Assembly: GCF_004358105.1 (NCBI RefSeq)
Contig: NZ_SMYL01000016.1
Location: 1-55,128 of the forward strand
Direction: 5' to 3'
Length of the DNA: 55,128 nucleotides
From: Sapientia aquatica
GTDB lineage: Bacteria; Pseudomonadota; Gammaproteobacteria; Burkholderiales; Burkholderiaceae_D
Part shown: piece by piece, positions 1 to 55,128 of the stretch
Layout: each line of letters starts with the position of its first letter
How positions within the stretch are numbered: the stretch's first letter is position 1
Position numbers and translations under genes: made by a program
Notes under the pieces: generated by a model
Seen by the model: only the letters and a program-made list of their open reading frames with translations
Databases searched by the model: none
What the model was told of the DNA's origin: nothing

Positions 1-87
1 TTGCAGCCAATCTGCTTTGCTTATTAAAGATTTGAATCTCGACATGCTTTGCTCTCCAATTTGATCAGGTCTGGAGAGTGCATGAAA

Positions 88-348
88 TTAATTGCCGTTC
101 ATAGGTGGTAGCGCTGGACGCTTACGAACGAGATAGTCTTTGTTCGAGTGAATTTCAAAATCCTCCTTCGTTTTGTATCTTTCCACAATGAAGAAATCGA
201 AGGCGCCATCCTGCGCATAACAGAGATCGTAGTCGATGCAGCCTGCTTCCAGTCGAGAAAGCCTTACCAATTCTTGAAGCCTTGATTCTAATTCGGGAAG
301 TTTATTTGGCTGCGCTGCAAATTTTGCGATACAAATGACGTTATTCAT
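88..348 (-). CDS. Antibiotic biosynthesis monooxygenase (ABM) family protein, putative quinol monooxygenase
   Basis: This 86-residue protein has the size and pattern of single-domain ABM proteins: a first strand (VICIAKFAAQPNKL), a helix ending in SRLEAGCIDYDL, and a strand FDFFIVERYKTKEDFEIHSN, where the family's conserved E-x-Y/W...H track is visible. Family members are small ferredoxin-like dimers that oxidise quinols or other aromatics without a cofactor, or degrade haem. The substrate cannot be read from the sequence. It lies downstream of the fimbrial genes on the same strand with a gap of about 90 bases and probably is not functionally linked to them. The last residues (KRPALPPMNGN) are not typical of the fold. 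The family call is fairly secure, the activity is not. Confidence 0.75.
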   Translation of the reverse strand: MNNVICIAKFAAQPNKLPELESRLQELVRLSRLEAGCIDYDLCYAQDGAFDFFIVERYKTKEDFEIHSNKDYLVRKRPALPPMNGN

Positions 349-440
349 AATGCGTTAAACCTTTCTAAATAAACCTTACGTGGCTCACGTTGAGTGCTAC
401 TTTGGATTGTGAGATATGGCGTTGCATGTACATGGAATTG

Positions 441-1184
441 CTAACGTGCTGAGAGAACGCGATGGCCACTCACCGATTGTCCACTGTCATCAACTAAGAA
501 AAACCTAAGTTGTATCTGCTCGTTAGTATTTTTCGATATCCCTTGGAGCGGAACCGAATCGCGCCCAAATGGTTTGATCATATCTGTTGAATACGATTGG
601 CTAGCCTGATCCCGCTGGATTTCGATTGCACTAATGGTAGCGAAGTAAGGTGTTGGGTTCTCGATGATTAGTGTCGAAGAGTTGGCGTTTGAATCAATCT
701 TGAAAACCAACTCATTAAGCAAAGCGTTTGCTGGAATCGCTAAACCTGCAGGACGGACGAATACTTTTAGCTGGGTGCGCAGGGTGATTGTGAGTTGATC
801 GTTTTTATTTGCTGAGGCCGAATCTTGCGGCGGCACTTCCACTAAATTAAGCCAAAACAACGATTCTCGATCGTTAGGCAACGTAGCGCCAGAATTGATT
901 AAACGCAGAAACGACCGTTCCTTGGGTTCCATTCGAAAAATTGGTGGTACAGTAAAAATTGGTGCATCTGATTCCTCGGGTGTACCTTTGATATTTCCGT
1001 CATCGATCCAGGTTTGAACCAAAACGGGATAGGCATTTAAGTTGACCAGCTCCAAGGATTGCTCCTTCGCTTCGGATGGGAAAATCACCCTAGTCGTCGA
1101 AGCAGTAACCCCAGCCTGACAGATCGGTTGAGGTCCGATGCATAAAGCTATAGCGCAAGCCCACGCGGCATATTTATTGAACAC
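441..1184 (-). CDS. Fimbrial periplasmic chaperone (second of two)
   Basis: This 247-residue PapD/FimC-type chaperone should bind fimbrial subunits in the periplasm by donor-strand complementation and deliver them to the usher. An N-terminal signal peptide ends near CQA. The first immunoglobulin-like domain carries the family pattern: TRVIFPS near residue 31, then a proline-rich stretch and FRMEPKERSFLRL, followed by RESLFWLNLVEVPP. The start is a GTG at 1184 that overlaps the end of the adhesin gene by 11 bases, with AGGTGA about 7 bases upstream, so the two are translationally linked. It is the last gene of the fimbrial operon. Its position directly after the adhesin suggests it may be dedicated to that subunit; this is an inference. 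Confidence 0.9.
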   Translation of the reverse strand: MFNKYAAWACAIALCIGPQPICQAGVTASTTRVIFPSEAKEQSLELVNLNAYPVLVQTWIDDGNIKGTPEESDAPIFTVPPIFRMEPKERSFLRLINSGATLPNDRESLFWLNLVEVPPQDSASANKNDQLTITLRTQLKVFVRPAGLAIPANALLNELVFKIDSNANSSTLIIENPTPYFATISAIEIQRDQASQSYSTDMIKPFGRDSVPLQGISKNTNEQIQLRFFLVDDSGQSVSGHRVLSAR

Positions 1185-2631
1185 GAATAATCACCTGCAC
1201 ATTCGCGTTAAATTTGCCAGCGGTTGGAGTTTCCCCTGGAATTTTTTTAAGCGTTGCCCGCAATCGACTAATATAGGTAGTCGTTCCATTGCCACTTTCC
1301 AGCGTATTCGCCTCAGAGAGAACCGGATACCAACCGTCTGCCTCACCGCCCAACGTCATGCCCTCGTTACCTAGGAAGTTAAGTGGCGTCCCATTAACGC
1401 GCGATACGACTACACCGACACCTCTTGCAACGGTAGAACTTCCCAAGTAGCCATCGGAGAGTAAATAGCTCACGCCGGTGCCGGACGTATTTAGACCAAC
1501 AAGTTGGGCGGCGGCATAGTTTTCTGGTTGTATGAGCAGACCCATCGCAGTCTGACCGCGCCCCGTGCCGCTAGATAAAGCGCTCACGCCAGTATTGGCC
1601 GGAGCCGCAGTTTGGCAGTTGAACTGAATATTGAATGGCTGTTGCCGCTGAACGCCTTGGTTAAGCTCTTGCACCGTGATACCCGGAAACACCACCACGG
1701 GAGTGACCGTAGTCACAGCGCACGTGGCAGACCGATTAATGTATAGAGATTGATAAAAGCGAACCGCCCCGACATATGTGCCTTTTTGAAAATCGGGGTA
1801 AACCGCATTTGAATCAGCGCCAACATACGTTTTCCCCGAACCCACCCCCGGACCGTTAAAGGCGGTGTAGGCAATTCCGTAGGGGAAGCCGAATCCGCCA
1901 CCAATGCCAGTGCCCGCTAGTGCGGGGCGGTTGTCGCCGCCATATCCTTCTGACGCTGCCATCGTCTCATTGCTAGCCCGAATTAATTCGATGCGAACGT
2001 CGCTAAAGTCTTTCACCTTTACAAGTATTTTTCCTTGAGAATCGCGCGTTAAATTCGTTAGTGGCCGCGCTTGCCAATTCCGAGCAAAATATCTGCCGGT
2101 CTTAAGATTCGTCACGCGGCTAAGTACTCCTTGATAGCGAGTTCGGTAAGCTCCTGGAATGCCGAAACTGGCCCCATCTTCGTATTTGCCAGTCAGCGGA
2201 AATGGGCCATTAGTGGTGTAGTACTCAAACAATTGACCAGCATCAGCCGCATCGCAGCGGAATAAAACTTGCTCGGGCGAACTGTAGATTTGAGTTCCTA
2301 AGTTCTTTACTGGAGCGATACCACTTGCCAATAGCGTGCCGTCTGGTTGAACTAGGCTATTGTTGACGTTAATCGAACCGGGTAAAGAGTCCGCGCCGCC
2401 GCCGTCACCTTCGCCGGGAGAAACCCAAATATCGTGAGTGCCATAGGCTGGGTCAACATATAGATCATTGTTTGATGGGTAGGAAATACCCGCCGCATAG
2501 CTGATTCGGGTGCATTTCGCAGAGACTTGAAAAGGTAAGGTAGTTACGCCAAGGGCGATGATTAATTTAAGCCACAATTTGATGCGCAATGCCGCTCTGC
2601 ATTCTGCGCGAATCTTTTCCGTAACCGTCAT
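1174..2631 (-). CDS. Fimbrial tip adhesin, two-domain
   Basis: This 485-residue secreted protein sits where the tip adhesin of a chaperone-usher operon is expected and is too long for a structural pilin (about 150-180 residues). A signal peptide (hydrophobic run ending FQVSA) precedes Cys-containing mature sequence. The N-terminal part of about 300 residues is Gly/Tyr/Asn-rich and would be the receptor-binding domain; it resembles no ligand-specific adhesin I recognise. The C-terminal part of about 170 residues looks like a pilin domain: a cysteine pair (ATCAVTTV and FNCQ) and a final beta strand (VQVIIRVQ) suited to chaperone binding. It overlaps the downstream chaperone gene. The receptor is unknown. 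Confidence 0.8.
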   Translation of the reverse strand: MTVTEKIRAECRAALRIKLWLKLIIALGVTTLPFQVSAKCTRISYAAGISYPSNNDLYVDPAYGTHDIWVSPGEGDGGGADSLPGSINVNNSLVQPDGTLLASGIAPVKNLGTQIYSSPEQVLFRCDAADAGQLFEYYTTNGPFPLTGKYEDGASFGIPGAYRTRYQGVLSRVTNLKTGRYFARNWQARPLTNLTRDSQGKILVKVKDFSDVRIELIRASNETMAASEGYGGDNRPALAGTGIGGGFGFPYGIAYTAFNGPGVGSGKTYVGADSNAVYPDFQKGTYVGAVRFYQSLYINRSATCAVTTVTPVVVFPGITVQELNQGVQRQQPFNIQFNCQTAAPANTGVSALSSGTGRGQTAMGLLIQPENYAAAQLVGLNTSGTGVSYLLSDGYLGSSTVARGVGVVVSRVNGTPLNFLGNEGMTLGGEADGWYPVLSEANTLESGNGTTTYISRLRATLKKIPGETPTAGKFNANVQVIIRVQ

Positions 2632-2829
2632 AGATTCTCCTTGAGAAAATGTATCCGTTAAGTTTTCTGGAACAGTTCATTCCAAATTTGTTGAATAGAA
2701 GCTTTTGGTTCTGTGCGAGCTATAGGAACCACCTTAAAGCGTGAGTGAGCTTAGAGCTAGTCGGCATAGCCACCACAATTTTGACTACTGCCGGTAACGC
2801 TGGACTAGCTTAGACGTACCTCTGACCTT

Positions 2830-5517
2830 TTAGCTCTTATTGAGATCGCCCTCTACGCTGGGAACGCAAACGGCCTTGAATTTAAATAGCGGTTGGTCAT
2901 CCACAGGAAGAGTGCTCAGATCGTAGCTAATCACGCATCGTTGATCCTCCGCGTTGCCCCACGCGACGGTCAGGTTTCCCTGCTCATTGGCAGCCCGAGC
3001 ATAAATTTTGCCGCCTTGGCCGACCATACCGACTACCACTTTTTCGCCGTTGTAGACATTCGACCCTAGCGGCAACATTGATCCATCCGGTAGTTTGGCC
3101 GCGATTAATACTGCCCGCCCTAATCTGGTTGAAAATTTGATTTTCACCGAGGCGCCAGCGTAGGGGGCTGATCGGTATTGACTCCCCTCGATTTCGGCGT
3201 TGTCATTAATGCCCTTACTGTCGAGGCTAATATCGTTGTAGCGATACGGGACCAAATAGGGAATGAGCGCGTAGCCCTTACTATCAATCCGCGCGCCCCC
3301 GCCGTTTCGTACTTCCGCACCTTCCGCACCTTTGGCTTCAATTACGCCGAATGTATCGCCGAGATACGGCCCCAATGTTAGGCCGCCTGAATGTGCTACC
3401 AACGCACCGCGTGCATTAATGCCAGTCTGCCAAAAGTGCTGCCCCAAAGAATAACTGCCGCCCAAGGTGACGGAAGGAAGTTGCTTTTGAACGTTGATCC
3501 CAGCGCTCGATTGCCCTTGCGATTCTTGGTGCGCGACGTTGATTCCGTAACTCAGTGTTTGTGCCGCATCCGCAATACCTGCAATACTCGTTTGGACATT
3601 GCTGCCGCTGTTGGTTTGGTTGGACACAGAACTCGACATCGACGCTGTGTTCCCGCCCAGAGTAAGCGGGAAGGACACCGAAAACATGAACAAATTTGTG
3701 TTTGACGAGGCGGTTGTTTGGTTGACTTGCTGACCCGTGTTGGTGGGGAAATTGCTGACGATAGCGTTTTGGAATGCTCCTACCTGCTGTCTAGAAACGG
3801 ACAAGTTATAACTAATCGATTGATAGCTGTTGCTGTATCCCAATTGAAACTGCGTGTCTTTATCTTTGCCGTCGTAATAATCGCTCACCGAGCCTGACAG
3901 ATAAAGTTGCCCAAACCGACCTAAATTTTGATTGATGTTGGCACTAAATTGATTACGTTGTTGGAACGTTGAAGACGTCCAAGTTTGACCATTACGATTA
4001 GCACTGCGGGCACCCAATGCATCGAGTAAATCGCGATAGCCTTTCGTCGAATAGCGATAACTCGCCAAAGAAAGTGAAGTAGAAGTCGGTTGATAGGTAT
4101 AACTGTAGGTAGTTGCCGCGCGCCAGCCCCTGATGCGTTCATTATCGATATCGCGACTTTGGGAAAAGATGCCGTTAATGCCAAGTGCGCCCAACTTGGT
4201 TCCAACCACCGCACCAGCTAGATAGGATTGGTAGTCCGAAGCCAACCGCACACCCACGTTGGCCGTGAGCGAATTCGATAATCCACGTTGGTACGTGGCG
4301 TCTAAAAAACCGGCGTTGACGTCAACAATTTGCCTGACTTCGCCAACCGAAATGCTATAGCGCGAAGCGCCTTCGCGCAATAAATCGGGTACCGCCGAAA
4401 ATGGAACCGTAAAGCGCGCTACCCTGCCATCCGCTTCATCAACTTCGACATTCAGATCGCCCTGAAAACTGGTGGCATTCAAGTCATCAATCACAAACGG
4501 GCCAGGCGCTACCGTGGTTTGATAAATGATGTGGCCAGCTTGGCGAATGGTAATTCGAGCATGAGTCAACGCAACGCCGCGCACGACCGGTGCGTAACCA
4601 AGTTGGGAATTCGGTAATATCCGCTCGTCCGTACTGAGCGAAACCCCGCGAAACCCAATGCTGCTGAATAAATTACTGTTGGTGTAATTATCCCCAAGCG
4701 TTAGTTCGCTATTTATATCCGGCAAAGCGCGCTGGGCGTAGGAGCGAATTGTATTCCAGTGACCTGCGCTGTTTCCGGCGTTAGTCTGATAATTGTAATT
4801 ACCTTGTTGGCGCAACCGCCACAGGCCTAAATTAATTCCAGAGTTCAAGCCTAAGTACGAATAATCGCTGCTAACGCCGTACGCACTGGAACGATAATAA
4901 TTACCGTCATAATTGAAGAAAGCCATGGATTCGCCCGCATCTAGCTCCGCGACTTTAACCGAACCCACAGGCGATTTGCTCATAAATGCTTGCGGCACGG
5001 ATATATCTAGCCTGAGTTTAGGCAGATCAAAAACTGCCGTCGCACCTTGCACACGCTGTTCCACTGGCGCGCACGATGAGTCTGTCTGCGGTGAAATATG
5101 AGACGCTTGCACACCGAGTGACTTTAAAAAAGGATCATCGAGACAGGCGAATACGGCATTGTTTTGCGACGCAATAAATTCAATCGTTGTTCTAGAATGA
5201 AAATTTCCATTAATAAATACGTCGACCAAATATCGGCCAGGATCGACTAAATTCGGTTGATTGAAGCGGTCCATGCTAGAGGAGCTAATTGGCTTACCAA
5301 CTAAGAGTTTGTTGTTGAACTGGTAGGCGGCCATTTGCACAGGCGGTAGTGGAGTTGACTCAATCGAACTTGATGTAGCGTGTGCCGGAGCCGCCAGTAT
5401 TAGAGCGGCGGTGTTGGCTGAAATCGCCAAAAAGTGAGTGCGACGTTGTGCCTCGAAAAAAAATTGTGGTTTGGGATGTCCATGAAATCCAAACGCTGTA
5501 ATTTGATCCACGCTCAT
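2830..5517 (-). CDS. Fimbrial outer-membrane usher (PapC/FimD family)
   Basis: This 895-residue protein is the outer-membrane assembly platform for the pilus. A signal peptide ends near APAHA, roughly residue 47, after an unusually long polar N-terminus. The usher N-terminal domain follows (YQFNNKLLV, then DVFINGNF), then a long beta-barrel region rich in alternating aromatic/polar strands, with GFRGVSLSTDERILPNSQLGYAPVVRG, a highly typical usher segment, near residue 290. The C-terminal part has the plug/CTD signatures (PYLVPYRYNDISLD). It lies 10 bases after chaperone 1. The nearest Shine-Dalgarno-like sequence is about 14 bases from the ATG, so a start slightly further in is possible. Confidence 0.95.
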   Translation of the reverse strand: MSVDQITAFGFHGHPKPQFFFEAQRRTHFLAISANTAALILAAPAHATSSSIESTPLPPVQMAAYQFNNKLLVGKPISSSSMDRFNQPNLVDPGRYLVDVFINGNFHSRTTIEFIASQNNAVFACLDDPFLKSLGVQASHISPQTDSSCAPVEQRVQGATAVFDLPKLRLDISVPQAFMSKSPVGSVKVAELDAGESMAFFNYDGNYYRSSAYGVSSDYSYLGLNSGINLGLWRLRQQGNYNYQTNAGNSAGHWNTIRSYAQRALPDINSELTLGDNYTNSNLFSSIGFRGVSLSTDERILPNSQLGYAPVVRGVALTHARITIRQAGHIIYQTTVAPGPFVIDDLNATSFQGDLNVEVDEADGRVARFTVPFSAVPDLLREGASRYSISVGEVRQIVDVNAGFLDATYQRGLSNSLTANVGVRLASDYQSYLAGAVVGTKLGALGINGIFSQSRDIDNERIRGWRAATTYSYTYQPTSTSLSLASYRYSTKGYRDLLDALGARSANRNGQTWTSSTFQQRNQFSANINQNLGRFGQLYLSGSVSDYYDGKDKDTQFQLGYSNSYQSISYNLSVSRQQVGAFQNAIVSNFPTNTGQQVNQTTASSNTNLFMFSVSFPLTLGGNTASMSSSVSNQTNSGSNVQTSIAGIADAAQTLSYGINVAHQESQGQSSAGINVQKQLPSVTLGGSYSLGQHFWQTGINARGALVAHSGGLTLGPYLGDTFGVIEAKGAEGAEVRNGGGARIDSKGYALIPYLVPYRYNDISLDSKGINDNAEIEGSQYRSAPYAGASVKIKFSTRLGRAVLIAAKLPDGSMLPLGSNVYNGEKVVVGMVGQGGKIYARAANEQGNLTVAWGNAEDQRCVISYDLSTLPVDDQPLFKFKAVCVPSVEGDLNKS

Positions 5518-5527
5518 GGTTTAACGT

Positions 5528-6289
5528 CTACCTCACTGCCGGCAGAGTTGCAGGTAAGATTGTGCTTTCCCCATCACTGACACCGCCGTAGTCGTTGATA
5601 AAACTAAATTTAACTCGCGCTGGCTGTTGTGCATCGAATTTGAAGTTTTTAAGTTCCCAATCAGCGCTGGATGAAGGCGCAATCATCGATGGCGCGAATA
5701 GAGACTCTTGAGCGCCGCTGCTCACTTTGCCACTGATAAGCGAGATGAAATAGCCGGAGGAATTCTCAGCGCTAATGCGCCACTCGGCGCCGACCTGCTT
5801 GATATGAAAACGAAGTTGATCGGCGACATTTTCGACTTTGCCTTTGATTGTGCTTGGGCGATAGAACAATTTGACCCTGTTACGCAGCATTACCAGCATT
5901 TGATTTTGGTCCGCGTTGGCCGCATCAACGGGAGGAATTTGAACCATATTCAAATAAAAAACCGATTCACGGTCTTGCGGCAGATCGGCACCAGTGAAAG
6001 TGATCCGTACCGTTTGATTGACCTTGGGTTCCATCCGAAACATCGGAGGCGAAACCACAAAAGGCGCATCGGCATTATCCGGGGTGGAAGTCATGTCGCT
6101 GCTATCGACCCATAATTGAATCACGTTTGGATTGTTGTCTTGGTTGCTAAGATCAAAGCTCACTTCACGTGCGCTGCTTGGATAAATAACGCGGGTATTT
6201 ACCATGGTCACGCTGGCTGACGCTAACGAAGTCTGAAGCGCTAACATCGAGATCGCTGCTACGATTTTTTTCCAAATACGATTAAACAT
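5528..6289 (-). CDS. Fimbrial periplasmic chaperone (first of two)
   Basis: This 253-residue PapD-type chaperone has a signal peptide ending near LASA, followed by the canonical TRVIYPSSAREVSFDLSN strand, FRMEPKVNQTVRI and RESVFYLNMVQIPP. The Arg in the first motif and a later Lys (RVKLFYRP) are the residues that anchor subunit C-termini in this family. It is only distantly similar to the second chaperone at 441-1184 although both share the same motif order, so the pair is not a recent duplication. It lies 306 bases downstream of the pilin gene and directly upstream of the usher. Confidence 0.92.
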   Translation of the reverse strand: MFNRIWKKIVAAISMLALQTSLASASVTMVNTRVIYPSSAREVSFDLSNQDNNPNVIQLWVDSSDMTSTPDNADAPFVVSPPMFRMEPKVNQTVRITFTGADLPQDRESVFYLNMVQIPPVDAANADQNQMLVMLRNRVKLFYRPSTIKGKVENVADQLRFHIKQVGAEWRISAENSSGYFISLISGKVSSGAQESLFAPSMIAPSSSADWELKNFKFDAQQPARVKFSFINDYGGVSDGESTILPATLPAVR

Positions 6290-6556
6290 AACTTGAACTG
6301 CCTATTTGATTGAGCGGGTCATTTGAATAAATTGGCTTTGCTTGACCGCGTTCCTACTCGTTGTCAATCGCGCTGTTTGTAGTTGTGTTTTGGCTGCGGA
6401 ATGGTATGTAGCGGAACTTACTGGCTTTGTGGACTTTTCCTCCATGCCAGACTGGCTTTCAACGAATGCCCTTATGCGCCTCGTTGAATGGCAAAGTCCT
6501 ACGAGGATGAATTGAAACTAATCGACCGTGCATGGTAAGTTAATTGCACATTCGAA

Positions 6557-6585
6557 TTTGCTCCTGAAAACCCCAGGAGCAAATC
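6557..6585 (-). terminator. Perfect 11-bp hairpin between pilin and chaperone genes
   Basis: ATTTGCTCCTG (6557-6567) is an exact inverted repeat of CAGGAGCAAAT (6575-6585) with a 7-base loop. It starts 10 bases beyond the pilin stop codon. No run of T follows on the minus strand, so it is more likely an attenuator or an mRNA-stabilising 3' structure than a full terminator. In chaperone-usher operons such structures are known to keep pilin mRNA more abundant than the downstream assembly genes. Confidence 0.6.
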
Positions 6586-6595
6586 TCAGGTTGCC

Positions 6596-7123
6596 TTATT
6601 GATAGTCAATCGCGTATTGCACGCTGCCCAGAACGGAACCCGGTGTTACACCAATCGCCTCAGCAAAATATTGCACGGCGAAGTCATGTGTTGCGCTCGT
6701 TTGACCGGCTGCGATGGATAAGCCTGAAGTGGCGGTAGTGCCGTCGACTTTAAGTGGCGCGCTTGGATCGGCTGGGTCAACCAATTGTAGGCTGACGTTT
6801 TTTGCGGTGCCCGTGTTACCCAAATTTCCGCTGGCGGTTACTTGGTTACCGACAAAGACGGTGCCTACCGGTTGAGCATTACTGCCGGGGGCGGTGCAGC
6901 CAGTCAAGCCAACGGTAAATTTTGTTAGGCCAGCTTTGTCGCCAGCCGCATTAAGCACTGCACTGGAAACGGTAGGCAATAGAACGACTGGTGTTGCTGC
7001 GTTGCCGTTAATGGTCACCGAGCATGTTTGGGATGAGACGTTGCCTTGGAAGTTAATGGTATTGCTGCTGGCTGCGAATGAACATATTGGTGCGACTGCG
7101 AGGATGATTGCTGCAAATTTCAT
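6596..7123 (-). CDS. Major fimbrial subunit, type 1-like pilin
   Basis: This 175-residue secreted subunit should polymerise into the fimbrial shaft. The signal peptide ends near CSFAASS. The mature protein begins NTINFQGNVSSQTCSVTING, the typical pilin start: a donor-strand region, then the first cysteine of a disulphide whose partner is in LTGCTAPG. The C-terminus (GSVQYAIDYQ) has the alternating hydrophobic beta-strand and penultimate aromatic residue recognised by the chaperone. AGGAA lies 8 bases before the ATG. It is the first gene of the operon, as expected for the most abundant subunit. Confidence 0.93.
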   Translation of the reverse strand: MKFAAIILAVAPICSFAASSNTINFQGNVSSQTCSVTINGNAATPVVLLPTVSSAVLNAAGDKAGLTKFTVGLTGCTAPGSNAQPVGTVFVGNQVTASGNLGNTGTAKNVSLQLVDPADPSAPLKVDGTTATSGLSIAAGQTSATHDFAVQYFAEAIGVTPGSVLGSVQYAIDYQ

Positions 7124-7197
7124 GGGGAAATTCCTGACTAAGTAATTGTATAAATAACATCAATTTTGACTAACTCCGGCGAGTGTGCCGAATTGTT

Positions 7198-7228
7198 ATT
7201 ATAAACTGTTTACTTTCCGGCATGTTAA
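7198..7228 (-). promoter_or_regulatory. Candidate sigma-70 promoter of the fimbrial operon
   Basis: On the minus strand a perfect TATAAT (7198-7203) lies about 75 bases upstream of the pilin start. The best -35 match is TTAACA (7223-7228) at a 19-base spacing, longer than ideal. No flanking inverted repeats of the kind used for invertible fimbrial switches were seen. Confidence 0.4.
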
Positions 7229-7510
7229 ATAATAAATATATTTTTGTTAAAAGTACCCTCTGATTGAAATATTGCCCCCTAATTAGGCACTAACTTCCAG
7301 CGCTTCGACCTCTTGCTGTGCACAGGGAGCTTTCAAAAGTAGCCCAAACTGGGCAGTTTTTTGATTAAAACCAATTGGAAAGAATATTCGGGCGGGTGAG
7401 GAAATCGATACTAAAAACAAGTAATGATCTATGCGGCGTTTCAGTAAGTGCTGCCAAATGGCGAAAGGAAAGATGACTTGCTGAGCGGAGCCGAAAAAGA
7501 ATGAAGATAT

Positions 7511-7545
7511 AAAAACGGCGCGCTCATCGTAGGAAGAACGCGCCG
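7511..7545 (-). terminator. Probable terminator of pckG
   Basis: On the minus strand CGGCGCG (7539-7545) pairs with CGCGCCG (7516-7522) around a 16-base loop and is followed by TTTTTATA. The stem is GC-rich and the T run is on the side expected for the minus-strand gene that ends at 7581. Confidence 0.6.
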
Positions 7546-7580
7546 ATTCTACCGGTAACGGTAGATTTGGTCCGCTGCTT

Positions 7581-9434
7581 TTAAGCCTCTAAACGCTTTT
7601 CCAAATGTGCTTTGGTCGCTTTAAGCTCGGTCGGTAAATGGTAGTCCAGCTTTTCAAATAGCTCTGCGTGCAATTTCAATTCATCTAACCAAGCGGATTT
7701 GTCGATGGAGGTAATTGTATCGAATTGCTGTTGAGTGAATTCCAGACCATCCCAGCTTAAATCGTTGAATTTTGGCGTTGTGCCAAAGATGTTTTCAACG
7801 CCTTCGGCCTTATCCTCGACACGCTCAATCATCCACTTCAAGACGCGCATATTGTCGCTATAGCCGGGCCAAACAAACTTGCCTTCCGCGTTGGTACGGA
7901 ACCAATTGACGCAGTAAATTTTTGGCAAAGTCGCTGACGAGCTTTCGATCTTTTTACCAATATCTAACCAATGCTGAAAATAGTCACTCATGTTGTAGCC
8001 GATGAAAGGCAGCATCGCAAATGGATCGCGGCGCACGACACCTTGTTGGCCGACCGCGGCCGCGGTGGTTTCGGAACCCATCGTGGCGGCCATATACACG
8101 CCTTCAACCCAGTTGCGCGCTTCGGTCACTAATGGAACGGTGGTCGAGCGACGGCCGCCGAAAATGAAAGCGGAAATTGGCACGCCCGCTGGGTCGTCCC
8201 AAGCCGAATCAATCACCGGATTTTGCGTTGCTGGTACGGTGAAACGGGCGTTCGGGTGCGCTGCTTTGCGGCCTGTTTCGCGGGCGATTTCAGGCGTCCA
8301 ATCCTTGCCTTGCCAGTCGATTAAATGATCTGGCGCTTGTTTGGACAAACCTTCCCACCACACGTCGCCATCGTCAGTTAATGCGACGTTGGTGAAAATC
8401 GTGTTCGAATTTAACGAAGCCATGCAGTTGTAATTGGTCTGGGTGTTGGTGCCCGGTGCGACGCCGAAATAACCCGCTTCTGGGTTGATTGCATACAAAC
8501 GACCGTCTTTGCCCGGCTTAATCCACGCGATATCGTCACCGATGGTGGTGACCTTCCAGCCGTTTAACGAGGCTGGTGGAATCAGCATAGCAAAGTTGGT
8601 TTTGCCGCAAGCCGATGGGAATGCCGCCGCAACGTAATGCTTTTTGCCGGCTGGCGACTCGACGCCCAAGATCAACATGTGCTCAGCCAACCAACCTTGG
8701 TCGCGGCCCATGTTGGAGGCGATGCGCAGCGCGAAGCATTTTTTGCCCAGCAAAGCATTTCCGCCGTAGCCGGAACCGAAAGACCAGATTTCGCGCGTTT
8801 CAGGATAGTGCACGATGTATTTAGTGGCATTGCAAGGCCAAGCGACGTCTTTTTGACCTTCAGCTAATGGCGCGCCAACGGTGTGCACGCAAGGAACGAA
8901 TTCACCGTCTGTGCCCAAAACATCAAATACCGCTTTGCCCATGCGAGTCATCACGCGCATATTTACCGCAACGTAAGGCGAGTCCGATAATTCGACGCCG
9001 ATGTGAGCGATCGGTGAGCCAATCGGGCCCATGGAAAACGGTACCACGTACATCGTGCGGCCCTTCATGCAGCCATCGAATAGGCCCGATAAAGTCGCGC
9101 GCATTTCGGATGGTTCCATCCAATTATTGGTCGGACCGGCGTCTTCCTTTTTGGCGGAACAGATGTAGGTGCGATCTTCTACCCGCGCTACGTCTGACGG
9201 ATCGGAACATGCTAAAAAGCTATTCGGGCGCTTTTCTTGATTGAGTTTTTTCATGGTGCCGGCGGCGACCATTTGTGCGCACAGTGCGTCGTATTCTTCT
9301 TGCGAACCATCACACCAAACGATTTTGGCTGGCTTGGTCAGAGCGGCGATTTCTGCCACCCAATTAATTAATTTTTGCTGCTTGACGTACGGGGGGGCTG
9401 AAACCAACTGTGCTGCGGTAAGTGCTTGAGTCAC
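7581..9434 (-). CDS. pckG: Phosphoenolpyruvate carboxykinase (GTP)
   Basis: This 617-residue enzyme converts oxaloacetate plus GTP to phosphoenolpyruvate, CO2 and GDP, the first committed step of gluconeogenesis. Length and motifs match the GTP-dependent class: the P-loop [16 protein letters not shown] near residue 280, the metal-binding GDDIAWI, the RRSTTVPLV segment, and an N-terminal substrate region around [15 protein letters not shown]. The start is a GTG at 9434 with GGAG 8 bases upstream. It stands alone on its strand with its own terminator. Beside the hexR-controlled sugar genes it may serve as the opposite, gluconeogenic arm; no HexR-like site was found in front of it. Confidence 0.97.
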
Positions 9435-9775
9435 GATGAATCTCCAATGCTAATAAAATTCGCTTCGTTCAAGTCGCGTCAATCGGGGCCGCGGTCTTGA
9501 TGCAGACAAATTACTGTGTAGTTGGCTCTCCCGTGTACTGATAGGATGGGCGGATTGAATTAACTGGTAATTGAATCGCTGGGGGCACTAACGACAGAAA
9601 GCAGCAATTTTGTCTGTAGATTGGTCAGTTATACTTGGATGAGTTTGATGAATCCAATCAGCTCAACGACCAATCAAAATTGGGGTAAAAATGCTTGTGT
9701 GAAGGGGCATTCTACTCCTGCGAGTTAAATTCAGCCAATAAATTTAGTCAAAAAATAGTATTTTTATATCGAAAT
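9435..9775. other. Divergent intergenic region, pckG / hydroxyacid dehydrogenase
   Basis: This 341-base spacer separates two divergent genes and must contain both promoters. I could not assign a convincing -35/-10 pair, and I see no small gene in it. Confidence 0.4.
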
Positions 9776-10732
9776 ATGATGAAAATAGCGATTCTCGATG
9801 ATGTGCAAGATGTGGTGAAAAATTTATCTTGCTATGAGTTGTTGCAGCAACATGAAGTCAAGGTTTTTAGCTCCAGCGCGCGCGGTCTTGGGCAGTTGGC
9901 GATCCGTTTGGCTCCTTTTGATGCCTTGGTGCTGATTCGAGAGCGCACCGCTTTCCCGGGGGCTTTGCTGCAAAAATTACCGAATCTCAAGGTGATTTCC
10001 CAGACCGGCAAAGTTTCCGGCCACATTGATATGCAGGCCGCCGGCGAACTGGGCATTGCTGTTTTAGAAGGCATCGGCGACCCGACCGCACCGGCCGAAT
10101 TGACCTGGGCCTTGATCATGGCAGCGATGCGCAAGGTTCCTCAATATTCCACCTATTTGCGTCAAGGTTTGTGGCAAGTCAGCAGTCTTGATCCTGTCCG
10201 CAACACGTTAGGGTTTAGCCTAAAAGGTAAAACTTTGGGTATTTGGGGTTTGGGCAAAATTGGTCAGATGGTGGCGGGATACGGGCAAGCGTTTGGTATG
10301 CGTGTACTGGTTTGGGGTAGTGAGGCGAGTCGACAACGGGCCGTCCAAATGGGCTATTTGGCAGCGCAATCGAAAGAGCAGTTTTTTAGCGAAGTTGACG
10401 TGGTTAGTATGCACTTACGCTTGAATGAAGCAACGCGCAATGTGGTGTTGAAGGACGATCTGGCTCGTTTGAAGCCAACTGCATTATTCGTCAATACCAG
10501 CCGCGCCGAGTTGGTGGAGCAGGGTGCATTGCTGGAAGCGGCCGCGCGCGGTCAGCCTATTGCCGTGGATGTATTCGACACCGAACCATTGACTCAAGGT
10601 GAGCCATTATTGGGCTTTCCGAATGTCTTAGCGACGCCGCATTTGGGCTATGTAGAACAACATAGTTATGAAATTTACTTTCGCGCCGCGTTTCAAAATT
10701 TGGTGGATTTTGCCAGGCAGCAAAATCTGTAG
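9776..10732 (+). CDS. D-2-hydroxyacid dehydrogenase family protein
   Basis: This protein of about 318 residues is an NAD(P)-dependent oxidoreductase of the D-isomer-specific 2-hydroxyacid dehydrogenase family (phosphoglycerate dehydrogenase-like). The Rossmann signature GLGKIGQMV is followed by the catalytic trio: Arg in NTSRAELV, Glu in DVFDTEPL and His in TPHLGYVE. ATG at 9776 is preferred over an upstream start because the family's first strand (KIAILDDVQDVV) begins right there. The ACT domain of SerA is absent, so it is probably not the main serine-pathway enzyme; substrate unknown. It converges with the next gene, whose 3' end lies 12 bases away. Confidence 0.88.
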   Translation: MMKIAILDDVQDVVKNLSCYELLQQHEVKVFSSSARGLGQLAIRLAPFDALVLIRERTAFPGALLQKLPNLKVISQTGKVSGHIDMQAAGELGIAVLEGIGDPTAPAELTWALIMAAMRKVPQYSTYLRQGLWQVSSLDPVRNTLGFSLKGKTLGIWGLGKIGQMVAGYGQAFGMRVLVWGSEASRQRAVQMGYLAAQSKEQFFSEVDVVSMHLRLNEATRNVVLKDDLARLKPTALFVNTSRAELVEQGALLEAAARGQPIAVDVFDTEPLTQGEPLLGFPNVLATPHLGYVEQHSYEIYFRAAFQNLVDFARQQNL

Positions 10733-10744
10733 GAGTAACCTTGA

Positions 10745-11284
10745 TTAGCTATCTGAGTTTTGAAACCCTAATATCCCTAAATCTGACCTGTATCGGTCGC
10801 CAAAACGCGCTGCTAAGTTTTTATGCAAGGTTGGTAGAGTTGGGTGCCTCATGTATCGGGAAATATAGACTTTTACCAGACGCTCATTTGTTTGAATCAT
10901 CAGTTCCACGCTTGTCGCGCGAATAATTAAAGTAGTAGTTAGGAATACATGTTCGACGTCCTCGACGCGGATAATTTTCTTACCCCAAGGCCAATAAGAG
11001 TAATAAATACAATCTGTTTTATTTATCCGCAGTAGCGGCGTAAAAAATTGATAGACAGCCATCACAAACATCGACGCAACCACGGTCCCGAATAACAAAT
11101 AAATCCACCAATCTCGGGGAGCGGCAAAAATATGGCGCAGTATCCAAGCCCACGGAAGGATACCGAACAATAGGCCGGCGAATCGGCTAAAGCGTGGCAC
11201 AGTTATGCCCGAAGTTCGGTCTGGGCTTGCCTCGTTCAAAATTTGTTCGGCGATTATTTCGGCTTGCTCGGGCGTAAGGCTCAT
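10745..11284 (-). CDS. Unidentified membrane protein with two transmembrane helices
   Basis: This 179-residue protein is not recognised. Residues 1-30 are soluble. Two hydrophobic segments (about 31-52, FAGLLFGILPWAWILRHIF, and 58-82, WIYLLFGTVVASMFVMAVYQF) form a hairpin. They are followed by a soluble C-terminal half with alternating strands (IIRVEDVEHVFLTTTLIIR), a layout resembling membrane-anchored PH-like or YcxB-like proteins. That resemblance is by layout only. No partner gene is suggested by the context. Confidence 0.6.
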   Translation of the reverse strand: MSLTPEQAEIIAEQILNEASPDRTSGITVPRFSRFAGLLFGILPWAWILRHIFAAPRDWWIYLLFGTVVASMFVMAVYQFFTPLLRINKTDCIYYSYWPWGKKIIRVEDVEHVFLTTTLIIRATSVELMIQTNERLVKVYISRYMRHPTLPTLHKNLAARFGDRYRSDLGILGFQNSDS

Positions 11285-11408
11285 AAAGTTGCATCAAATT
11301 AATATCAACTGAGCGTATCGCAATAGAGCTGTTCTTGCTATGCCCTATTTAGGGTATTTTGAGGTTTCGGCGGAGGCTGCTGACTTTGGTGCGTTTTAAT
11401 TGCAAAAA

Positions 11409-12281
11409 TCACGCGCCCAAACGTAATTCGCTGATGCTGGCTTTTGCGCGTTCAAGCATCGTTATCGCCTCCGGCCCGCGCACCAAGGTCACCGCTACCG
11501 CCAATGCATCAATATACGTTAAATGTGCCAAACGGGATGTCATTGGCGTGTATATATCAGGATCTTCTTCCACGTCTATCGATAAATGCACATCGGCCAA
11601 TTGCGCTAATGGGCCGTTAGAGGCACAAAGTACCAAGACTTTGGCGCCAGTGTTTTTCGCCAATTGCACATTGCGTAGCATGTCGCGCGTGCGGCCAGTG
11701 CGGGAAAAGGCCACGACCACGCAATCTTTGTTGAGCAAAGTGGCTGATTGCGCCTGCAAGTGAGCGTCACAAAAAACCGTGGTGGGAATCCCAAATCGGA
11801 AAAATTTCAACTGCGCATCGACCGCCAACGCGCCGGAATAGCCCAGGCCATAACATTCGATCCGCTTGGCCCGCGCCAAGAGTTGCACCGCCGCTTCAAA
11901 CGCCGCGGTATTGGCCGAATTACGCGCCTCCATCAACGCCGCAATCGTGCGATCAAAAACCTTAGGCAGCACATCGCGCACCGGATCGGCTTGATTGACG
12001 TCCAAGTGCAAGTAAGGAATGCCGGTAGCCAAGCTTTTTGCGAAAGCCAGTTTAAATGCCTTAAAACCATCAAAACCCATCGACAACGAAAAGCGCACCA
12101 CCGTCGGTTCGCTCACTTGGCAAGCTTGCGCCAGCACGCGAATCGGCATCGACACGACGTCATGCGGCTTTTGTAGCAAGAATTCTGCTACTTGCCGTTC
12201 GGCGCGACTGAGTTGGGTGGTCGCAATTCGTATGCGACCGAGCAATCCTTTTTCAGGATTGGCGATGGCTTCTATGGGCAC
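11409..12281 (-). CDS. hexR: HexR, RpiR-family regulator of sugar catabolism
   Basis: This protein of about 290 residues has an N-terminal RpiR helix-turn-helix (SRAERQVAEFLLQKP, then VRVLAQACQVSEPTVVRFSLSMGFDGFKAFK) and a C-terminal SIS sugar-phosphate domain (IECYGLGYSGALAVDAQ; VVAFSRTGRTRDML). HexR proteins repress zwf, edd and related genes and are released by the Entner-Doudoroff intermediate 2-keto-3-deoxy-6-phosphogluconate. GTG at 12281 is chosen because GGAGG lies 7 bases upstream; a TTG one codon earlier is possible. The start overlaps the end of pgl. A matching operator lies in the zwf/edd divergent region, supporting autoregulation of the zwf-pgl-hexR operon. Confidence 0.93.
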   Translation of the reverse strand: MPIEAIANPEKGLLGRIRIATTQLSRAERQVAEFLLQKPHDVVSMPIRVLAQACQVSEPTVVRFSLSMGFDGFKAFKLAFAKSLATGIPYLHLDVNQADPVRDVLPKVFDRTIAALMEARNSANTAAFEAAVQLLARAKRIECYGLGYSGALAVDAQLKFFRFGIPTTVFCDAHLQAQSATLLNKDCVVVAFSRTGRTRDMLRNVQLAKNTGAKVLVLCASNGPLAQLADVHLSIDVEEDPDIYTPMTSRLAHLTYIDALAVAVTLVRGPEAITMLERAKASISELRLGA

Positions 12282-12958
12282 CAAAATACCTCCACATCGC
12301 AGCGTGCTGCGGCTAAGAAAGCGGATATCGGACTAGTCGCCGAAGGCTGCTTGATCGCTTGATCAAATACAGCGCGCTTTTCGGCTCCGGTAATGACTAA
12401 CCAGATACGTTCGGTTTGCAACAAACGAGCAAAAGACAAGGACATACGTTCTTGCAAGGTTTGCGGATTAACTGCAGGTACACATGCGGTGCTGGCGTCG
12501 TTGACTAACAATTGCGGCGCATTGGGAAACAGCGAAGCAACATGGCCGTCAGCGCCCATGCCCAATAAGATGGCGCTAAATTTGGCAGGACATTGGGCGG
12601 TTAATCGTTGGTTGATATCTGACACCGCGCTAACCGGCGTTGGCTCAGTGTTTTTAAGTGACACCAAATCCCAATGCCCGCTGGAATGTTCAAAGCAACG
12701 ACGAAACAAGCCTTCGTTACTTTGCGGATCGGCGTCCTCTACCCAACGTTCATCGGTGGCAAGCAGTTGAATACGGCGCGATGGGGCAGCGGCGAATAGG
12801 GCGTCAAATGTGCGATACACCGGCGCAGGCGTCGTGCCACCCGCCAAGGCGAAACTGGACGGTGAATTGGCCGGCGTCGCATTGACTAACTCCAGCCATT
12901 GAGTAGCTAATTTCTGGCTTAATGATGAAAAATCGGCGAACTCGTTAAAATGCAGCAT
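12272..12958 (-). CDS. pgl: 6-phosphogluconolactonase
   Basis: This protein of about 228 residues hydrolyses 6-phosphogluconolactone to 6-phosphogluconate, the second step after Zwf. The DevB/Pgl-type motifs are all visible: FALAGGTTPAPVYRTF near residue 37, ATDERWVEDADPQSNEGLFRR and LGMGADGHVASLFPNA. ATG at 12958 is preferred over a TTG at 12961 because GGGGA is well spaced from it. The gene lies 40 bases after zwf and overlaps hexR, so the three form one operon. Confidence 0.95.
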   Translation of the reverse strand: MLHFNEFADFSSLSQKLATQWLELVNATPANSPSSFALAGGTTPAPVYRTFDALFAAAPSRRIQLLATDERWVEDADPQSNEGLFRRCFEHSSGHWDLVSLKNTEPTPVSAVSDINQRLTAQCPAKFSAILLGMGADGHVASLFPNAPQLLVNDASTACVPAVNPQTLQERMSLSFARLLQTERIWLVITGAEKRAVFDQAIKQPSATSPISAFLAAARCDVEVFWCP

Positions 12959-12998
12959 CAAACATCCCCATCAATAAAGTAATTCAGTAAGTGGCTAA

Positions 12999-14459
12999 TT
13001 AGCCTTCGACGAACTCTTCGCCCCAGCTCGAACCGTGTTGCGCCAATAAATAGCTCGATGCAGCAGGGCCCCAGCTTCCAGCGATATACGATTTCAAGCC
13101 TTCGGCGTCGTTTTGCCATGTAGTCATGATTGGATCAACATAATCCCAAGCGGCGCTCAATTCGTCGTCACGCACAAACAAGGTTAAGTCGCCGTGCATC
13201 GCATCTAATAACAAACGCTCGTAAGCTTCAACGCGGCGCGAAGTCGAGGCTTCGGCAAAATCCAAATTCAACATCACGTCGGACAAGCGAATACCTTCGC
13301 CCGGTTCTTTGGCTTTCAAAAATAATTCGACGCTTTCTTCTGGTTGCAACGAAATCACCAAGCGATTCGAGCGCAAATTGCGTTGATTGCCACCGAAAAT
13401 CGAATACGGAATTTGTTTGAAATTGATCGTGATTTCCGCGCTGCGGGACGCCATGCGCTTGCCGGTGCGCAAATAAAACGGCACGCCAGCCCAACGCCAG
13501 TTATCGATTTCGGCGCGAATAGCAACAAAGGTTTCAGTGCGGGAATGCGCTGGTACGCCCGGTTCGTTTTGGTAACCGATGACCGCTTGTCCGTCCACCG
13601 CGCCAGCGCGATATTGGCCGCGCACGGTTTTCTTGGCGACTTCGTCGGGCGTGAATTTATGCAGCGCGTGCAGGACTTTTACTTTTTCATCGCGGATTGA
13701 ATCGGGCGCGGAATTGACGGGTGGCTCCATCGCCACGATCGACAACAATTGCAACAAATGATTTTGCACCATGTCACGCAAGGCGCCGGTGTGATCGTAA
13801 AAATCGCCGCGCGATTCAACGCCGACTTGTTCAGAGATCGAAATTTGCACATCTTTAATCCACGTGCGATTCCACAGTGGTTCCAAGAACAGATTGGCAA
13901 AGCGCAGCGCCAATAAGTTTTGCACCATCTCTTTGCCGAGGTAATGATCGATACGGTAGATTTGGTTTTCTTGCAAATATACCCGCAGCGCTTGGTTGAT
14001 TTCGCGCGCCGACGTAGCGTCGCGACCGAGCGGCTTTTCTACCACCACACGCGCTAATTTGCCGACCAATTGATGCTCGGACAATTGCTTGACAATCGGC
14101 ACAAACAAATCAGGGCCCGTGGCCAAATAGAATAAAGTCGATTGCGTATCGGGGCTGGCGATACTACTCTTTAATTGAGCAAAATCGGCATCAACCCGCG
14201 CATCAATTTTTGTGTAAAACGTCATCGCTAAAAAAGCGTCGAGTTTTTCCGGTGTGTTGAGCACATCGGCTTTGCTGTATTGCGCAATGGCAGCGGAGAC
14301 GCGCTTGCGGAATTCATCATCGCCAATTTGTTCGCGTGCGGCACCATAAAAAGCAAAGTTTTTATCCAGCCGACCATTCAAAAATGCGCTGTACAGTGCC
14401 GGAATAATTTTACGTTTGGCTAAATCGCCCGTGCCGCCAAACAGTACGAATGTGGTCAT
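12999..14459 (-). CDS. zwf: Glucose-6-phosphate 1-dehydrogenase
   Basis: This protein of about 486 residues oxidises glucose 6-phosphate to 6-phosphogluconolactone with reduction of NAD(P). The coenzyme-binding motif (FVLFGGTGDLAKRKIIPALY) lies at the N-terminus and the active-site motif RIDHYLGKEMVQNLLALRFAN near residue 180. The ATG at 14459 directly precedes the nucleotide-binding strand and has AGGA about 7 bases upstream, so it is preferred over an in-frame start 45 bases earlier. It is the first gene of zwf-pgl-hexR, divergent from edd, with the HexR operator and a good sigma-70 promoter in between. Confidence 0.97.
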   Translation of the reverse strand: MTTFVLFGGTGDLAKRKIIPALYSAFLNGRLDKNFAFYGAAREQIGDDEFRKRVSAAIAQYSKADVLNTPEKLDAFLAMTFYTKIDARVDADFAQLKSSIASPDTQSTLFYLATGPDLFVPIVKQLSEHQLVGKLARVVVEKPLGRDATSAREINQALRVYLQENQIYRIDHYLGKEMVQNLLALRFANLFLEPLWNRTWIKDVQISISEQVGVESRGDFYDHTGALRDMVQNHLLQLLSIVAMEPPVNSAPDSIRDEKVKVLHALHKFTPDEVAKKTVRGQYRAGAVDGQAVIGYQNEPGVPAHSRTETFVAIRAEIDNWRWAGVPFYLRTGKRMASRSAEITINFKQIPYSIFGGNQRNLRSNRLVISLQPEESVELFLKAKEPGEGIRLSDVMLNLDFAEASTSRRVEAYERLLLDAMHGDLTLFVRDDELSAAWDYVDPIMTTWQNDAEGLKSYIAGSWGPAASSYLLAQHGSSWGEEFVEG

Positions 14460-14520
14460 GTTAGGTCCTAATCGGTTTAGGTTAAAAAAGGTCTGCTGGT
14501 ACAAATCCCTGCCTGCTTCT

Positions 14521-14548
14521 ATTATTCATTATGACAGAAAGTCGTCAA
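14521..14548 (-). promoter_or_regulatory. Candidate zwf promoter
   Basis: On the minus strand TTGACG (14543-14548) and AATAAT (14521-14526) each match the sigma-70 consensus at five of six bases, with a 16-base spacer, about 60 bases upstream of the zwf ATG. The HexR-like operator begins 4 bases upstream of the -35. Confidence 0.6.
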
Positions 14549-14551
14549 AAA

Positions 14552-14566
14552 TGTAGTTTCATTACA
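14552..14566. promoter_or_regulatory. HexR-type operator in the zwf/edd divergent promoter
   Basis: TGTAGTTTCATTACA is an imperfect 15-base palindrome matching the HexR box pattern (TGTAAT-N3-ATTACA) at all but one outer base. It lies just upstream of the zwf -35 and in front of edd, so one bound HexR could influence both directions. Additional TTACA half-sites (about 14571-14577 and 14621-14627) lie on the edd side. Confidence 0.75.
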
Positions 14567-14672
14567 GAATAATTACAGATAAATCGAAATATTTTTGTAA
14601 AAAACGGCATAAATGAAAGTTTATTACATATTTATGTGCTACCGTAAACCTATTCTGACCTCGGCAAGCTAA

Positions 14673-16544
14673 ATGACCATGACAACTACCACGTCCACAC
14701 CTACCCCAATTCATCCTGTCATTGCGCAAGTAACTCAGCGTATAACAGAACGCAGCAAAGATCTACGCGCCGCTTATTTAGCGCGCATTGAGCAGTTCCG
14801 CGGTCGTCCTACTCGACGCGGTCAACTGTCTTGCGCTAACCAAGCGCACGCCAATGCGGCCGCTGAGCCTAAGACCAAAATTTGGCTCAACCAAGCTCAA
14901 AAGCCCAATATCGGTATCGTAACGGCCTACAACGATATGTTGTCGGCGCATCAACCTTACGCGACCTATCCTGACCAAATTAAAGAAACCGCTTTGCGTT
15001 TTGGTGCAACAGCCCAAGTGGCTGGCGGCGTACCCGCCATGTGCGATGGCGTGACCCAAGGTCGCCCGGGCATGGAATTGTCGCTGTTCTCACGCGACGT
15101 GATTGCCCAAGCAACCGCAGTCGCCTTGTCGCACGATGCGTTCGATGCGACGCTGTGCTTAGGTATTTGCGACAAAATCGTGCCGGGTTTGTTAATCGGT
15201 GCGTTGGCCTTTGGTCATTTGCCAACGATTTTTATTCCTGCTGGCCCAATGGGTTCGGGTTTGTCGAATAAAGAAAAAGCCGCGGTGCGTGAACGCTACG
15301 CTCAAGGCAAAGCCACCCAAGAAGAATTATTGGCCGCCGAAAGCGCCGCCTACCATAGCGCCGGTACTTGTACTTTCTACGGCACTGCCAACAGCAACCA
15401 AATGTTGTTAGAAGCAATGGGTTTGCATTTGCCCGGCGCGTCCTTCATCCATCCAAGCTCACCTTTGCGCCACGCTTTAACGGATGCCGCAGTTGAGCGC
15501 GTGATTAGCCTCACCGAGCAAGGCAATAACTACACGCCGATTGGTCATGTCGTCAATGAAAAAGCCATCGTCAACGCCATCATCGCGCTGCTGGCAACGG
15601 GCGGCTCGACCAATCACACCATCCACTGGATTGCGGTCGCACGCGCAGCGGGGATTTTGATTGACTGGCAGGATTTTGATGAACTCTCGGCGGTCATTCC
15701 GTTGTTGTCGCGGGTTTATCCAAACGGTACTGCCGACGTCAACGAGTTTGAAGATGCTGGCGGACCAGTATTTGTAATGCGCGAATTAATCAACGCGGGC
15801 TTGATGCATGCGGATGTGAAAACCGTCTATGGCGATCAAGGTTTAGCTGGACACACGCGCCAGCCTTCGCTAGTTCAAGATCACGATGGCGACAAGATCG
15901 AATGGTTGGAGCTACCAGTGGAATCCACCAATAAAGACGTTGTGCGTTCGGTGGCAGAGCCATTTGCTCCAACCGGCGGACTGCGCTTATTAAACGGTAA
16001 TTTAGGTCGTGCCATGGTGAAAGCATCGGCGGTTCCTGCGGACGCGTGGACTATCCGCGCACCAGCAAAAGTATTTGAATCGCAAGACGCGTTGGTCAAG
16101 GCTTTCAAAGCGGGTCAACTGAATATGGATTTTGTGGCCGTGGTGATTTTCCAAGGCCCACAAGCCAACGGCATGCCGGAACTCCATCATTTCACACCGG
16201 TCTTGGGTAGCTTGATGTCGGCTGGATTTAAAGTCGCGTTGGTCACCGATGGTCGTATGTCCGGCGCGTCCGGCAAAGTGCCGGCCGCCTTACACATCAG
16301 CCCAGAAGCCGCCAACGGTGGCCCGTTAGCGCGGGTGCAAGATGGCGATTTAGTCGAGTTAGACGTGCATACCGGCGTGTTAAATGTATTGGTGCCGGAA
16401 GCCGAATTCGCTGCCCGCGCACCGCGTGTATTGCGTCCTTCGGGCGTTGATGGAACAGTCGATTTTGGGCGCGAATTATTCATCAATCAGCGTCGTTTTG
16501 TGACAGCGCCAGAGCGCGGTGCATCGACTTTATTTATCGATTAA
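14673..16544 (+). CDS. edd: 6-phosphogluconate dehydratase
   Basis: This 623-residue iron-sulphur enzyme dehydrates 6-phosphogluconate to 2-keto-3-deoxy-6-phosphogluconate, the first dedicated Entner-Doudoroff step. Conserved IlvD/Edd segments are present: [19 protein letters not shown], the cysteine-bearing [22 protein letters not shown] and [30 protein letters not shown] and [18 protein letters not shown]. Two in-frame ATGs lie two codons apart (14673 and 14679) and neither has a clear Shine-Dalgarno sequence. It leads the edd-eda-pgi gene set. Confidence 0.97.
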
Positions 16545-16605
16545 ATGCCCGCAGCGGCGACCTCAACATCCTTGTAATTTGAGTAGAAAGTAGAAAGAGA
16601 CAATC

Positions 16606-17256
16606 ATGAATATCAGCACAAAAATGAATCAAATCGTTGCGCAGTTAAATCAAATTCGCGTCTTGCCAATCTTGGTCGCGGACGATGCGCAGAACGCCAT
16701 TCGCACCGTTGCAACCTTGGCCGAAAACGGTTTGACCGCCGTCGAAATTACCCTGCGCACGCCGAATGCGATGAAGGTCTTGGCTGAAGTCGTTAAAGCT
16801 TGCCCAACCGTGTGCGTTGGTGCCGGCACGATTTTGACCGAACAGCAATTGCATCAAGTAATCGACACCGGCGCGGCATTCGGTATCAGCCCAGGTATCA
16901 CGCCAGTCTTAGCAAAAGCCGCCGCCAATTCTGGTTTGCCGTATTTCCCCGGTGTGGGTGGCGCGAGTGACTTGATGCTGGCGTTGGAACACGGCTTTAA
17001 CATCGTCAAATTATTCCCATCCGACATCGTTGGCAGCACCAAAATGGCTAAAGCCTTAGGCGGCCCTTTCCCTGACGTCAAATTCTGCTTAACCGGCGGC
17101 GTGACCGTAGAATCCACTCCGCAATTGTTAACCCAAGCTAACGTATTGTGCGTAGGCGGTTCATGGATGTGTCCAGCATCATTAATTGATGCCAAAGATT
17201 GGGCTGCGATTGGTCAATTGGCCGCCGCTGCCGCGCAAGCCGGTGCGCGTAAATAA
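16606..17256 (+). CDS. eda: KDPG aldolase (2-keto-3-deoxy-6-phosphogluconate aldolase)
   Basis: This 216-residue aldolase splits 2-keto-3-deoxy-6-phosphogluconate into pyruvate and glyceraldehyde 3-phosphate. The catalytic residues are visible: Glu in AVEITLRTPNA, the Schiff-base Lys in NIVKLFPSD, and the phosphate-binding GAGTIL, PGVGGASDLM and LTGGV loops. It lies 61 bases after edd on the same strand and 69 bases before pgi, with AGAAAGAGA upstream of the ATG. Length and motifs are fully typical. Confidence 0.97.
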   Translation: MNISTKMNQIVAQLNQIRVLPILVADDAQNAIRTVATLAENGLTAVEITLRTPNAMKVLAEVVKACPTVCVGAGTILTEQQLHQVIDTGAAFGISPGITPVLAKAAANSGLPYFPGVGGASDLMLALEHGFNIVKLFPSDIVGSTKMAKALGGPFPDVKFCLTGGVTVESTPQLLTQANVLCVGGSWMCPASLIDAKDWAAIGQLAAAAAQAGARK

Positions 17257-17325
17257 ACGTTGTAGAGACCAACGTTAGTAACACGATTAGAAGTCTTGGT
17301 AATTCAGATTACATTGGAAAAGATA

Positions 17326-18942
17326 ATGACTACCTCCGTTTCACATTCGTCGCTGTGGTGCTTACTGCAACAACGCGCCACCAACACACCCAGCATCAAA
17401 GAATTATTCAAAGCCGATCCTAAACGCTTTGACCATTTCTCTGCCTCGGCGTGTGGCATTTTGTTGGACTATTCAAAACAACGTTTAGACACCACCGCCA
17501 AGCTCAATTTATTAGCCTTAGCGCGTCAACAAAAGGTGGAAGAGCGGCGCGACGCGATGTTTGCCGGAGAAGCCATTAATCACACCGAAAATCGCGCGGT
17601 ATTGCACACGGTGTTGCGCTTACCAAAAGGCGAGCAATTTATTCATAACGGTGAAAACATCGCCGCAAGCGTGCACCAAGTATTACAGCAAATGCGTACC
17701 TTTAGCGACGCTGTGCGCGAAGGTCGTTGGCTTGGTTACACCGGCAAACCAATTCGCACGATTGTTAATATCGGGATTGGTGGTTCTGATCTTGGCCCAC
17801 AAATGGCCTGTATCGCCTTAGCGCCGTGGTCGCAAAAAAATCTACTGCTGCATTTTGTCTCGAACGTCGATGGTCGGCACTTAACCGACGCGTTAAAAAA
17901 TGCCGAACCAGAAACCACCTTGTTTGTGGTGGCGTCTAAAACGTTCAGCACCATGGAAACTTTGACCAACGCCAAAACAGCGCGTGAATGGATGCTCTCA
18001 CACGGCTGCCCGGACGATCAAATCCGTCAACATTTTGTCGCCTTGAGTACCAACGTCGACGCGGCAGCCAAATTCGGTATCGCACCTGAAAACGTCTTCC
18101 CATTTTGGAACTGGGCCGGTGGTCGTTATTCGGTGTGGAGTGCGATTGGTTTGTCGATTGCGTTATATGTTGGCGCCGATCACTTTGAAGAAATGCTGGC
18201 GGGCGCACACGAGATGGATTTGCATTTCCAGCAAGCGCCGCTAGAAAAAAATCTGCCGGTGTTAATGGCATTGCTTGGGGTGTGGAATATTAACTTCCTC
18301 GGTTTGCAAGCTTTATCGATCGCGCCGTATCACCAACGTATGGCGCGTTTGCCAGCGTATTTGCAGCAGCTCGAAATGGAAAGTAATGGTAAGTCCGTGA
18401 CACGCGAAGGCCAACGGGTTGACTACGCGACTTCACCAATTTTATTCGGCGAAGCAGGTACCAACGGTCAACATGCGTACTTCCAATTGCTGCATCAAGG
18501 AGCGACGATTATTCCGACCGACTTTATCGTTGTGGCGGAAGACGATGCCGGTTTGCCGGGACATAATCAAGCGTTGTTAGCCAATTGTTTTGCGCAATCG
18601 AAAGCGATGGCGTTGGGTAAAGACATCAGCCAAGTGCGCGCTGAATTGCCGGATGTGTCGGAAACATTGTTGCCGCACCGCGTCTTTGAAGGCAATCGCC
18701 CAAGCTCGACAATCTTGCTCGATGAACTTAGCCCTAAATCCTTAGGCGCGTTGATCGCGTTGTACGAGCACAAAGTCTTCGTGCAATCGGTAATTTGGGA
18801 TATCAATGCGTTCGATCAATGGGGCGTGGAGTTAGGCAAGTCCTTAGCGCAGCAATTAATTAGCTTGCAGCCGGAAGCGGTCAAAGAAGATTACGACAGC
18901 TCGACCAAAGGTTTATTAAAAGCGTTGAAGCGCGCGAAGTAA
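17326..18942 (+). CDS. pgi: Glucose-6-phosphate isomerase
   Basis: This protein of about 538 residues interconverts glucose 6-phosphate and fructose 6-phosphate. Signatures include NIGIGGSDLGPQM, the phosphate-binding ASKTFSTMETLTNA, FWNWAGGRYSVWSAIGLS and the C-terminal signature around VIWDINAFDQWGVELGK. ATG at 17326 is preferred to an upstream in-frame start because the family N-terminus starts about there (GGAAAAGATA in front). In this organism it links fructose 6-phosphate from amino-sugar breakdown to the Entner-Doudoroff route. Confidence 0.97.
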   Translation: MTTSVSHSSLWCLLQQRATNTPSIKELFKADPKRFDHFSASACGILLDYSKQRLDTTAKLNLLALARQQKVEERRDAMFAGEAINHTENRAVLHTVLRLPKGEQFIHNGENIAASVHQVLQQMRTFSDAVREGRWLGYTGKPIRTIVNIGIGGSDLGPQMACIALAPWSQKNLLLHFVSNVDGRHLTDALKNAEPETTLFVVASKTFSTMETLTNAKTAREWMLSHGCPDDQIRQHFVALSTNVDAAAKFGIAPENVFPFWNWAGGRYSVWSAIGLSIALYVGADHFEEMLAGAHEMDLHFQQAPLEKNLPVLMALLGVWNINFLGLQALSIAPYHQRMARLPAYLQQLEMESNGKSVTREGQRVDYATSPILFGEAGTNGQHAYFQLLHQGATIIPTDFIVVAEDDAGLPGHNQALLANCFAQSKAMALGKDISQVRAELPDVSETLLPHRVFEGNRPSSTILLDELSPKSLGALIALYEHKVFVQSVIWDINAFDQWGVELGKSLAQQLISLQPEAVKEDYDSSTKGLLKALKRAK

Positions 18943-19004
18943 TTAAGCAGCTAACAGTAACGATCACTGCAATTTTTTTGAATTGATCTTCTGTAGCGCA
19001 ATAG

Positions 19005-19045
19005 AAAAATGGCGCAATGAGTATTGATCTCATTGCGCCATTTTT
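19005..19045. terminator. Bidirectional terminator between pgi and the Ala/Lys-rich protein gene
   Basis: A perfect 17-base inverted repeat (19005-19021 with 19029-19045, 7-base loop) has a GC-rich core, GGCGCAATGA, and runs of A and T on its two sides. That is what a terminator working from both strands looks like. It lies 62 bases after pgi and 27 bases after the end of the convergent gene. Confidence 0.9.
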
Positions 19046-19071
19046 TATGTCAACGTCGGCTTACGTTTTGA

Positions 19072-19608
19072 TTACTTAACAGCCGAAGTTTTTGTTACAG
19101 CAGGCTTGGCATCTACTTTGCTAGTTGCTTTCGCAGTGACCTTTTGCATGGCAACTGTTTGAGTCGCTTTAGTCGTGTGGCTTGCTACTTTTTTAGCTGG
19201 GACGCTAGGTGCTTTCGCTACCGGTGCCACAACTGTTTTGCTCACAGGCTTAACCGCTGCTACGTTGCTTGGCGCTTTGCTAGTCGAATTCATTGCTGAG
19301 TTCGGTGTCGTTTTAGCAGCCGCTTTTGGTTCAGGTTTAAGCTCAGCTTTAGTCGTAGTTTTGGAGGCTACAGGCTTGCTGGCAACCTTAGTCGATTTAT
19401 CGACTTTAGTCGGTGTTACTGCTGCAACCGGAGCGACTGGTTTTGCCGCTGTTGCTGCGTTGGTTGTGCTAGTTGTCGGTGCCGACATCGCTACCGGTGC
19501 CGCCGCTGGTTTTGGCGTTGCAGGTGTAGTCGATGTTGCTGGAGTTTGAGCAAAAGCTGCACCCATTACTAAGGTGGCAGCAACGAAAGTGGTGATCAGC
19601 TTGTTCAT
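19072..19608 (-). CDS. Secreted low-complexity Ala/Thr/Lys/Pro-rich protein
   Basis: This 178-residue protein starts with a clear signal peptide (MNKLITTFVAATLVMGAAFA, cleavage after AFA). The whole mature part is built from Ala, Thr, Lys, Pro, Val and Ser with degenerate repeats such as TSTTPATPKPAAAP, AAKPVAPVAAV and SKPVASKTTTK. It contains no cysteine, no aromatic residue in the mature part and very few acidic residues, so it is strongly basic and probably unstructured, like histone-H1-like tails. AGGAAATACC precedes the ATG. No family is recognised. An extended periplasmic or surface-associated polymer-binding role is only a guess. Confidence 0.7.
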   Translation of the reverse strand: MNKLITTFVAATLVMGAAFAQTPATSTTPATPKPAAAPVAMSAPTTSTTNAATAAKPVAPVAAVTPTKVDKSTKVASKPVASKTTTKAELKPEPKAAAKTTPNSAMNSTSKAPSNVAAVKPVSKTVVAPVAKAPSVPAKKVASHTTKATQTVAMQKVTAKATSKVDAKPAVTKTSAVK

Positions 19609-19828
19609 GGTATTTCCTCGTTTGGTTTAAGTTGCGTAGTCAATCTACGTACTCCTAGAACGCGACCCTAGGCGATTGAGTTGACTGTTTAAATTAGAAG
19701 GAAGCGCTTAGAGATGGCTGTCAACCAGATTAAACAACTGTAAAAATATCAACAAAGACGCTGCGCGGCCGATAATGTTGTGCCCCGCAAATCATCTAGC
19801 AATTTGATTTTCCCGCTGAGTCGATTCC

Positions 19829-20129
19829 GCCGTAGCAGTCGAAGAAATCACTATCACCGAAGCGGTGAAGCCGACTGCCAAGCTCGTTCGTATGCGGTAT
19901 GAAAAGCTTGGACGTGGACATTAATGCATTGAGTGCCGAGATTGAGCCGAATGGCTTCAAGGAGCTAGCTGTTGGCGCGACACATGCGGCGCTGGTCGAG
20001 CTTTTGCGCGATCTGCATCGCGATCCGTTTGACCGCTTCTTGATCGGTTAGGCAATGTCGGAGCATTTAAGATTGTTAGCCGCCAATGGAAATCCGACGC
20101 CTTATTTCAATTCAGTCGTAACGATTTAA
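19829..20129 (+). pseudogene. Remnant of a Phd/VapC-type toxin-antitoxin pair
   Basis: Frame 19829-19924 reads DSAVAVEEITITEAVKPTAKLV in part when read from a few bases upstream, matching the end of Phd/YefM antitoxins (EEIxITxxGKPxAKLV). In the next frame, from about 19905 to 20129, KSLDVDINALSAEIE, GFKELAV, THAALVELL and LHRDPFDRFLIG match the second half of VapC PIN-domain toxins. There is an in-frame TAG at 20048-20050 where the family has Gln in LIAQA, then AMSEHLRLLAA. The N-terminal half of the antitoxin and the first half of the toxin, including its first catalytic Asp, are missing. The locus is therefore decayed: deletion, frame change and stop. Confidence 0.75.
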
Positions 20130-20176
20130 GGCATCGCTAAGCGCCAAGCCCAGCAATGCCCGATTGCTTCACCTAG

Positions 20177-22846
20177 CTAAAACTTAACCCGCGCGCCCGC
20201 ATAAATCATCATCCCGTTTTTATATACGCCGGTAACTTGGCTGGTATCGGTGACGTAGGTTTTGAGCAGTGGATCGTTTAAGTTTTGTGCCGAAAACGTT
20301 AGGGCGACATTGCTGTTTAGATTGTAGTTAGCCGAAAAATTGAGTGAGCCATTTCCGTTTTGGAAGTAATCATTGCCGCCGCGATTGCCTAGTTTATAGG
20401 TCGTGCGATACGTCCAAGAAAGCCGTGCGCTAAAGCGGTCGTTTTCGTAGTACGCGCCCAGGTTATAGGAATCCTTGGACGTGCCGTACAAGGAACAATC
20501 TTGCGTCGCTGAGCCATTGCAAGTGCCATTAGCCAGCACAGACGTTTGCTTACCGTTGGCGTAGGTGTAATTAGCGAGCACACCAAAGCCTGACTCAAAG
20601 CCTTGTTCGTAGGCCAAATTGACGCCCTTGATATTGCCATCGGCATTGACTGGCATCGACATGCTGTACGGCATGATCGCATTGCCTTGCGCTTGGTTTT
20701 CAAACGGCATGTTTTGATGGGTGTACGAAATCACGCCCTGCAATTTGCTGTAATACAAACCAGCTGACAACATCGACTTTGGCGCGAAATACCATTCCAA
20801 CGAACCGTCGATATTATTGCTGCGGATCGGTTTGAGATAAGGATTGCTGCCCACGCCGGTTCGTTGCAAGTCTTCTAATGTCACGCCCGCCAATTGCCCA
20901 AAGTCGGGGCGTGACATGCCGCGATTCAAGGCCAGCCGACCGACTAAGCGCGGCGTTAAATCGAAGCGTAAGTTAAGGCTGGGTAACACATCGACAAAGC
21001 TATTATCGTATTCCGGCAAGCCGCCGGGTAAGAACGCGACGATGTCTTCGCTAGTGCGAACTACCCGCACGCCGACGTTACCCGAGACGCTTTCCTGCGG
21101 CAGTAAGTTGGCCATGACATAGGCCGCCGCGGTGTTTTCTTTGATGTTAAAACTCGATTGCACCGAGCGCTTATCAAAGCTGCCGTGTTGCGCTAGCCAA
21201 GACATGACATAGGCATTGCTGATCTTAAAGGGTCTAAATCCAGGCGTCGGATTGGTGGGCAGTTTTCCATACCAATCGGAGTCGTAATTTTGGATTGCCG
21301 AGACCGGAATCTGTGTTTCGTCGCTCGAGCCCGGTGCAAGCGATAGTTGCGTGACACTTAAATTGCGTTCATGGCGGGCAAAGCGGGTTCCAAATTGGAT
21401 GGATGGAACAGCCTCAAAGGCCAGCTTTAATGTGCCATCGACTTGGCCATAATTTTCCGAATCGTCTGAACGGTTGTAACTGCCCCAGCCACCAATTCCA
21501 TAACCGCCCGGCACAAATTTATCGCCGCCCGGAACGTTAAGAACCAAGATGCCGTTGGAATCTTGGGTGTATCCCGCGCCTTGGTTCCACGCGCTGGCGA
21601 CTTCGAAGCCAACGTCAGTGGTTTTTCCGCTGCCGAGCGTGCGGCCGAGTTTGCTGCTTAAGGTAAGGTCTTTATTGACCACCCATTTCGCATCCAAATT
21701 AATAAAACGTGAATCGGTGCGCGCGTCGGGGCGAATTGCGACATCCTCAATAACCGAGTAAGCGCCTGCGTTGTTGCCGCCGAACGAATTAGGGCCAAAA
21801 AAAATCGAGGTAATTGTGTTGCCCACTTTATTAACCGTAATTGGATTGGCTGGATTCTGGTTCCAGCCGGGCCCGTTGAAGCCGTTAATCGTGCTGGCCA
21901 TAAAGTTGGTATTAAAGTTCTGCGCATCCATGACCGAACTAAAGCCCGATAAATCTAACGTAATGTTGTTTTGCGGTTTCCATTGCGCTTCTAAATAACC
22001 ACCTTGGCGCTTACGCTTTTGTTCGAACAACACCGCGCCGCTTAAATAACTGGCCTTCGCTCCATCGAGCGACGCATTGGGCTGATTGGCCGGCACGGTA
22101 TCCCACCAAATACCCTCGGAACCTGCGCGGCGTAGGCTGCGTTCCTGCGAAAAGATTTGCGCCAAAAGCCCGAAAGTGTTGCTGTCATTTTTCCAGTTAA
22201 CCAAGGCGCTGACACTCGGATCGGTTTTTTTGGACGCGGAGCCATATGCGCCCTCAACCGTTGCTGAGAAGGTCAGTTTTTGCGGAAACGATAATGGCTT
22301 GCGAGTATCAATATCCACCGTTCCTGCTGCACCACCTTCAATCAAATCTGCCTGTGCCGATTTGTACACCGTAATTTGTCCAACTAAGTCCGATGGCAAC
22401 AAGGTGTAGCTCACGCTGCGACCGCCCGCCGCGATGTTGGGGCCGAACCAGTCGCCGCTTGAGACGCTGTGTCCGTTCAAGGTAGTGAGTGTGAATTGTG
22501 ACGACAACCCGCGCATCTGTACGTGCTCATTTTCACCGAACGATCCCTCGGACGAACCAGCGCTGGTGGTGGTGACTCCCGAGACGCGGGAAAGCGAGTC
22601 GGCCACGTTTTTATCGGGCATTTTGCCGATATCTTCGGCGGTGATGATCTCGACCAAGGCTTCGTTTTCGCGCTTTTGGTTGAGTGACTTTTGCATGGAA
22701 GCGCGCACTCCCGTTACGATAATTTGCTCGACAGGTTCTGACGGGGTGGAGGCTGGCGGCGCTTGTTGGGCCTGCGTCGGCGCGCACAGCGTGAGCGCAA
22801 ACATGGCGCTGATGCCAGCGGCGATCGGGGTTGGTTTATAGGTCAT
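20177..22846 (-). CDS. TonB-dependent receptor, GlcNAc/chitin-oligosaccharide regulon
   Basis: This 889-residue outer-membrane receptor has a signal peptide ending near TQAQQ, a TonB-box region (EQIIVTGVRASMQKSLNQKRENEALVEIITAEDIGKMP is the typical start for the Xanthomonas/Caulobacter-type receptor family), a plug domain, a 22-strand barrel region and a C-terminal strand ending in an aromatic residue (GMMIYAGARVKF). AAGGAG lies 7 bases before the ATG. Its promoter carries the same upstream box as nagK and the second receptor, so it is predicted to import N-acetylglucosamine-containing oligomers. The ligand is inferred from regulation and neighbourhood, not from the protein. Confidence 0.93.
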   Translation of the reverse strand: MTYKPTPIAAGISAMFALTLCAPTQAQQAPPASTPSEPVEQIIVTGVRASMQKSLNQKRENEALVEIITAEDIGKMPDKNVADSLSRVSGVTTTSAGSSEGSFGENEHVQMRGLSSQFTLTTLNGHSVSSGDWFGPNIAAGGRSVSYTLLPSDLVGQITVYKSAQADLIEGGAAGTVDIDTRKPLSFPQKLTFSATVEGAYGSASKKTDPSVSALVNWKNDSNTFGLLAQIFSQERSLRRAGSEGIWWDTVPANQPNASLDGAKASYLSGAVLFEQKRKRQGGYLEAQWKPQNNITLDLSGFSSVMDAQNFNTNFMASTINGFNGPGWNQNPANPITVNKVGNTITSIFFGPNSFGGNNAGAYSVIEDVAIRPDARTDSRFINLDAKWVVNKDLTLSSKLGRTLGSGKTTDVGFEVASAWNQGAGYTQDSNGILVLNVPGGDKFVPGGYGIGGWGSYNRSDDSENYGQVDGTLKLAFEAVPSIQFGTRFARHERNLSVTQLSLAPGSSDETQIPVSAIQNYDSDWYGKLPTNPTPGFRPFKISNAYVMSWLAQHGSFDKRSVQSSFNIKENTAAAYVMANLLPQESVSGNVGVRVVRTSEDIVAFLPGGLPEYDNSFVDVLPSLNLRFDLTPRLVGRLALNRGMSRPDFGQLAGVTLEDLQRTGVGSNPYLKPIRSNNIDGSLEWYFAPKSMLSAGLYYSKLQGVISYTHQNMPFENQAQGNAIMPYSMSMPVNADGNIKGVNLAYEQGFESGFGVLANYTYANGKQTSVLANGTCNGSATQDCSLYGTSKDSYNLGAYYENDRFSARLSWTYRTTYKLGNRGGNDYFQNGNGSLNFSANYNLNSNVALTFSAQNLNDPLLKTYVTDTSQVTGVYKNGMMIYAGARVKF

Positions 22847-23299
22847 TGCGTGTCTCCTTCTACGTTAACTCTGGTGTGCAAAGCGATGCTGGCGCATTGA
22901 ATTGCTCGCTTAAATCAATTAAAAAGCCTACAAAAATTTCCAATTTATATTGATTTAAAATTAACTTTATGGGCGTCAGGAAGCGATGTCAACCGGTATC
23001 AAACTGGTATTAGACGCATGCGCAACGAAGTTGCAGTGGCGAAAAAGTTAACTTTTAAGTGATTGATTGAGTAGGGTATTTAACAGTTCTGCAATCAAGC
23101 AAATAGGCGGTGGTATTACGAGGACGGTGGCAAAATTGCCCGGCTTTTAATGTCCGCCGCCTGAACGGGAGAAAAGTATAGAAAGGTAAATTGGGTTGTG
23201 CCTGACATGGGCTTAAGCTACGATCCACTGTCTTGGCGCGTCGGCGCATGAGCGCGGGCGGCAGTAGCACGATGTGATGATTATTCAGCGAGGTATTAA
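22847..23299. other. Divergent intergenic region between receptor 1 and the glutamine cyclotransferase
   Basis: This 453-base region holds the receptor promoter at 22964-23011. The part from 23012 to 23299 shows no recognisable gene or box; the promoter for the plus-strand gene should lie here but was not identified. Confidence 0.4.
22964..23011 (-). promoter_or_regulatory. Promoter with nag-regulon box, receptor 1
   Basis: Read on the minus strand: AATACCA (23005-23011), 5 bases, ATACC (22995-22999), 2 bases, TTGACA (22987-22992), 17 bases, TAAAGT (22964-22969). The same order and spacing occur at 24393-24440 and 30127-30174. The predicted transcript has a leader of roughly 110 bases. Confidence 0.8.
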
Positions 23300-24094
23300 T
23301 TGAAATTTCTTCGAACAATGTTGAACGGCAAAAACACAATTTGGCTAGCAGCCATCGTGCTACTTTTGGTTGCTGCGCAGCCTGCTAGCGCAGCGGTTCA
23401 AGTCTATGGCTACACCATCAAAAACGTCTATCCGCACGACGTCAATGCTTTTACCGAAGGCTTGTTGATCAAAGACGGATTTCTATACGAAAGTACTGGT
23501 TTGAAGGGTAAATCGACGATTAGTAAGCTGGAGTTGAAGACCGGGAAAGTACTTAAGAAAATCGACGTTGCGCCAGAATATTTCGGCGAAGGCATCACCA
23601 TTTTCGGCAACGAACTTTTTGCGCTGACCTGGCAGAATAAAATCGGCTTCGTCTATGACGCGACCACGTTTAAGCAAAAAAAATCGTTTTCCTACTCCGG
23701 CGAAGGTTGGGCGCTGACTAACGACAAAGAAAACCTTTACATGAGCGACGGAACGGCCAACATCCGCGTATTAAATCCCAAAACGTTGCAAGAAATTCGG
23801 CGTATTCATGTCACCCTAGATGGCCGCGATGTCGATCGTCTAAACGAATTGGAATGGGTAGAAGGCGAAATTTACGCCAACGTTTGGGGCTTAAATCAGA
23901 TCGTTAGAATCAACCCCAGTAGCGGCCAAATCGTGGGCATTATCGATCTAACTGGTATTATCGATACCAAGTGGTTTGGTGTCGACGATGTGCTAAATGG
24001 TATTGCTTATGACAGCAAAACCCGCCGTCTCTTTGTTACCGGAAAACATTGGCCTAGTTTGTTTGAGATTGAACTCGTTGAACGTAAAAAATAA
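23300..24094 (+). CDS. Glutamine cyclotransferase (glutaminyl-peptide cyclotransferase)
   Basis: This 264-residue secreted protein of the bacterial/plant-type glutaminyl cyclase family is a five-bladed beta-propeller. It converts N-terminal glutamine of peptides to pyroglutamate, releasing ammonia. A signal peptide (WLAAIVLLLVAAQPASA) precedes repeats with the family signature HDVNAFTEGLLI, followed by FGEGITIF, LNELEWVEGEIYANVW, and WFGVDDVLNGIAYD, LFVTGKHWPSLFEI. The start is a TTG at 23300 with GAGG about 7 bases upstream; an ATG six codons later has no such site. It lies between two nag-regulon receptors but has no copy of their promoter box. Confidence 0.9.
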   Translation: MKFLRTMLNGKNTIWLAAIVLLLVAAQPASAAVQVYGYTIKNVYPHDVNAFTEGLLIKDGFLYESTGLKGKSTISKLELKTGKVLKKIDVAPEYFGEGITIFGNELFALTWQNKIGFVYDATTFKQKKSFSYSGEGWALTNDKENLYMSDGTANIRVLNPKTLQEIRRIHVTLDGRDVDRLNELEWVEGEIYANVWGLNQIVRINPSSGQIVGIIDLTGIIDTKWFGVDDVLNGIAYDSKTRRLFVTGKHWPSLFEIELVERKK

Positions 24095-24176
24095 CTCAGC
24101 AGCGGCCAATGCCACTTTATTACCGTCATCTAACCATGTTTTGCCAACAAAAATACGATAAAGCATTGATTTTAAA

Positions 24177-24197
24177 AGCCCCAGATGGGGCTATTTT
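24177..24197 (+). terminator. Terminator after the glutamine cyclotransferase gene
   Basis: AGCCCC (24177-24182) pairs with GGGGCT (24187-24192) around a 4-base loop, with AAAA before and ATTTTA after. It lies 82 bases downstream of the stop codon. Confidence 0.65.
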
Positions 24198-24392
24198 ATG
24201 CCTGCTCACCAGCCCCGAAAGTACCACTTAAGACAAAGTGTTGTAATTCTGGCGTAAGTCTTTGTGGTGATGAAAAAACACCAACAAGACCAGTTGCGCA
24301 AAAACCGCAAGAAAAAATCGTACTTTATGTTTTAAATCAATAGCTTAACAAAAATCGTGCTTTTTAAAAAAGATACCAGTAAAACAGTAAGT

Positions 24393-24440
24393 AATACCAC
24401 GTAGATACCGCTTGACAACCACTTTTGTCATATTTAAAGT
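24393..24440 (+). promoter_or_regulatory. Promoter with nag-regulon box, receptor 2
   Basis: AATACCA (24393-24399), 5 bases, ATACC (24405-24409), 2 bases, TTGACA (24412-24417), 17 bases, TAAAGT (24435-24440). The -35 is perfect and the arrangement is the same as in the other two copies. Transcription from here would give a leader of about 205 bases before the receptor ATG at 24652. Confidence 0.85.
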
Positions 24441-24651
24441 TGCCATCAGTCATTTAACTTTTTTAACGGAAACGTTTGAACGAGAAGGAATGATTTGCTT
24501 TAGGGGGGTGGACATCAAATTCATTTTTGATGAGGTGGTACAGGTAGGCTTTGGCACAGGTAACTTGATAGTCGGTAAGTTAACGTGGCTAGAGTCTAAA
24601 AATCAAAAAACAGGTCTGACATAGTTCAAGACCATCATGGATGGGGATCAA
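24441..24651 (+). other. Long 5' leader of receptor 2
   Basis: About 205 bases lie between the predicted transcription start and the receptor start codon. I see no known riboswitch or strong hairpin. A possible 44-codon reading frame starting at 24490 has its purine-rich site (GAAGGA) directly abutting the ATG, too close for normal initiation. The rest of the gap upstream (24095-24392) holds only the terminator. Confidence 0.4.
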
Positions 24652-27321
24652 ATGAAAAAAAATCTAACACCAATAGCATCGGCAGTCGCCATGTTGACCT
24701 TGAGCATTGCCGCTCAAGCGCAACAAGTAGATCAGACAACACAACCAGATCAAGCGTCGCAAGTGGTTGTAACTGGTATTCGTGCTTCGATGCAAAGTGC
24801 AGTCAATATCAAGCGTAATTCTGACGCGGTAGTTGACGCCGTATCGGCCGAAGATATCGGTAAATTGCCGGACACTGATGTGGGTGAAACATTGGGCCGT
24901 ATTCCTGGCGTATCCGTTGGTCGTCAATTCGGCCAAGGTTCAGCCGTTTCGGTACGTGGCTCCGATCCACAAATGACCTACACAACATTGAATGGTCAAA
25001 CGATTGCGTCAACGGGTTGGTACGATCAAAAATCAGTCGATCGTTCATTCAACTATTCTTTGCTGCCTTCTTCATTAATCGGCGGTATCGATGTATATAA
25101 ATCTTCCCAAGCAGATTTGACTGAAGGCGGTATCGGCGGAACAGTTATTGTTAAGTCGAGAAAGCCATTGGACATGGATGCCAACAGCGGCTTCCTGTCA
25201 GCTGGCGTGGGTAAAGGCAGCATCAGTACCGACCCAGATAAAAGTATTTCAGGTTTATATAGCTGGAAAAACGATGCACACACATTCGGCGTTTTAGTCG
25301 CTGGTGCAGTGGATCACGGTACTTATATCCGCCGTGGTTTGGAATCTGACACAACGTGGTCTAACGACGTTGAGCCAAGTACTTTTGTGCAAGATCGTAA
25401 AACTTCAGCGTTTAATATCGATTTGCAAGCCAAGCCAACCCGTGAATTGGACATGGATTTGAACTACCTGCGTTTGGTTCAACATGCAGACAACTCCAAC
25501 ACTAACCAATATCTGTTCCAAAGCGATAGCTTCTGCACATCGAAAAATGCGGCAGGCGTTTGTACCACAAGTAACACACCAACTGGCTTGCCAGCTAGCT
25601 CGTACAGCGCACCATTCTTGCAAACGTGGGCTCGTGGCGCGGAAATGAATTCCGACACGCTCACATTTAACTCGCATTACAAAGGCAATGGTTTCCGTTT
25701 AGACGGCGTAATCAATACGACGAAATCGGACGGTGGTACGACTGAAACGACTAACTATTCCTACTTCAACGGTTGGCCAGCACTGAGCGCTACTAATCCA
25801 TATCCTAACGTGGCATCGAGCTTGCCAGTATGGACAGGTACAATCAATGCGACTGGTCACACCTTATTGGTAAACCCATCGACTAACCAAAGCGTTTCAT
25901 TGGCGAACTTGCCAGCAATGGAAGCTCCACAAGGTGCTTGGGCAACATCAAAAGGTCCTAACGAAGACAAAGAAAATGCCTTCCAAGTTGATTTGACCAT
26001 GGATCTGGATTCGTATGGTTTGACATCATTCAAAACCGGTGTGCGCTACTCGCAACACACCTTCTCGAAAGATTCCTACCAAGGCGTTTTCGCGAGCACA
26101 TTCGCAACTAACCCAGTAACAGTGCCAACTTCGTCGCTGTACAGCGGCACGATCGCTTTGGGCACACCGGGCTGGTCAGTACCAAAACCAAACGTTGGCG
26201 CGATGTTGGCTAACACCAATGCCAATATTACTGGTTGGGCAGAAGAGCGTTCTGGCTACGGTAAGCTGGAAGAGGACAACACAGCCTTGTACGGTATGTT
26301 CGATTTTGCACACGAAAAATACCACGGTAACTTTGGTCTGCGCTACGTCGGTACAAACGCAACCGGTACCGCCTACGCTTTCGACGGCACCAATATTGCA
26401 GGTGATATCGGCGCGAATGCAGGTTGGAACACCAAGAAAATTTCGAACTCAGCAACCTATCACTACGTATTGCCAAGTTTGAACGTTGCCTACGACATCG
26501 ACAAGAACACCATTGCTCGCTTTACTGCATCGCAAGCAATTACTCGTCCAAACTTCGACAACATGTTCTTGTATAACGAAGCTGGTTACCAAGACACGAT
26601 CGCTGGCAATGAAATTTTCACCAAAGGCAGCGTTGGTCTGAAGCCTCAAATGGCTAGCCAGTTCGATTTGGGCTTGGAATATTACTATGGCAAAGGTAAC
26701 TTGTTAGCAGCAACTTACTACCATAAAAACATCAACAACTTCATCACGACCAATACAGCAATCAACCAATCGATTGGTGTAGTCAGCCCAGACAGCGGTA
26801 AAGATAGCTGGACTGTTAATCAGTACGTGAATGCAGGTGGTGGTCGTATCGATGGTTTGGAATTGCAAGCTAGCCACTCGTTTGACAATGGCTTCGGTGT
26901 TTCAGCGAACTACACGTTGATCAATGCTGTTGCGCCAAAATCGAGCTATGCGGATGAACTCAACTTGTTTACTCAGTCGTCGAAAAATAACGCCAACTTA
27001 GTAACCTACTGGCAAAACTCCCAATACTTTGCGCGTTTAGCTTATAACTACCGTTCAGAGTACATGGTGCGTGAAACTGGTTACTACGGTAATCGTATGC
27101 AACAAGGTTATGGCCAGTTAGATGCAAGTGCTGGTTGGAACATCACTCCAAAAGTTCGTTTGGTGTTTGAAGCGACTAACCTGACCAAAGCCAACGATGT
27201 GGAATACGGTGTAGCACCAGTTGACGCCAAACTGTCTAGCCCAGCGCAGAAATTAGGCTACCCAGCATGGTCTTACTTAGGTGAAGCAACTTACAAAGTA
27301 ACACTCAGCGCCAAGTTCTAA
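24652..27321 (+). CDS. TonB-dependent receptor, GlcNAc/chitin-oligosaccharide regulon
   Basis: This outer-membrane receptor of about 889 residues has a signal peptide (KNLTPIASAVAMLTLSIAAQA), a TonB-box/plug start (SQVVVTGIRASMQSAVNIKRNSDAVVDAVSAEDIGKLPD), a plug region with SVRGSDPQMTYTTLNGQ, a long barrel and a C-terminal strand TYKVTLSAKF. ATG at 24652 is chosen because GGGGA lies just upstream. It is related in plan to receptor 1 but clearly divergent in the barrel, so the two probably take different oligomers. Codon use is more biased than in neighbouring genes (frequent GGT, CGT, AAC), which suggests high expression. Confidence 0.94.
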   Translation: MKKNLTPIASAVAMLTLSIAAQAQQVDQTTQPDQASQVVVTGIRASMQSAVNIKRNSDAVVDAVSAEDIGKLPDTDVGETLGRIPGVSVGRQFGQGSAVSVRGSDPQMTYTTLNGQTIASTGWYDQKSVDRSFNYSLLPSSLIGGIDVYKSSQADLTEGGIGGTVIVKSRKPLDMDANSGFLSAGVGKGSISTDPDKSISGLYSWKNDAHTFGVLVAGAVDHGTYIRRGLESDTTWSNDVEPSTFVQDRKTSAFNIDLQAKPTRELDMDLNYLRLVQHADNSNTNQYLFQSDSFCTSKNAAGVCTTSNTPTGLPASSYSAPFLQTWARGAEMNSDTLTFNSHYKGNGFRLDGVINTTKSDGGTTETTNYSYFNGWPALSATNPYPNVASSLPVWTGTINATGHTLLVNPSTNQSVSLANLPAMEAPQGAWATSKGPNEDKENAFQVDLTMDLDSYGLTSFKTGVRYSQHTFSKDSYQGVFASTFATNPVTVPTSSLYSGTIALGTPGWSVPKPNVGAMLANTNANITGWAEERSGYGKLEEDNTALYGMFDFAHEKYHGNFGLRYVGTNATGTAYAFDGTNIAGDIGANAGWNTKKISNSATYHYVLPSLNVAYDIDKNTIARFTASQAITRPNFDNMFLYNEAGYQDTIAGNEIFTKGSVGLKPQMASQFDLGLEYYYGKGNLLAATYYHKNINNFITTNTAINQSIGVVSPDSGKDSWTVNQYVNAGGGRIDGLELQASHSFDNGFGVSANYTLINAVAPKSSYADELNLFTQSSKNNANLVTYWQNSQYFARLAYNYRSEYMVRETGYYGNRMQQGYGQLDASAGWNITPKVRLVFEATNLTKANDVEYGVAPVDAKLSSPAQKLGYPAWSYLGEATYKVTLSAKF

Positions 27322-27338
27322 TCTGACTTAGCAATGAC

Positions 27339-27367
27339 AAAAAACCCAGCCTAGGCTGGGTTTTTTT
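27339..27367 (+). terminator. Terminator after receptor 2
   Basis: A self-complementary CCCAGCCTAGGCTGGG (27345-27360) is flanked by AAAAAA and TTTTTTT. It lies 17 bases after the stop codon and is symmetrical, so it could also stop minus-strand transcription of the converging DUF6445 gene. Confidence 0.9.
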
Positions 27368-27417
27368 GTGCTAACTAGCTTACAAAACGACGCTTCTTTT
27401 AACGTGATTAATCAGGT

Positions 27418-28149
27418 TTAATCAGGTTCGTTAAAATCAAAAAATGAATTTAGTGTTAGCCGACCTTTGCTCGGATTATCGGTCAAACTAATCGCCGGAT
27501 TCACGCAAGCCGAATGCAACAAACTGCCATGATAAATCACCAAGCGATTAAATTTCGCTGGAATCATTCCCAAGAACGTGTACCGCTCATCGGACTTATC
27601 AAAATAACGCTGCTTTGGTAGTTGGGCGTTAATCTCTTGGTAGGACACATCCAAATAATGCTCTCGATTGTCTGCCGTGATTTGTTGAAAACCGGTGGCG
27701 TTGTGCCGATAAAAACCCGTTCCGCCATGACTTTCATCACAAAGATACAGCAGCACCGCAAAATGATGCGGCGTGCTGGAATCAAAATGCGGAATTCGCT
27801 GCAACGGGCCTAATTCCTCCGGCTGCATCGTCGTGAGTGAATAAGCGCAAATGCTTTTGCGGAAGTCCACATGTTGAGGCACATTAAAATTGGCTTTAAT
27901 CAGCGGCTCAACTAAGCCGGCCAAGACGCTGGAATACGTCGCAGGCGCTTCGGCGCGAATTCCCGGATAGCCTTTTTTATCCTCAAATTTTGGATAAGGC
28001 GTAAATTGATTTTGCAGTGCAACGGCGTCGGCAACCAAGGCTTGCGGATTTTCCAAAAAATTATCCACCACGATTGCGTGGTGATTGCCAATTTGGATCG
28101 AGCCAATATCGGGCGGCATCCGAATGGCAAAGGCTACGGGTTGGCTCAT
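27418..28149 (-). CDS. DUF6445-family protein, putative Fe(II)/2-oxoglutarate dioxygenase-like
   Basis: This 243-residue protein has no characterised function. It shows a plausible double-stranded beta-helix metal triad: HFD near residue 121 (IPHFDSSTPHHFAVLLYL), a distal His in VIYHGSLLHSAC, and an Arg in KGRLTLNSFFDF at the position that would bind 2-oxoglutarate. That is the H-x-D...H...R order of Fe(II)/2-oxoglutarate oxygenases. The start lies one base after the halogenase stop codon, with TTAGGATGAT just upstream, so the two genes are co-translated. The enzymatic class is inferred from motif order only. Confidence 0.75.
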   Translation of the reverse strand: MSQPVAFAIRMPPDIGSIQIGNHHAIVVDNFLENPQALVADAVALQNQFTPYPKFEDKKGYPGIRAEAPATYSSVLAGLVEPLIKANFNVPQHVDFRKSICAYSLTTMQPEELGPLQRIPHFDSSTPHHFAVLLYLCDESHGGTGFYRHNATGFQQITADNREHYLDVSYQEINAQLPKQRYFDKSDERYTFLGMIPAKFNRLVIYHGSLLHSACVNPAISLTDNPSKGRLTLNSFFDFNEPD

Positions 28150-28150
28150 A

Positions 28151-29680
28151 TCATCCTAATGAGAGTTGATACGCTGCGTTAAATCGCTCTAACCAATCGC
28201 GGTGACCGAGCAATTCTTTCAGCAATTTTTCTTCCCGCAACCGCACCTCAGCGATTTCCCGATGAAAGAACTGCTGTTCGTAATCCGTCATATTTTTCGG
28301 CTTGGTGGCGTACTTCATTCCGTACAGCACAAACAAAAAGTTATCGACGTTAAACAAATCAAAGCGGCTAAAAAAATCGGTCTGTTTGGGCGGATGATAG
28401 CGCCACATTTCGAACCGTTCCGCCAACACATCCGAGCGCGGTGTTTCTTCGGTATTGATGCGCCAAAATTCCGAATCGCGTCGGTCAGAAATGCAGTAAT
28501 GCATCTGCACAAAATCAATCACCCGTTCCCACGCATAGTTGGCCACTTTATTGCAGTAATTGGCGGCAATCGACATCGATTCACGTTCAACGCAAAAATT
28601 GCGCGCAAATAATTCGGCGGTGAAATCGGTGACAAAAATCGAGGTCGCTTCGAGTGGCTCAACAAAGCCTTGTGCCAAGCCCAACGCCACCACATTTTTG
28701 CACCAGAATTTTTCTCGGTAACCCATACGCATCGGAATCTTACGTGGTGAAAATTGATCGACATCGAGCTGTAAATAGCGGCTCATATTTTCCACTGCCG
28801 CCTCTTCGCTCATGTGCGCGCTGGAATACACGAAACCGATGCCGCGCCGAGTGGTGAGCGGAATATCCCAAATCCATCCCGCCGAATGCGCGGTCGCCAA
28901 TGTGTAGGGCGCAATGTCGACTTTATCGTCAGTCGGCAATTGCACCGCCAGTGCGCTGTCGGTGAGCAATTGATTCGATTTATTGACAAAGGGTACGTTG
29001 AGCAATTTACCCAACAGCAGCGAATGAAATCCTGAGCAATCAACATAAAAATCGTAATGCAAGTGCTCGCCTTCTTTGGTAATCAAATACGCAATCTCAC
29101 CTTGCTCATTCAATTTTGCATCAACGATGGTGGCGGACAGATGTTTTACGTTTAGACGTTCGCGTGCATTTTTAGATAATAGTTTTCCGAACTTTACCGC
29201 GTTGAAATGGTAGGCATAATTGACGACGCCTTCATACGGTGCGGATGAAACTTTTTTGGGCGCTTTCATCGCATCCGCCAAGGCTGCAACTTCGGTTACT
29301 TCGGCGAAGTTCATGTGTTGTGGATTGCTCAAATAACGCGCTGTCACATCGACGCCACCCGGGAAAGGCGAAGTGAACGGGTGGTAATAGCTGTTACTCG
29401 GATTGGCTGCGGATGGATTCATCCAATTACTAAATTTAATTCCTTTTTTAAAGGTAGCGTCGCAAGTGGCAAGCAATTCAGCTTCAGAAATGCCGAATTT
29501 CATTAGCGACTTTTTAATATGCGGAACAGTTCCTTCGCCCACGCCAATGATGCCAATTTCAGGCGATTCAATGACGGTAATAGTGATGTCGGTTTCGGCA
29601 CGCAGTTCAACAGCCAAATGATTTGCTGCCAACCAGCCTGCGGTACCACCACCAATGATGACGATGTTGTTAACTTTCAT
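28151..29680 (-). CDS. Flavin-dependent tryptophan halogenase-family protein
   Basis: This 509-residue protein has the length of tryptophan 7-halogenases. The FAD-binding VIIGGGTAGWLAA opens it, IIGVGEGTVPHIKKSL follows near residue 45, then the lysine-bearing FKKGIKFSNWM near residue 80 where the catalytic Lys lies in this family, and GWIWDIPL, the W-x-W-x-I-P hallmark of flavin halogenases, near residue 269. Such proteins are often found beside TonB receptors for carbohydrates in Caulobacter, Xanthomonas and relatives, where their role is unknown. FADH2 would come from a separate reductase; none is next to it. Whether it halogenates anything cannot be said. Confidence 0.9.
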   Translation of the reverse strand: MKVNNIVIIGGGTAGWLAANHLAVELRAETDITITVIESPEIGIIGVGEGTVPHIKKSLMKFGISEAELLATCDATFKKGIKFSNWMNPSAANPSNSYYHPFTSPFPGGVDVTARYLSNPQHMNFAEVTEVAALADAMKAPKKVSSAPYEGVVNYAYHFNAVKFGKLLSKNARERLNVKHLSATIVDAKLNEQGEIAYLITKEGEHLHYDFYVDCSGFHSLLLGKLLNVPFVNKSNQLLTDSALAVQLPTDDKVDIAPYTLATAHSAGWIWDIPLTTRRGIGFVYSSAHMSEEAAVENMSRYLQLDVDQFSPRKIPMRMGYREKFWCKNVVALGLAQGFVEPLEATSIFVTDFTAELFARNFCVERESMSIAANYCNKVANYAWERVIDFVQMHYCISDRRDSEFWRINTEETPRSDVLAERFEMWRYHPPKQTDFFSRFDLFNVDNFLFVLYGMKYATKPKNMTDYEQQFFHREIAEVRLREEKLLKELLGHRDWLERFNAAYQLSLG

Positions 29681-29709
29681 TTTTATTCACCGGACAAAAA
29701 ATTGGTTTG

Positions 29710-29739
29710 CAAAAAGCCCTGAGAAATACCGGCTTTTTG
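29710..29739 (-). other. Hairpin in the halogenase gene leader
   Basis: CAAAAAGCC (29710-29718) and GGCTTTTTG (29731-29739) form a 9-base inverted repeat with a 12-base loop, 30-60 bases upstream of the halogenase ATG. On the minus strand the 3' arm contains TTTTT, so it could act as an attenuator or as a barrier to upstream transcription. Confidence 0.45.
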
Positions 29740-30126
29740 AGCGAAATTTTTTATAAATTGTTCTTCGCTTTAAGAGAAAAATTGCGGATTTATTTTAACA
29801 CTAGAGTCGATCTAAAAACCTGAAAAGCCTTCTTGAGCTAGACACAATTAATTGGTGAAAAAATGCGATGCAGCGATCCTTGTTCGTGCGCCGCTGGGCC
29901 AATTAATTTTACTTTTTTAAGACCAAAAAAATCACTGCGCAGCGAGCGACTTAGGCGCTTGCTCCTCCGACTTTCTATACCTTGGTTTATGTGCACATCG
30001 CATAAATGAGGAAGCCGATTTCGGGTTTGTAAAAATCAATCAAAAATCGGTATGAATAAAGCGGTAAATTGCTATAAAAACCAACTTATTTTTAGTGGTT
30101 TTACTGCATCGCGTAAAAATAGTTGC

Positions 30127-30174
30127 AATACCACTTAAATACCTATTGACAGCCACTTGTGAAGCGAATAAAGT
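30127..30174 (+). promoter_or_regulatory. Promoter with nag-regulon box, nagK operon
   Basis: AATACCA (30127-30133), 5 bases, ATACC (30139-30143), 2 bases, TTGACA (30146-30151), 17 bases, TAAAGT (30169-30174). It has the same plan as the two receptor promoters. It would drive nagK, the GntR regulator, nagA and the deaminase, which makes the regulator autoregulated. Confidence 0.85.
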
Positions 30175-30274
30175 GATCCTTAGGGGCAACTTAGGGACAC
30201 TATAATCAAGCTAATTCCACCGAAGCGGTAACGTTAAATCGGTGGCAATTTCAGCGGCGACAAAACGACTTTGT

Positions 30275-31180
30275 ATGACAAATCAAATTACGCATTTAAT
30301 CGGTGTTGATGGCGGTGGAACGGGTACGCGGGTGGCTGTGGCGGATGCCAATGGAGTTGAATTTGCGCGCGGAATCGCCGGTCCATCAGGCTTGATTAAT
30401 GGTGCGGATGCTGCGTGGGTTTCCATTCTCAATGCGATTAACGATGCGTTTGCTAGCGTCCATTTAGTGCGCCCAGATTTGTCCAACGTTGGTATTGGCT
30501 TGGGTTTGGCGGGTGTGCATAACAAGCAATGGGCGGCGCAGTTTGCCGATAAAAACCCTGGCTTTGGTTTGTTTCAACTAGCCACCGATGCCTATACCAC
30601 CGTCATGGGTGCGCATCAGGGCAAGCCGGGCGGAATCGTAGCCATTGGAACCGGTAGCGTGGGTGAAGCATTACTGCCCGATGGTAATCACCTTGAGGTC
30701 GGCGGCTGGGGTTTTCCTTGTGGCGATGAAGCCGGTGGCGCTTGGATTGGCATGCGTGCTATCAACCATATTCAGCAAGTAATTGACGGCAGGGCAGAGG
30801 CCAGCGCGTTTTCGGCGGCGGTGATTGAACATTGCGGAGGGCATAAAGACGCGGTGTTTAACTGGCTCGCCAACGCCAATCAAGGCAGTTACGCGCAGTT
30901 AGCGCCTATCGTGATTAAGTTTGCCAATCAAGAAAAAAATGCGGTGGTCGAGCAAATTATGCAGGAAGCCGGGCGGGAAATTGCTAAAATTGCGCTCGCG
31001 TTGGATAAGACCAATTCATTACCGATTGCGTTATGCGGTGGCTTAGCAAAACCATTGGAAAAATATCTGCCGGCAGACTTATTAAGTCGGGTGGTTCCCC
31101 CTCATGGAGATTCGGCATCAGGTGCATTGTTGCTGATAAAAAAAATTAAAGAAGGCACACATGTTAAGTCCGTTAACTGA
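30275..31180 (+). CDS. nagK: N-acetylglucosamine kinase (BadF/BadG/BcrA/BcrD ATPase family)
   Basis: This protein of about 301 residues phosphorylates cytoplasmic N-acetylglucosamine to the 6-phosphate. The ASKHA-fold motifs are clear: phosphate-1 loop LIGVDGGGTGTRVAVAD at the N-terminus, AIGTGSVGEALL, GGWGFPCGDEAGGAWIG, and adenosine motif IALCGGLAKPLE. ATG at 30275 is preferred because the first strand starts four residues later; an in-frame GTG at 30242 cannot be excluded, since neither has a strong ribosome site. It is the first gene of the nag operon and overlaps the regulator gene by 20 bases. Confidence 0.9.
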   Translation: MTNQITHLIGVDGGGTGTRVAVADANGVEFARGIAGPSGLINGADAAWVSILNAINDAFASVHLVRPDLSNVGIGLGLAGVHNKQWAAQFADKNPGFGLFQLATDAYTTVMGAHQGKPGGIVAIGTGSVGEALLPDGNHLEVGGWGFPCGDEAGGAWIGMRAINHIQQVIDGRAEASAFSAAVIEHCGGHKDAVFNWLANANQGSYAQLAPIVIKFANQEKNAVVEQIMQEAGREIAKIALALDKTNSLPIALCGGLAKPLEKYLPADLLSRVVPPHGDSASGALLLIKKIKEGTHVKSVN

Positions 31181-31895
31181 TTTCAAGCCAGACAGCGACA
31201 GCGCGACACCGCTTTATCTGCAATTAGCCAATAAATTAGCGACTGCTATTCATGGCGGTATTTGGCAGCCAGACGAAGCCTTGCCGTCCGAACGCACGTT
31301 GTCGGATCAATTGTCGATTTCACGCGTAACAGCGCGTAAAGCGATAGACATGTTATGCGAGCGCGGACTGCTTACACGCAAACAAGGTTCAGGCACTTTC
31401 ATCACACCAAAGTTAGAACAACCTTTATCGCGCCTGACGAACTTCAGTGAAGAATTACGCCAACGCGGTTTTTTGCCGGGTTCGCAATGGTTGTCGCGTG
31501 AAACCGGTGTCGCGGCACCGGAAGAAATTTTGTCTTTAGGTTTGTCACCCAATACGGTGGTATCGCGTCTGAAACGGTTGCGCACGGCAGACAATGTAGT
31601 GATGGCGATTGAAAGCAGCACGATTCCTTCGCAATATTTACCGAACCCAAAATTAGTCACCGATAGTTTGTACAACTATCTGGACGCCAATGGCGCTGCG
31701 CCGACACGCGCACTGCAACATATTCGCGCTGTAAATGCTACCGCCGAGCAAGCCAAATTAGCCGGCATTAAGCAAGGTGCCGCGATGCTGTTTATTACCC
31801 GCGTTGGCTATCACGCTAACGGCACCGCAATCGAACTCACGCATTCGTATTGCCGCAGTGATTACTATGACTTTGTGGCGGAGTTGTTTAGATGA
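31161..31895 (+). CDS. nagR: GntR/HutC-family transcriptional regulator of GlcNAc use
   Basis: This 244-residue regulator has an N-terminal winged helix typical of GntR proteins (PLYLQLANKLATAIHGGIW, then LPSERTLSDQLSISRVTARKAIDMLCERGLLTRKQGSGTFI) and a C-terminal UTRA ligand domain ending in LTHSYCRSDYYDFVAELFR. DasR, NagQ and NagR regulators that sense GlcNAc-6-P or GlcN-6-P have this build. GAAGG precedes the ATG; the gene overlaps nagK and, by ATGA, nagA. It is the obvious candidate to bind the box in front of both receptors and nagK. The symbol is by context; equivalents in other genera are called nagQ. Confidence 0.88.
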   Translation: MLSPLTDFKPDSDSATPLYLQLANKLATAIHGGIWQPDEALPSERTLSDQLSISRVTARKAIDMLCERGLLTRKQGSGTFITPKLEQPLSRLTNFSEELRQRGFLPGSQWLSRETGVAAPEEILSLGLSPNTVVSRLKRLRTADNVVMAIESSTIPSQYLPNPKLVTDSLYNYLDANGAAPTRALQHIRAVNATAEQAKLAGIKQGAAMLFITRVGYHANGTAIELTHSYCRSDYYDFVAELFR

Positions 31896-33061
31896 GTGGA
31901 AAAAATCAAGCCGTGCAACACGCCACGTTAGTCACCAAGGCCGATCAAATCGCATCCCAATTAAGCGGCAATATTTTGACACCGCAGGGCTGGGTGTTGG
32001 GCGCGGTGACGTTCAATCAACGCATCAATGCGATTGAGGGCGCATCGGTTGATCCGGCATCGAATACGCAGCATTATATTCTGCCCGGCTTCATCGATTT
32101 GCATGTGCATGGCGCGGGTGGCAAAGACACCATGGAAGCGGGCGACGCAACCCAAGTCATTGCGCGCATGCATGCCCAGCACGGCACCACCAGTTTGCTC
32201 GCCACCACTATGACAGCGCCGTTATCCGATTTAGAGCAGGCCTTGCAAGGCATAAACCGTGCGATTACGCAGCATCAACCCGGCATGGCGCGGATTTTGG
32301 GTGTGCATTTAGAAGGCCCGTACATCAATCCCGGCAAGCTAGGCGCGCAACCGGATTACGCTCAAAAAGCGACGCTAAGCGATGTACAAAAATTGGACGC
32401 GATTGCGCCGATTAAACTCATTACCGTAGCGCCAGAAATCGAAGGTCATTTAGAGTTGGTAAAGCAACTCACCGCAATTGGCATGAAGGTGCAATTGGGT
32501 CACACGCTCGGTACCTACGAAGAAGGCGTTGCTGCGCTCGAAAACGGCGCGGCCGGATTTACCCATTTATTTAATGCCATGACGCGCTTGGATCATCGTG
32601 CGCCGGGCATGGTTGGTGCAGCCTTGGCGCACGCCAATTATTCCGAAATTATTCCTGATTTGTTGCATGTGCATCCAGGTGCGATTAAAGCTGCTATGCG
32701 CGCTATTCCGCACCTATATTGCGTGACCGATTCGACCGCGGCTTCTGGCATGCCTGATGGCCAATATATGCTGGGGCGGCAACAAGTTCATAAATGCCAA
32801 GGTGGGGTGCGGTTAGCCGATGGAACATTGGCGGGCAGCACATTAACCATGGATCAAGCTTTACGTAATTTAGTCAGTATCGGCCTCGATTTGGCCGACG
32901 CATCAAAACGAGTTTCTACCTTTGCGGCCGACTATTTAGGTGTAACAGAACGTGGACGTTTGCAAGCGCAAGCGTATGCCGATTTCGTGGTGTTGGACCG
33001 CGATCTAAATTTAATAGCCGTCTATGTTGAAGGAGAAAAAATTGACCTCGTTAATGCATAA
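31892..33061 (+). CDS. nagA: N-acetylglucosamine-6-phosphate deacetylase
   Basis: This 389-residue amidohydrolase-fold enzyme turns GlcNAc-6-phosphate into glucosamine 6-phosphate and acetate. Visible active-site elements are the metal motif DLHVHGAGGKDTME, LEGPYINPGKLGA with the metal-binding Glu, VQLGHTLGTYEEG, FTHLFNAMTRLDHRAPG, and the catalytic Asp in YCVTDSTAASGMPDG. It starts within an ATGA overlap with the regulator gene. Length and motif order are standard. Confidence 0.96.
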   Translation: MSGKNQAVQHATLVTKADQIASQLSGNILTPQGWVLGAVTFNQRINAIEGASVDPASNTQHYILPGFIDLHVHGAGGKDTMEAGDATQVIARMHAQHGTTSLLATTMTAPLSDLEQALQGINRAITQHQPGMARILGVHLEGPYINPGKLGAQPDYAQKATLSDVQKLDAIAPIKLITVAPEIEGHLELVKQLTAIGMKVQLGHTLGTYEEGVAALENGAAGFTHLFNAMTRLDHRAPGMVGAALAHANYSEIIPDLLHVHPGAIKAAMRAIPHLYCVTDSTAASGMPDGQYMLGRQQVHKCQGGVRLADGTLAGSTLTMDQALRNLVSIGLDLADASKRVSTFAADYLGVTERGRLQAQAYADFVVLDRDLNLIAVYVEGEKIDLVNA

Positions 33062-34064
33062 GGAAGCCTGTTCTTCCGCTGAATTTGTCGCCAAACAATT
33101 AACGCAAGAAGGTGCCCGCTTTGCCGAATTAGGTAATGCACTGCGCTCCAATCCACCGACTTCCGTGCTGACGATTGCGCGCGGTAGTTCTGATCATGCC
33201 GCTGCTTATGCGGCGTATTTGATCATGTCGCGGTTAGGTAAAATTGTTGCCTCATTGCCGATGTCGTTGGTGACATTGCTCAATGCACCGTTACAAGCAA
33301 AAAATGCCTTGGCAATTGCGATTTCACAATCCGGCCAAAGCCCGGACGTAATTGAGCCGATTCGTTATTTCCGCGAAGGTGGTGCGACTACCGTGGCTTT
33401 GGTCAACGATGCCAATTCACCGTTAGCAACCAGCGCTCAATGGTGCATGCCCTTGCATGCGGGTGCCGAATTAAGTGTTGCGGCGACCAAGAGTTTTATA
33501 ACGAGTTTAGTCGCTGCTGCACAGCTCGCCGGCCATTGGCAAAACGATCCCGAATTTTTGGCTGCATTGGCAGATTTACCTGCTTCACTGGCCGCCGCCA
33601 CTGACATTGATTGGTCTGAAGCGATCGACGTGTTAACGCCGGCGAATAACATCATGGTGGTCGGTCGCGGTATCAGTTTCCCGATCGCGCTGGAATCAGC
33701 GTTAAAGTTTAAAGAAACCTCAGCCATCCAAGCAGAAGCGTTTAGCGGTGCGGAAATCAAACATGGCCCAATGGCCTTGATCGATGATGGTTACCCATTA
33801 ATGATCTTTGCAACGCGTGGCCCAACGCAAGCCGGTTTGATTAAATTAGCTGAAGAAATGCGTGGTCGCGGTGCGCGGGTATTGTTGGCGGCGCCTGCTG
33901 ATATTAGCGAACGTAATTTGACTATTCCTGTCGCGGCTACGCCGGATTTGGATCCTATCGTTGCGATTCAGGCGTTCTACGTGATGGCGGCAAAGTTGTC
34001 GTTAGCGCGTGGCTTGAATCCAGATAAGCCACGTCATTTGAGTAAAGTGACTAAGACTAACTAA
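33042..34064 (+). CDS. nagB2: SIS-domain glucosamine-6-phosphate deaminase (NagB-II type)
   Basis: This protein of about 340 residues has two SIS domains and no glutaminase domain, the build of NagB-II/AgaS-like deaminases that replace classical NagB in many proteobacteria. It should convert glucosamine 6-phosphate to fructose 6-phosphate and ammonia. Motifs include TIARGSSDHAAAYAAYLI, AISQSGQSPDVIEPIRYF, SVAATKSFITSLV and the second-domain VGRGISFPIALESALKFKE. TTG at 33042 is favoured because GGAG lies 6 bases before it; the ATG at 33054 is the alternative. It overlaps the end of nagA. Confidence 0.9.
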   Translation: MTSLMHKEACSSAEFVAKQLTQEGARFAELGNALRSNPPTSVLTIARGSSDHAAAYAAYLIMSRLGKIVASLPMSLVTLLNAPLQAKNALAIAISQSGQSPDVIEPIRYFREGGATTVALVNDANSPLATSAQWCMPLHAGAELSVAATKSFITSLVAAAQLAGHWQNDPEFLAALADLPASLAAATDIDWSEAIDVLTPANNIMVVGRGISFPIALESALKFKETSAIQAEAFSGAEIKHGPMALIDDGYPLMIFATRGPTQAGLIKLAEEMRGRGARVLLAAPADISERNLTIPVAATPDLDPIVAIQAFYVMAAKLSLARGLNPDKPRHLSKVTKTN

Positions 34065-34104
34065 GACTAACTAAGGCTAACTCGGCTTAACTAAGCGTAG
34101 CTAA
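34049..34104 (+). repeat. 10-bp tandem repeat across the nagB2 stop codon
   Basis: The unit GACTAACTAA occurs about five and a half times: a partial copy, two exact copies (34055-34064 and 34065-34074), then three diverged copies (34075-34104). The first exact copy contains the gene's stop codon, and further TAA triplets follow. Expansion or contraction would not alter the protein beyond the last few residues. Confidence 0.85.
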
Positions 34105-34166
34105 AGCGAATTCGCCGTTGATCAGCAAGCCTGGTCAACCATACCAGTTCATGCGTAGTGTGTTTT

Positions 34167-34200
34167 GCCAGCGTCAGTGAAATGACGCTGGCTTTTTATT
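34167..34200 (+). terminator. Terminator of the nag operon
   Basis: GCCAGCGTCA (34167-34176) pairs perfectly with TGACGCTGGC (34183-34192) around a 6-base loop, followed by TTTTTATT. It lies about 100 bases after the deaminase stop codon and separates the operon from nagX. Confidence 0.9.
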
Positions 34201-34302
34201 AAATTCAATTCTTGTTAGTCACATTCGCTAACGCTGGATTTTGGCCTGTCTTAGCGACTGGCTTGAACAAAAAAATACCAACCTTTTTCCACATCCAAAA
34301 CT

Positions 34303-35373
34303 ATGGCTCGATACTCTTCTATAGATGCTCTGCGCGGTTTGACTGTCGCGGCGATGTTATTGGTAAATAACGCGGGCGACTGGGATCACGTTTATCCTTG
34401 GTTGGAGCATGCTGAATGGAATGGATGCCATCCAGCCGATTTCATCTTCCCGTTTTTTCTATTGATCGTCGGCGTTTCGCTCAGCTTAGCGCTGAGTTCG
34501 ATCACGGCGCCAAAGCCCGGTGCGGTGATTGATTTAGCTAAGGCGAAAAAATCGGTCGTGTTGCGCGGTGGGCGCATAATTTTGCTGGGCATTGCCTTGC
34601 ATGTGATCGCGATGTTGCTCATCGATGGTCGAGCTTTTCGCTTATTTGGCGTATTGCAGCGAATTGGGATTTGCTTTTCAGTCGTGGGGTTGGTGCATTT
34701 AACGTTTCAGAGTGCGCGTATTCAGTGGGGAATAATCGCCGCGATATTGATCGGCTATTGGGCCTTGCTGCGCGGAGTGTATGTGCCGGAGCTCAATTTA
34801 GCTGACAAAGTCGATACCGCTCTGCTCGGCAAGCTTGCTTATCAATTTGATCCCGCCACCAAACTCGCGCACGATCCCGAAGGAATACTGAGTACCTTGC
34901 CATCGATAGCCACCGTGTTATTGGGCGTGCGTGCTGGTGAATGGCTGCGTCGAGGTCAGTTACGCCAGTTGCTTATCGCGGGCGTTGTGGCGATTGCGTT
35001 GGGTGGATTGTGGTCGTTAGATATGCCGCTCAATAAACAACTGTGGACGTCTTCGTTCGTGTTGTGGACGGGCGGGTTTGGTATCTTGGCACTGTGCCTC
35101 ATGCACTATTTGATTGACCAAAAAAATTGGCCGGCCATTGGTAGAAGCTTTGGTATTAACGCGATTGCTGCGTATGCGGGTTCGTGGATTGGGATTTGTA
35201 TTTTGTACGGGACGGGCTTGTTCGAAGTGATTTATCAACGCGGTGTCGCGCCATTATTTGCTACATCGGTGAGCCCAGAATTTGCGTCGATGATGTTTTC
35301 GATTGGCTTCACGTCGGTATTTGCGGTGATTCTAAAGATCATGGCGCTACGCGGATGGCGCATCGTAATTTAA
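34303..35373 (+). CDS. nagX: NagX-like multi-pass membrane protein (HGSNAT-related, DUF5009)
   Basis: This 356-residue inner-membrane protein has about ten hydrophobic segments. It opens with RYSSIDALRGLTVAAMLLVNNAGDWDHVYPWLEHAEWNGCHPADFIFPFFLLIVG, the signature of the heparan-alpha-glucosaminide N-acetyltransferase-like family that sits in many bacterial nag clusters as nagX. In the human relative a His in this first loop accepts the acetyl group; a His is present here (WNGCHPAD). Its bacterial function is not settled. It follows the operon terminator and has its own, unidentified promoter, with only a half nag box (AATACCA, 34274-34280) in front. Confidence 0.88.
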   Translation: MARYSSIDALRGLTVAAMLLVNNAGDWDHVYPWLEHAEWNGCHPADFIFPFFLLIVGVSLSLALSSITAPKPGAVIDLAKAKKSVVLRGGRIILLGIALHVIAMLLIDGRAFRLFGVLQRIGICFSVVGLVHLTFQSARIQWGIIAAILIGYWALLRGVYVPELNLADKVDTALLGKLAYQFDPATKLAHDPEGILSTLPSIATVLLGVRAGEWLRRGQLRQLLIAGVVAIALGGLWSLDMPLNKQLWTSSFVLWTGGFGILALCLMHYLIDQKNWPAIGRSFGINAIAAYAGSWIGICILYGTGLFEVIYQRGVAPLFATSVSPEFASMMFSIGFTSVFAVILKIMALRGWRIVI

Positions 35374-35398
35374 CAAGGATTTGCAATCGCATCGGCGT

Positions 35399-35656
35399 TT
35401 AAACAACAAAGGTGCGATCTGGATAGTTATTTTTAAGCTTAATTTCTTCGTCCATCCGTTCAATTAATTGTCCAATTAAATTGGCTTGGCGCAGGTGGTA
35501 TTCAACCACTTTGGATACCCGCAAGGCCTCCGCCATCAGCCAACGCTGACCATATTCACTGGTCGGTTTCAAACTCAATATGACCGCCACTCGTCGGGCT
35601 TTGATGGTTGCCTCTTGGCCATTTTTACGTGCTAGCTGTTGGAATTTACGTTTCAT
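35399..35656 (-). CDS. Unidentified 85-residue basic protein
   Basis: No family is recognised. The protein is mostly helical and charged; it starts MKRKFQQLARKNGQEATIKARRVAVILSL and has a possible amphipathic helix around residues 40-75 (AEALRVSKVVEYHLRQANLIGQLIERMDEEI). There are no membrane segment and no cysteine. It converges with nagX (25-base gap) and lies upstream of amtB's terminator on the same strand sense. Codon use resembles the neighbours, so it is probably a true gene. Confidence 0.55.
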   Translation of the reverse strand: MKRKFQQLARKNGQEATIKARRVAVILSLKPTSEYGQRWLMAEALRVSKVVEYHLRQANLIGQLIERMDEEIKLKNNYPDRTFVV

Positions 35657-35721
35657 TTTTTGGCCTCGCCATCAGAATTCAAAACGTGAAAATAATACCT
35701 GTAAATTTATCTTTCCGGCAA

Positions 35722-35750
35722 TAAAAAAAGCGCTTCCCGAAGGAAGCGCT
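35722..35750 (-). terminator. Terminator of torF-glnK-amtB
   Basis: Read on the minus strand, AGCGCTTCC and GGAAGCGCT close a TTCG tetraloop and are followed by TTTTTTTATT. It lies about 45 bases after the amtB stop codon and is an ideal intrinsic terminator. Confidence 0.92.
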
Positions 35751-35795
35751 AAAAAACTACACCCCATCAAACACACTACATAAAACTACTTCAAA

Positions 35796-37403
35796 TTAAT
35801 TGTGATAAGCCTGTTCACCGTGGCTAGAGATATCCAAACCTTCGCGTTCTTCTTCTTCAGGAACACGTAAGCCGATAACCAAATCCACTAATTTAAAGGC
35901 GACTAACGAAACCACGCCAGACCAAACAATCGTTGTCAACACAGCTTCGCCTTGAATCGTAACTTGCGAAATGATGCTGTATGGATCAGTCGATGTTTTG
36001 TTAATGACATAGTCCATGATGCCTTGGCCGCCCAGTGCTGGTGAAGCAAACACACCAGTCAACAACGCACCCAAGATACCACCGACACCATGCACACCAA
36101 ACACGTCTAAGGAATCGTCTGCGCCGATTAAGCGTTTCAGACCATTGACACCCCACAAGCACACTACGCCAGCCAACAAACCGATGATCAAAGCACCCAT
36201 TGGACCAACAAAGCCGCATGCTGGAGTAATCGCAACCAAACCAGCTACCGCACCAGATGCGCCACCCAACATCGATGGTTTGCCTTTAGTAATCCACTCG
36301 CCACCAACCCAAGAAACAGCCGCTGCAGCAGTCGCTAACAAGGTATTGATGAAGGCTAAGGCAGCGATGTCGCCAGCTTCTAACGCAGAACCGGCATTGA
36401 AACCAAACCAGCCGACCCATAACAAGGAAGACCCGATCATTGTCATTGTTAAGGAATGTGGAGCCATCGATTCTTTGCCGTAACCAACACGACGACCGAT
36501 CATGAATGCACCAACCAAACCAGCGACCGCGGCATTGATATGAACAACGGTACCACCGGCAAAATCAAGCGCGCCTTTTTGTTGCAACCAGCCGCCTTTA
36601 ACCAATTCCACCGCCGCCGTTGCCGCATCTTTGATTGCATCAGGACCAGTCCAGAACCACACCATATGAGCGATTGGCAGGTAAGAGAAAGTGAACCACA
36701 ACACGATGAAGGCCAACACAGCAGAGAACTTAGCGCGTTCTGCGAAAGCACCAATGATCAAACCGCAAGTGATCGCTGCAAACGTACCTTGGAAAGCAAC
36801 ATACACAAACTCAGGAATAACAACGCCTTTGCTAAAGGTAGCAGCGGTCGAGAAACTGGCTTTAACTGGATCAAAAATATTATTCAAGAATGTACGGCTA
36901 TCAGGGCCAGTCAATGAGCCGATGAACGCGTTACCTTCAGTGAATGCTAACGAGTAACCATAAACACACCACAAGACAATGATTAAGGCAAAAATCATGA
37001 AGACTTGAATCAAGATCGACAACATGTTTTTCGAGCGAACTAAGCCGCCGTAGAACAAGGCCAAGCCAGGAATCGTCATCAGAATCACCAACAACGTGGA
37101 CACCATCATCCAAGCGGTGTCGCCCTTGTTTGGCGTTGGTGGCGCAGCTTCGGCAGGAGCTGCAGCAGCAGGGGCAGCGGCAGCTGGAGCAGCAGCAGGG
37201 GCCGAAGCAGCAGCAACTGGTGCAGCAACGGCAGCCGAGCTAGTCGCTGGCGCAACGACGGCTGCGGCAGGAGCAGAGCTAGTTGCAGCAGGAGCGACTT
37301 TATCGTCCGCGCTGGCTTGACCGAACAAGCACAGAGCAGCCAGCAGGCTCAGACATAGCGTCATGAAAAGACGCACAGAGAACAACTTATAGAGATTTGT
37401 CAT
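35796..37403 (-). CDS. amtB: Ammonium transporter
   Basis: This protein of about 535 residues is an inner-membrane ammonium channel with eleven predicted transmembrane helices. Conserved pieces include LALFYGGLVRSKNM, AFAERAKFSAVLAFIVLWFTFSYLPIAHMVW, GGTVVHINAAVAGLVGA with the first pore His, and DDSLDVFGVHGVGGILGALLTGVFA with the second. ATG at 37403 is chosen because AAGGA lies 7 bases upstream and a signal peptide follows directly. Between signal peptide and first helix is an Ala/Pro-rich linker of about 80 residues (unusually long). It lies 10 bases after glnK, whose product gates it. Confidence 0.96.
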   Translation of the reverse strand: MTNLYKLFSVRLFMTLCLSLLAALCLFGQASADDKVAPAATSSAPAAAVVAPATSSAAVAAPVAAASAPAAAPAAAAPAAAAPAEAAPPTPNKGDTAWMMVSTLLVILMTIPGLALFYGGLVRSKNMLSILIQVFMIFALIIVLWCVYGYSLAFTEGNAFIGSLTGPDSRTFLNNIFDPVKASFSTAATFSKGVVIPEFVYVAFQGTFAAITCGLIIGAFAERAKFSAVLAFIVLWFTFSYLPIAHMVWFWTGPDAIKDAATAAVELVKGGWLQQKGALDFAGGTVVHINAAVAGLVGAFMIGRRVGYGKESMAPHSLTMTMIGSSLLWVGWFGFNAGSALEAGDIAALAFINTLLATAAAAVSWVGGEWITKGKPSMLGGASGAVAGLVAITPACGFVGPMGALIIGLLAGVVCLWGVNGLKRLIGADDSLDVFGVHGVGGILGALLTGVFASPALGGQGIMDYVINKTSTDPYSIISQVTIQGEAVLTTIVWSGVVSLVAFKLVDLVIGLRVPEEEEREGLDISSHGEQAYHN

Positions 37404-37413
37404 TTTATTTTCC

Positions 37414-37764
<351 letters not shown>

Positions 37765-38529
37765 TTAAAATGTTTTTGATGCGGAAAGCACCAAACTTGT
37801 TTTCCCTGTAAATTTTCCGTCTGGGGTGACATACAATGTTTTGCTCGCGTTAGTGCCAACGACGCCAAGTGTGAACGACACATCGAAAAAGTCTTGCGAT
37901 AAGCCCACTTTCCAATCGGTATAAGACAATTGTGAATTGTTTTGTATCGACTGATGACCTGCATGCAAGCCTAATGCCAGCTTGTCAGTCAATGGAATGC
38001 TGGTCCACAAATCCACGTAACCGCTGTTTTTGCTGTTTGGTACGCCAAACAAATTTGTCACGGATTGTGAGTATTTGATGTTGGCTAACTTGTATGTCAG
38101 TTGACCATACAGTTCGGTTGTATTGGCATCAACGAAGCCAGTAATATCGCCCAGTTTGTTGTTTGCGTAGATATAGCTCAGCACGCCGACGTCATACGAC
38201 AAATCAGGCACGATCTCGCCGCGCTTACCTGCATACACGTCCCATTCGACGTCGCCTTTACCGCCCACATCCGTAATCCATTTGATGGTGGACAGCCATG
38301 TTCCTGCATATAGACCCGTTGGATTGTTGGTGTAATCCGCACCGCCCTGTAAGGCAGGTTTCAAGTTCGATTGGCTGATCCCGCGATAGCGATAGTCAGT
38401 TGTCGCACCTAGATTGAATGAAACTTCATTGTCAGGTTTTGGGGCTTCTGCCGCTTCTTGCGCCAAAACGTTTTGAGCCAACACAGCCAGTAGTACCGCT
38501 GCGCTAAAATGAACTGATTTTTTCAACAT
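37765..38529 (-). CDS. TorF-family putative porin
   Basis: This 254-residue outer-membrane protein has a signal peptide (MLKKSVHFSAAVLLAVLAQNVLA) and then FNLGATTDYRYRGISQSNLKPALQGGADY, the defining start of the family, followed by alternating beta strands and a terminal Phe (LVLSASKTF). Its transport substrate is not established. Here it is the first gene behind a sigma-54/NtrC-type control region with glnK and amtB, which suggests a role in nitrogen scavenging, possibly ammonium or small amine entry across the outer membrane; this is an inference. Confidence 0.9.
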   Translation of the reverse strand: MLKKSVHFSAAVLLAVLAQNVLAQEAAEAPKPDNEVSFNLGATTDYRYRGISQSNLKPALQGGADYTNNPTGLYAGTWLSTIKWITDVGGKGDVEWDVYAGKRGEIVPDLSYDVGVLSYIYANNKLGDITGFVDANTTELYGQLTYKLANIKYSQSVTNLFGVPNSKNSGYVDLWTSIPLTDKLALGLHAGHQSIQNNSQLSYTDWKVGLSQDFFDVSFTLGVVGTNASKTLYVTPDGKFTGKTSLVLSASKTF

Positions 38530-38577
38530 AGGTTTCTCCGGTTAGTAGTGCAAAGTAAAAAAGTCTGAGTCAACTAC

Positions 38578-38593
38578 AGCAAAACCCATGCCA
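38578..38593 (-). promoter_or_regulatory. Sigma-54 promoter of torF-glnK-amtB
   Basis: On the minus strand TGGCATG-GGTT-TTGCT matches the sigma-54 consensus TGGCAYR-N4-TTGCW at every defined position, with GG and GC exactly 10 bases apart. The predicted transcription start is near 38567, giving a leader of about 38 bases before the torF ATG. Confidence 0.9.
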
Positions 38594-38632
38594 TACGGCA
38601 AAAGATGTTGCAGCGCATAAAAATTCCGCTCT

Positions 38633-38649
38633 TGCACCATTTCAATGCA
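38633..38649. promoter_or_regulatory. NtrC-like enhancer site, proximal
   Basis: TGCACCATTTCAATGCA matches the NtrC pattern TGCACYA-N3-TGGTGCA at 11 of 14 defined positions. It is centred about 74 bases upstream of the predicted start. Confidence 0.65.
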
Positions 38650-38673
38650 CGAAACCAACTTACACAATATTAA

Positions 38674-38690
38674 TGCACTAACTTCGTGCA
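38674..38690. promoter_or_regulatory. NtrC-like enhancer site, distal
   Basis: TGCACTAACTTCGTGCA matches the NtrC pattern at 13 of 14 defined positions. Its centre is 41 bases from the proximal site, about four helical turns, so both lie on the same face of DNA, as in classical NtrC enhancers. Confidence 0.8.
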
Positions 38691-39039
38691 AATAATTTGT
38701 CTAGGCATTTAAAAATCAGCGCTTTGAAGCAAAAATGTGAAATACCAGTGTTAAAGATTTAATGAAGGACTGATTTGGTCATAAATGTCATGCGGATTGA
38801 TAAATCACTGTTTTTAAAATGATTAAATCAACTTGATTGGCAGGTTTTGTAAGCGCTTGGGCAAGCCTTGGATCGGCTTTTGCAGTAATACCACTTTGTT
38901 CTGCTGCGAATAACGCGCAGTCGTATCTGTGCGGCATTGCAGTGCTACTGCGAACAATGCGTTAAGATTGCGGAATTCAATTTAAACGCGATGTTCAATT
39001 TGCGCTAGCGAACACGAATCCTCTATTAAGGAGCTTACG
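38691..39039. other. Upstream region of ubiK
   Basis: The 349 bases between the distal NtrC site and ubiK contain two isolated AATACCA half boxes (38741-38747, 38887-38893) without the second half or a -35. No gene is visible. Confidence 0.35.
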
Positions 39040-39276
39040 ATGAACCAAATTTTTACCGATATCCAATCCAAAATTAACGAAGCGCTAGAAAATTCTCCTG
39101 CCAAAGATCTTGAGAAAAACGTCAAAGCCATGATGAGCCAAGGATTTGCCAAGCTCGATTTGGTCACGCGCGAAGAGTTTGATATCCAAGCGCAAGTGTT
39201 AGCCAAAACCCGCGCCAAGCTAGAAGCCTTGGAAGCCCGCGTGGCTGCGTTAGAAGCCAGCTTAAAAAGCGAATAA
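39040..39276 (+). CDS. ubiK: Ubiquinone biosynthesis accessory factor UbiK (BMFP family)
   Basis: This 78-residue all-helical protein has two parts: an amphipathic helix (FTDIQSKINEALENSPAKDLEKNVKAMM) and a C-terminal coiled coil (REEFDIQAQVLAKTRAKLEALEARVAALEASL). The family forms trimers that bind lipid and UbiJ and help aerobic ubiquinone synthesis. TAAGGAG stands 8 bases before the ATG. The yifB gene following is a common arrangement in Burkholderiales. Confidence 0.9.
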   Translation: MNQIFTDIQSKINEALENSPAKDLEKNVKAMMSQGFAKLDLVTREEFDIQAQVLAKTRAKLEALEARVAALEASLKSE

Positions 39277-39547
39277 GCCGATTTACGGGCGCAGGAGTAG
39301 AACAGTTCAATTGCGAGAAAATAGTTAGCTCCTCCACTGAACCCGCGCCATTCATATTTTTTCGTTCATAACTATTCGTCCAGCCACGGAATTCAATGCT
39401 GACCTCATGGTCAACCCTTACCTTCGAATACGAACAAGGTAAAAGGTAGCCCACGATGCAGCACATTGTTCAACAAATAAGCGCCCATTGGGATTTGGCG
39501 TCGGCCAGCTCGCTCGCATTGAGCTCGATGGTGAAAAGGGCGACGCG

Positions 39548-41080
39548 GTGAGTTTGGCCGTATTAAAAAGCCGAGCGCTCGCCGGCATGGACGCGCCAGA
39601 AGTGACCGTGGAAGTGCATCTAGCGAATGGCTTGCCCGGATTTGCCATCGTCGGTTTGCCCGAAGCCGAAGTCAAAGAAGCCAAAGATCGCGTGCGGGCA
39701 GCCTTGCAAAATGCCCGTTTTGAATTCCCCAATCGACGCATCACCGTCAACTTAGCGCCCGCCGATTTGCCCAAGGAATCCGGGCGCTTTGATTTGCCGA
39801 TTGCGCTCGGCATTCTTGCCGCATCAGAACAAATCCCCGGGGATGAATTAGGCCAGTACGAATTTGCCGGAGAGTTATCGCTCTCGGGTGAATTGCGGCC
39901 GATTCGCGGTGCGTTGGCAATGACGTTTGCGATGTGTAAAGCTAGCCTTGCCAACGTAAAAAACACTAAACCAGTCGCCTTTATTCTACCGAGCACCAAT
40001 GCCGAAGAAGCTGCCTTGGTGCCCGACGCGCAAATCTATCCAGCCGATTCGTTGCTGGAAGTCGCCGCGCATTTTGCGGCGAACAACACCGAAGCGCGGC
40101 TCGCTCGTCATCGTCCGACGCATCAATTACGCCCACCCAAGTACCCCAACTTTGCCGAAGTCAAAGGCCAATTGCAGGCCAAGCGCGCCTTAGAAGTAGC
40201 CGCCTGCGGCTTGCATTCGGTTTTATTGATCGGCCCTCCAGGAACTGGTAAATCAATGTTGGCCAGCCGTTTCCCCGGAATTTTGCCCAGCATGAGTGAT
40301 GACGAAGCATTGGAAGCTGCGGCGGTGCAATCGCTGACGAAAGGGTTTTCATTGGATGCTTGGAAGGTCAGACCTTTTCGCAATCCTCATCACACCGCGT
40401 CGGCGGTGGCCTTGGTGGGCGGTGGCGGAACTCCGCGTCCGGGTGAGATTTCGCTCGCGCATCGCGGTGTCCTTTTTCTAGACGAACTGCCTGAATTTGA
40501 TCGGCGCGTATTAGAAGTGCTGCGTGAACCATTGGAATCCGGAAAAATCACGATTTCAAGAGCGGCGCGCCAAGCCGATTTCCCAGCCCAATTCCAATTA
40601 ATCGCGGCCATGAATCCCTGCCCTTGCGGTTATTTAGGCCACGAAAATGGCAAATGCCATTGCAGCCCTGACAGCGTGGCACGTTACCAAGGCAAGATTT
40701 CTGGCCCTTTGCTCGACCGAATCGATATGCAGATTCAAGTCGGATCGTTACCGCATGCGGATTTAATGAAGCAAGCCGATGGCGAAGAAAGCGCCGCCAT
40801 TCAAGCCAGGGTCGAGCAAGCCTACGCCTTGCAGTTTGCGCGCCAAGGTAAATCCAACAATATGCTCAACACCAATGAGATCGAGCAGTTTTGTGATCCC
40901 GATGAAGGCGGCAAGCAGCTTTTACAGCAAGCCATGAATCGACTTAATTGGTCGGCCAGATCCTACCATCGCGTTCTAAAGGTGGCGCGCAGTATCGCCG
41001 ACCTCGCCCAAGTTGAACAAATTCAACGTAAGCACATTGCCGAGGCGATTAGTTATCGCCGCGCGTTGAAAGAAACCTAA
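39548..41080 (+). CDS. yifB: YifB-family Mg-chelatase-like AAA ATPase (ComM-like)
   Basis: This protein of about 511 residues comprises an N-terminal Lon-protease-like domain (VEVHLANGLPGFAIVGLPEAEVKEAKDRVRAAL; NLAPADLPKESGRFDLPIALGIL), an AAA+ core with Walker A LLIGPPGTGKSMLASR and Walker B RGVLFLDELPEF, and a zinc-finger-like CPCGYLGHENGKCHC. ComM, its best-known member, is a helicase promoting branch migration during natural transformation. GTG at 39548 is favoured: GAAAAGGG is well spaced and SLAVLKSRALAGMDA is the usual N-terminus. Confidence 0.93.
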   Translation: MSLAVLKSRALAGMDAPEVTVEVHLANGLPGFAIVGLPEAEVKEAKDRVRAALQNARFEFPNRRITVNLAPADLPKESGRFDLPIALGILAASEQIPGDELGQYEFAGELSLSGELRPIRGALAMTFAMCKASLANVKNTKPVAFILPSTNAEEAALVPDAQIYPADSLLEVAAHFAANNTEARLARHRPTHQLRPPKYPNFAEVKGQLQAKRALEVAACGLHSVLLIGPPGTGKSMLASRFPGILPSMSDDEALEAAAVQSLTKGFSLDAWKVRPFRNPHHTASAVALVGGGGTPRPGEISLAHRGVLFLDELPEFDRRVLEVLREPLESGKITISRAARQADFPAQFQLIAAMNPCPCGYLGHENGKCHCSPDSVARYQGKISGPLLDRIDMQIQVGSLPHADLMKQADGEESAAIQARVEQAYALQFARQGKSNNMLNTNEIEQFCDPDEGGKQLLQQAMNRLNWSARSYHRVLKVARSIADLAQVEQIQRKHIAEAISYRRALKET

Positions 41081-41189
41081 CAGCGGTTAGTAAATTAACT
41101 AAGTGCTTTTATTTGGCTTGGCATAAAATGCCGAAAACCTATCTTTCTTGTTGTGCGTGACTTTATTTGCCAGATCAAAAGGAAACCTC

Positions 41190-41888
41190 ATGAGCACCGT
41201 TTTTCCCCCAGAAGCTCCTACACTGTTACCAGTTCACGGCAGCGACGACCAGTTTGCCGTGCGTCGGGTGTACTGCGTTGGCCGCAATTACGCTGCGCAC
41301 GCCCGTGAAATGGGCTCCGACCCAAGCCGCGAATCGCCATTTTTCTTTTGCAAGCCAGCCGATGCGGTGATACCAGTGTTGCCGGGAAAGGTCGCCGATT
41401 TGCCCTACCCAAGCTTAACGTCCAATTATCATCACGAGATTGAATTAGTGGTCGCGATCGGCAAAACCGGTCACCAAATCTCGTCAGAACAAGCGCACGA
41501 ATACGTCTATGGCTTTGCAGTTGGTTTGGACATGACAAGGCGTGATTTGCAGGGCCAGATGAAGGATAAAGGTCGGCCTTGGGAAATCGGTAAAGCCTTC
41601 GATTATTCCGCGCCAGTCGGGACGGTTTATCCGGTTTCTGAGATTGGCTTGTTGACCAAAGCAGCATTGACCTTAAGCGTGAACGGGCAGCAAAAGCAGC
41701 ATAGCAATATCGACCAGATGACTTGGTCGGTGAACGAGATTATTTGCCATTTATCGACGTTTTTTACCCTGAAGCCGGGAGATATTATTATGACCGGCAC
41801 GCCCGAGGGAGTTGGGGCGGTGGTTCGGGGCGATATGGTGGTGGCGGGGATTGAGGGTTTGGGGAAGATTGAGTTGAAGGTTATTTGA
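41190..41888 (+). CDS. Fumarylacetoacetate hydrolase-family protein
   Basis: This protein of about 232 residues is a metal-dependent hydrolase of the FAH fold acting on 3-oxo/2-oxo acids such as acylpyruvates or opened aromatic rings. It has RVYCVGRNYAAHAREMG, metal-ligand Glu residues in NYHHEIELVVAIG, GLDMTRRDLQ, KAFDYSAPVG and GDIIMTGTPEGVGAV. ATG at 41190 is preceded by AAAGGAAA and is preferred over an upstream start. Substrate unknown; no catabolic partners adjoin. Confidence 0.9.
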   Translation: MSTVFPPEAPTLLPVHGSDDQFAVRRVYCVGRNYAAHAREMGSDPSRESPFFFCKPADAVIPVLPGKVADLPYPSLTSNYHHEIELVVAIGKTGHQISSEQAHEYVYGFAVGLDMTRRDLQGQMKDKGRPWEIGKAFDYSAPVGTVYPVSEIGLLTKAALTLSVNGQQKQHSNIDQMTWSVNEIICHLSTFFTLKPGDIIMTGTPEGVGAVVRGDMVVAGIEGLGKIELKVI

Positions 41889-42128
41889 TTTTTTGGCTGG
41901 CGAAATGGTCGGCCAACGTGTAGCAGTAGTCGATGGTTGATTGGCGGGTTGATTCGGCATTGCCGATGTAGTGTAGTTAGGTTTAATGGGTCGGCCGCAG
42001 CCCGGCCCCTGTTCGCTGACAAGTTAAGCGCTAATTAAAAACAACAGCCTAATGATTTGTGTATCAATCCAAAGCGCAGATAAAATTCTCAACCGCCAAA
42101 TAAACAGAACTAACTAAAACCCCCAATT

Positions 42129-42806
42129 ATGCTTTCCTCGACTTTCATCCCCATCGCTCCCTTAAGCAAAAACATCCTCTACGTCGTCTATTTCGGCGAC
42201 ATCGTTTTCTCCATCAGCGGCGCACTGAGTGCCGCGCGTTATCGGCTGGATATTATCGGATTTGTTTTAATCGGCTCCGTGACCGGAATCGGTGGCGGAA
42301 CGGTGCGTGATTTATTACTGGGGCGTCCGATTGCTTGGACGCACGATCCGACCGAGTTGGTACTGTGCATGTTTGCCGCCTTGGCGACCTACATCTTTGT
42401 GCATTACGAAACCATTCCCAATAAGGCGATGGTTTGGTCTGATGCGCTAGGGCTGGCGGCCTTTAGTGTGGTTGGTGCGCACATCGCTTTGCAGCAGGGT
42501 TCGCCGTTAATTATTGCGGTGATTATGGGTATGGTGACTGCCACGGGCGGTGGCGTAATTCGGGATTTATTGACGCAGAATCAGCCGATGATTTTGTGTG
42601 GCGAAATGTATGCCACGGTGGCGCTATTTGGTTCGTTGATTTATGTTTTACTGGTTCAAATGTTCTTGCCAGAATCAGCAGCCGAGACGATCGCTTGTTT
42701 AGCGGCGTTTTGCCTACGCGGGCTGGCGATTGTGTTTAATATTCAGCTCGGCGGACCGGGGCGGTTTATCAGTATTGGTACTAAGAGCGAGCTTGAAAAT
42801 AAATAA
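42129..42806 (+). CDS. TRIC-type / UPF0126 cation channel family membrane protein
   Basis: This 225-residue protein has seven transmembrane segments with an internal duplication: repeat 1 ISGALSAARYRLDIIGFVLIGSVTGIGGGTVRDLLLG and repeat 2 VVGAHIALQQGSPLIIAVIMGMVTATGGGVIRDLLT. The duplicated GGG-x-RDLL loop lines the pore in prokaryotic trimeric TRIC channels. Physiological ion and role in bacteria are uncertain. It is a single gene sharing a terminator with dadA. Confidence 0.9.
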   Translation: MLSSTFIPIAPLSKNILYVVYFGDIVFSISGALSAARYRLDIIGFVLIGSVTGIGGGTVRDLLLGRPIAWTHDPTELVLCMFAALATYIFVHYETIPNKAMVWSDALGLAAFSVVGAHIALQQGSPLIIAVIMGMVTATGGGVIRDLLTQNQPMILCGEMYATVALFGSLIYVLLVQMFLPESAAETIACLAAFCLRGLAIVFNIQLGGPGRFISIGTKSELENK

Positions 42807-42819
42807 CTCTTTTTGGCAT

Positions 42820-42858
42820 AAAAAATCCCTTGCTGCGACAAACAGCAAGGGATTTTTT
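42820..42858. terminator. Bidirectional terminator between TRIC-type gene and dadA
   Basis: AAAAAATCCCTTGCTG (42820-42835) and CAGCAAGGGATTTTTT (42843-42858) form a perfect 16-base inverted repeat with a 7-base loop and A/T runs on both sides. Confidence 0.92.
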
Positions 42859-42885
42859 TACCTTGATTTAGGCAGAAAAGCCTAA

Positions 42886-44136
42886 TTAAGCATAGCGCGT
42901 TAAGTTCAATTCGCTCGCATCAATGGCCGGCGTTTTGCCAGAAATAATATCGGCTAACACGCTGCCTGAACCGCAGGACATGGTCCAACCCAAGGTGCCG
43001 TGGCCGGTATTCAAAAACAAATTCGGCACTTTGGTCGCGCCGACCAAAGGTGTGCCGTCGGGTGTCATTGGACGTAAGCCAGTCCAGAAACTGTCGTGTT
43101 CTAAGTCGCCGGCGCCGGGGAATAAATCATTCAATACCATTTCCAACGTTTCTTGGCGTTTAGCTTTTAAGTTGGTGTTAAAACCAACTAATTCCGCCAT
43201 ACCGCCGACGCGAATCCGATCGTCAAAACGGGTGATTGCGATCTTATAGGTCTCGTCCAAAATAGTCGAAACCGGTGCTTTGGCGGCATCCACGATAGGC
43301 ACGGTGATCGAGTAACCTTTGACCGGATACACGGGAATATCCAAAATGCCGCGCAGGAAATTAGTAGTGTAGGAGCCGAGCGCAACGACATACGCATCCG
43401 CGCTAATGGTTTGGTTGCCGGATTTAACGCCCGCGATTTTGCCGCCTTCCATCGTCAACGCATCAATGCTGACGCCATAGCGAAATTGAACGCCTAATTT
43501 TTCGGCCATTGCAGCCAACGTGGTGGTGAACAATTGGCAGTCGCCGGTTTCGTCATTTGGCAAACGCAAGCCGCCTTTGAGTTTATGTTTAACTGCTGCC
43601 AAGGCGGGCTCTACGGCGGCTAATTCATCGGTGGACAACAATTCATACGGCACGCCCGCTTGCTTTAATACGGCGATATCTTTTTGCGCCGAATCGTATT
43701 GCTCGTCGTTGCGGAATAATTGCAAGGTACCTTGTTGACGCCCTTCGTATTGGATATTGGTCGCGGCGCGCAAATCTTTAAAACAGTCGCGACTGTATTC
43801 GGCCAAATGCACCATGCGCTGCTTGTTGACCGCATAACGCGCTGTGCTGCAATTGATTAGCATTTGCCACATCCACTGCAATTGGAACAAGGTTCCGTCG
43901 GGCGAAATCGACAGCGGCGCGTGTTCTTGCAACATCCATTTGAGTGCTTTAAGCGGAACGCCGGGCGCTGCCCAAGGTGCCGCATAGCCGGGAGAAATCT
44001 GCCCCGCGTTACCAAAACTAGTCTCTAGCGCCGGGCCAGCTTGACGATCTAACACCGTCACTTCATGCCCCGCCAACGCCAAATAATAAGCACTGGTTAC
44101 ACCAATGACTCCGCTACCAAGAATAACTACACGCAT
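42886..44136 (-). CDS. dadA: D-amino acid dehydrogenase small subunit
   Basis: This 416-residue FAD enzyme oxidatively deaminates D-amino acids, chiefly D-alanine, passing electrons to the respiratory chain. The dinucleotide motif [18 protein letters not shown] opens it; [48 protein letters not shown] and [17 protein letters not shown] are typical DadA segments. No alanine racemase gene (dadX) follows, which differs from the enterobacterial dadAX operon. An Lrp-type regulator is divergent from it. Confidence 0.95.
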
Positions 44137-44234
44137 ATTGCCCCCAGGATAGAATTTACAGCTAATTTCCGCTATATTAGTGCTTGAAAGCTAGTTTTAG
44201 TTATTGAAAATAATCGAATTTTTAGGCGAAATTC

Positions 44235-44723
44235 ATGCGAATTCAAAAAAATACAGTGCGCGCTCTGGATAAACTAGATCGCCGCATCTTGACCCTGCTG
44301 CAAAAGGACGGACGCCTGTCGATGAAGGATTTAGGCGAGCAAGTTGGCTTGTCCATTACCCCGTGCATTGAGCGAGTAAAACGCATGGAGCGCGACGGAA
44401 TTATCAGCGGCTATTATGCGCGGCTTAATCCGAACGCGTTGGGCGCGTCCTTGTTGATGTTTGTGCAAATCACGCTCAGTAATAAGTCGGGCGAAATGTT
44501 CGATCAATTCCGCCGCGAAGTGCTACGTATCCCGCAAGTGCTGGAATGCCACTTGGTGTCGGGGGATTTCGACTACATCATCAAGGCGCGGATTCATGAG
44601 ATGACGGAATATCGCAAATTGTTGGGGGATATTTTGTTGCAGCTACCCGGAGCGGCGCAGTCTAAGAGTTATGTGGTGATGGAGGAGATTAAGGAGACCT
44701 TGGCGTTGGATGTCGAGGAGTAA
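44235..44723 (+). CDS. Lrp/AsnC-family regulator, probable dadA regulator
   Basis: This 162-residue protein has an N-terminal helix-turn-helix (LDKLDRRILTLLQKDGRLSMKDLGEQVGLSITPCIERVKRMERDGII) and a C-terminal RAM ligand domain (VLECHLVSGDFDYIIKARIHEMTEYRKLLGDILLQLPG). It is divergent from dadA with only 98 bases between start codons; such Lrp-type genes commonly activate the adjacent dad gene in response to alanine. The intergenic region is AT-rich but no precise operator was defined. Confidence 0.92.
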   Translation: MRIQKNTVRALDKLDRRILTLLQKDGRLSMKDLGEQVGLSITPCIERVKRMERDGIISGYYARLNPNALGASLLMFVQITLSNKSGEMFDQFRREVLRIPQVLECHLVSGDFDYIIKARIHEMTEYRKLLGDILLQLPGAAQSKSYVVMEEIKETLALDVEE

Positions 44724-45064
44724 GAGGGTTTGTTGGATTAAGGCCTCATCGATTGTCGGGCACAGCCCCCGTGTCCCCGTATCCCTAAAGGGAGGGAGTA
44801 TTCGCCTACATGCGAACACCGTTGCGCAAGCGATGAGCATGCTGATCGCATTCCTTGTTACACCTCAAACAGCGCGTTTTTTCGGATCCATTTTTCACCT
44901 TGTTAAGCGGCAGCGGCAGAAGGGGGGAAGTCAAAACTAAAATCACTTTTATTGGTGCGAATTAGATTGCTGCTGAGATCGTCGTTGTTGAGTTGTTTGA
45001 AATCCCCAAAGATCGGTGGCTTAAGTTGAAACCAAAAACCATTGCAACAGTTGACGAACTTCCT
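44724..45064. other. Intergenic, no feature seen
   Basis: This 341-base gap lies between the convergent Lrp and AraC genes. A short possible frame at its start is not supported by a ribosome site or composition. No hairpin terminator was recognised. Confidence 0.4.
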
Positions 45065-45925
45065 CTACCTCAACGGCAAATAAATATCCGTCTCTAATTC
45101 AAGCTCCGGCGTCTCTGGCAGCAAATTCAAATAATGAAAAAACAGCGGAAAGTCACGTAAGCTTTCGCCGCTGCTAGGCAGCCAATCGCGATACATGGGG
45201 TAGATACTTTCCCCAATTCGATCATGCGAACCCTTATGTCGAACGACCGCGCAACGCCCCGCTGGGATAGTGCCGTTAATCACTCCGTGGACATTGTCAG
45301 GTATCGGCTCATGAACAGAGCCGCAAATATCAAAGCGGAATTTGTCCGGTTCGGTCGTATCAGGATTATCGTGCACGATGCCGAAAGTGCTGCTTTGCTT
45401 GATCGGTGAGAGTCCACTTTGCTTGCGCCATGCGATAAATTGGGCGACCGAATCGTTGACTAAATCGGGTGCTCCGCGATGCTGGAATGAGGCGATCTTG
45501 GTTTCTTCAAACTGGATAATCCTAACGTCCATGCTTGTGTTCCTTTCTCTTTTGGGAAATTGATATTGCTCATTCCACGGCTGCCAAGCTGGCTGCAGGC
45601 GGAATTCTGTGGGGGTTTGTCCGAAGGTATTTTTAAATGCACGTGAAAACGATTCTGGATTTTCAAAACCCGCATCCAACGCAATATCAATAATTTTGTC
45701 GGCCTGATTAAACGCCAAACGGTATGACGCACGTTTGAGCCGCATTAATTGCACATACCCAAAAACGCTTACTCCGGTGTAGCCAGAAAACTGACGCGAG
45801 AAGTGAAATTTAGAAAAATGCGCGACTTGGCTCAAGCTGTCCAACGACAAATCGCCATGCAAATTTTGATCGATGTAATCGAATACCCGATTAAATTTAG
45901 CCGCATACTCTCCCGCTTTTGACAT
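45065..45925 (-). CDS. AraC-family regulator with GyrI-like ligand domain
   Basis: This 286-residue protein has a duplicated AraC helix-turn-helix at its N-terminus (residues about 10-110: LSLDSLSQVAHFSKFHFSRQFSGYTG and IDIALDAGFENPESFSRAFKNTFGQTPTEFR). A GyrI/SbmC-type small-molecule-binding domain (VRIIQFEETKIASFQHRGAP onward) makes up the rest, as in Rob and SoxS-like drug-responsive regulators. GGGAG precedes the ATG. It is divergent from the MdaB-like reductase gene, a plausible target. Confidence 0.92.
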   Translation of the reverse strand: MSKAGEYAAKFNRVFDYIDQNLHGDLSLDSLSQVAHFSKFHFSRQFSGYTGVSVFGYVQLMRLKRASYRLAFNQADKIIDIALDAGFENPESFSRAFKNTFGQTPTEFRLQPAWQPWNEQYQFPKRERNTSMDVRIIQFEETKIASFQHRGAPDLVNDSVAQFIAWRKQSGLSPIKQSSTFGIVHDNPDTTEPDKFRFDICGSVHEPIPDNVHGVINGTIPAGRCAVVRHKGSHDRIGESIYPMYRDWLPSSGESLRDFPLFFHYLNLLPETPELELETDIYLPLR

Positions 45926-46132
45926 CGCTTTTGCTCCCAGTTGAACAGCCCAAACTATAGCCAGTCGAGTTGCACTTGTCTTGACTGAAATTGCGGATAT
46001 TTGTGTGATGTTTGCTATTTAAATTATCGAATTACAAAAAACAAATTGAAATTGGTCGAATACGCTCAACATGCAGAGACTAGTTATTAATTTAATTAGA
46101 TTTATTGTTCATTTATTTACTTGGCAAGCGTT

Positions 46133-46714
46133 ATGCAAAAAATTTTACTCATCAACAGCAAGAAAAAGTTCGCCCATTCAGAAGGTCGCTTAAACGAAAC
46201 TCTGCACAATTTGGCCGTCGAAAACCTAATTGGCTTGGGTTACCAAGTGCGTGAGACGGTTTTAGAGGATGGTTACGACTTGGAAATGGAAGTAGAGAAT
46301 TATCTCTGGGCGGACGTCATTATTTATCAAATGCCGGCGTGGTGGATGGGCGCGCCGTGGACGTTGAAGAAATACTTAGACGAGGTTTTTACCTACGGTC
46401 ATGGGCGCCTTTATGCCAATGACGGACGAAGTCGGTCGGATGCATCAAAAAAATACGGCTCTGGTGGTTTGCTGCAGGGTAAACAATACATGTTGTCATT
46501 AACATGGAACGCGCCTAAAGAAGCGTTCGACGAACCAGATCAATTTTTTGAAGGAAAAGGCATCGATGCGGTGTATTTTCCTTTTCATAAAGCCAATCAA
46601 TTTTTGGGGATGACAAGCCTGCCGACTTTCCTATGTAATGACGTCATTAAGGATCCGAATACTGACGAACATATTGCGCGATACAGTGCCCATTTGCGTG
46701 ATGTCTTTGCTTGA
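46133..46714 (+). CDS. NAD(P)H-dependent quinone reductase, MdaB-like flavodoxin fold
   Basis: This protein of about 193 residues of the flavodoxin-like/KefF family should reduce quinones by two electrons, protecting against redox stress. KILLINSKKKFAHSEGRLNETLHN is the family start and VIIYQMPAWWMGAPWTLKKYLDEVF the FMN/active-site segment. ATG at 46133 matches the family N-terminus; the ribosome site is weak. The divergent AraC/GyrI regulator suggests induction by aromatic or drug-like compounds. Confidence 0.9.
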   Translation: MQKILLINSKKKFAHSEGRLNETLHNLAVENLIGLGYQVRETVLEDGYDLEMEVENYLWADVIIYQMPAWWMGAPWTLKKYLDEVFTYGHGRLYANDGRSRSDASKKYGSGGLLQGKQYMLSLTWNAPKEAFDEPDQFFEGKGIDAVYFPFHKANQFLGMTSLPTFLCNDVIKDPNTDEHIARYSAHLRDVFA

Positions 46715-47053
46715 CGATAGTCACAAAAACAGCGCGGTAGGCTTGGATTAAATTCCAGCCCACCTAAATTAAATGCATGTCTGGTTCGGAAAAATCTTCC
46801 GGCAGTAAGGGGTGCAAACTACTCAATGCTAGCAGTCAGCCTACAGCCTGTTCATCGTTCTAATCTGACTTGTCACTTCGAACTAGATTAACAATACCGC
46901 TGCGGTAATAGAGAATTGATGTGCAATAACGAACGTCAATCATGGCCCGTAAATTATTGGATCTTTAGTTAAACGATTCATTGCCGCTCAAGAGACATAA
47001 AAAAAACAGGCTTGTCACCAAGCCTGTTTTTGCCCTACACCCACAAACTGCAA
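46715..47053. other. Intergenic region between convergent mdaB-like gene and mmsA
   Basis: This 339-base gap contains only the shared terminator at its end (47002-47031); no gene seen. Confidence 0.4.
47002..47031. terminator. Bidirectional terminator before mmsA 3' end
   Basis: ACAGGCTTG (47006-47014) pairs with CAAGCCTGT (47019-47027) around a 4-base loop, with a run of A before and T after. It lies 23 bases from the mmsA stop codon. Confidence 0.88.
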
Positions 47054-48556
47054 TTACTTATTCGTCGGGAAGCTAAACGTTGCGCCTTCACGCACGCCAG
47101 CACTTGGCCAGCGTTGGGTAATGGTTTTGCGCTTGGTGTAGAAGCGCACAGCATCCGGGCCGTAGGCGTGCAGATCACCAAACAAGGAACGCTTCCAGCC
47201 GCCGAATGAGTGGTAGGCCACTGGCACTGGCAAGGCCACGTTGATACCTACCATGCCGACTTGAATATGGTCACTGAAATAACGTGCAGCTTCGCCATCG
47301 CGGGTGAAGATGCAAGTGCCATTGCCGTATTCATGCGCGTTGATTAAATCCATCGCATCTTGCAACGTTGCCACACGCACCACGCCTAAGACCGGGCCAA
47401 AAATTTCTTCTTGATATATACGCATGCCGGGTTTGACGTTATCGAACAAACAGGCGCCCAAGAAATATCCTTGTTCATGACCGGCGACTTTGATACCGCG
47501 ACCATCGACGATTAAATCCGCGCCTTCGGCTACACCGATGGCGACGTATTCAGAAACTTTGTCGAAATGCGGCTTGGTGACTAATGGGCCCATGTCGTTA
47601 GAAACGTCAGTACCTGGACCAACTTTCATCTTGGCGATTTCGGTTTTCAAACCAGCGATCAAGGCATCGGCGGTTGCGTCACCCACGGCAACAACCAAAG
47701 GAATCGCCATGCAACGTTCACCGCACGAACCATATGCTGCGCCCATCAATGCCGATACAGCGTTGCCGATATCAGCGTCAGGCATCACGATGGAATGATT
47801 TTTTGCGCCGCCTAATGCTTGTACGCGTTTGCCGTTAGCGCAGCCGGTGCTGTAAATGTATTCAGCAATCGGGGTTGAGCCAACAAAACTAATAGCCGCA
47901 ACACGTGGGTCGGTCAGCAAGGCGTCAACTGCTTCTTTGTCGCCATTGACCACATTCAACACGCCTTTTGGTAAGCCAGCTTCTAAGGCTAATTGTGCGA
48001 TCAACAAAGTCGATGATGGATCGCGCTCCGATGGTTTCAAAATAAAGCAGTTACCGCACGCCACCGCCATAGGCCACATCCACAGTGGAACCATGGCGGG
48101 GAAGTTAAATGGCGTGATACCAGCAGTGATACCGATTGGTTGGAATTCGCTCCAGCTATCGATCGATGGACCGACGTTTTTACTGTGTTCGCCTTTAAGC
48201 AATTCTGGCGCGTAGCTGGCGTATTCGACGTTTTCAATCCCACGCTGCAATTCACCTTGCGCGTCGTTAAGTACTTTGCCGTGTTCGTCAGTAATTAAGC
48301 GACAGATTTTATCGGCGTTCTGCTCCAACAATACTTTCAAACGGCTCATAACCTGAGCGCGTTTCAACGCCGGTGTATTACGCCACGAAGGGAAAGCGGC
48401 TTGCGCCGAAGTCAATGCGGCTTCCATTGTGGATTGATCGGCCAACATAACTTGTTTGGTGGCTTCGCCGGTTGCAGGGTTATACACCGCTTGCGAGCGT
48501 TTGCCGGTGGTGACAATTTCACCGTGAATGAGGTGACCAACGATAGTGGATGACAT
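47054..48556 (-). CDS. mmsA: CoA-acylating methylmalonate-semialdehyde dehydrogenase
   Basis: This 500-residue aldehyde dehydrogenase converts (methyl)malonate semialdehyde to propionyl- or acetyl-CoA with NAD and CoA. ALDH motifs are visible: FNFPAMVPLWMWPMAVACGN, KPSERDPSST, the catalytic Cys in YGSCGERCMAIPLVVAVG, and the C-terminal FGGWKRSLFGDLHAYGPDAVRFYT. The GERCM context distinguishes MmsA/IolA from ordinary aldehyde dehydrogenases. It lies 24 bases after the aminotransferase gene, so beta-alanine or beta-aminoisobutyrate breakdown is the likely job. Confidence 0.94.
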   Translation of the reverse strand: MSSTIVGHLIHGEIVTTGKRSQAVYNPATGEATKQVMLADQSTMEAALTSAQAAFPSWRNTPALKRAQVMSRLKVLLEQNADKICRLITDEHGKVLNDAQGELQRGIENVEYASYAPELLKGEHSKNVGPSIDSWSEFQPIGITAGITPFNFPAMVPLWMWPMAVACGNCFILKPSERDPSSTLLIAQLALEAGLPKGVLNVVNGDKEAVDALLTDPRVAAISFVGSTPIAEYIYSTGCANGKRVQALGGAKNHSIVMPDADIGNAVSALMGAAYGSCGERCMAIPLVVAVGDATADALIAGLKTEIAKMKVGPGTDVSNDMGPLVTKPHFDKVSEYVAIGVAEGADLIVDGRGIKVAGHEQGYFLGACLFDNVKPGMRIYQEEIFGPVLGVVRVATLQDAMDLINAHEYGNGTCIFTRDGEAARYFSDHIQVGMVGINVALPVPVAYHSFGGWKRSLFGDLHAYGPDAVRFYTKRKTITQRWPSAGVREGATFSFPTNK

Positions 48557-48580
48557 GGTTATTCCTTTTAATTTTTAGAC

Positions 48581-49930
48581 TTAGGCCGTTGCGTTAATCG
48601 ATTCGCCCAGCGCGTTTACGATGCTGTCGATTTCGGATTTCTCGATGGTGAAAGGTGGTGCGAGTTGAATGGTGTCGCCGCCGTAACGCACGTAGAAACC
48701 TTTTTTCAACATCTGCATTGCGATTTCGTATGGACGCTTAGCTGGTTCGCCCGGCACCGCAGCAAAGGTTAAACCGGCGGCCAAACCGCAGTTGCGGATG
48801 TCGGTTAAGTGTTTGCTGCCTTTTAAGGTATGCACAGCGTTTTCAAAATACGGTGCCAATTCATTGACGCGTTCCATCACGTTGTCTTGCTCTAATAATT
48901 TGAGCGTGGCGATACCGACCGCGCAGGTAACTGGGTGCGCGGAATAGGTATACCCGTGTGGGAATTCCAGCATGTAATCTGGGCCACCTTGTTGCATGAA
49001 CAAATCGTAGATTTCTTTTTTCACGACCACGCCGCCTAATGGTTGCGTGCCGTTGGTGATTTGTTTAGCGAAGTTCAAAATATCCGGGGTGACGCCGAAT
49101 TTTTCTGCGGCGGTGTAGGCACCAACGCGACCGAAAGCGGTGATGACTTCATCAAAAATCAACAAGATATTGTGTTGATCGCAGATTTCGCGCAGACGTT
49201 TTAAATAGCCTTTTGGTGGGACGATTACACCTGCCGAACCGGAGAATGGTTCAACAATCACCGCCGCGATATTGGACGCGTCGTGCAGGGCAATGATGTT
49301 TAATAATTCGTTAGCTAATTCCACGCCGTCTTCTGGCAATCCGCGCGAGAAGGCATTTTTTGCCAACATCGTGTGTGGCAAATGATCAGCACCGACAGCT
49401 TGACCAAACACTTTACGGTTAGCGGCAATACCTCCGACAGAAATGCCGCCGAAGTTGACGCCGTGATAGCCTTTTTCGCGACCGATCAGCAATGTTTTGC
49501 TTGCTTGGCCTTTGGCGCGCCAGTAAGCGCGAGCCATTTTTAACGAGGTGTCAGCCGATTCGGAACCGGAGCCGGTGAAGAACACATAATCTAAACCGGC
49601 TGGCGTGATTTCTTTAATGCGGTTGGCCAGTTCAAACGACAAGGGATGACCGAATTGAAACGCTGGTGAATAATCTAACGTTGCCATTTGGCGGCTAACA
49701 GCTTCTGTGATTTCAGTGCGACCATGACCCAAGCCGCAGCACCATAAACCAGATAAGCCATCGAGTATCTTTTTGCCGTGCGCGTCGTAATAGTAATTTC
49801 CTTTGGCGCCGACTATCATGCGTGGGTTGGCTTTGAAGTCGCGGTTACCGGTGTAAGGCATCCAATGCGCGTCCAACCATTCAGCGTCAGTGCGGACCGA
49901 AGCCAAGTGTTGTTGATCTGTTAGGTTCAT
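48581..49930 (-). CDS. Omega-amino acid:pyruvate aminotransferase
   Basis: This class III PLP aminotransferase of about 449 residues is predicted to move the amino group of beta-alanine or similar omega-amino acids to pyruvate. Seen: DAHWMPYTGNRDFKANPRM, the usual start of the family, GLWCCGLGHGR, GVNFGGISVGG, the PLP-binding DEVITAFGRVGAYTAAE, and the Schiff-base Lys in NFAKQITNGTQPLGG. ATG at 49930 with GGAGAG upstream is preferred over a longer start. The product malonate semialdehyde would feed the following mmsA. Confidence 0.93.
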   Translation of the reverse strand: MNLTDQQHLASVRTDAEWLDAHWMPYTGNRDFKANPRMIVGAKGNYYYDAHGKKILDGLSGLWCCGLGHGRTEITEAVSRQMATLDYSPAFQFGHPLSFELANRIKEITPAGLDYVFFTGSGSESADTSLKMARAYWRAKGQASKTLLIGREKGYHGVNFGGISVGGIAANRKVFGQAVGADHLPHTMLAKNAFSRGLPEDGVELANELLNIIALHDASNIAAVIVEPFSGSAGVIVPPKGYLKRLREICDQHNILLIFDEVITAFGRVGAYTAAEKFGVTPDILNFAKQITNGTQPLGGVVVKKEIYDLFMQQGGPDYMLEFPHGYTYSAHPVTCAVGIATLKLLEQDNVMERVNELAPYFENAVHTLKGSKHLTDIRNCGLAAGLTFAAVPGEPAKRPYEIAMQMLKKGFYVRYGGDTIQLAPPFTIEKSEIDSIVNALGESINATA

Positions 49931-50260
49931 GTTGCTCTCCGTGATGAATGGTGATGTGGAGAGGATTTTAGTAAGAAAAATTACGTCCATAAAGTATGAT
50001 TAATGCGCAGTCACATGACATTTTATGAAAGTGATTGCGCCCTGATCGTGTCAATCGCACGTAACAAAATACGGTTAAAAGTAAGAGTTTTTGACATTTG
50101 TTTTATCTGTCAACGGGTCTGAATTCGAGACGTTAGTACAGCACTGCTCAGTCTTGAATAGGGCCGATGGGCATTTCAAAATGAGCTGCCGCACAACATA
50201 AACAGGGCGCCTGCAAAGGTCGCCACTACATAATTAACGCTCGCCTATGTGAAAGAAATC
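49931..50260. other. Divergent control region with an inverted repeat
   Basis: This 330-base spacer lies between the aminotransferase and the DUF1800 gene. TTGACA (50091-50096) and TGTCAA (50108-50113) form a 6-base inverted repeat with an 11-base spacer, possibly a regulator site. No convincing -10 is placed behind either arm. Confidence 0.4.
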
Positions 50261-51886
50261 ATGCCGTTTCCTCAACTTATGAGCCATCCAATATATAAGC
50301 CAACGCAGTTGGCGCTGCTGCTATGCAGCGGGATTTTATTAACTAGTTTAGTCGCCTGCAGCACTGCACCAACCGCAAACAAGCCCGCGCCAGCTGCTCC
50401 GACTAGCACGCAAAACGGCTATTCATCGACCTCTGCTTTGGTGAATCCAAGCGTTATCGCGCAGCCCGAATTGTTAATGCAGCGTTTAAGTTGGGGGATT
50501 AATCCAAGCAGCGCGCAGGTTTTGAAAGCAATCGGCCCCGCGGCGTATGTCCAGCAGCAACTGCAACTGGCTCCAATGACGGGTCCTGGCATGCCGAAAG
50601 CAATCCAAGATCAAATCGCGGCGATGCAAATTAGTCAAAAAGACATGGTCACGATTGCCATGGAATTAGAGCAAATGCGTCAAGCCAATGATGACGCTAA
50701 CGCCAAAGAAGAATCCCGCAAAGCCTACCGGGAGCAACTTAACCGCCTCGATAAAGAATCGCAAAGTCGCGCCATTTTGCGCGCCATCTACTCGCCGCAG
50801 CAATTGCAAGAACAAATGTGCTGGTTCTGGTTTAACCACTTCAATGTATTCCAAGGTAAGGCCAATATCCGAGCCATGTTGGGCGACTATGAAGACAAAG
50901 CCATTCGTCCGCATGCGCTGGGCCACTTCCGCGAATTACTCGACGCCACGTCGCATCACCCAGCGATGTTGCGCTATTTGGATAACGAGCAAAATGCGAT
51001 CAATCACCCCAACGAAAACTATGCGCGCGAGATCATGGAATTGCACAGCATGGGCGTTGATGGCGGCTATACCCAGCGCGATGTGCAAGAATTAGCGCGA
51101 ATTTTGACCGGCGTTGGCTTTAATATGAAGAACGACGGGCCGCCTAAATTAGGTCAATTTCAAGACCAATATGTGCGCCGTGGTTTGTTTGAATTTAATC
51201 CGCGTCGGCACGACTACGGTACCAAGGTATTTTTAGGCCACACCATAAAAGGCCGCGGTTTGGGTGAACTAAACGAAGCCCTAGATATTTTGGCGACGCA
51301 CCCATCGACCGCGCATTTTGTGAGCAAAAAATTGGCGATGTTCTTTGTCAGCGACACGCCATCAACCGCTTTGGTGGACAGCATGGCGCAGACCTATTTG
51401 GCGACGAATGGCGACATTAAAGCGATCTTGTTGACCATGTTTAATTCGGACGAATTTGCCAAATCACTCGGTCATCAATTCAAAGATCCGCAGCATTATG
51501 TGTTCTCATCGTTGCGCTTGGCCTACGACGACAGAGCGATTTTGAATACCGGCCCGGTCATTAATTGGCTCTCGCGCTTAGGCCAACCGCGTTATGGCAA
51601 ATTGACTCCAGACGGTTACTCATTAAGCTCGAGCGCGTGGGATAGCCCCGGCCAAATGACCACACGCTTTGAAATTGCCAAAACCATCGGCAACGGCAGC
51701 GCGGGTTTGTTTAAGTCAGATAGCGGCAACGAAGTAGCCGGATTCCCCAAATTAAGCAATGCCTTGTACTTCGACTATTGGCAAAAAAGTCTCAGCGCCA
51801 ATACCTTAAAAACTTTGGACCAAGCCAACAGCCCGCAAGAGTGGAATACGCTGCTGTTAGCTTCGCCCGAGATGATGAATCGATAA
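50261..51886 (+). CDS. DUF1800-domain secreted lipoprotein
   Basis: This protein of about 541 residues has no known biochemical role. The N-terminus has a lipoprotein-type signal (LALLLCSGILLTSLVACSTAP, LVAC lipobox near residue 33). The DUF1800 domain follows, with LMQRLSWGINPSS, FWFNHFNVF, the conserved NENYAREIMELHSMGVDGGYTQRDVQELARILTG, and SKKLAMFFVSDTP. It is always found paired with DUF1501 proteins, as here (34-base gap). ATG at 50261 is chosen; a GTG four codons earlier or an ATG at 50279 are alternatives. Confidence 0.92.
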   Translation: MPFPQLMSHPIYKPTQLALLLCSGILLTSLVACSTAPTANKPAPAAPTSTQNGYSSTSALVNPSVIAQPELLMQRLSWGINPSSAQVLKAIGPAAYVQQQLQLAPMTGPGMPKAIQDQIAAMQISQKDMVTIAMELEQMRQANDDANAKEESRKAYREQLNRLDKESQSRAILRAIYSPQQLQEQMCWFWFNHFNVFQGKANIRAMLGDYEDKAIRPHALGHFRELLDATSHHPAMLRYLDNEQNAINHPNENYAREIMELHSMGVDGGYTQRDVQELARILTGVGFNMKNDGPPKLGQFQDQYVRRGLFEFNPRRHDYGTKVFLGHTIKGRGLGELNEALDILATHPSTAHFVSKKLAMFFVSDTPSTALVDSMAQTYLATNGDIKAILLTMFNSDEFAKSLGHQFKDPQHYVFSSLRLAYDDRAILNTGPVINWLSRLGQPRYGKLTPDGYSLSSSAWDSPGQMTTRFEIAKTIGNGSAGLFKSDSGNEVAGFPKLSNALYFDYWQKSLSANTLKTLDQANSPQEWNTLLLASPEMMNR

Positions 51887-51920
51887 CCCACCTTATTCTC
51901 TTAGTCAGCAAGGACGAGAT

Positions 51921-53153
51921 ATGAAACGACGTCAATTTTTACAAGCCATGGCAGCGAGTTCTTTGCCGCTCATTAGCGGTCGCTTATTTGCGGCGTCGGA
52001 TGCGACGCTGCAAACGCAACCGCGTTTGTTGTTCGTATTTTTGCGCGGTGGCTACGATGCAGCCAGTTTGTTGGTGCCAACGTCGAGTTCGTTTTACAGC
52101 GAAGTGCGGCCAAACATCGGATTAGCGCGCTCTGGCAACGATGCGAATTCGGTGATCGGTTTATCGACCGATTGGGGTTTGCATCCAGCTTTACGTGATT
52201 CGATTTATCCTCTCTACACCAAAGGGCAAGCCGCTTTTATTCCGTTTGCTGGCACTGACGATTTGAGCCGAAGCCATTTTGAAACGCAAGACAGCATCGA
52301 ACTCGGCCAACCGCTGCAAGGGCACCGTGATTTGGGCAATGGCTTTCTCAATCGCCTAGCAACGGTGTTGAATAAAGACAGCCGCAATATCGCCGCTATG
52401 TCGTTTACCGATCAACTGCCCATCATCATGCAAGGCAGTTTGCAAATTCCAAATACTGCCGTTAAAAACGTCGGCAAACCTGCAGTAGATAGTCGCCAAA
52501 GTCAGCTCATTGCCAGCATGTATCAAGGTAAGCCACTGGCAAAGCAAGTCGATGAAGGCTTTGCCACGCGCGATGAAGTCAACAACCAGATGAACGCGAT
52601 GCAAGCCGAAGACAAATCGCGTGAAATGAACGAAGCCAACCGCAATGCGATTAGCACCAAAGGTTTTGGTTTAGAAGCGCGTCGCATCGGTAAATTAATG
52701 CAAACCAAATATGCGCTCGGTTTTGTCGATGTCGGCGGTTGGGATACGCACGTCAACCAAGGAAACGCCAACGGTCAGCTCGCCACCAAATTCAGTGAAC
52801 TCGGCAAAGGCTTAGCCGCTTTTGCCGATGAAATGGGCGACGCATGGAATAACACCACTGTCGTGGTCGTGAGCGAATTCGGTCGCACTTTCCGTGAAAA
52901 CGGCAACCGCGGCACCGATCACGGTCACGGCTCGGTATATTGGATTTTGGGCGGCGGCATCCACGGCGGCCAAGTCGTGGGTGAGCAAGTCGCGGTGGAA
53001 CAAAAAACCTTGTTCCAAAATCGCGATTTCCCCGTGCTCAATGAATACCGTGCTACGTTGGGCGGTCTGTTTGCGCGGATTTACGGTTTATCGCCAAAGC
53101 AACTCGATTACGTGTTTGCCGGAGTCAAAGGACGCGATCTTGGTTTAGTCTAA
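51921..53153 (+). CDS. DUF1501-domain secreted protein
   Basis: This 410-residue partner of the DUF1800 lipoprotein begins MKRRQFLQAMAASSLPLISG, a twin-arginine-like signal peptide, suggesting export in folded, possibly metal-loaded form. Sulfatase/alkaline-phosphatase-like elements are present: FVFLRGGYDAASLLVP, FGTDDLSRSHFETQDSIELG-type segment (about residue 115), DVGGWDTHVNQ, VVVVSEFGRTFRENGNRGTDHGHGSVYWILGGGI. The Asp/His pattern looks like a metal site. Substrate unknown. Confidence 0.92.
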   Translation: MKRRQFLQAMAASSLPLISGRLFAASDATLQTQPRLLFVFLRGGYDAASLLVPTSSSFYSEVRPNIGLARSGNDANSVIGLSTDWGLHPALRDSIYPLYTKGQAAFIPFAGTDDLSRSHFETQDSIELGQPLQGHRDLGNGFLNRLATVLNKDSRNIAAMSFTDQLPIIMQGSLQIPNTAVKNVGKPAVDSRQSQLIASMYQGKPLAKQVDEGFATRDEVNNQMNAMQAEDKSREMNEANRNAISTKGFGLEARRIGKLMQTKYALGFVDVGGWDTHVNQGNANGQLATKFSELGKGLAAFADEMGDAWNNTTVVVVSEFGRTFRENGNRGTDHGHGSVYWILGGGIHGGQVVGEQVAVEQKTLFQNRDFPVLNEYRATLGGLFARIYGLSPKQLDYVFAGVKGRDLGLV

Positions 53154-53179
53154 GTTGCGTCTAGCTTCGTACTGAACTT

Positions 53180-53217
53180 AATGCCGTGCATTTTTAAGGA
53201 TGCACGGCATTATTTTT
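53180..53217 (+). terminator. Terminator of the DUF1800/DUF1501 operon
   Basis: AATGCCGTGCAT (53180-53191) pairs with ATGCACGGCATT (53200-53211) around an 8-base loop, followed by ATTTTTT. It lies 26 bases after the stop codon. Confidence 0.92.
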
Positions 53218-53489
53218 TGCATAACAATCAGAGTGGTTATTCTCTGTTTTTAAGAAAATTTGTCGCTAAATGACGTAGCAAGGTAATTTCTTGTAGCAAC
53301 AAAAAAGAATAATTGGTATCTTAGTGGTTCTATTTATCTAAAACCAGTTGTCGCGGCATTGGTAGCCAAGTTTTCCTGCAAAACGGTTGTCCCGTGCTGA
53401 TGAACGACTCAATAAAAACGAAACGCGCCCATTTTCTCAAGCACGAAAAATGAGCGGCGTATAACGAGACCACGTCAGAAAGCCATCGC
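53218..53489. other. Upstream region of the AmpG-like gene
   Basis: 272 bases of AT-rich spacer; no promoter could be assigned with confidence and no gene is seen. Confidence 0.35.
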
Positions 53490-54815
53490 ATGGATCAGCA
53501 AGATAGCCAAGAAACAAAACACGACGCCACCGCCCGCCGCCATCCAATGACATGGGTACCCACGCTGTATTTCGCCGAAGGTTTGCCGAATTATCTGGTC
53601 GGCATGATGGCTGGCTTAATGTACAAAAGCATGGGCGTGCCGAACGATCAAATCGCCCGTTGGACCGGTTTGCTCACCTTTGCGTGGGTGTTTAAGCCGC
53701 TTTGGAGCCCGTTGCTGGAAGCCGCTCCGAGCAAAAAATCGATGGTGCTGCTGTTTCAATTAATCGGCGGCGCGGCCTTGTTAATGTTAGCCGCGAGTTT
53801 GCATTTGCCTGGCTATTTTCTAATCAGCATTGCGCTGCTAGGTGTCGTCGCGCTCGCGTCCGCTACGCACGATATTGCCGCTGATGGTTTATATATTTCG
53901 AGCTTAACCGGCCATCAACGAACGATTTATGCCGGCTGGCAGGGCGGCTTTTATAACACCGCCAAATTCGTTGCCGTTGGTCCGCTGGTGATTTTGGCCG
54001 GTTACCTCGAAGTGCAAATGGCACCCGCGCAAGCATGGACGATTATCTTTGGCGTATTGGGCGCGCTCATGATTTTGTTAGCGGCTTACCATTCGTGGTC
54101 ATTGCCAACGGCGCGCAATGCAGTGCGTACCGATAACTCCTTGTCCGGTGCGTTCATGACCTTAAAAGATGTGATCGTTGATTTTTTCAAAAAGCCCGGC
54201 ATTTGGATGATGATTTTATTCATCTTCTTATTCCGCGCTGGTGACGCGCAAGTCTCCACCATCGCGCAATTATTCTTGCGTGACGCGCGCGAAGCGGGCG
54301 GATTGGGATTAACCACCGCAGAAACCGGCGCATTGTACGGCGCAGTCGGAACCATTGCCTTTATCGGTGGAAGCGTGGTTGGTGGCTATTTTGCCGCATG
54401 GTTGGGCTTGCGCCGCGCGATGCTGTTTTTGGTATTAGGAATGAATTTGCCTAACTTAGCGTTTTACTTCCTAAGCGCCGCGATGCCGACCAATTTTGCC
54501 GTGATTGGCGCCGCCATCGTAGTAGAAAATTTCGGCTTCGGTTTCGGCTTCGTGGGCGTAATTTTATTCATGATGCAAGTCGTCTCAGTAGGCAAATACC
54601 GCACCGCCCATTACGCCTTCGGCACCGGTTTTATGGCCTTGGGTTACAGCGTATTCAAAACCATCAGCGGCGACATTCAAGTCAAGATTGGCTATCAACA
54701 TTTCTTCTTGTGGGTATTGGTTTCAGCGATCCCAGTGGTGGTGATGTCGCTTTGGATCGTGCCGAAAGAAACGGGCGAGCAGGAGGTGATTGTTGAGGAT
54801 GAGGTTGTGCAATAA
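53490..54815 (+). CDS. AmpG-family MFS permease
   Basis: This 441-residue inner-membrane transporter has about twelve hydrophobic helices. The start TWVPTLYFAEGLPNYLVGMMAGLMYKSMGVPNDQIARWTGLLTFAWVFKPLWSPLLE is typical of AmpG-like major facilitator proteins, which import anhydromuropeptides (GlcNAc-anhydro-MurNAc peptides) or related compounds. DIAADGLYISSLTG and GFGFGFVGVILFMMQVV follow. It could recycle cell-wall sugars into the GlcNAc route of this window, but many AmpG relatives carry other cargo, so the substrate is open. Confidence 0.87.
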   Translation: MDQQDSQETKHDATARRHPMTWVPTLYFAEGLPNYLVGMMAGLMYKSMGVPNDQIARWTGLLTFAWVFKPLWSPLLEAAPSKKSMVLLFQLIGGAALLMLAASLHLPGYFLISIALLGVVALASATHDIAADGLYISSLTGHQRTIYAGWQGGFYNTAKFVAVGPLVILAGYLEVQMAPAQAWTIIFGVLGALMILLAAYHSWSLPTARNAVRTDNSLSGAFMTLKDVIVDFFKKPGIWMMILFIFLFRAGDAQVSTIAQLFLRDAREAGGLGLTTAETGALYGAVGTIAFIGGSVVGGYFAAWLGLRRAMLFLVLGMNLPNLAFYFLSAAMPTNFAVIGAAIVVENFGFGFGFVGVILFMMQVVSVGKYRTAHYAFGTGFMALGYSVFKTISGDIQVKIGYQHFFLWVLVSAIPVVVMSLWIVPKETGEQEVIVEDEVVQ

Positions 54816-54928
54816 ATTAGAATAGATTGCGATAAATAAACGATCCGGTGCAATTAAGTACCAAATTTTTTTTGGGTAGCGTTCGGCGACATTTATCAGA
54901 GTGAAGAAGTTTTGATGGTTAATTACAT

Positions 54929-54952
54929 ATTTTTTTATATTTATAAAAAAAT
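54929..54952. repeat. AT-only inverted repeat upstream of vgrG
   Basis: An 11-base arm (ATTTTTTTATA, 54929-54939) is repeated in inverse at 54942-54952 with 2 bases between. All 24 bases are A or T, in a stretch of about 60 bases with very few G/C. It could be a weak terminator-like fold or an intrinsically bent, H-NS-like silencer target. Confidence 0.7.
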
Positions 54953-55003
54953 AATCTTATGTTATTTTAACTATTCACGTCTTCGCTATTACAGGAACCT
55001 CCC

Positions 55004-55128
55004 ATGCCGCATCCCACCCGCACCCTCTCCATCCACAGCCCAGCCATCCCACAAATCAACGATCCATCCGCCCTAATCCCCGTGCGTCTGTCCGGTTCTG
55101 ACGCCATGAATCATCTGTTTGAATACCA
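55004..55128 (+). CDS. vgrG: Type VI secretion tip protein VgrG (5' end only)
   Basis: The 41 codons present read RTLSIHSPAIP and then LIPVRLSGSDAMNHLFEY, the characteristic start of VgrG/Rhs-element Vgr proteins, whose N-terminal gp27-like domain begins with a strand, then xPVRLxGxEAxxxLFEY. AGGA lies 9 bases before the ATG. The gene runs out of the window, so the C-terminal spike and any effector extension are not visible. The upstream DNA is far more AT-rich than the rest, suggesting a separately acquired or silenced locus. Confidence 0.8.
   Translation, partial: MPHPTRTLSIHSPAIPQINDPSALIPVRLSGSDAMNHLFEY

Follow-up and report, generated by a model that had tools for sequence, protein, structure and literature searches.

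A predicted NagQ regulon for N-acetylglucosamine scavenging in an Oxalobacteraceae genome, with operator boxes at a fixed distance from the -35 element

Three copies of a composite promoter in the analysed window (the whole stretch of 55,128 nucleotides) are very probably the operator-promoter units of a NagQ regulon for N-acetylglucosamine (GlcNAc) scavenging in an Oxalobacteraceae bacterium, a reading for which we infer the DNA binding, the repression and the inducer; the same regulon probably also serves the scavenging of chitin fragments. The system is already known in kind, and the original prediction was correct in its observation and largely correct in its interpretation. The fresh detail is that the spacing between box and -35 element does not vary at all among the related genomes analysed.

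The unit of TonB receptor 1 lies on the minus strand at 22964..23011 (box 22995-23011, -35 TTGACA 22987-22992, -10 TAAAGT 22964-22969) and its third repeat is degenerate. The other two units are on the plus strand. At 24393..24440, ahead of TonB receptor 2, the box (24393-24409) and the -35 (24412-24417) are followed by a third in-phase repeat (ACAACCACTTT, 24415-24425) and by the -10 TAAAGT at 24435-24440; at 30127..30174, ahead of the nagK-nagQ-nagA-nagB operon, the corresponding elements are the box (30127-30143), the -35 (30146-30151), the third in-phase repeat (ACAGCCACTTG, 30149-30159) and the -10 TAAAGT (30169-30174). All three promoters were found where they had been placed, strand included, with zero mismatches, and TTGACA, the N17 spacer and TAAAGT are identical among them. 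Their origin by chance was ruled out, as the composite pattern was absent at up to three mismatches from all 100 dinucleotide shuffles of the window. The period of the repeat, given before as 12 bases, needs correction: measured from start to start it is 11 bp (ATACC at 30128 and 30139), and the 11-bp AATACC..ATACC arrangement is present in all five sites of the genome described below, the second copy being partly without its outer letters.

The genes had also been thought to share no other sequence around the promoter. This holds for the flanks (120 bp upstream and 112 bp downstream), whose identity is 0.19-0.33 in all ten pairs of the genome's five sites, but not for the -35/-10 spacer, where a CCACTT is common to the sites at 24393 and 30127. 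The flanks also bear on the idea that the promoters resemble each other as copies of a duplicated cassette, without shared control, to which the identical -35 and -10 hexamers of the three window sites would lend themselves; flank identity at background level in the ten pairs largely refutes such a duplication, more than one site is found in several family genomes as well, and we consider it extremely improbable.

The gene families in the window were assigned by Pfam and NCBIfam profile searches. Both TonB-dependent receptors (receptor 1, 20177..22846, minus strand; receptor 2, 24637..27321, plus strand) match TIGR01782 TonB-Xanth-Caul above the cut-off, as does nagA, encoding N-acetylglucosamine-6-phosphate deacetylase (31892..33061, plus strand), for TIGR00221. 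The names nagK, nagB and NagX come from scores below equivalog cut-offs and stand for three plus-strand genes: the N-acetylglucosamine kinase of the BadF/BadG family (nagK, 30275..31180; NagK_SO3507, 182.7 bits, cut-off 370), a nagB-II-like SIS-domain glucosamine-6-phosphate deaminase (33024..34064; NagB_SO3506, 287 bits, cut-off 430) and an HGSNAT_cat/NagX-like transmembrane N-acetyltransferase (34303..35373; NagX_SO_3504, 116.5 bits, cut-off 480), which lies about 240 bp past nagB and has no box of its own. The gene for the NagQ-like GntR/HutC regulator with a UTRA domain (31161..31895, plus strand) is inside its presumed target operon. Between receptor 2 and the nag operon lie, on the minus strand (27418-29680), a tryptophan-halogenase-like gene and a DUF6445 gene, neither with its own box.

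The regulator matches the Pfam families GntR (3.1e-18) and UTRA (1.9e-34), with 17 residues ahead of the GntR domain. Among the best 80 of 219 loci, its nearest named relatives are from an Oxalobacteraceae MAG (95%), Solimicrobium silvestre (93%) and Undibacterium (77-89%), and among solved structures the best relatives are those of B. subtilis NagR/YvoA (E 4e-43). The base-reading residues of NagR, named in the available passages of PMC4333415 as Arg38, Arg48 and Gly69, align with R45, R55 and G76 of the regulator and are invariant in eight aligned homologues. At the effector site 10 of 15 residues are identical to NagR (R133, R135, S165, Y167, F89, E145, R211, E222, I209 and S226) and five are not (T90S, I166L, S88N, A224T and Y228C), these differences, among them Tyr228 to Cys231, counting against the assignment to NagQ. 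B. subtilis NagR differs in its sites, which are near-palindromic dre sites according to the same passages (PMC4333415), whereas the repeats found here are direct; the palindromic dre-type layout, with inverted half-sites and 4 nt between GT and AC, was not found, the main half-sites being direct at 11 bp. The candidate put forward by the original prediction was of the right kind, since it is a GntR/UTRA protein that keeps the base-reading residues of NagR and co-occurs with the box across the family. Judged from its sequence, the regulator looks NagQ-like and its site looks like that of NagQ.

In the genome (4.43 Mb, 58 contigs, 98.28% complete), the full composite pattern, searched with the -10 fixed at spacing 17, occurs at five sites, all with zero mismatches; no further site was found across the 4.43 Mb at up to three mismatches, and the reversed control gave two. 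The box with the -35 alone recovered the same five sites at 0-2 mismatches, together with five extra matches at three mismatches (reversed control, 3), four of them within ORFs (L011, L013, L014 and L015) and one (L012) just upstream of an ORF read as MerR-like; these were taken as noise because they are lost under the full pattern. The exact AATACCA-N5-ATACC is found once without TTGAC, at C54:41383, within an ORF.

Beyond the window, one site precedes a NagX-like/DUF5009 gene, whose NagX match is weak (29.8 bits, cut-off 480), and the other a gene for a GH3 beta-N-acetylhexosaminidase (240 bits, cut-off 207). All five sites therefore precede GlcNAc-related genes, namely the two TonB receptors, nagK-nagQ-nagA-nagB, the NagX-like gene and the beta-N-acetylhexosaminidase, several of these names coming from scores below the model cut-offs, and the predicted GlcNAc regulon of five sites holds. 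The expectation that genome-wide matches would precede chitinase, hexosaminidase, transporter and nag genes was borne out for the nag genes, the TonB receptors and the beta-N-acetylhexosaminidase, but not for chitinase. The sole GH18 gene found in the genome (G000:C11:691155-692363), about 5 kb upstream of the boxed DUF5009 gene, has no recognisable box, the best match in its 4.2-kb locus having five mismatches, and no GH20 gene was found in the genome; membership of a chitinase in the regulon was rejected on these grounds, and the boxless GH18 gene is counted against NagQ.

Across the family the box accompanies the regulator. When the same set of 195 family genomes was scored both for the box with TTGAC and for a NagQ match (E 1e-85 or better), 58 had both, 4 the box only, 14 NagQ only and 119 neither (Fisher 5e-31, a value that ignores kinship). 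The table varies with stringency, a looser pattern finding two boxes in G056, counted as NagQ only, and one in G078, counted as neither. Eight of the 14 NagQ-only genomes belong to one genus (g29), and in L127, a locus of one such genome, a box with two mismatches lies 2 bp from TTGACA; three named Collimonas loci (L051-L053) carry the same kind of box, about one mismatch off the consensus. In the 80 named loci (the best 80 of 219, 1.395 Mb in all), the 1600 bp ahead of the nagQ match include a coding-strand box with TTGAC in 74 cases at up to one mismatch and in 2 more at two mismatches, while 4 have no such box upstream (L036 and L066, with only 575 and 183 upstream bases, L049 and L057); at least one box with TTGAC is found anywhere in the locus in 78 of the 80. 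The four box-only genomes and G078 are counted against NagQ, and so are the two NagQ-like proteins, mostly of about 71-75% and 57-60% identity, in 30 of the 72 family genomes with a match, each protein being a candidate binder. Nine genomes that have only the kind of about 57-60% identity at the threshold (e.g., G003, G011 and G019) still carry the box.

According to the excerpts of PMC4494728, NagQ binds direct TGGTATT repeats; those of PMC5343134 call its motif tandem repeats, give the regulon a core of nagA and nagB, add nagK and chitin genes for Reinekea, and place NagQ in alpha-, beta- and some gammaproteobacteria. Both accounts, in these excerpts, rest on Yang et al. 2006. Given the regulator family, the published NagQ motif and the fact that AATACCA is TGGTATT reversed, we filed the system as a NagQ regulon. 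It shares with the published one, as there excerpted, the regulator family, tandem TGGTATT half-sites, the nagA/nagB core, nagK or chitin genes in some genomes and the occurrence in betaproteobacteria; the fixed 2 bp between box and -35, like the third element, is in contrast absent from the published descriptions examined, in the parts available. PMC5343134 makes no mention of Oxalobacteraceae in its main text. That a direct-repeat site would be unusual for a GntR protein is true of the GntR family in general but not of NagQ, for which direct repeats are the published form in the portions consulted of PMC4494728 and PMC5343134. In Xanthomonas, nagK and TonB receptors are assigned to a LacI-type NagR in the relevant passages of PMC5343134, whereas here they carry NagQ-type sites; this difference, too, is counted against NagQ.

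PMC4494728, in its available part, also lists GabR with direct ATACCA repeats, so that the box might belong to another reader of such repeats, e.g., a MocR/GabR-type protein, and lie close to nagQ incidentally. We hold this to be very unlikely, as the targets are GlcNAc-related at all five sites and the box both tracks nagQ over the 195 genomes and stands upstream of the nagQ match in the great majority of the named loci.

The distance between the box and the -35 was the same throughout. With gaps of 0-12 bp allowed, the gap between box and TTGAC was exactly 2 bp in 77/77 family matches (62 of 195 genomes; reversed control, 0), and in the 80 named loci TTGAC lies at +2 in 82/82 exact boxes, which were not filtered for TTGAC, and in 21 of 34 one-mismatch boxes. 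The other 13 include L055, a longer array matched in a shifted register, and L092, in which TTGAT lies at +3. In L055 (8982-9018, from an Undibacterium MAG) one more unit precedes the usual pair, so that three AATAC-type repeats stand ahead of the -35. From the 103 boxes with TTGAC at +2 (82 exact and 21 with one mismatch) and the five of this genome, minus those more than 80% alike, 28 non-redundant sites were obtained, in which the conservation of TTGAC is no evidence because the sites were chosen to have it. A -10 (TAnnnT) is found at spacing 17 in 22 of them and at spacing 18 in 5, 27/28 together, and conservation drops upstream of the box and past the -10. The -35 is TTGACA or TTGACG in the family sites. 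No statement of a fixed -35 register was found in the available passages of the literature matches listed, and we do not claim that the register is unpublished.

Such a strict distance exceeds the need of simple steric repression and is counted against NagQ as we read it; it is also the main argument for a different mode of action, in which NagQ or a paralogue would be a class II-like activator bound just upstream of the -35 and contacting RNA polymerase. Activation would explain why the 2-bp register is invariant (77/77 and 82/82) when the -35/-10 spacer is 17 or 18. Typical activator-dependent promoters are unlike those with a good -35 and a good -10, and here TTGACA or TTGACG is combined with a good -10 in 27/28 sites. 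In addition, opposite-strand -35-like motifs face four tandem pairs of family f162 (below), a position that would be odd for an activator, and published accounts present both B. subtilis NagR and E. coli NanR as repressors (PMC4333415 and PMC8012715, in the parts available). We judge activation to be unlikely and keep repression by NagQ as the preferred reading.

Beyond the two main half-sites, CCACTT (at least 5/6 letters) is found in phase at +26 in 17 of the 28 non-redundant family sites; at the other offsets from -18 to +66, besides the box's own copy at +4, it was found at most three times each. A CC pair recurs in this way at positions 4-5, 15-16 and 26-27, the complement of the GG that is read by two arginines in NagR. 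In 3 of the 28 sites the third repeat is replaced by an inverted TGGTAT-type element (5/6 letters) at +28, and in this genome it is clear in only two of the five sites, at 24393 and 30127. Weak extra half-sites close to palindromic GntR sites have already been reported (PMC4494728). Eight loci (L030, L032, L035, L038-L041 and L043) have a second box kilobases upstream of the nagQ-side box, where an inverted TGGTATT just past the -35 (AATACC-N11-GGTATT) replaces the direct third repeat.

Outside the family, the box with TTGAC was not found in its exact family form in 369 class and 300 order genomes. In the class sample (369 genomes) this genome and five others match, the five having different spacings throughout (reversed control, 3); in the order sample (300 genomes) three genomes outside the family match, again with different spacings, and there are eleven matches inside it, five of them from this genome, all with spacing 2. 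Homologues 41-61% identical to the regulator are found outside the family in a phylum sample, many of them beside 11-bp tandem pairs. The 29 loci of this sample (L127-L155, of which L127 and L137 belong to the family and have no pair) hold 38 such pairs in 22 loci. TTG[AT]C lies at +2 in 12 of the 38 (one TTGAC and eleven TTGTC), at +13 in 2 and at +22 in 1; GTCAA lies at +2 in 4, each from family f162, and neither motif is at +2 in 22. Several f256 loci have tandem pairs followed by TAGCCA or TTACCA, without TTG[AT]C. In two f162 loci (L128 and L131) two tandem arrays face each other, one abutting TTGACA or TTGATA at +2 and the other GTCAA, i.e., a -35-like motif of the opposite strand. The +2 register is shared in part outside the family and is not universal.

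A refinement of the preferred reading is that box and -35 form one recognition sequence: TTGACA would lie inside a three-repeat NagQ operator, the same bases being read by NagQ and by sigma-70, so that hexamer and operator could not drift apart. The presence of TTGAC at +2 in every one of the 82 unfiltered exact boxes, the in-phase CCACTT and, outside the family, the eleven TTGTC and one TTGAC in the same place argue for it. Against it, 8 of these 12 outside pairs come from one genus (g497) and the support amounts to three families in all, the third repeat is clear at a minority of this genome's sites and inverted at a few of the family's, several f256 pairs are without TTG[AT]C, and the exact box within an ORF of this genome has no TTGAC. 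An inseparable composite of three 11-bp repeats, kept in exact register in Oxalobacteraceae and with TTG[AT]C at +2 in some other Proteobacteria, is a tentative proposal that we rate at somewhat less than an even chance.

For repression by NagQ, which is inferred from homologues, the following sequence of events may be proposed; the literature searched yielded neither binding nor expression results for this organism. NagQ (31161-31895) would bind direct TGGTATT half-sites at 11 bp, about one helical turn, read as AATACC...ATACC along the coding strand. The array borders the -35 and, with the weaker third repeat, would run over it, from about -54 to -22 if the -10 is set at -12 to -7, so that bound NagQ would cover the -35, block sigma-70 region 4 and exclude RNA polymerase. 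When GlcNAc enters, NagK would make GlcNAc-6-P, and GlcNAc-6-P (or GlcN-6-P) would free the DNA, turning on both receptors, nagK-nagQ-nagA-nagB (nagQ itself included), the NagX-like gene and the beta-N-acetylhexosaminidase. The best working analogue, though not a family match, is E. coli NanR, likewise a GntR-type repressor of sugar-uptake genes with direct GGTAT-type repeats, which binds its (GGTATA)3 operator cooperatively with one dimer per repeat (PMC8012715, in the part available). NanR differs in belonging to the FadR subfamily (PMC4494728) and in having its operator downstream of the polymerase site (PMC8012715), both as given in excerpt, and its cooperativity depends, in the same excerpt of PMC8012715, on a 32-residue N-terminal extension, against the 17 residues before the GntR domain here.

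Most deserving of experiment are the invariant register and the third repeat in its 11-bp phase. The fixed register of operator and -35 would offer a clean case for studying how direct repeats over a core promoter element serve a protein of the HutC type, whose members usually bind palindromes. For the organism, the analysis gives a five-site NagQ regulon prediction for an Oxalobacteraceae genome, in which the two TonB receptors would be tied to the uptake of GlcNAc or chitin fragments.
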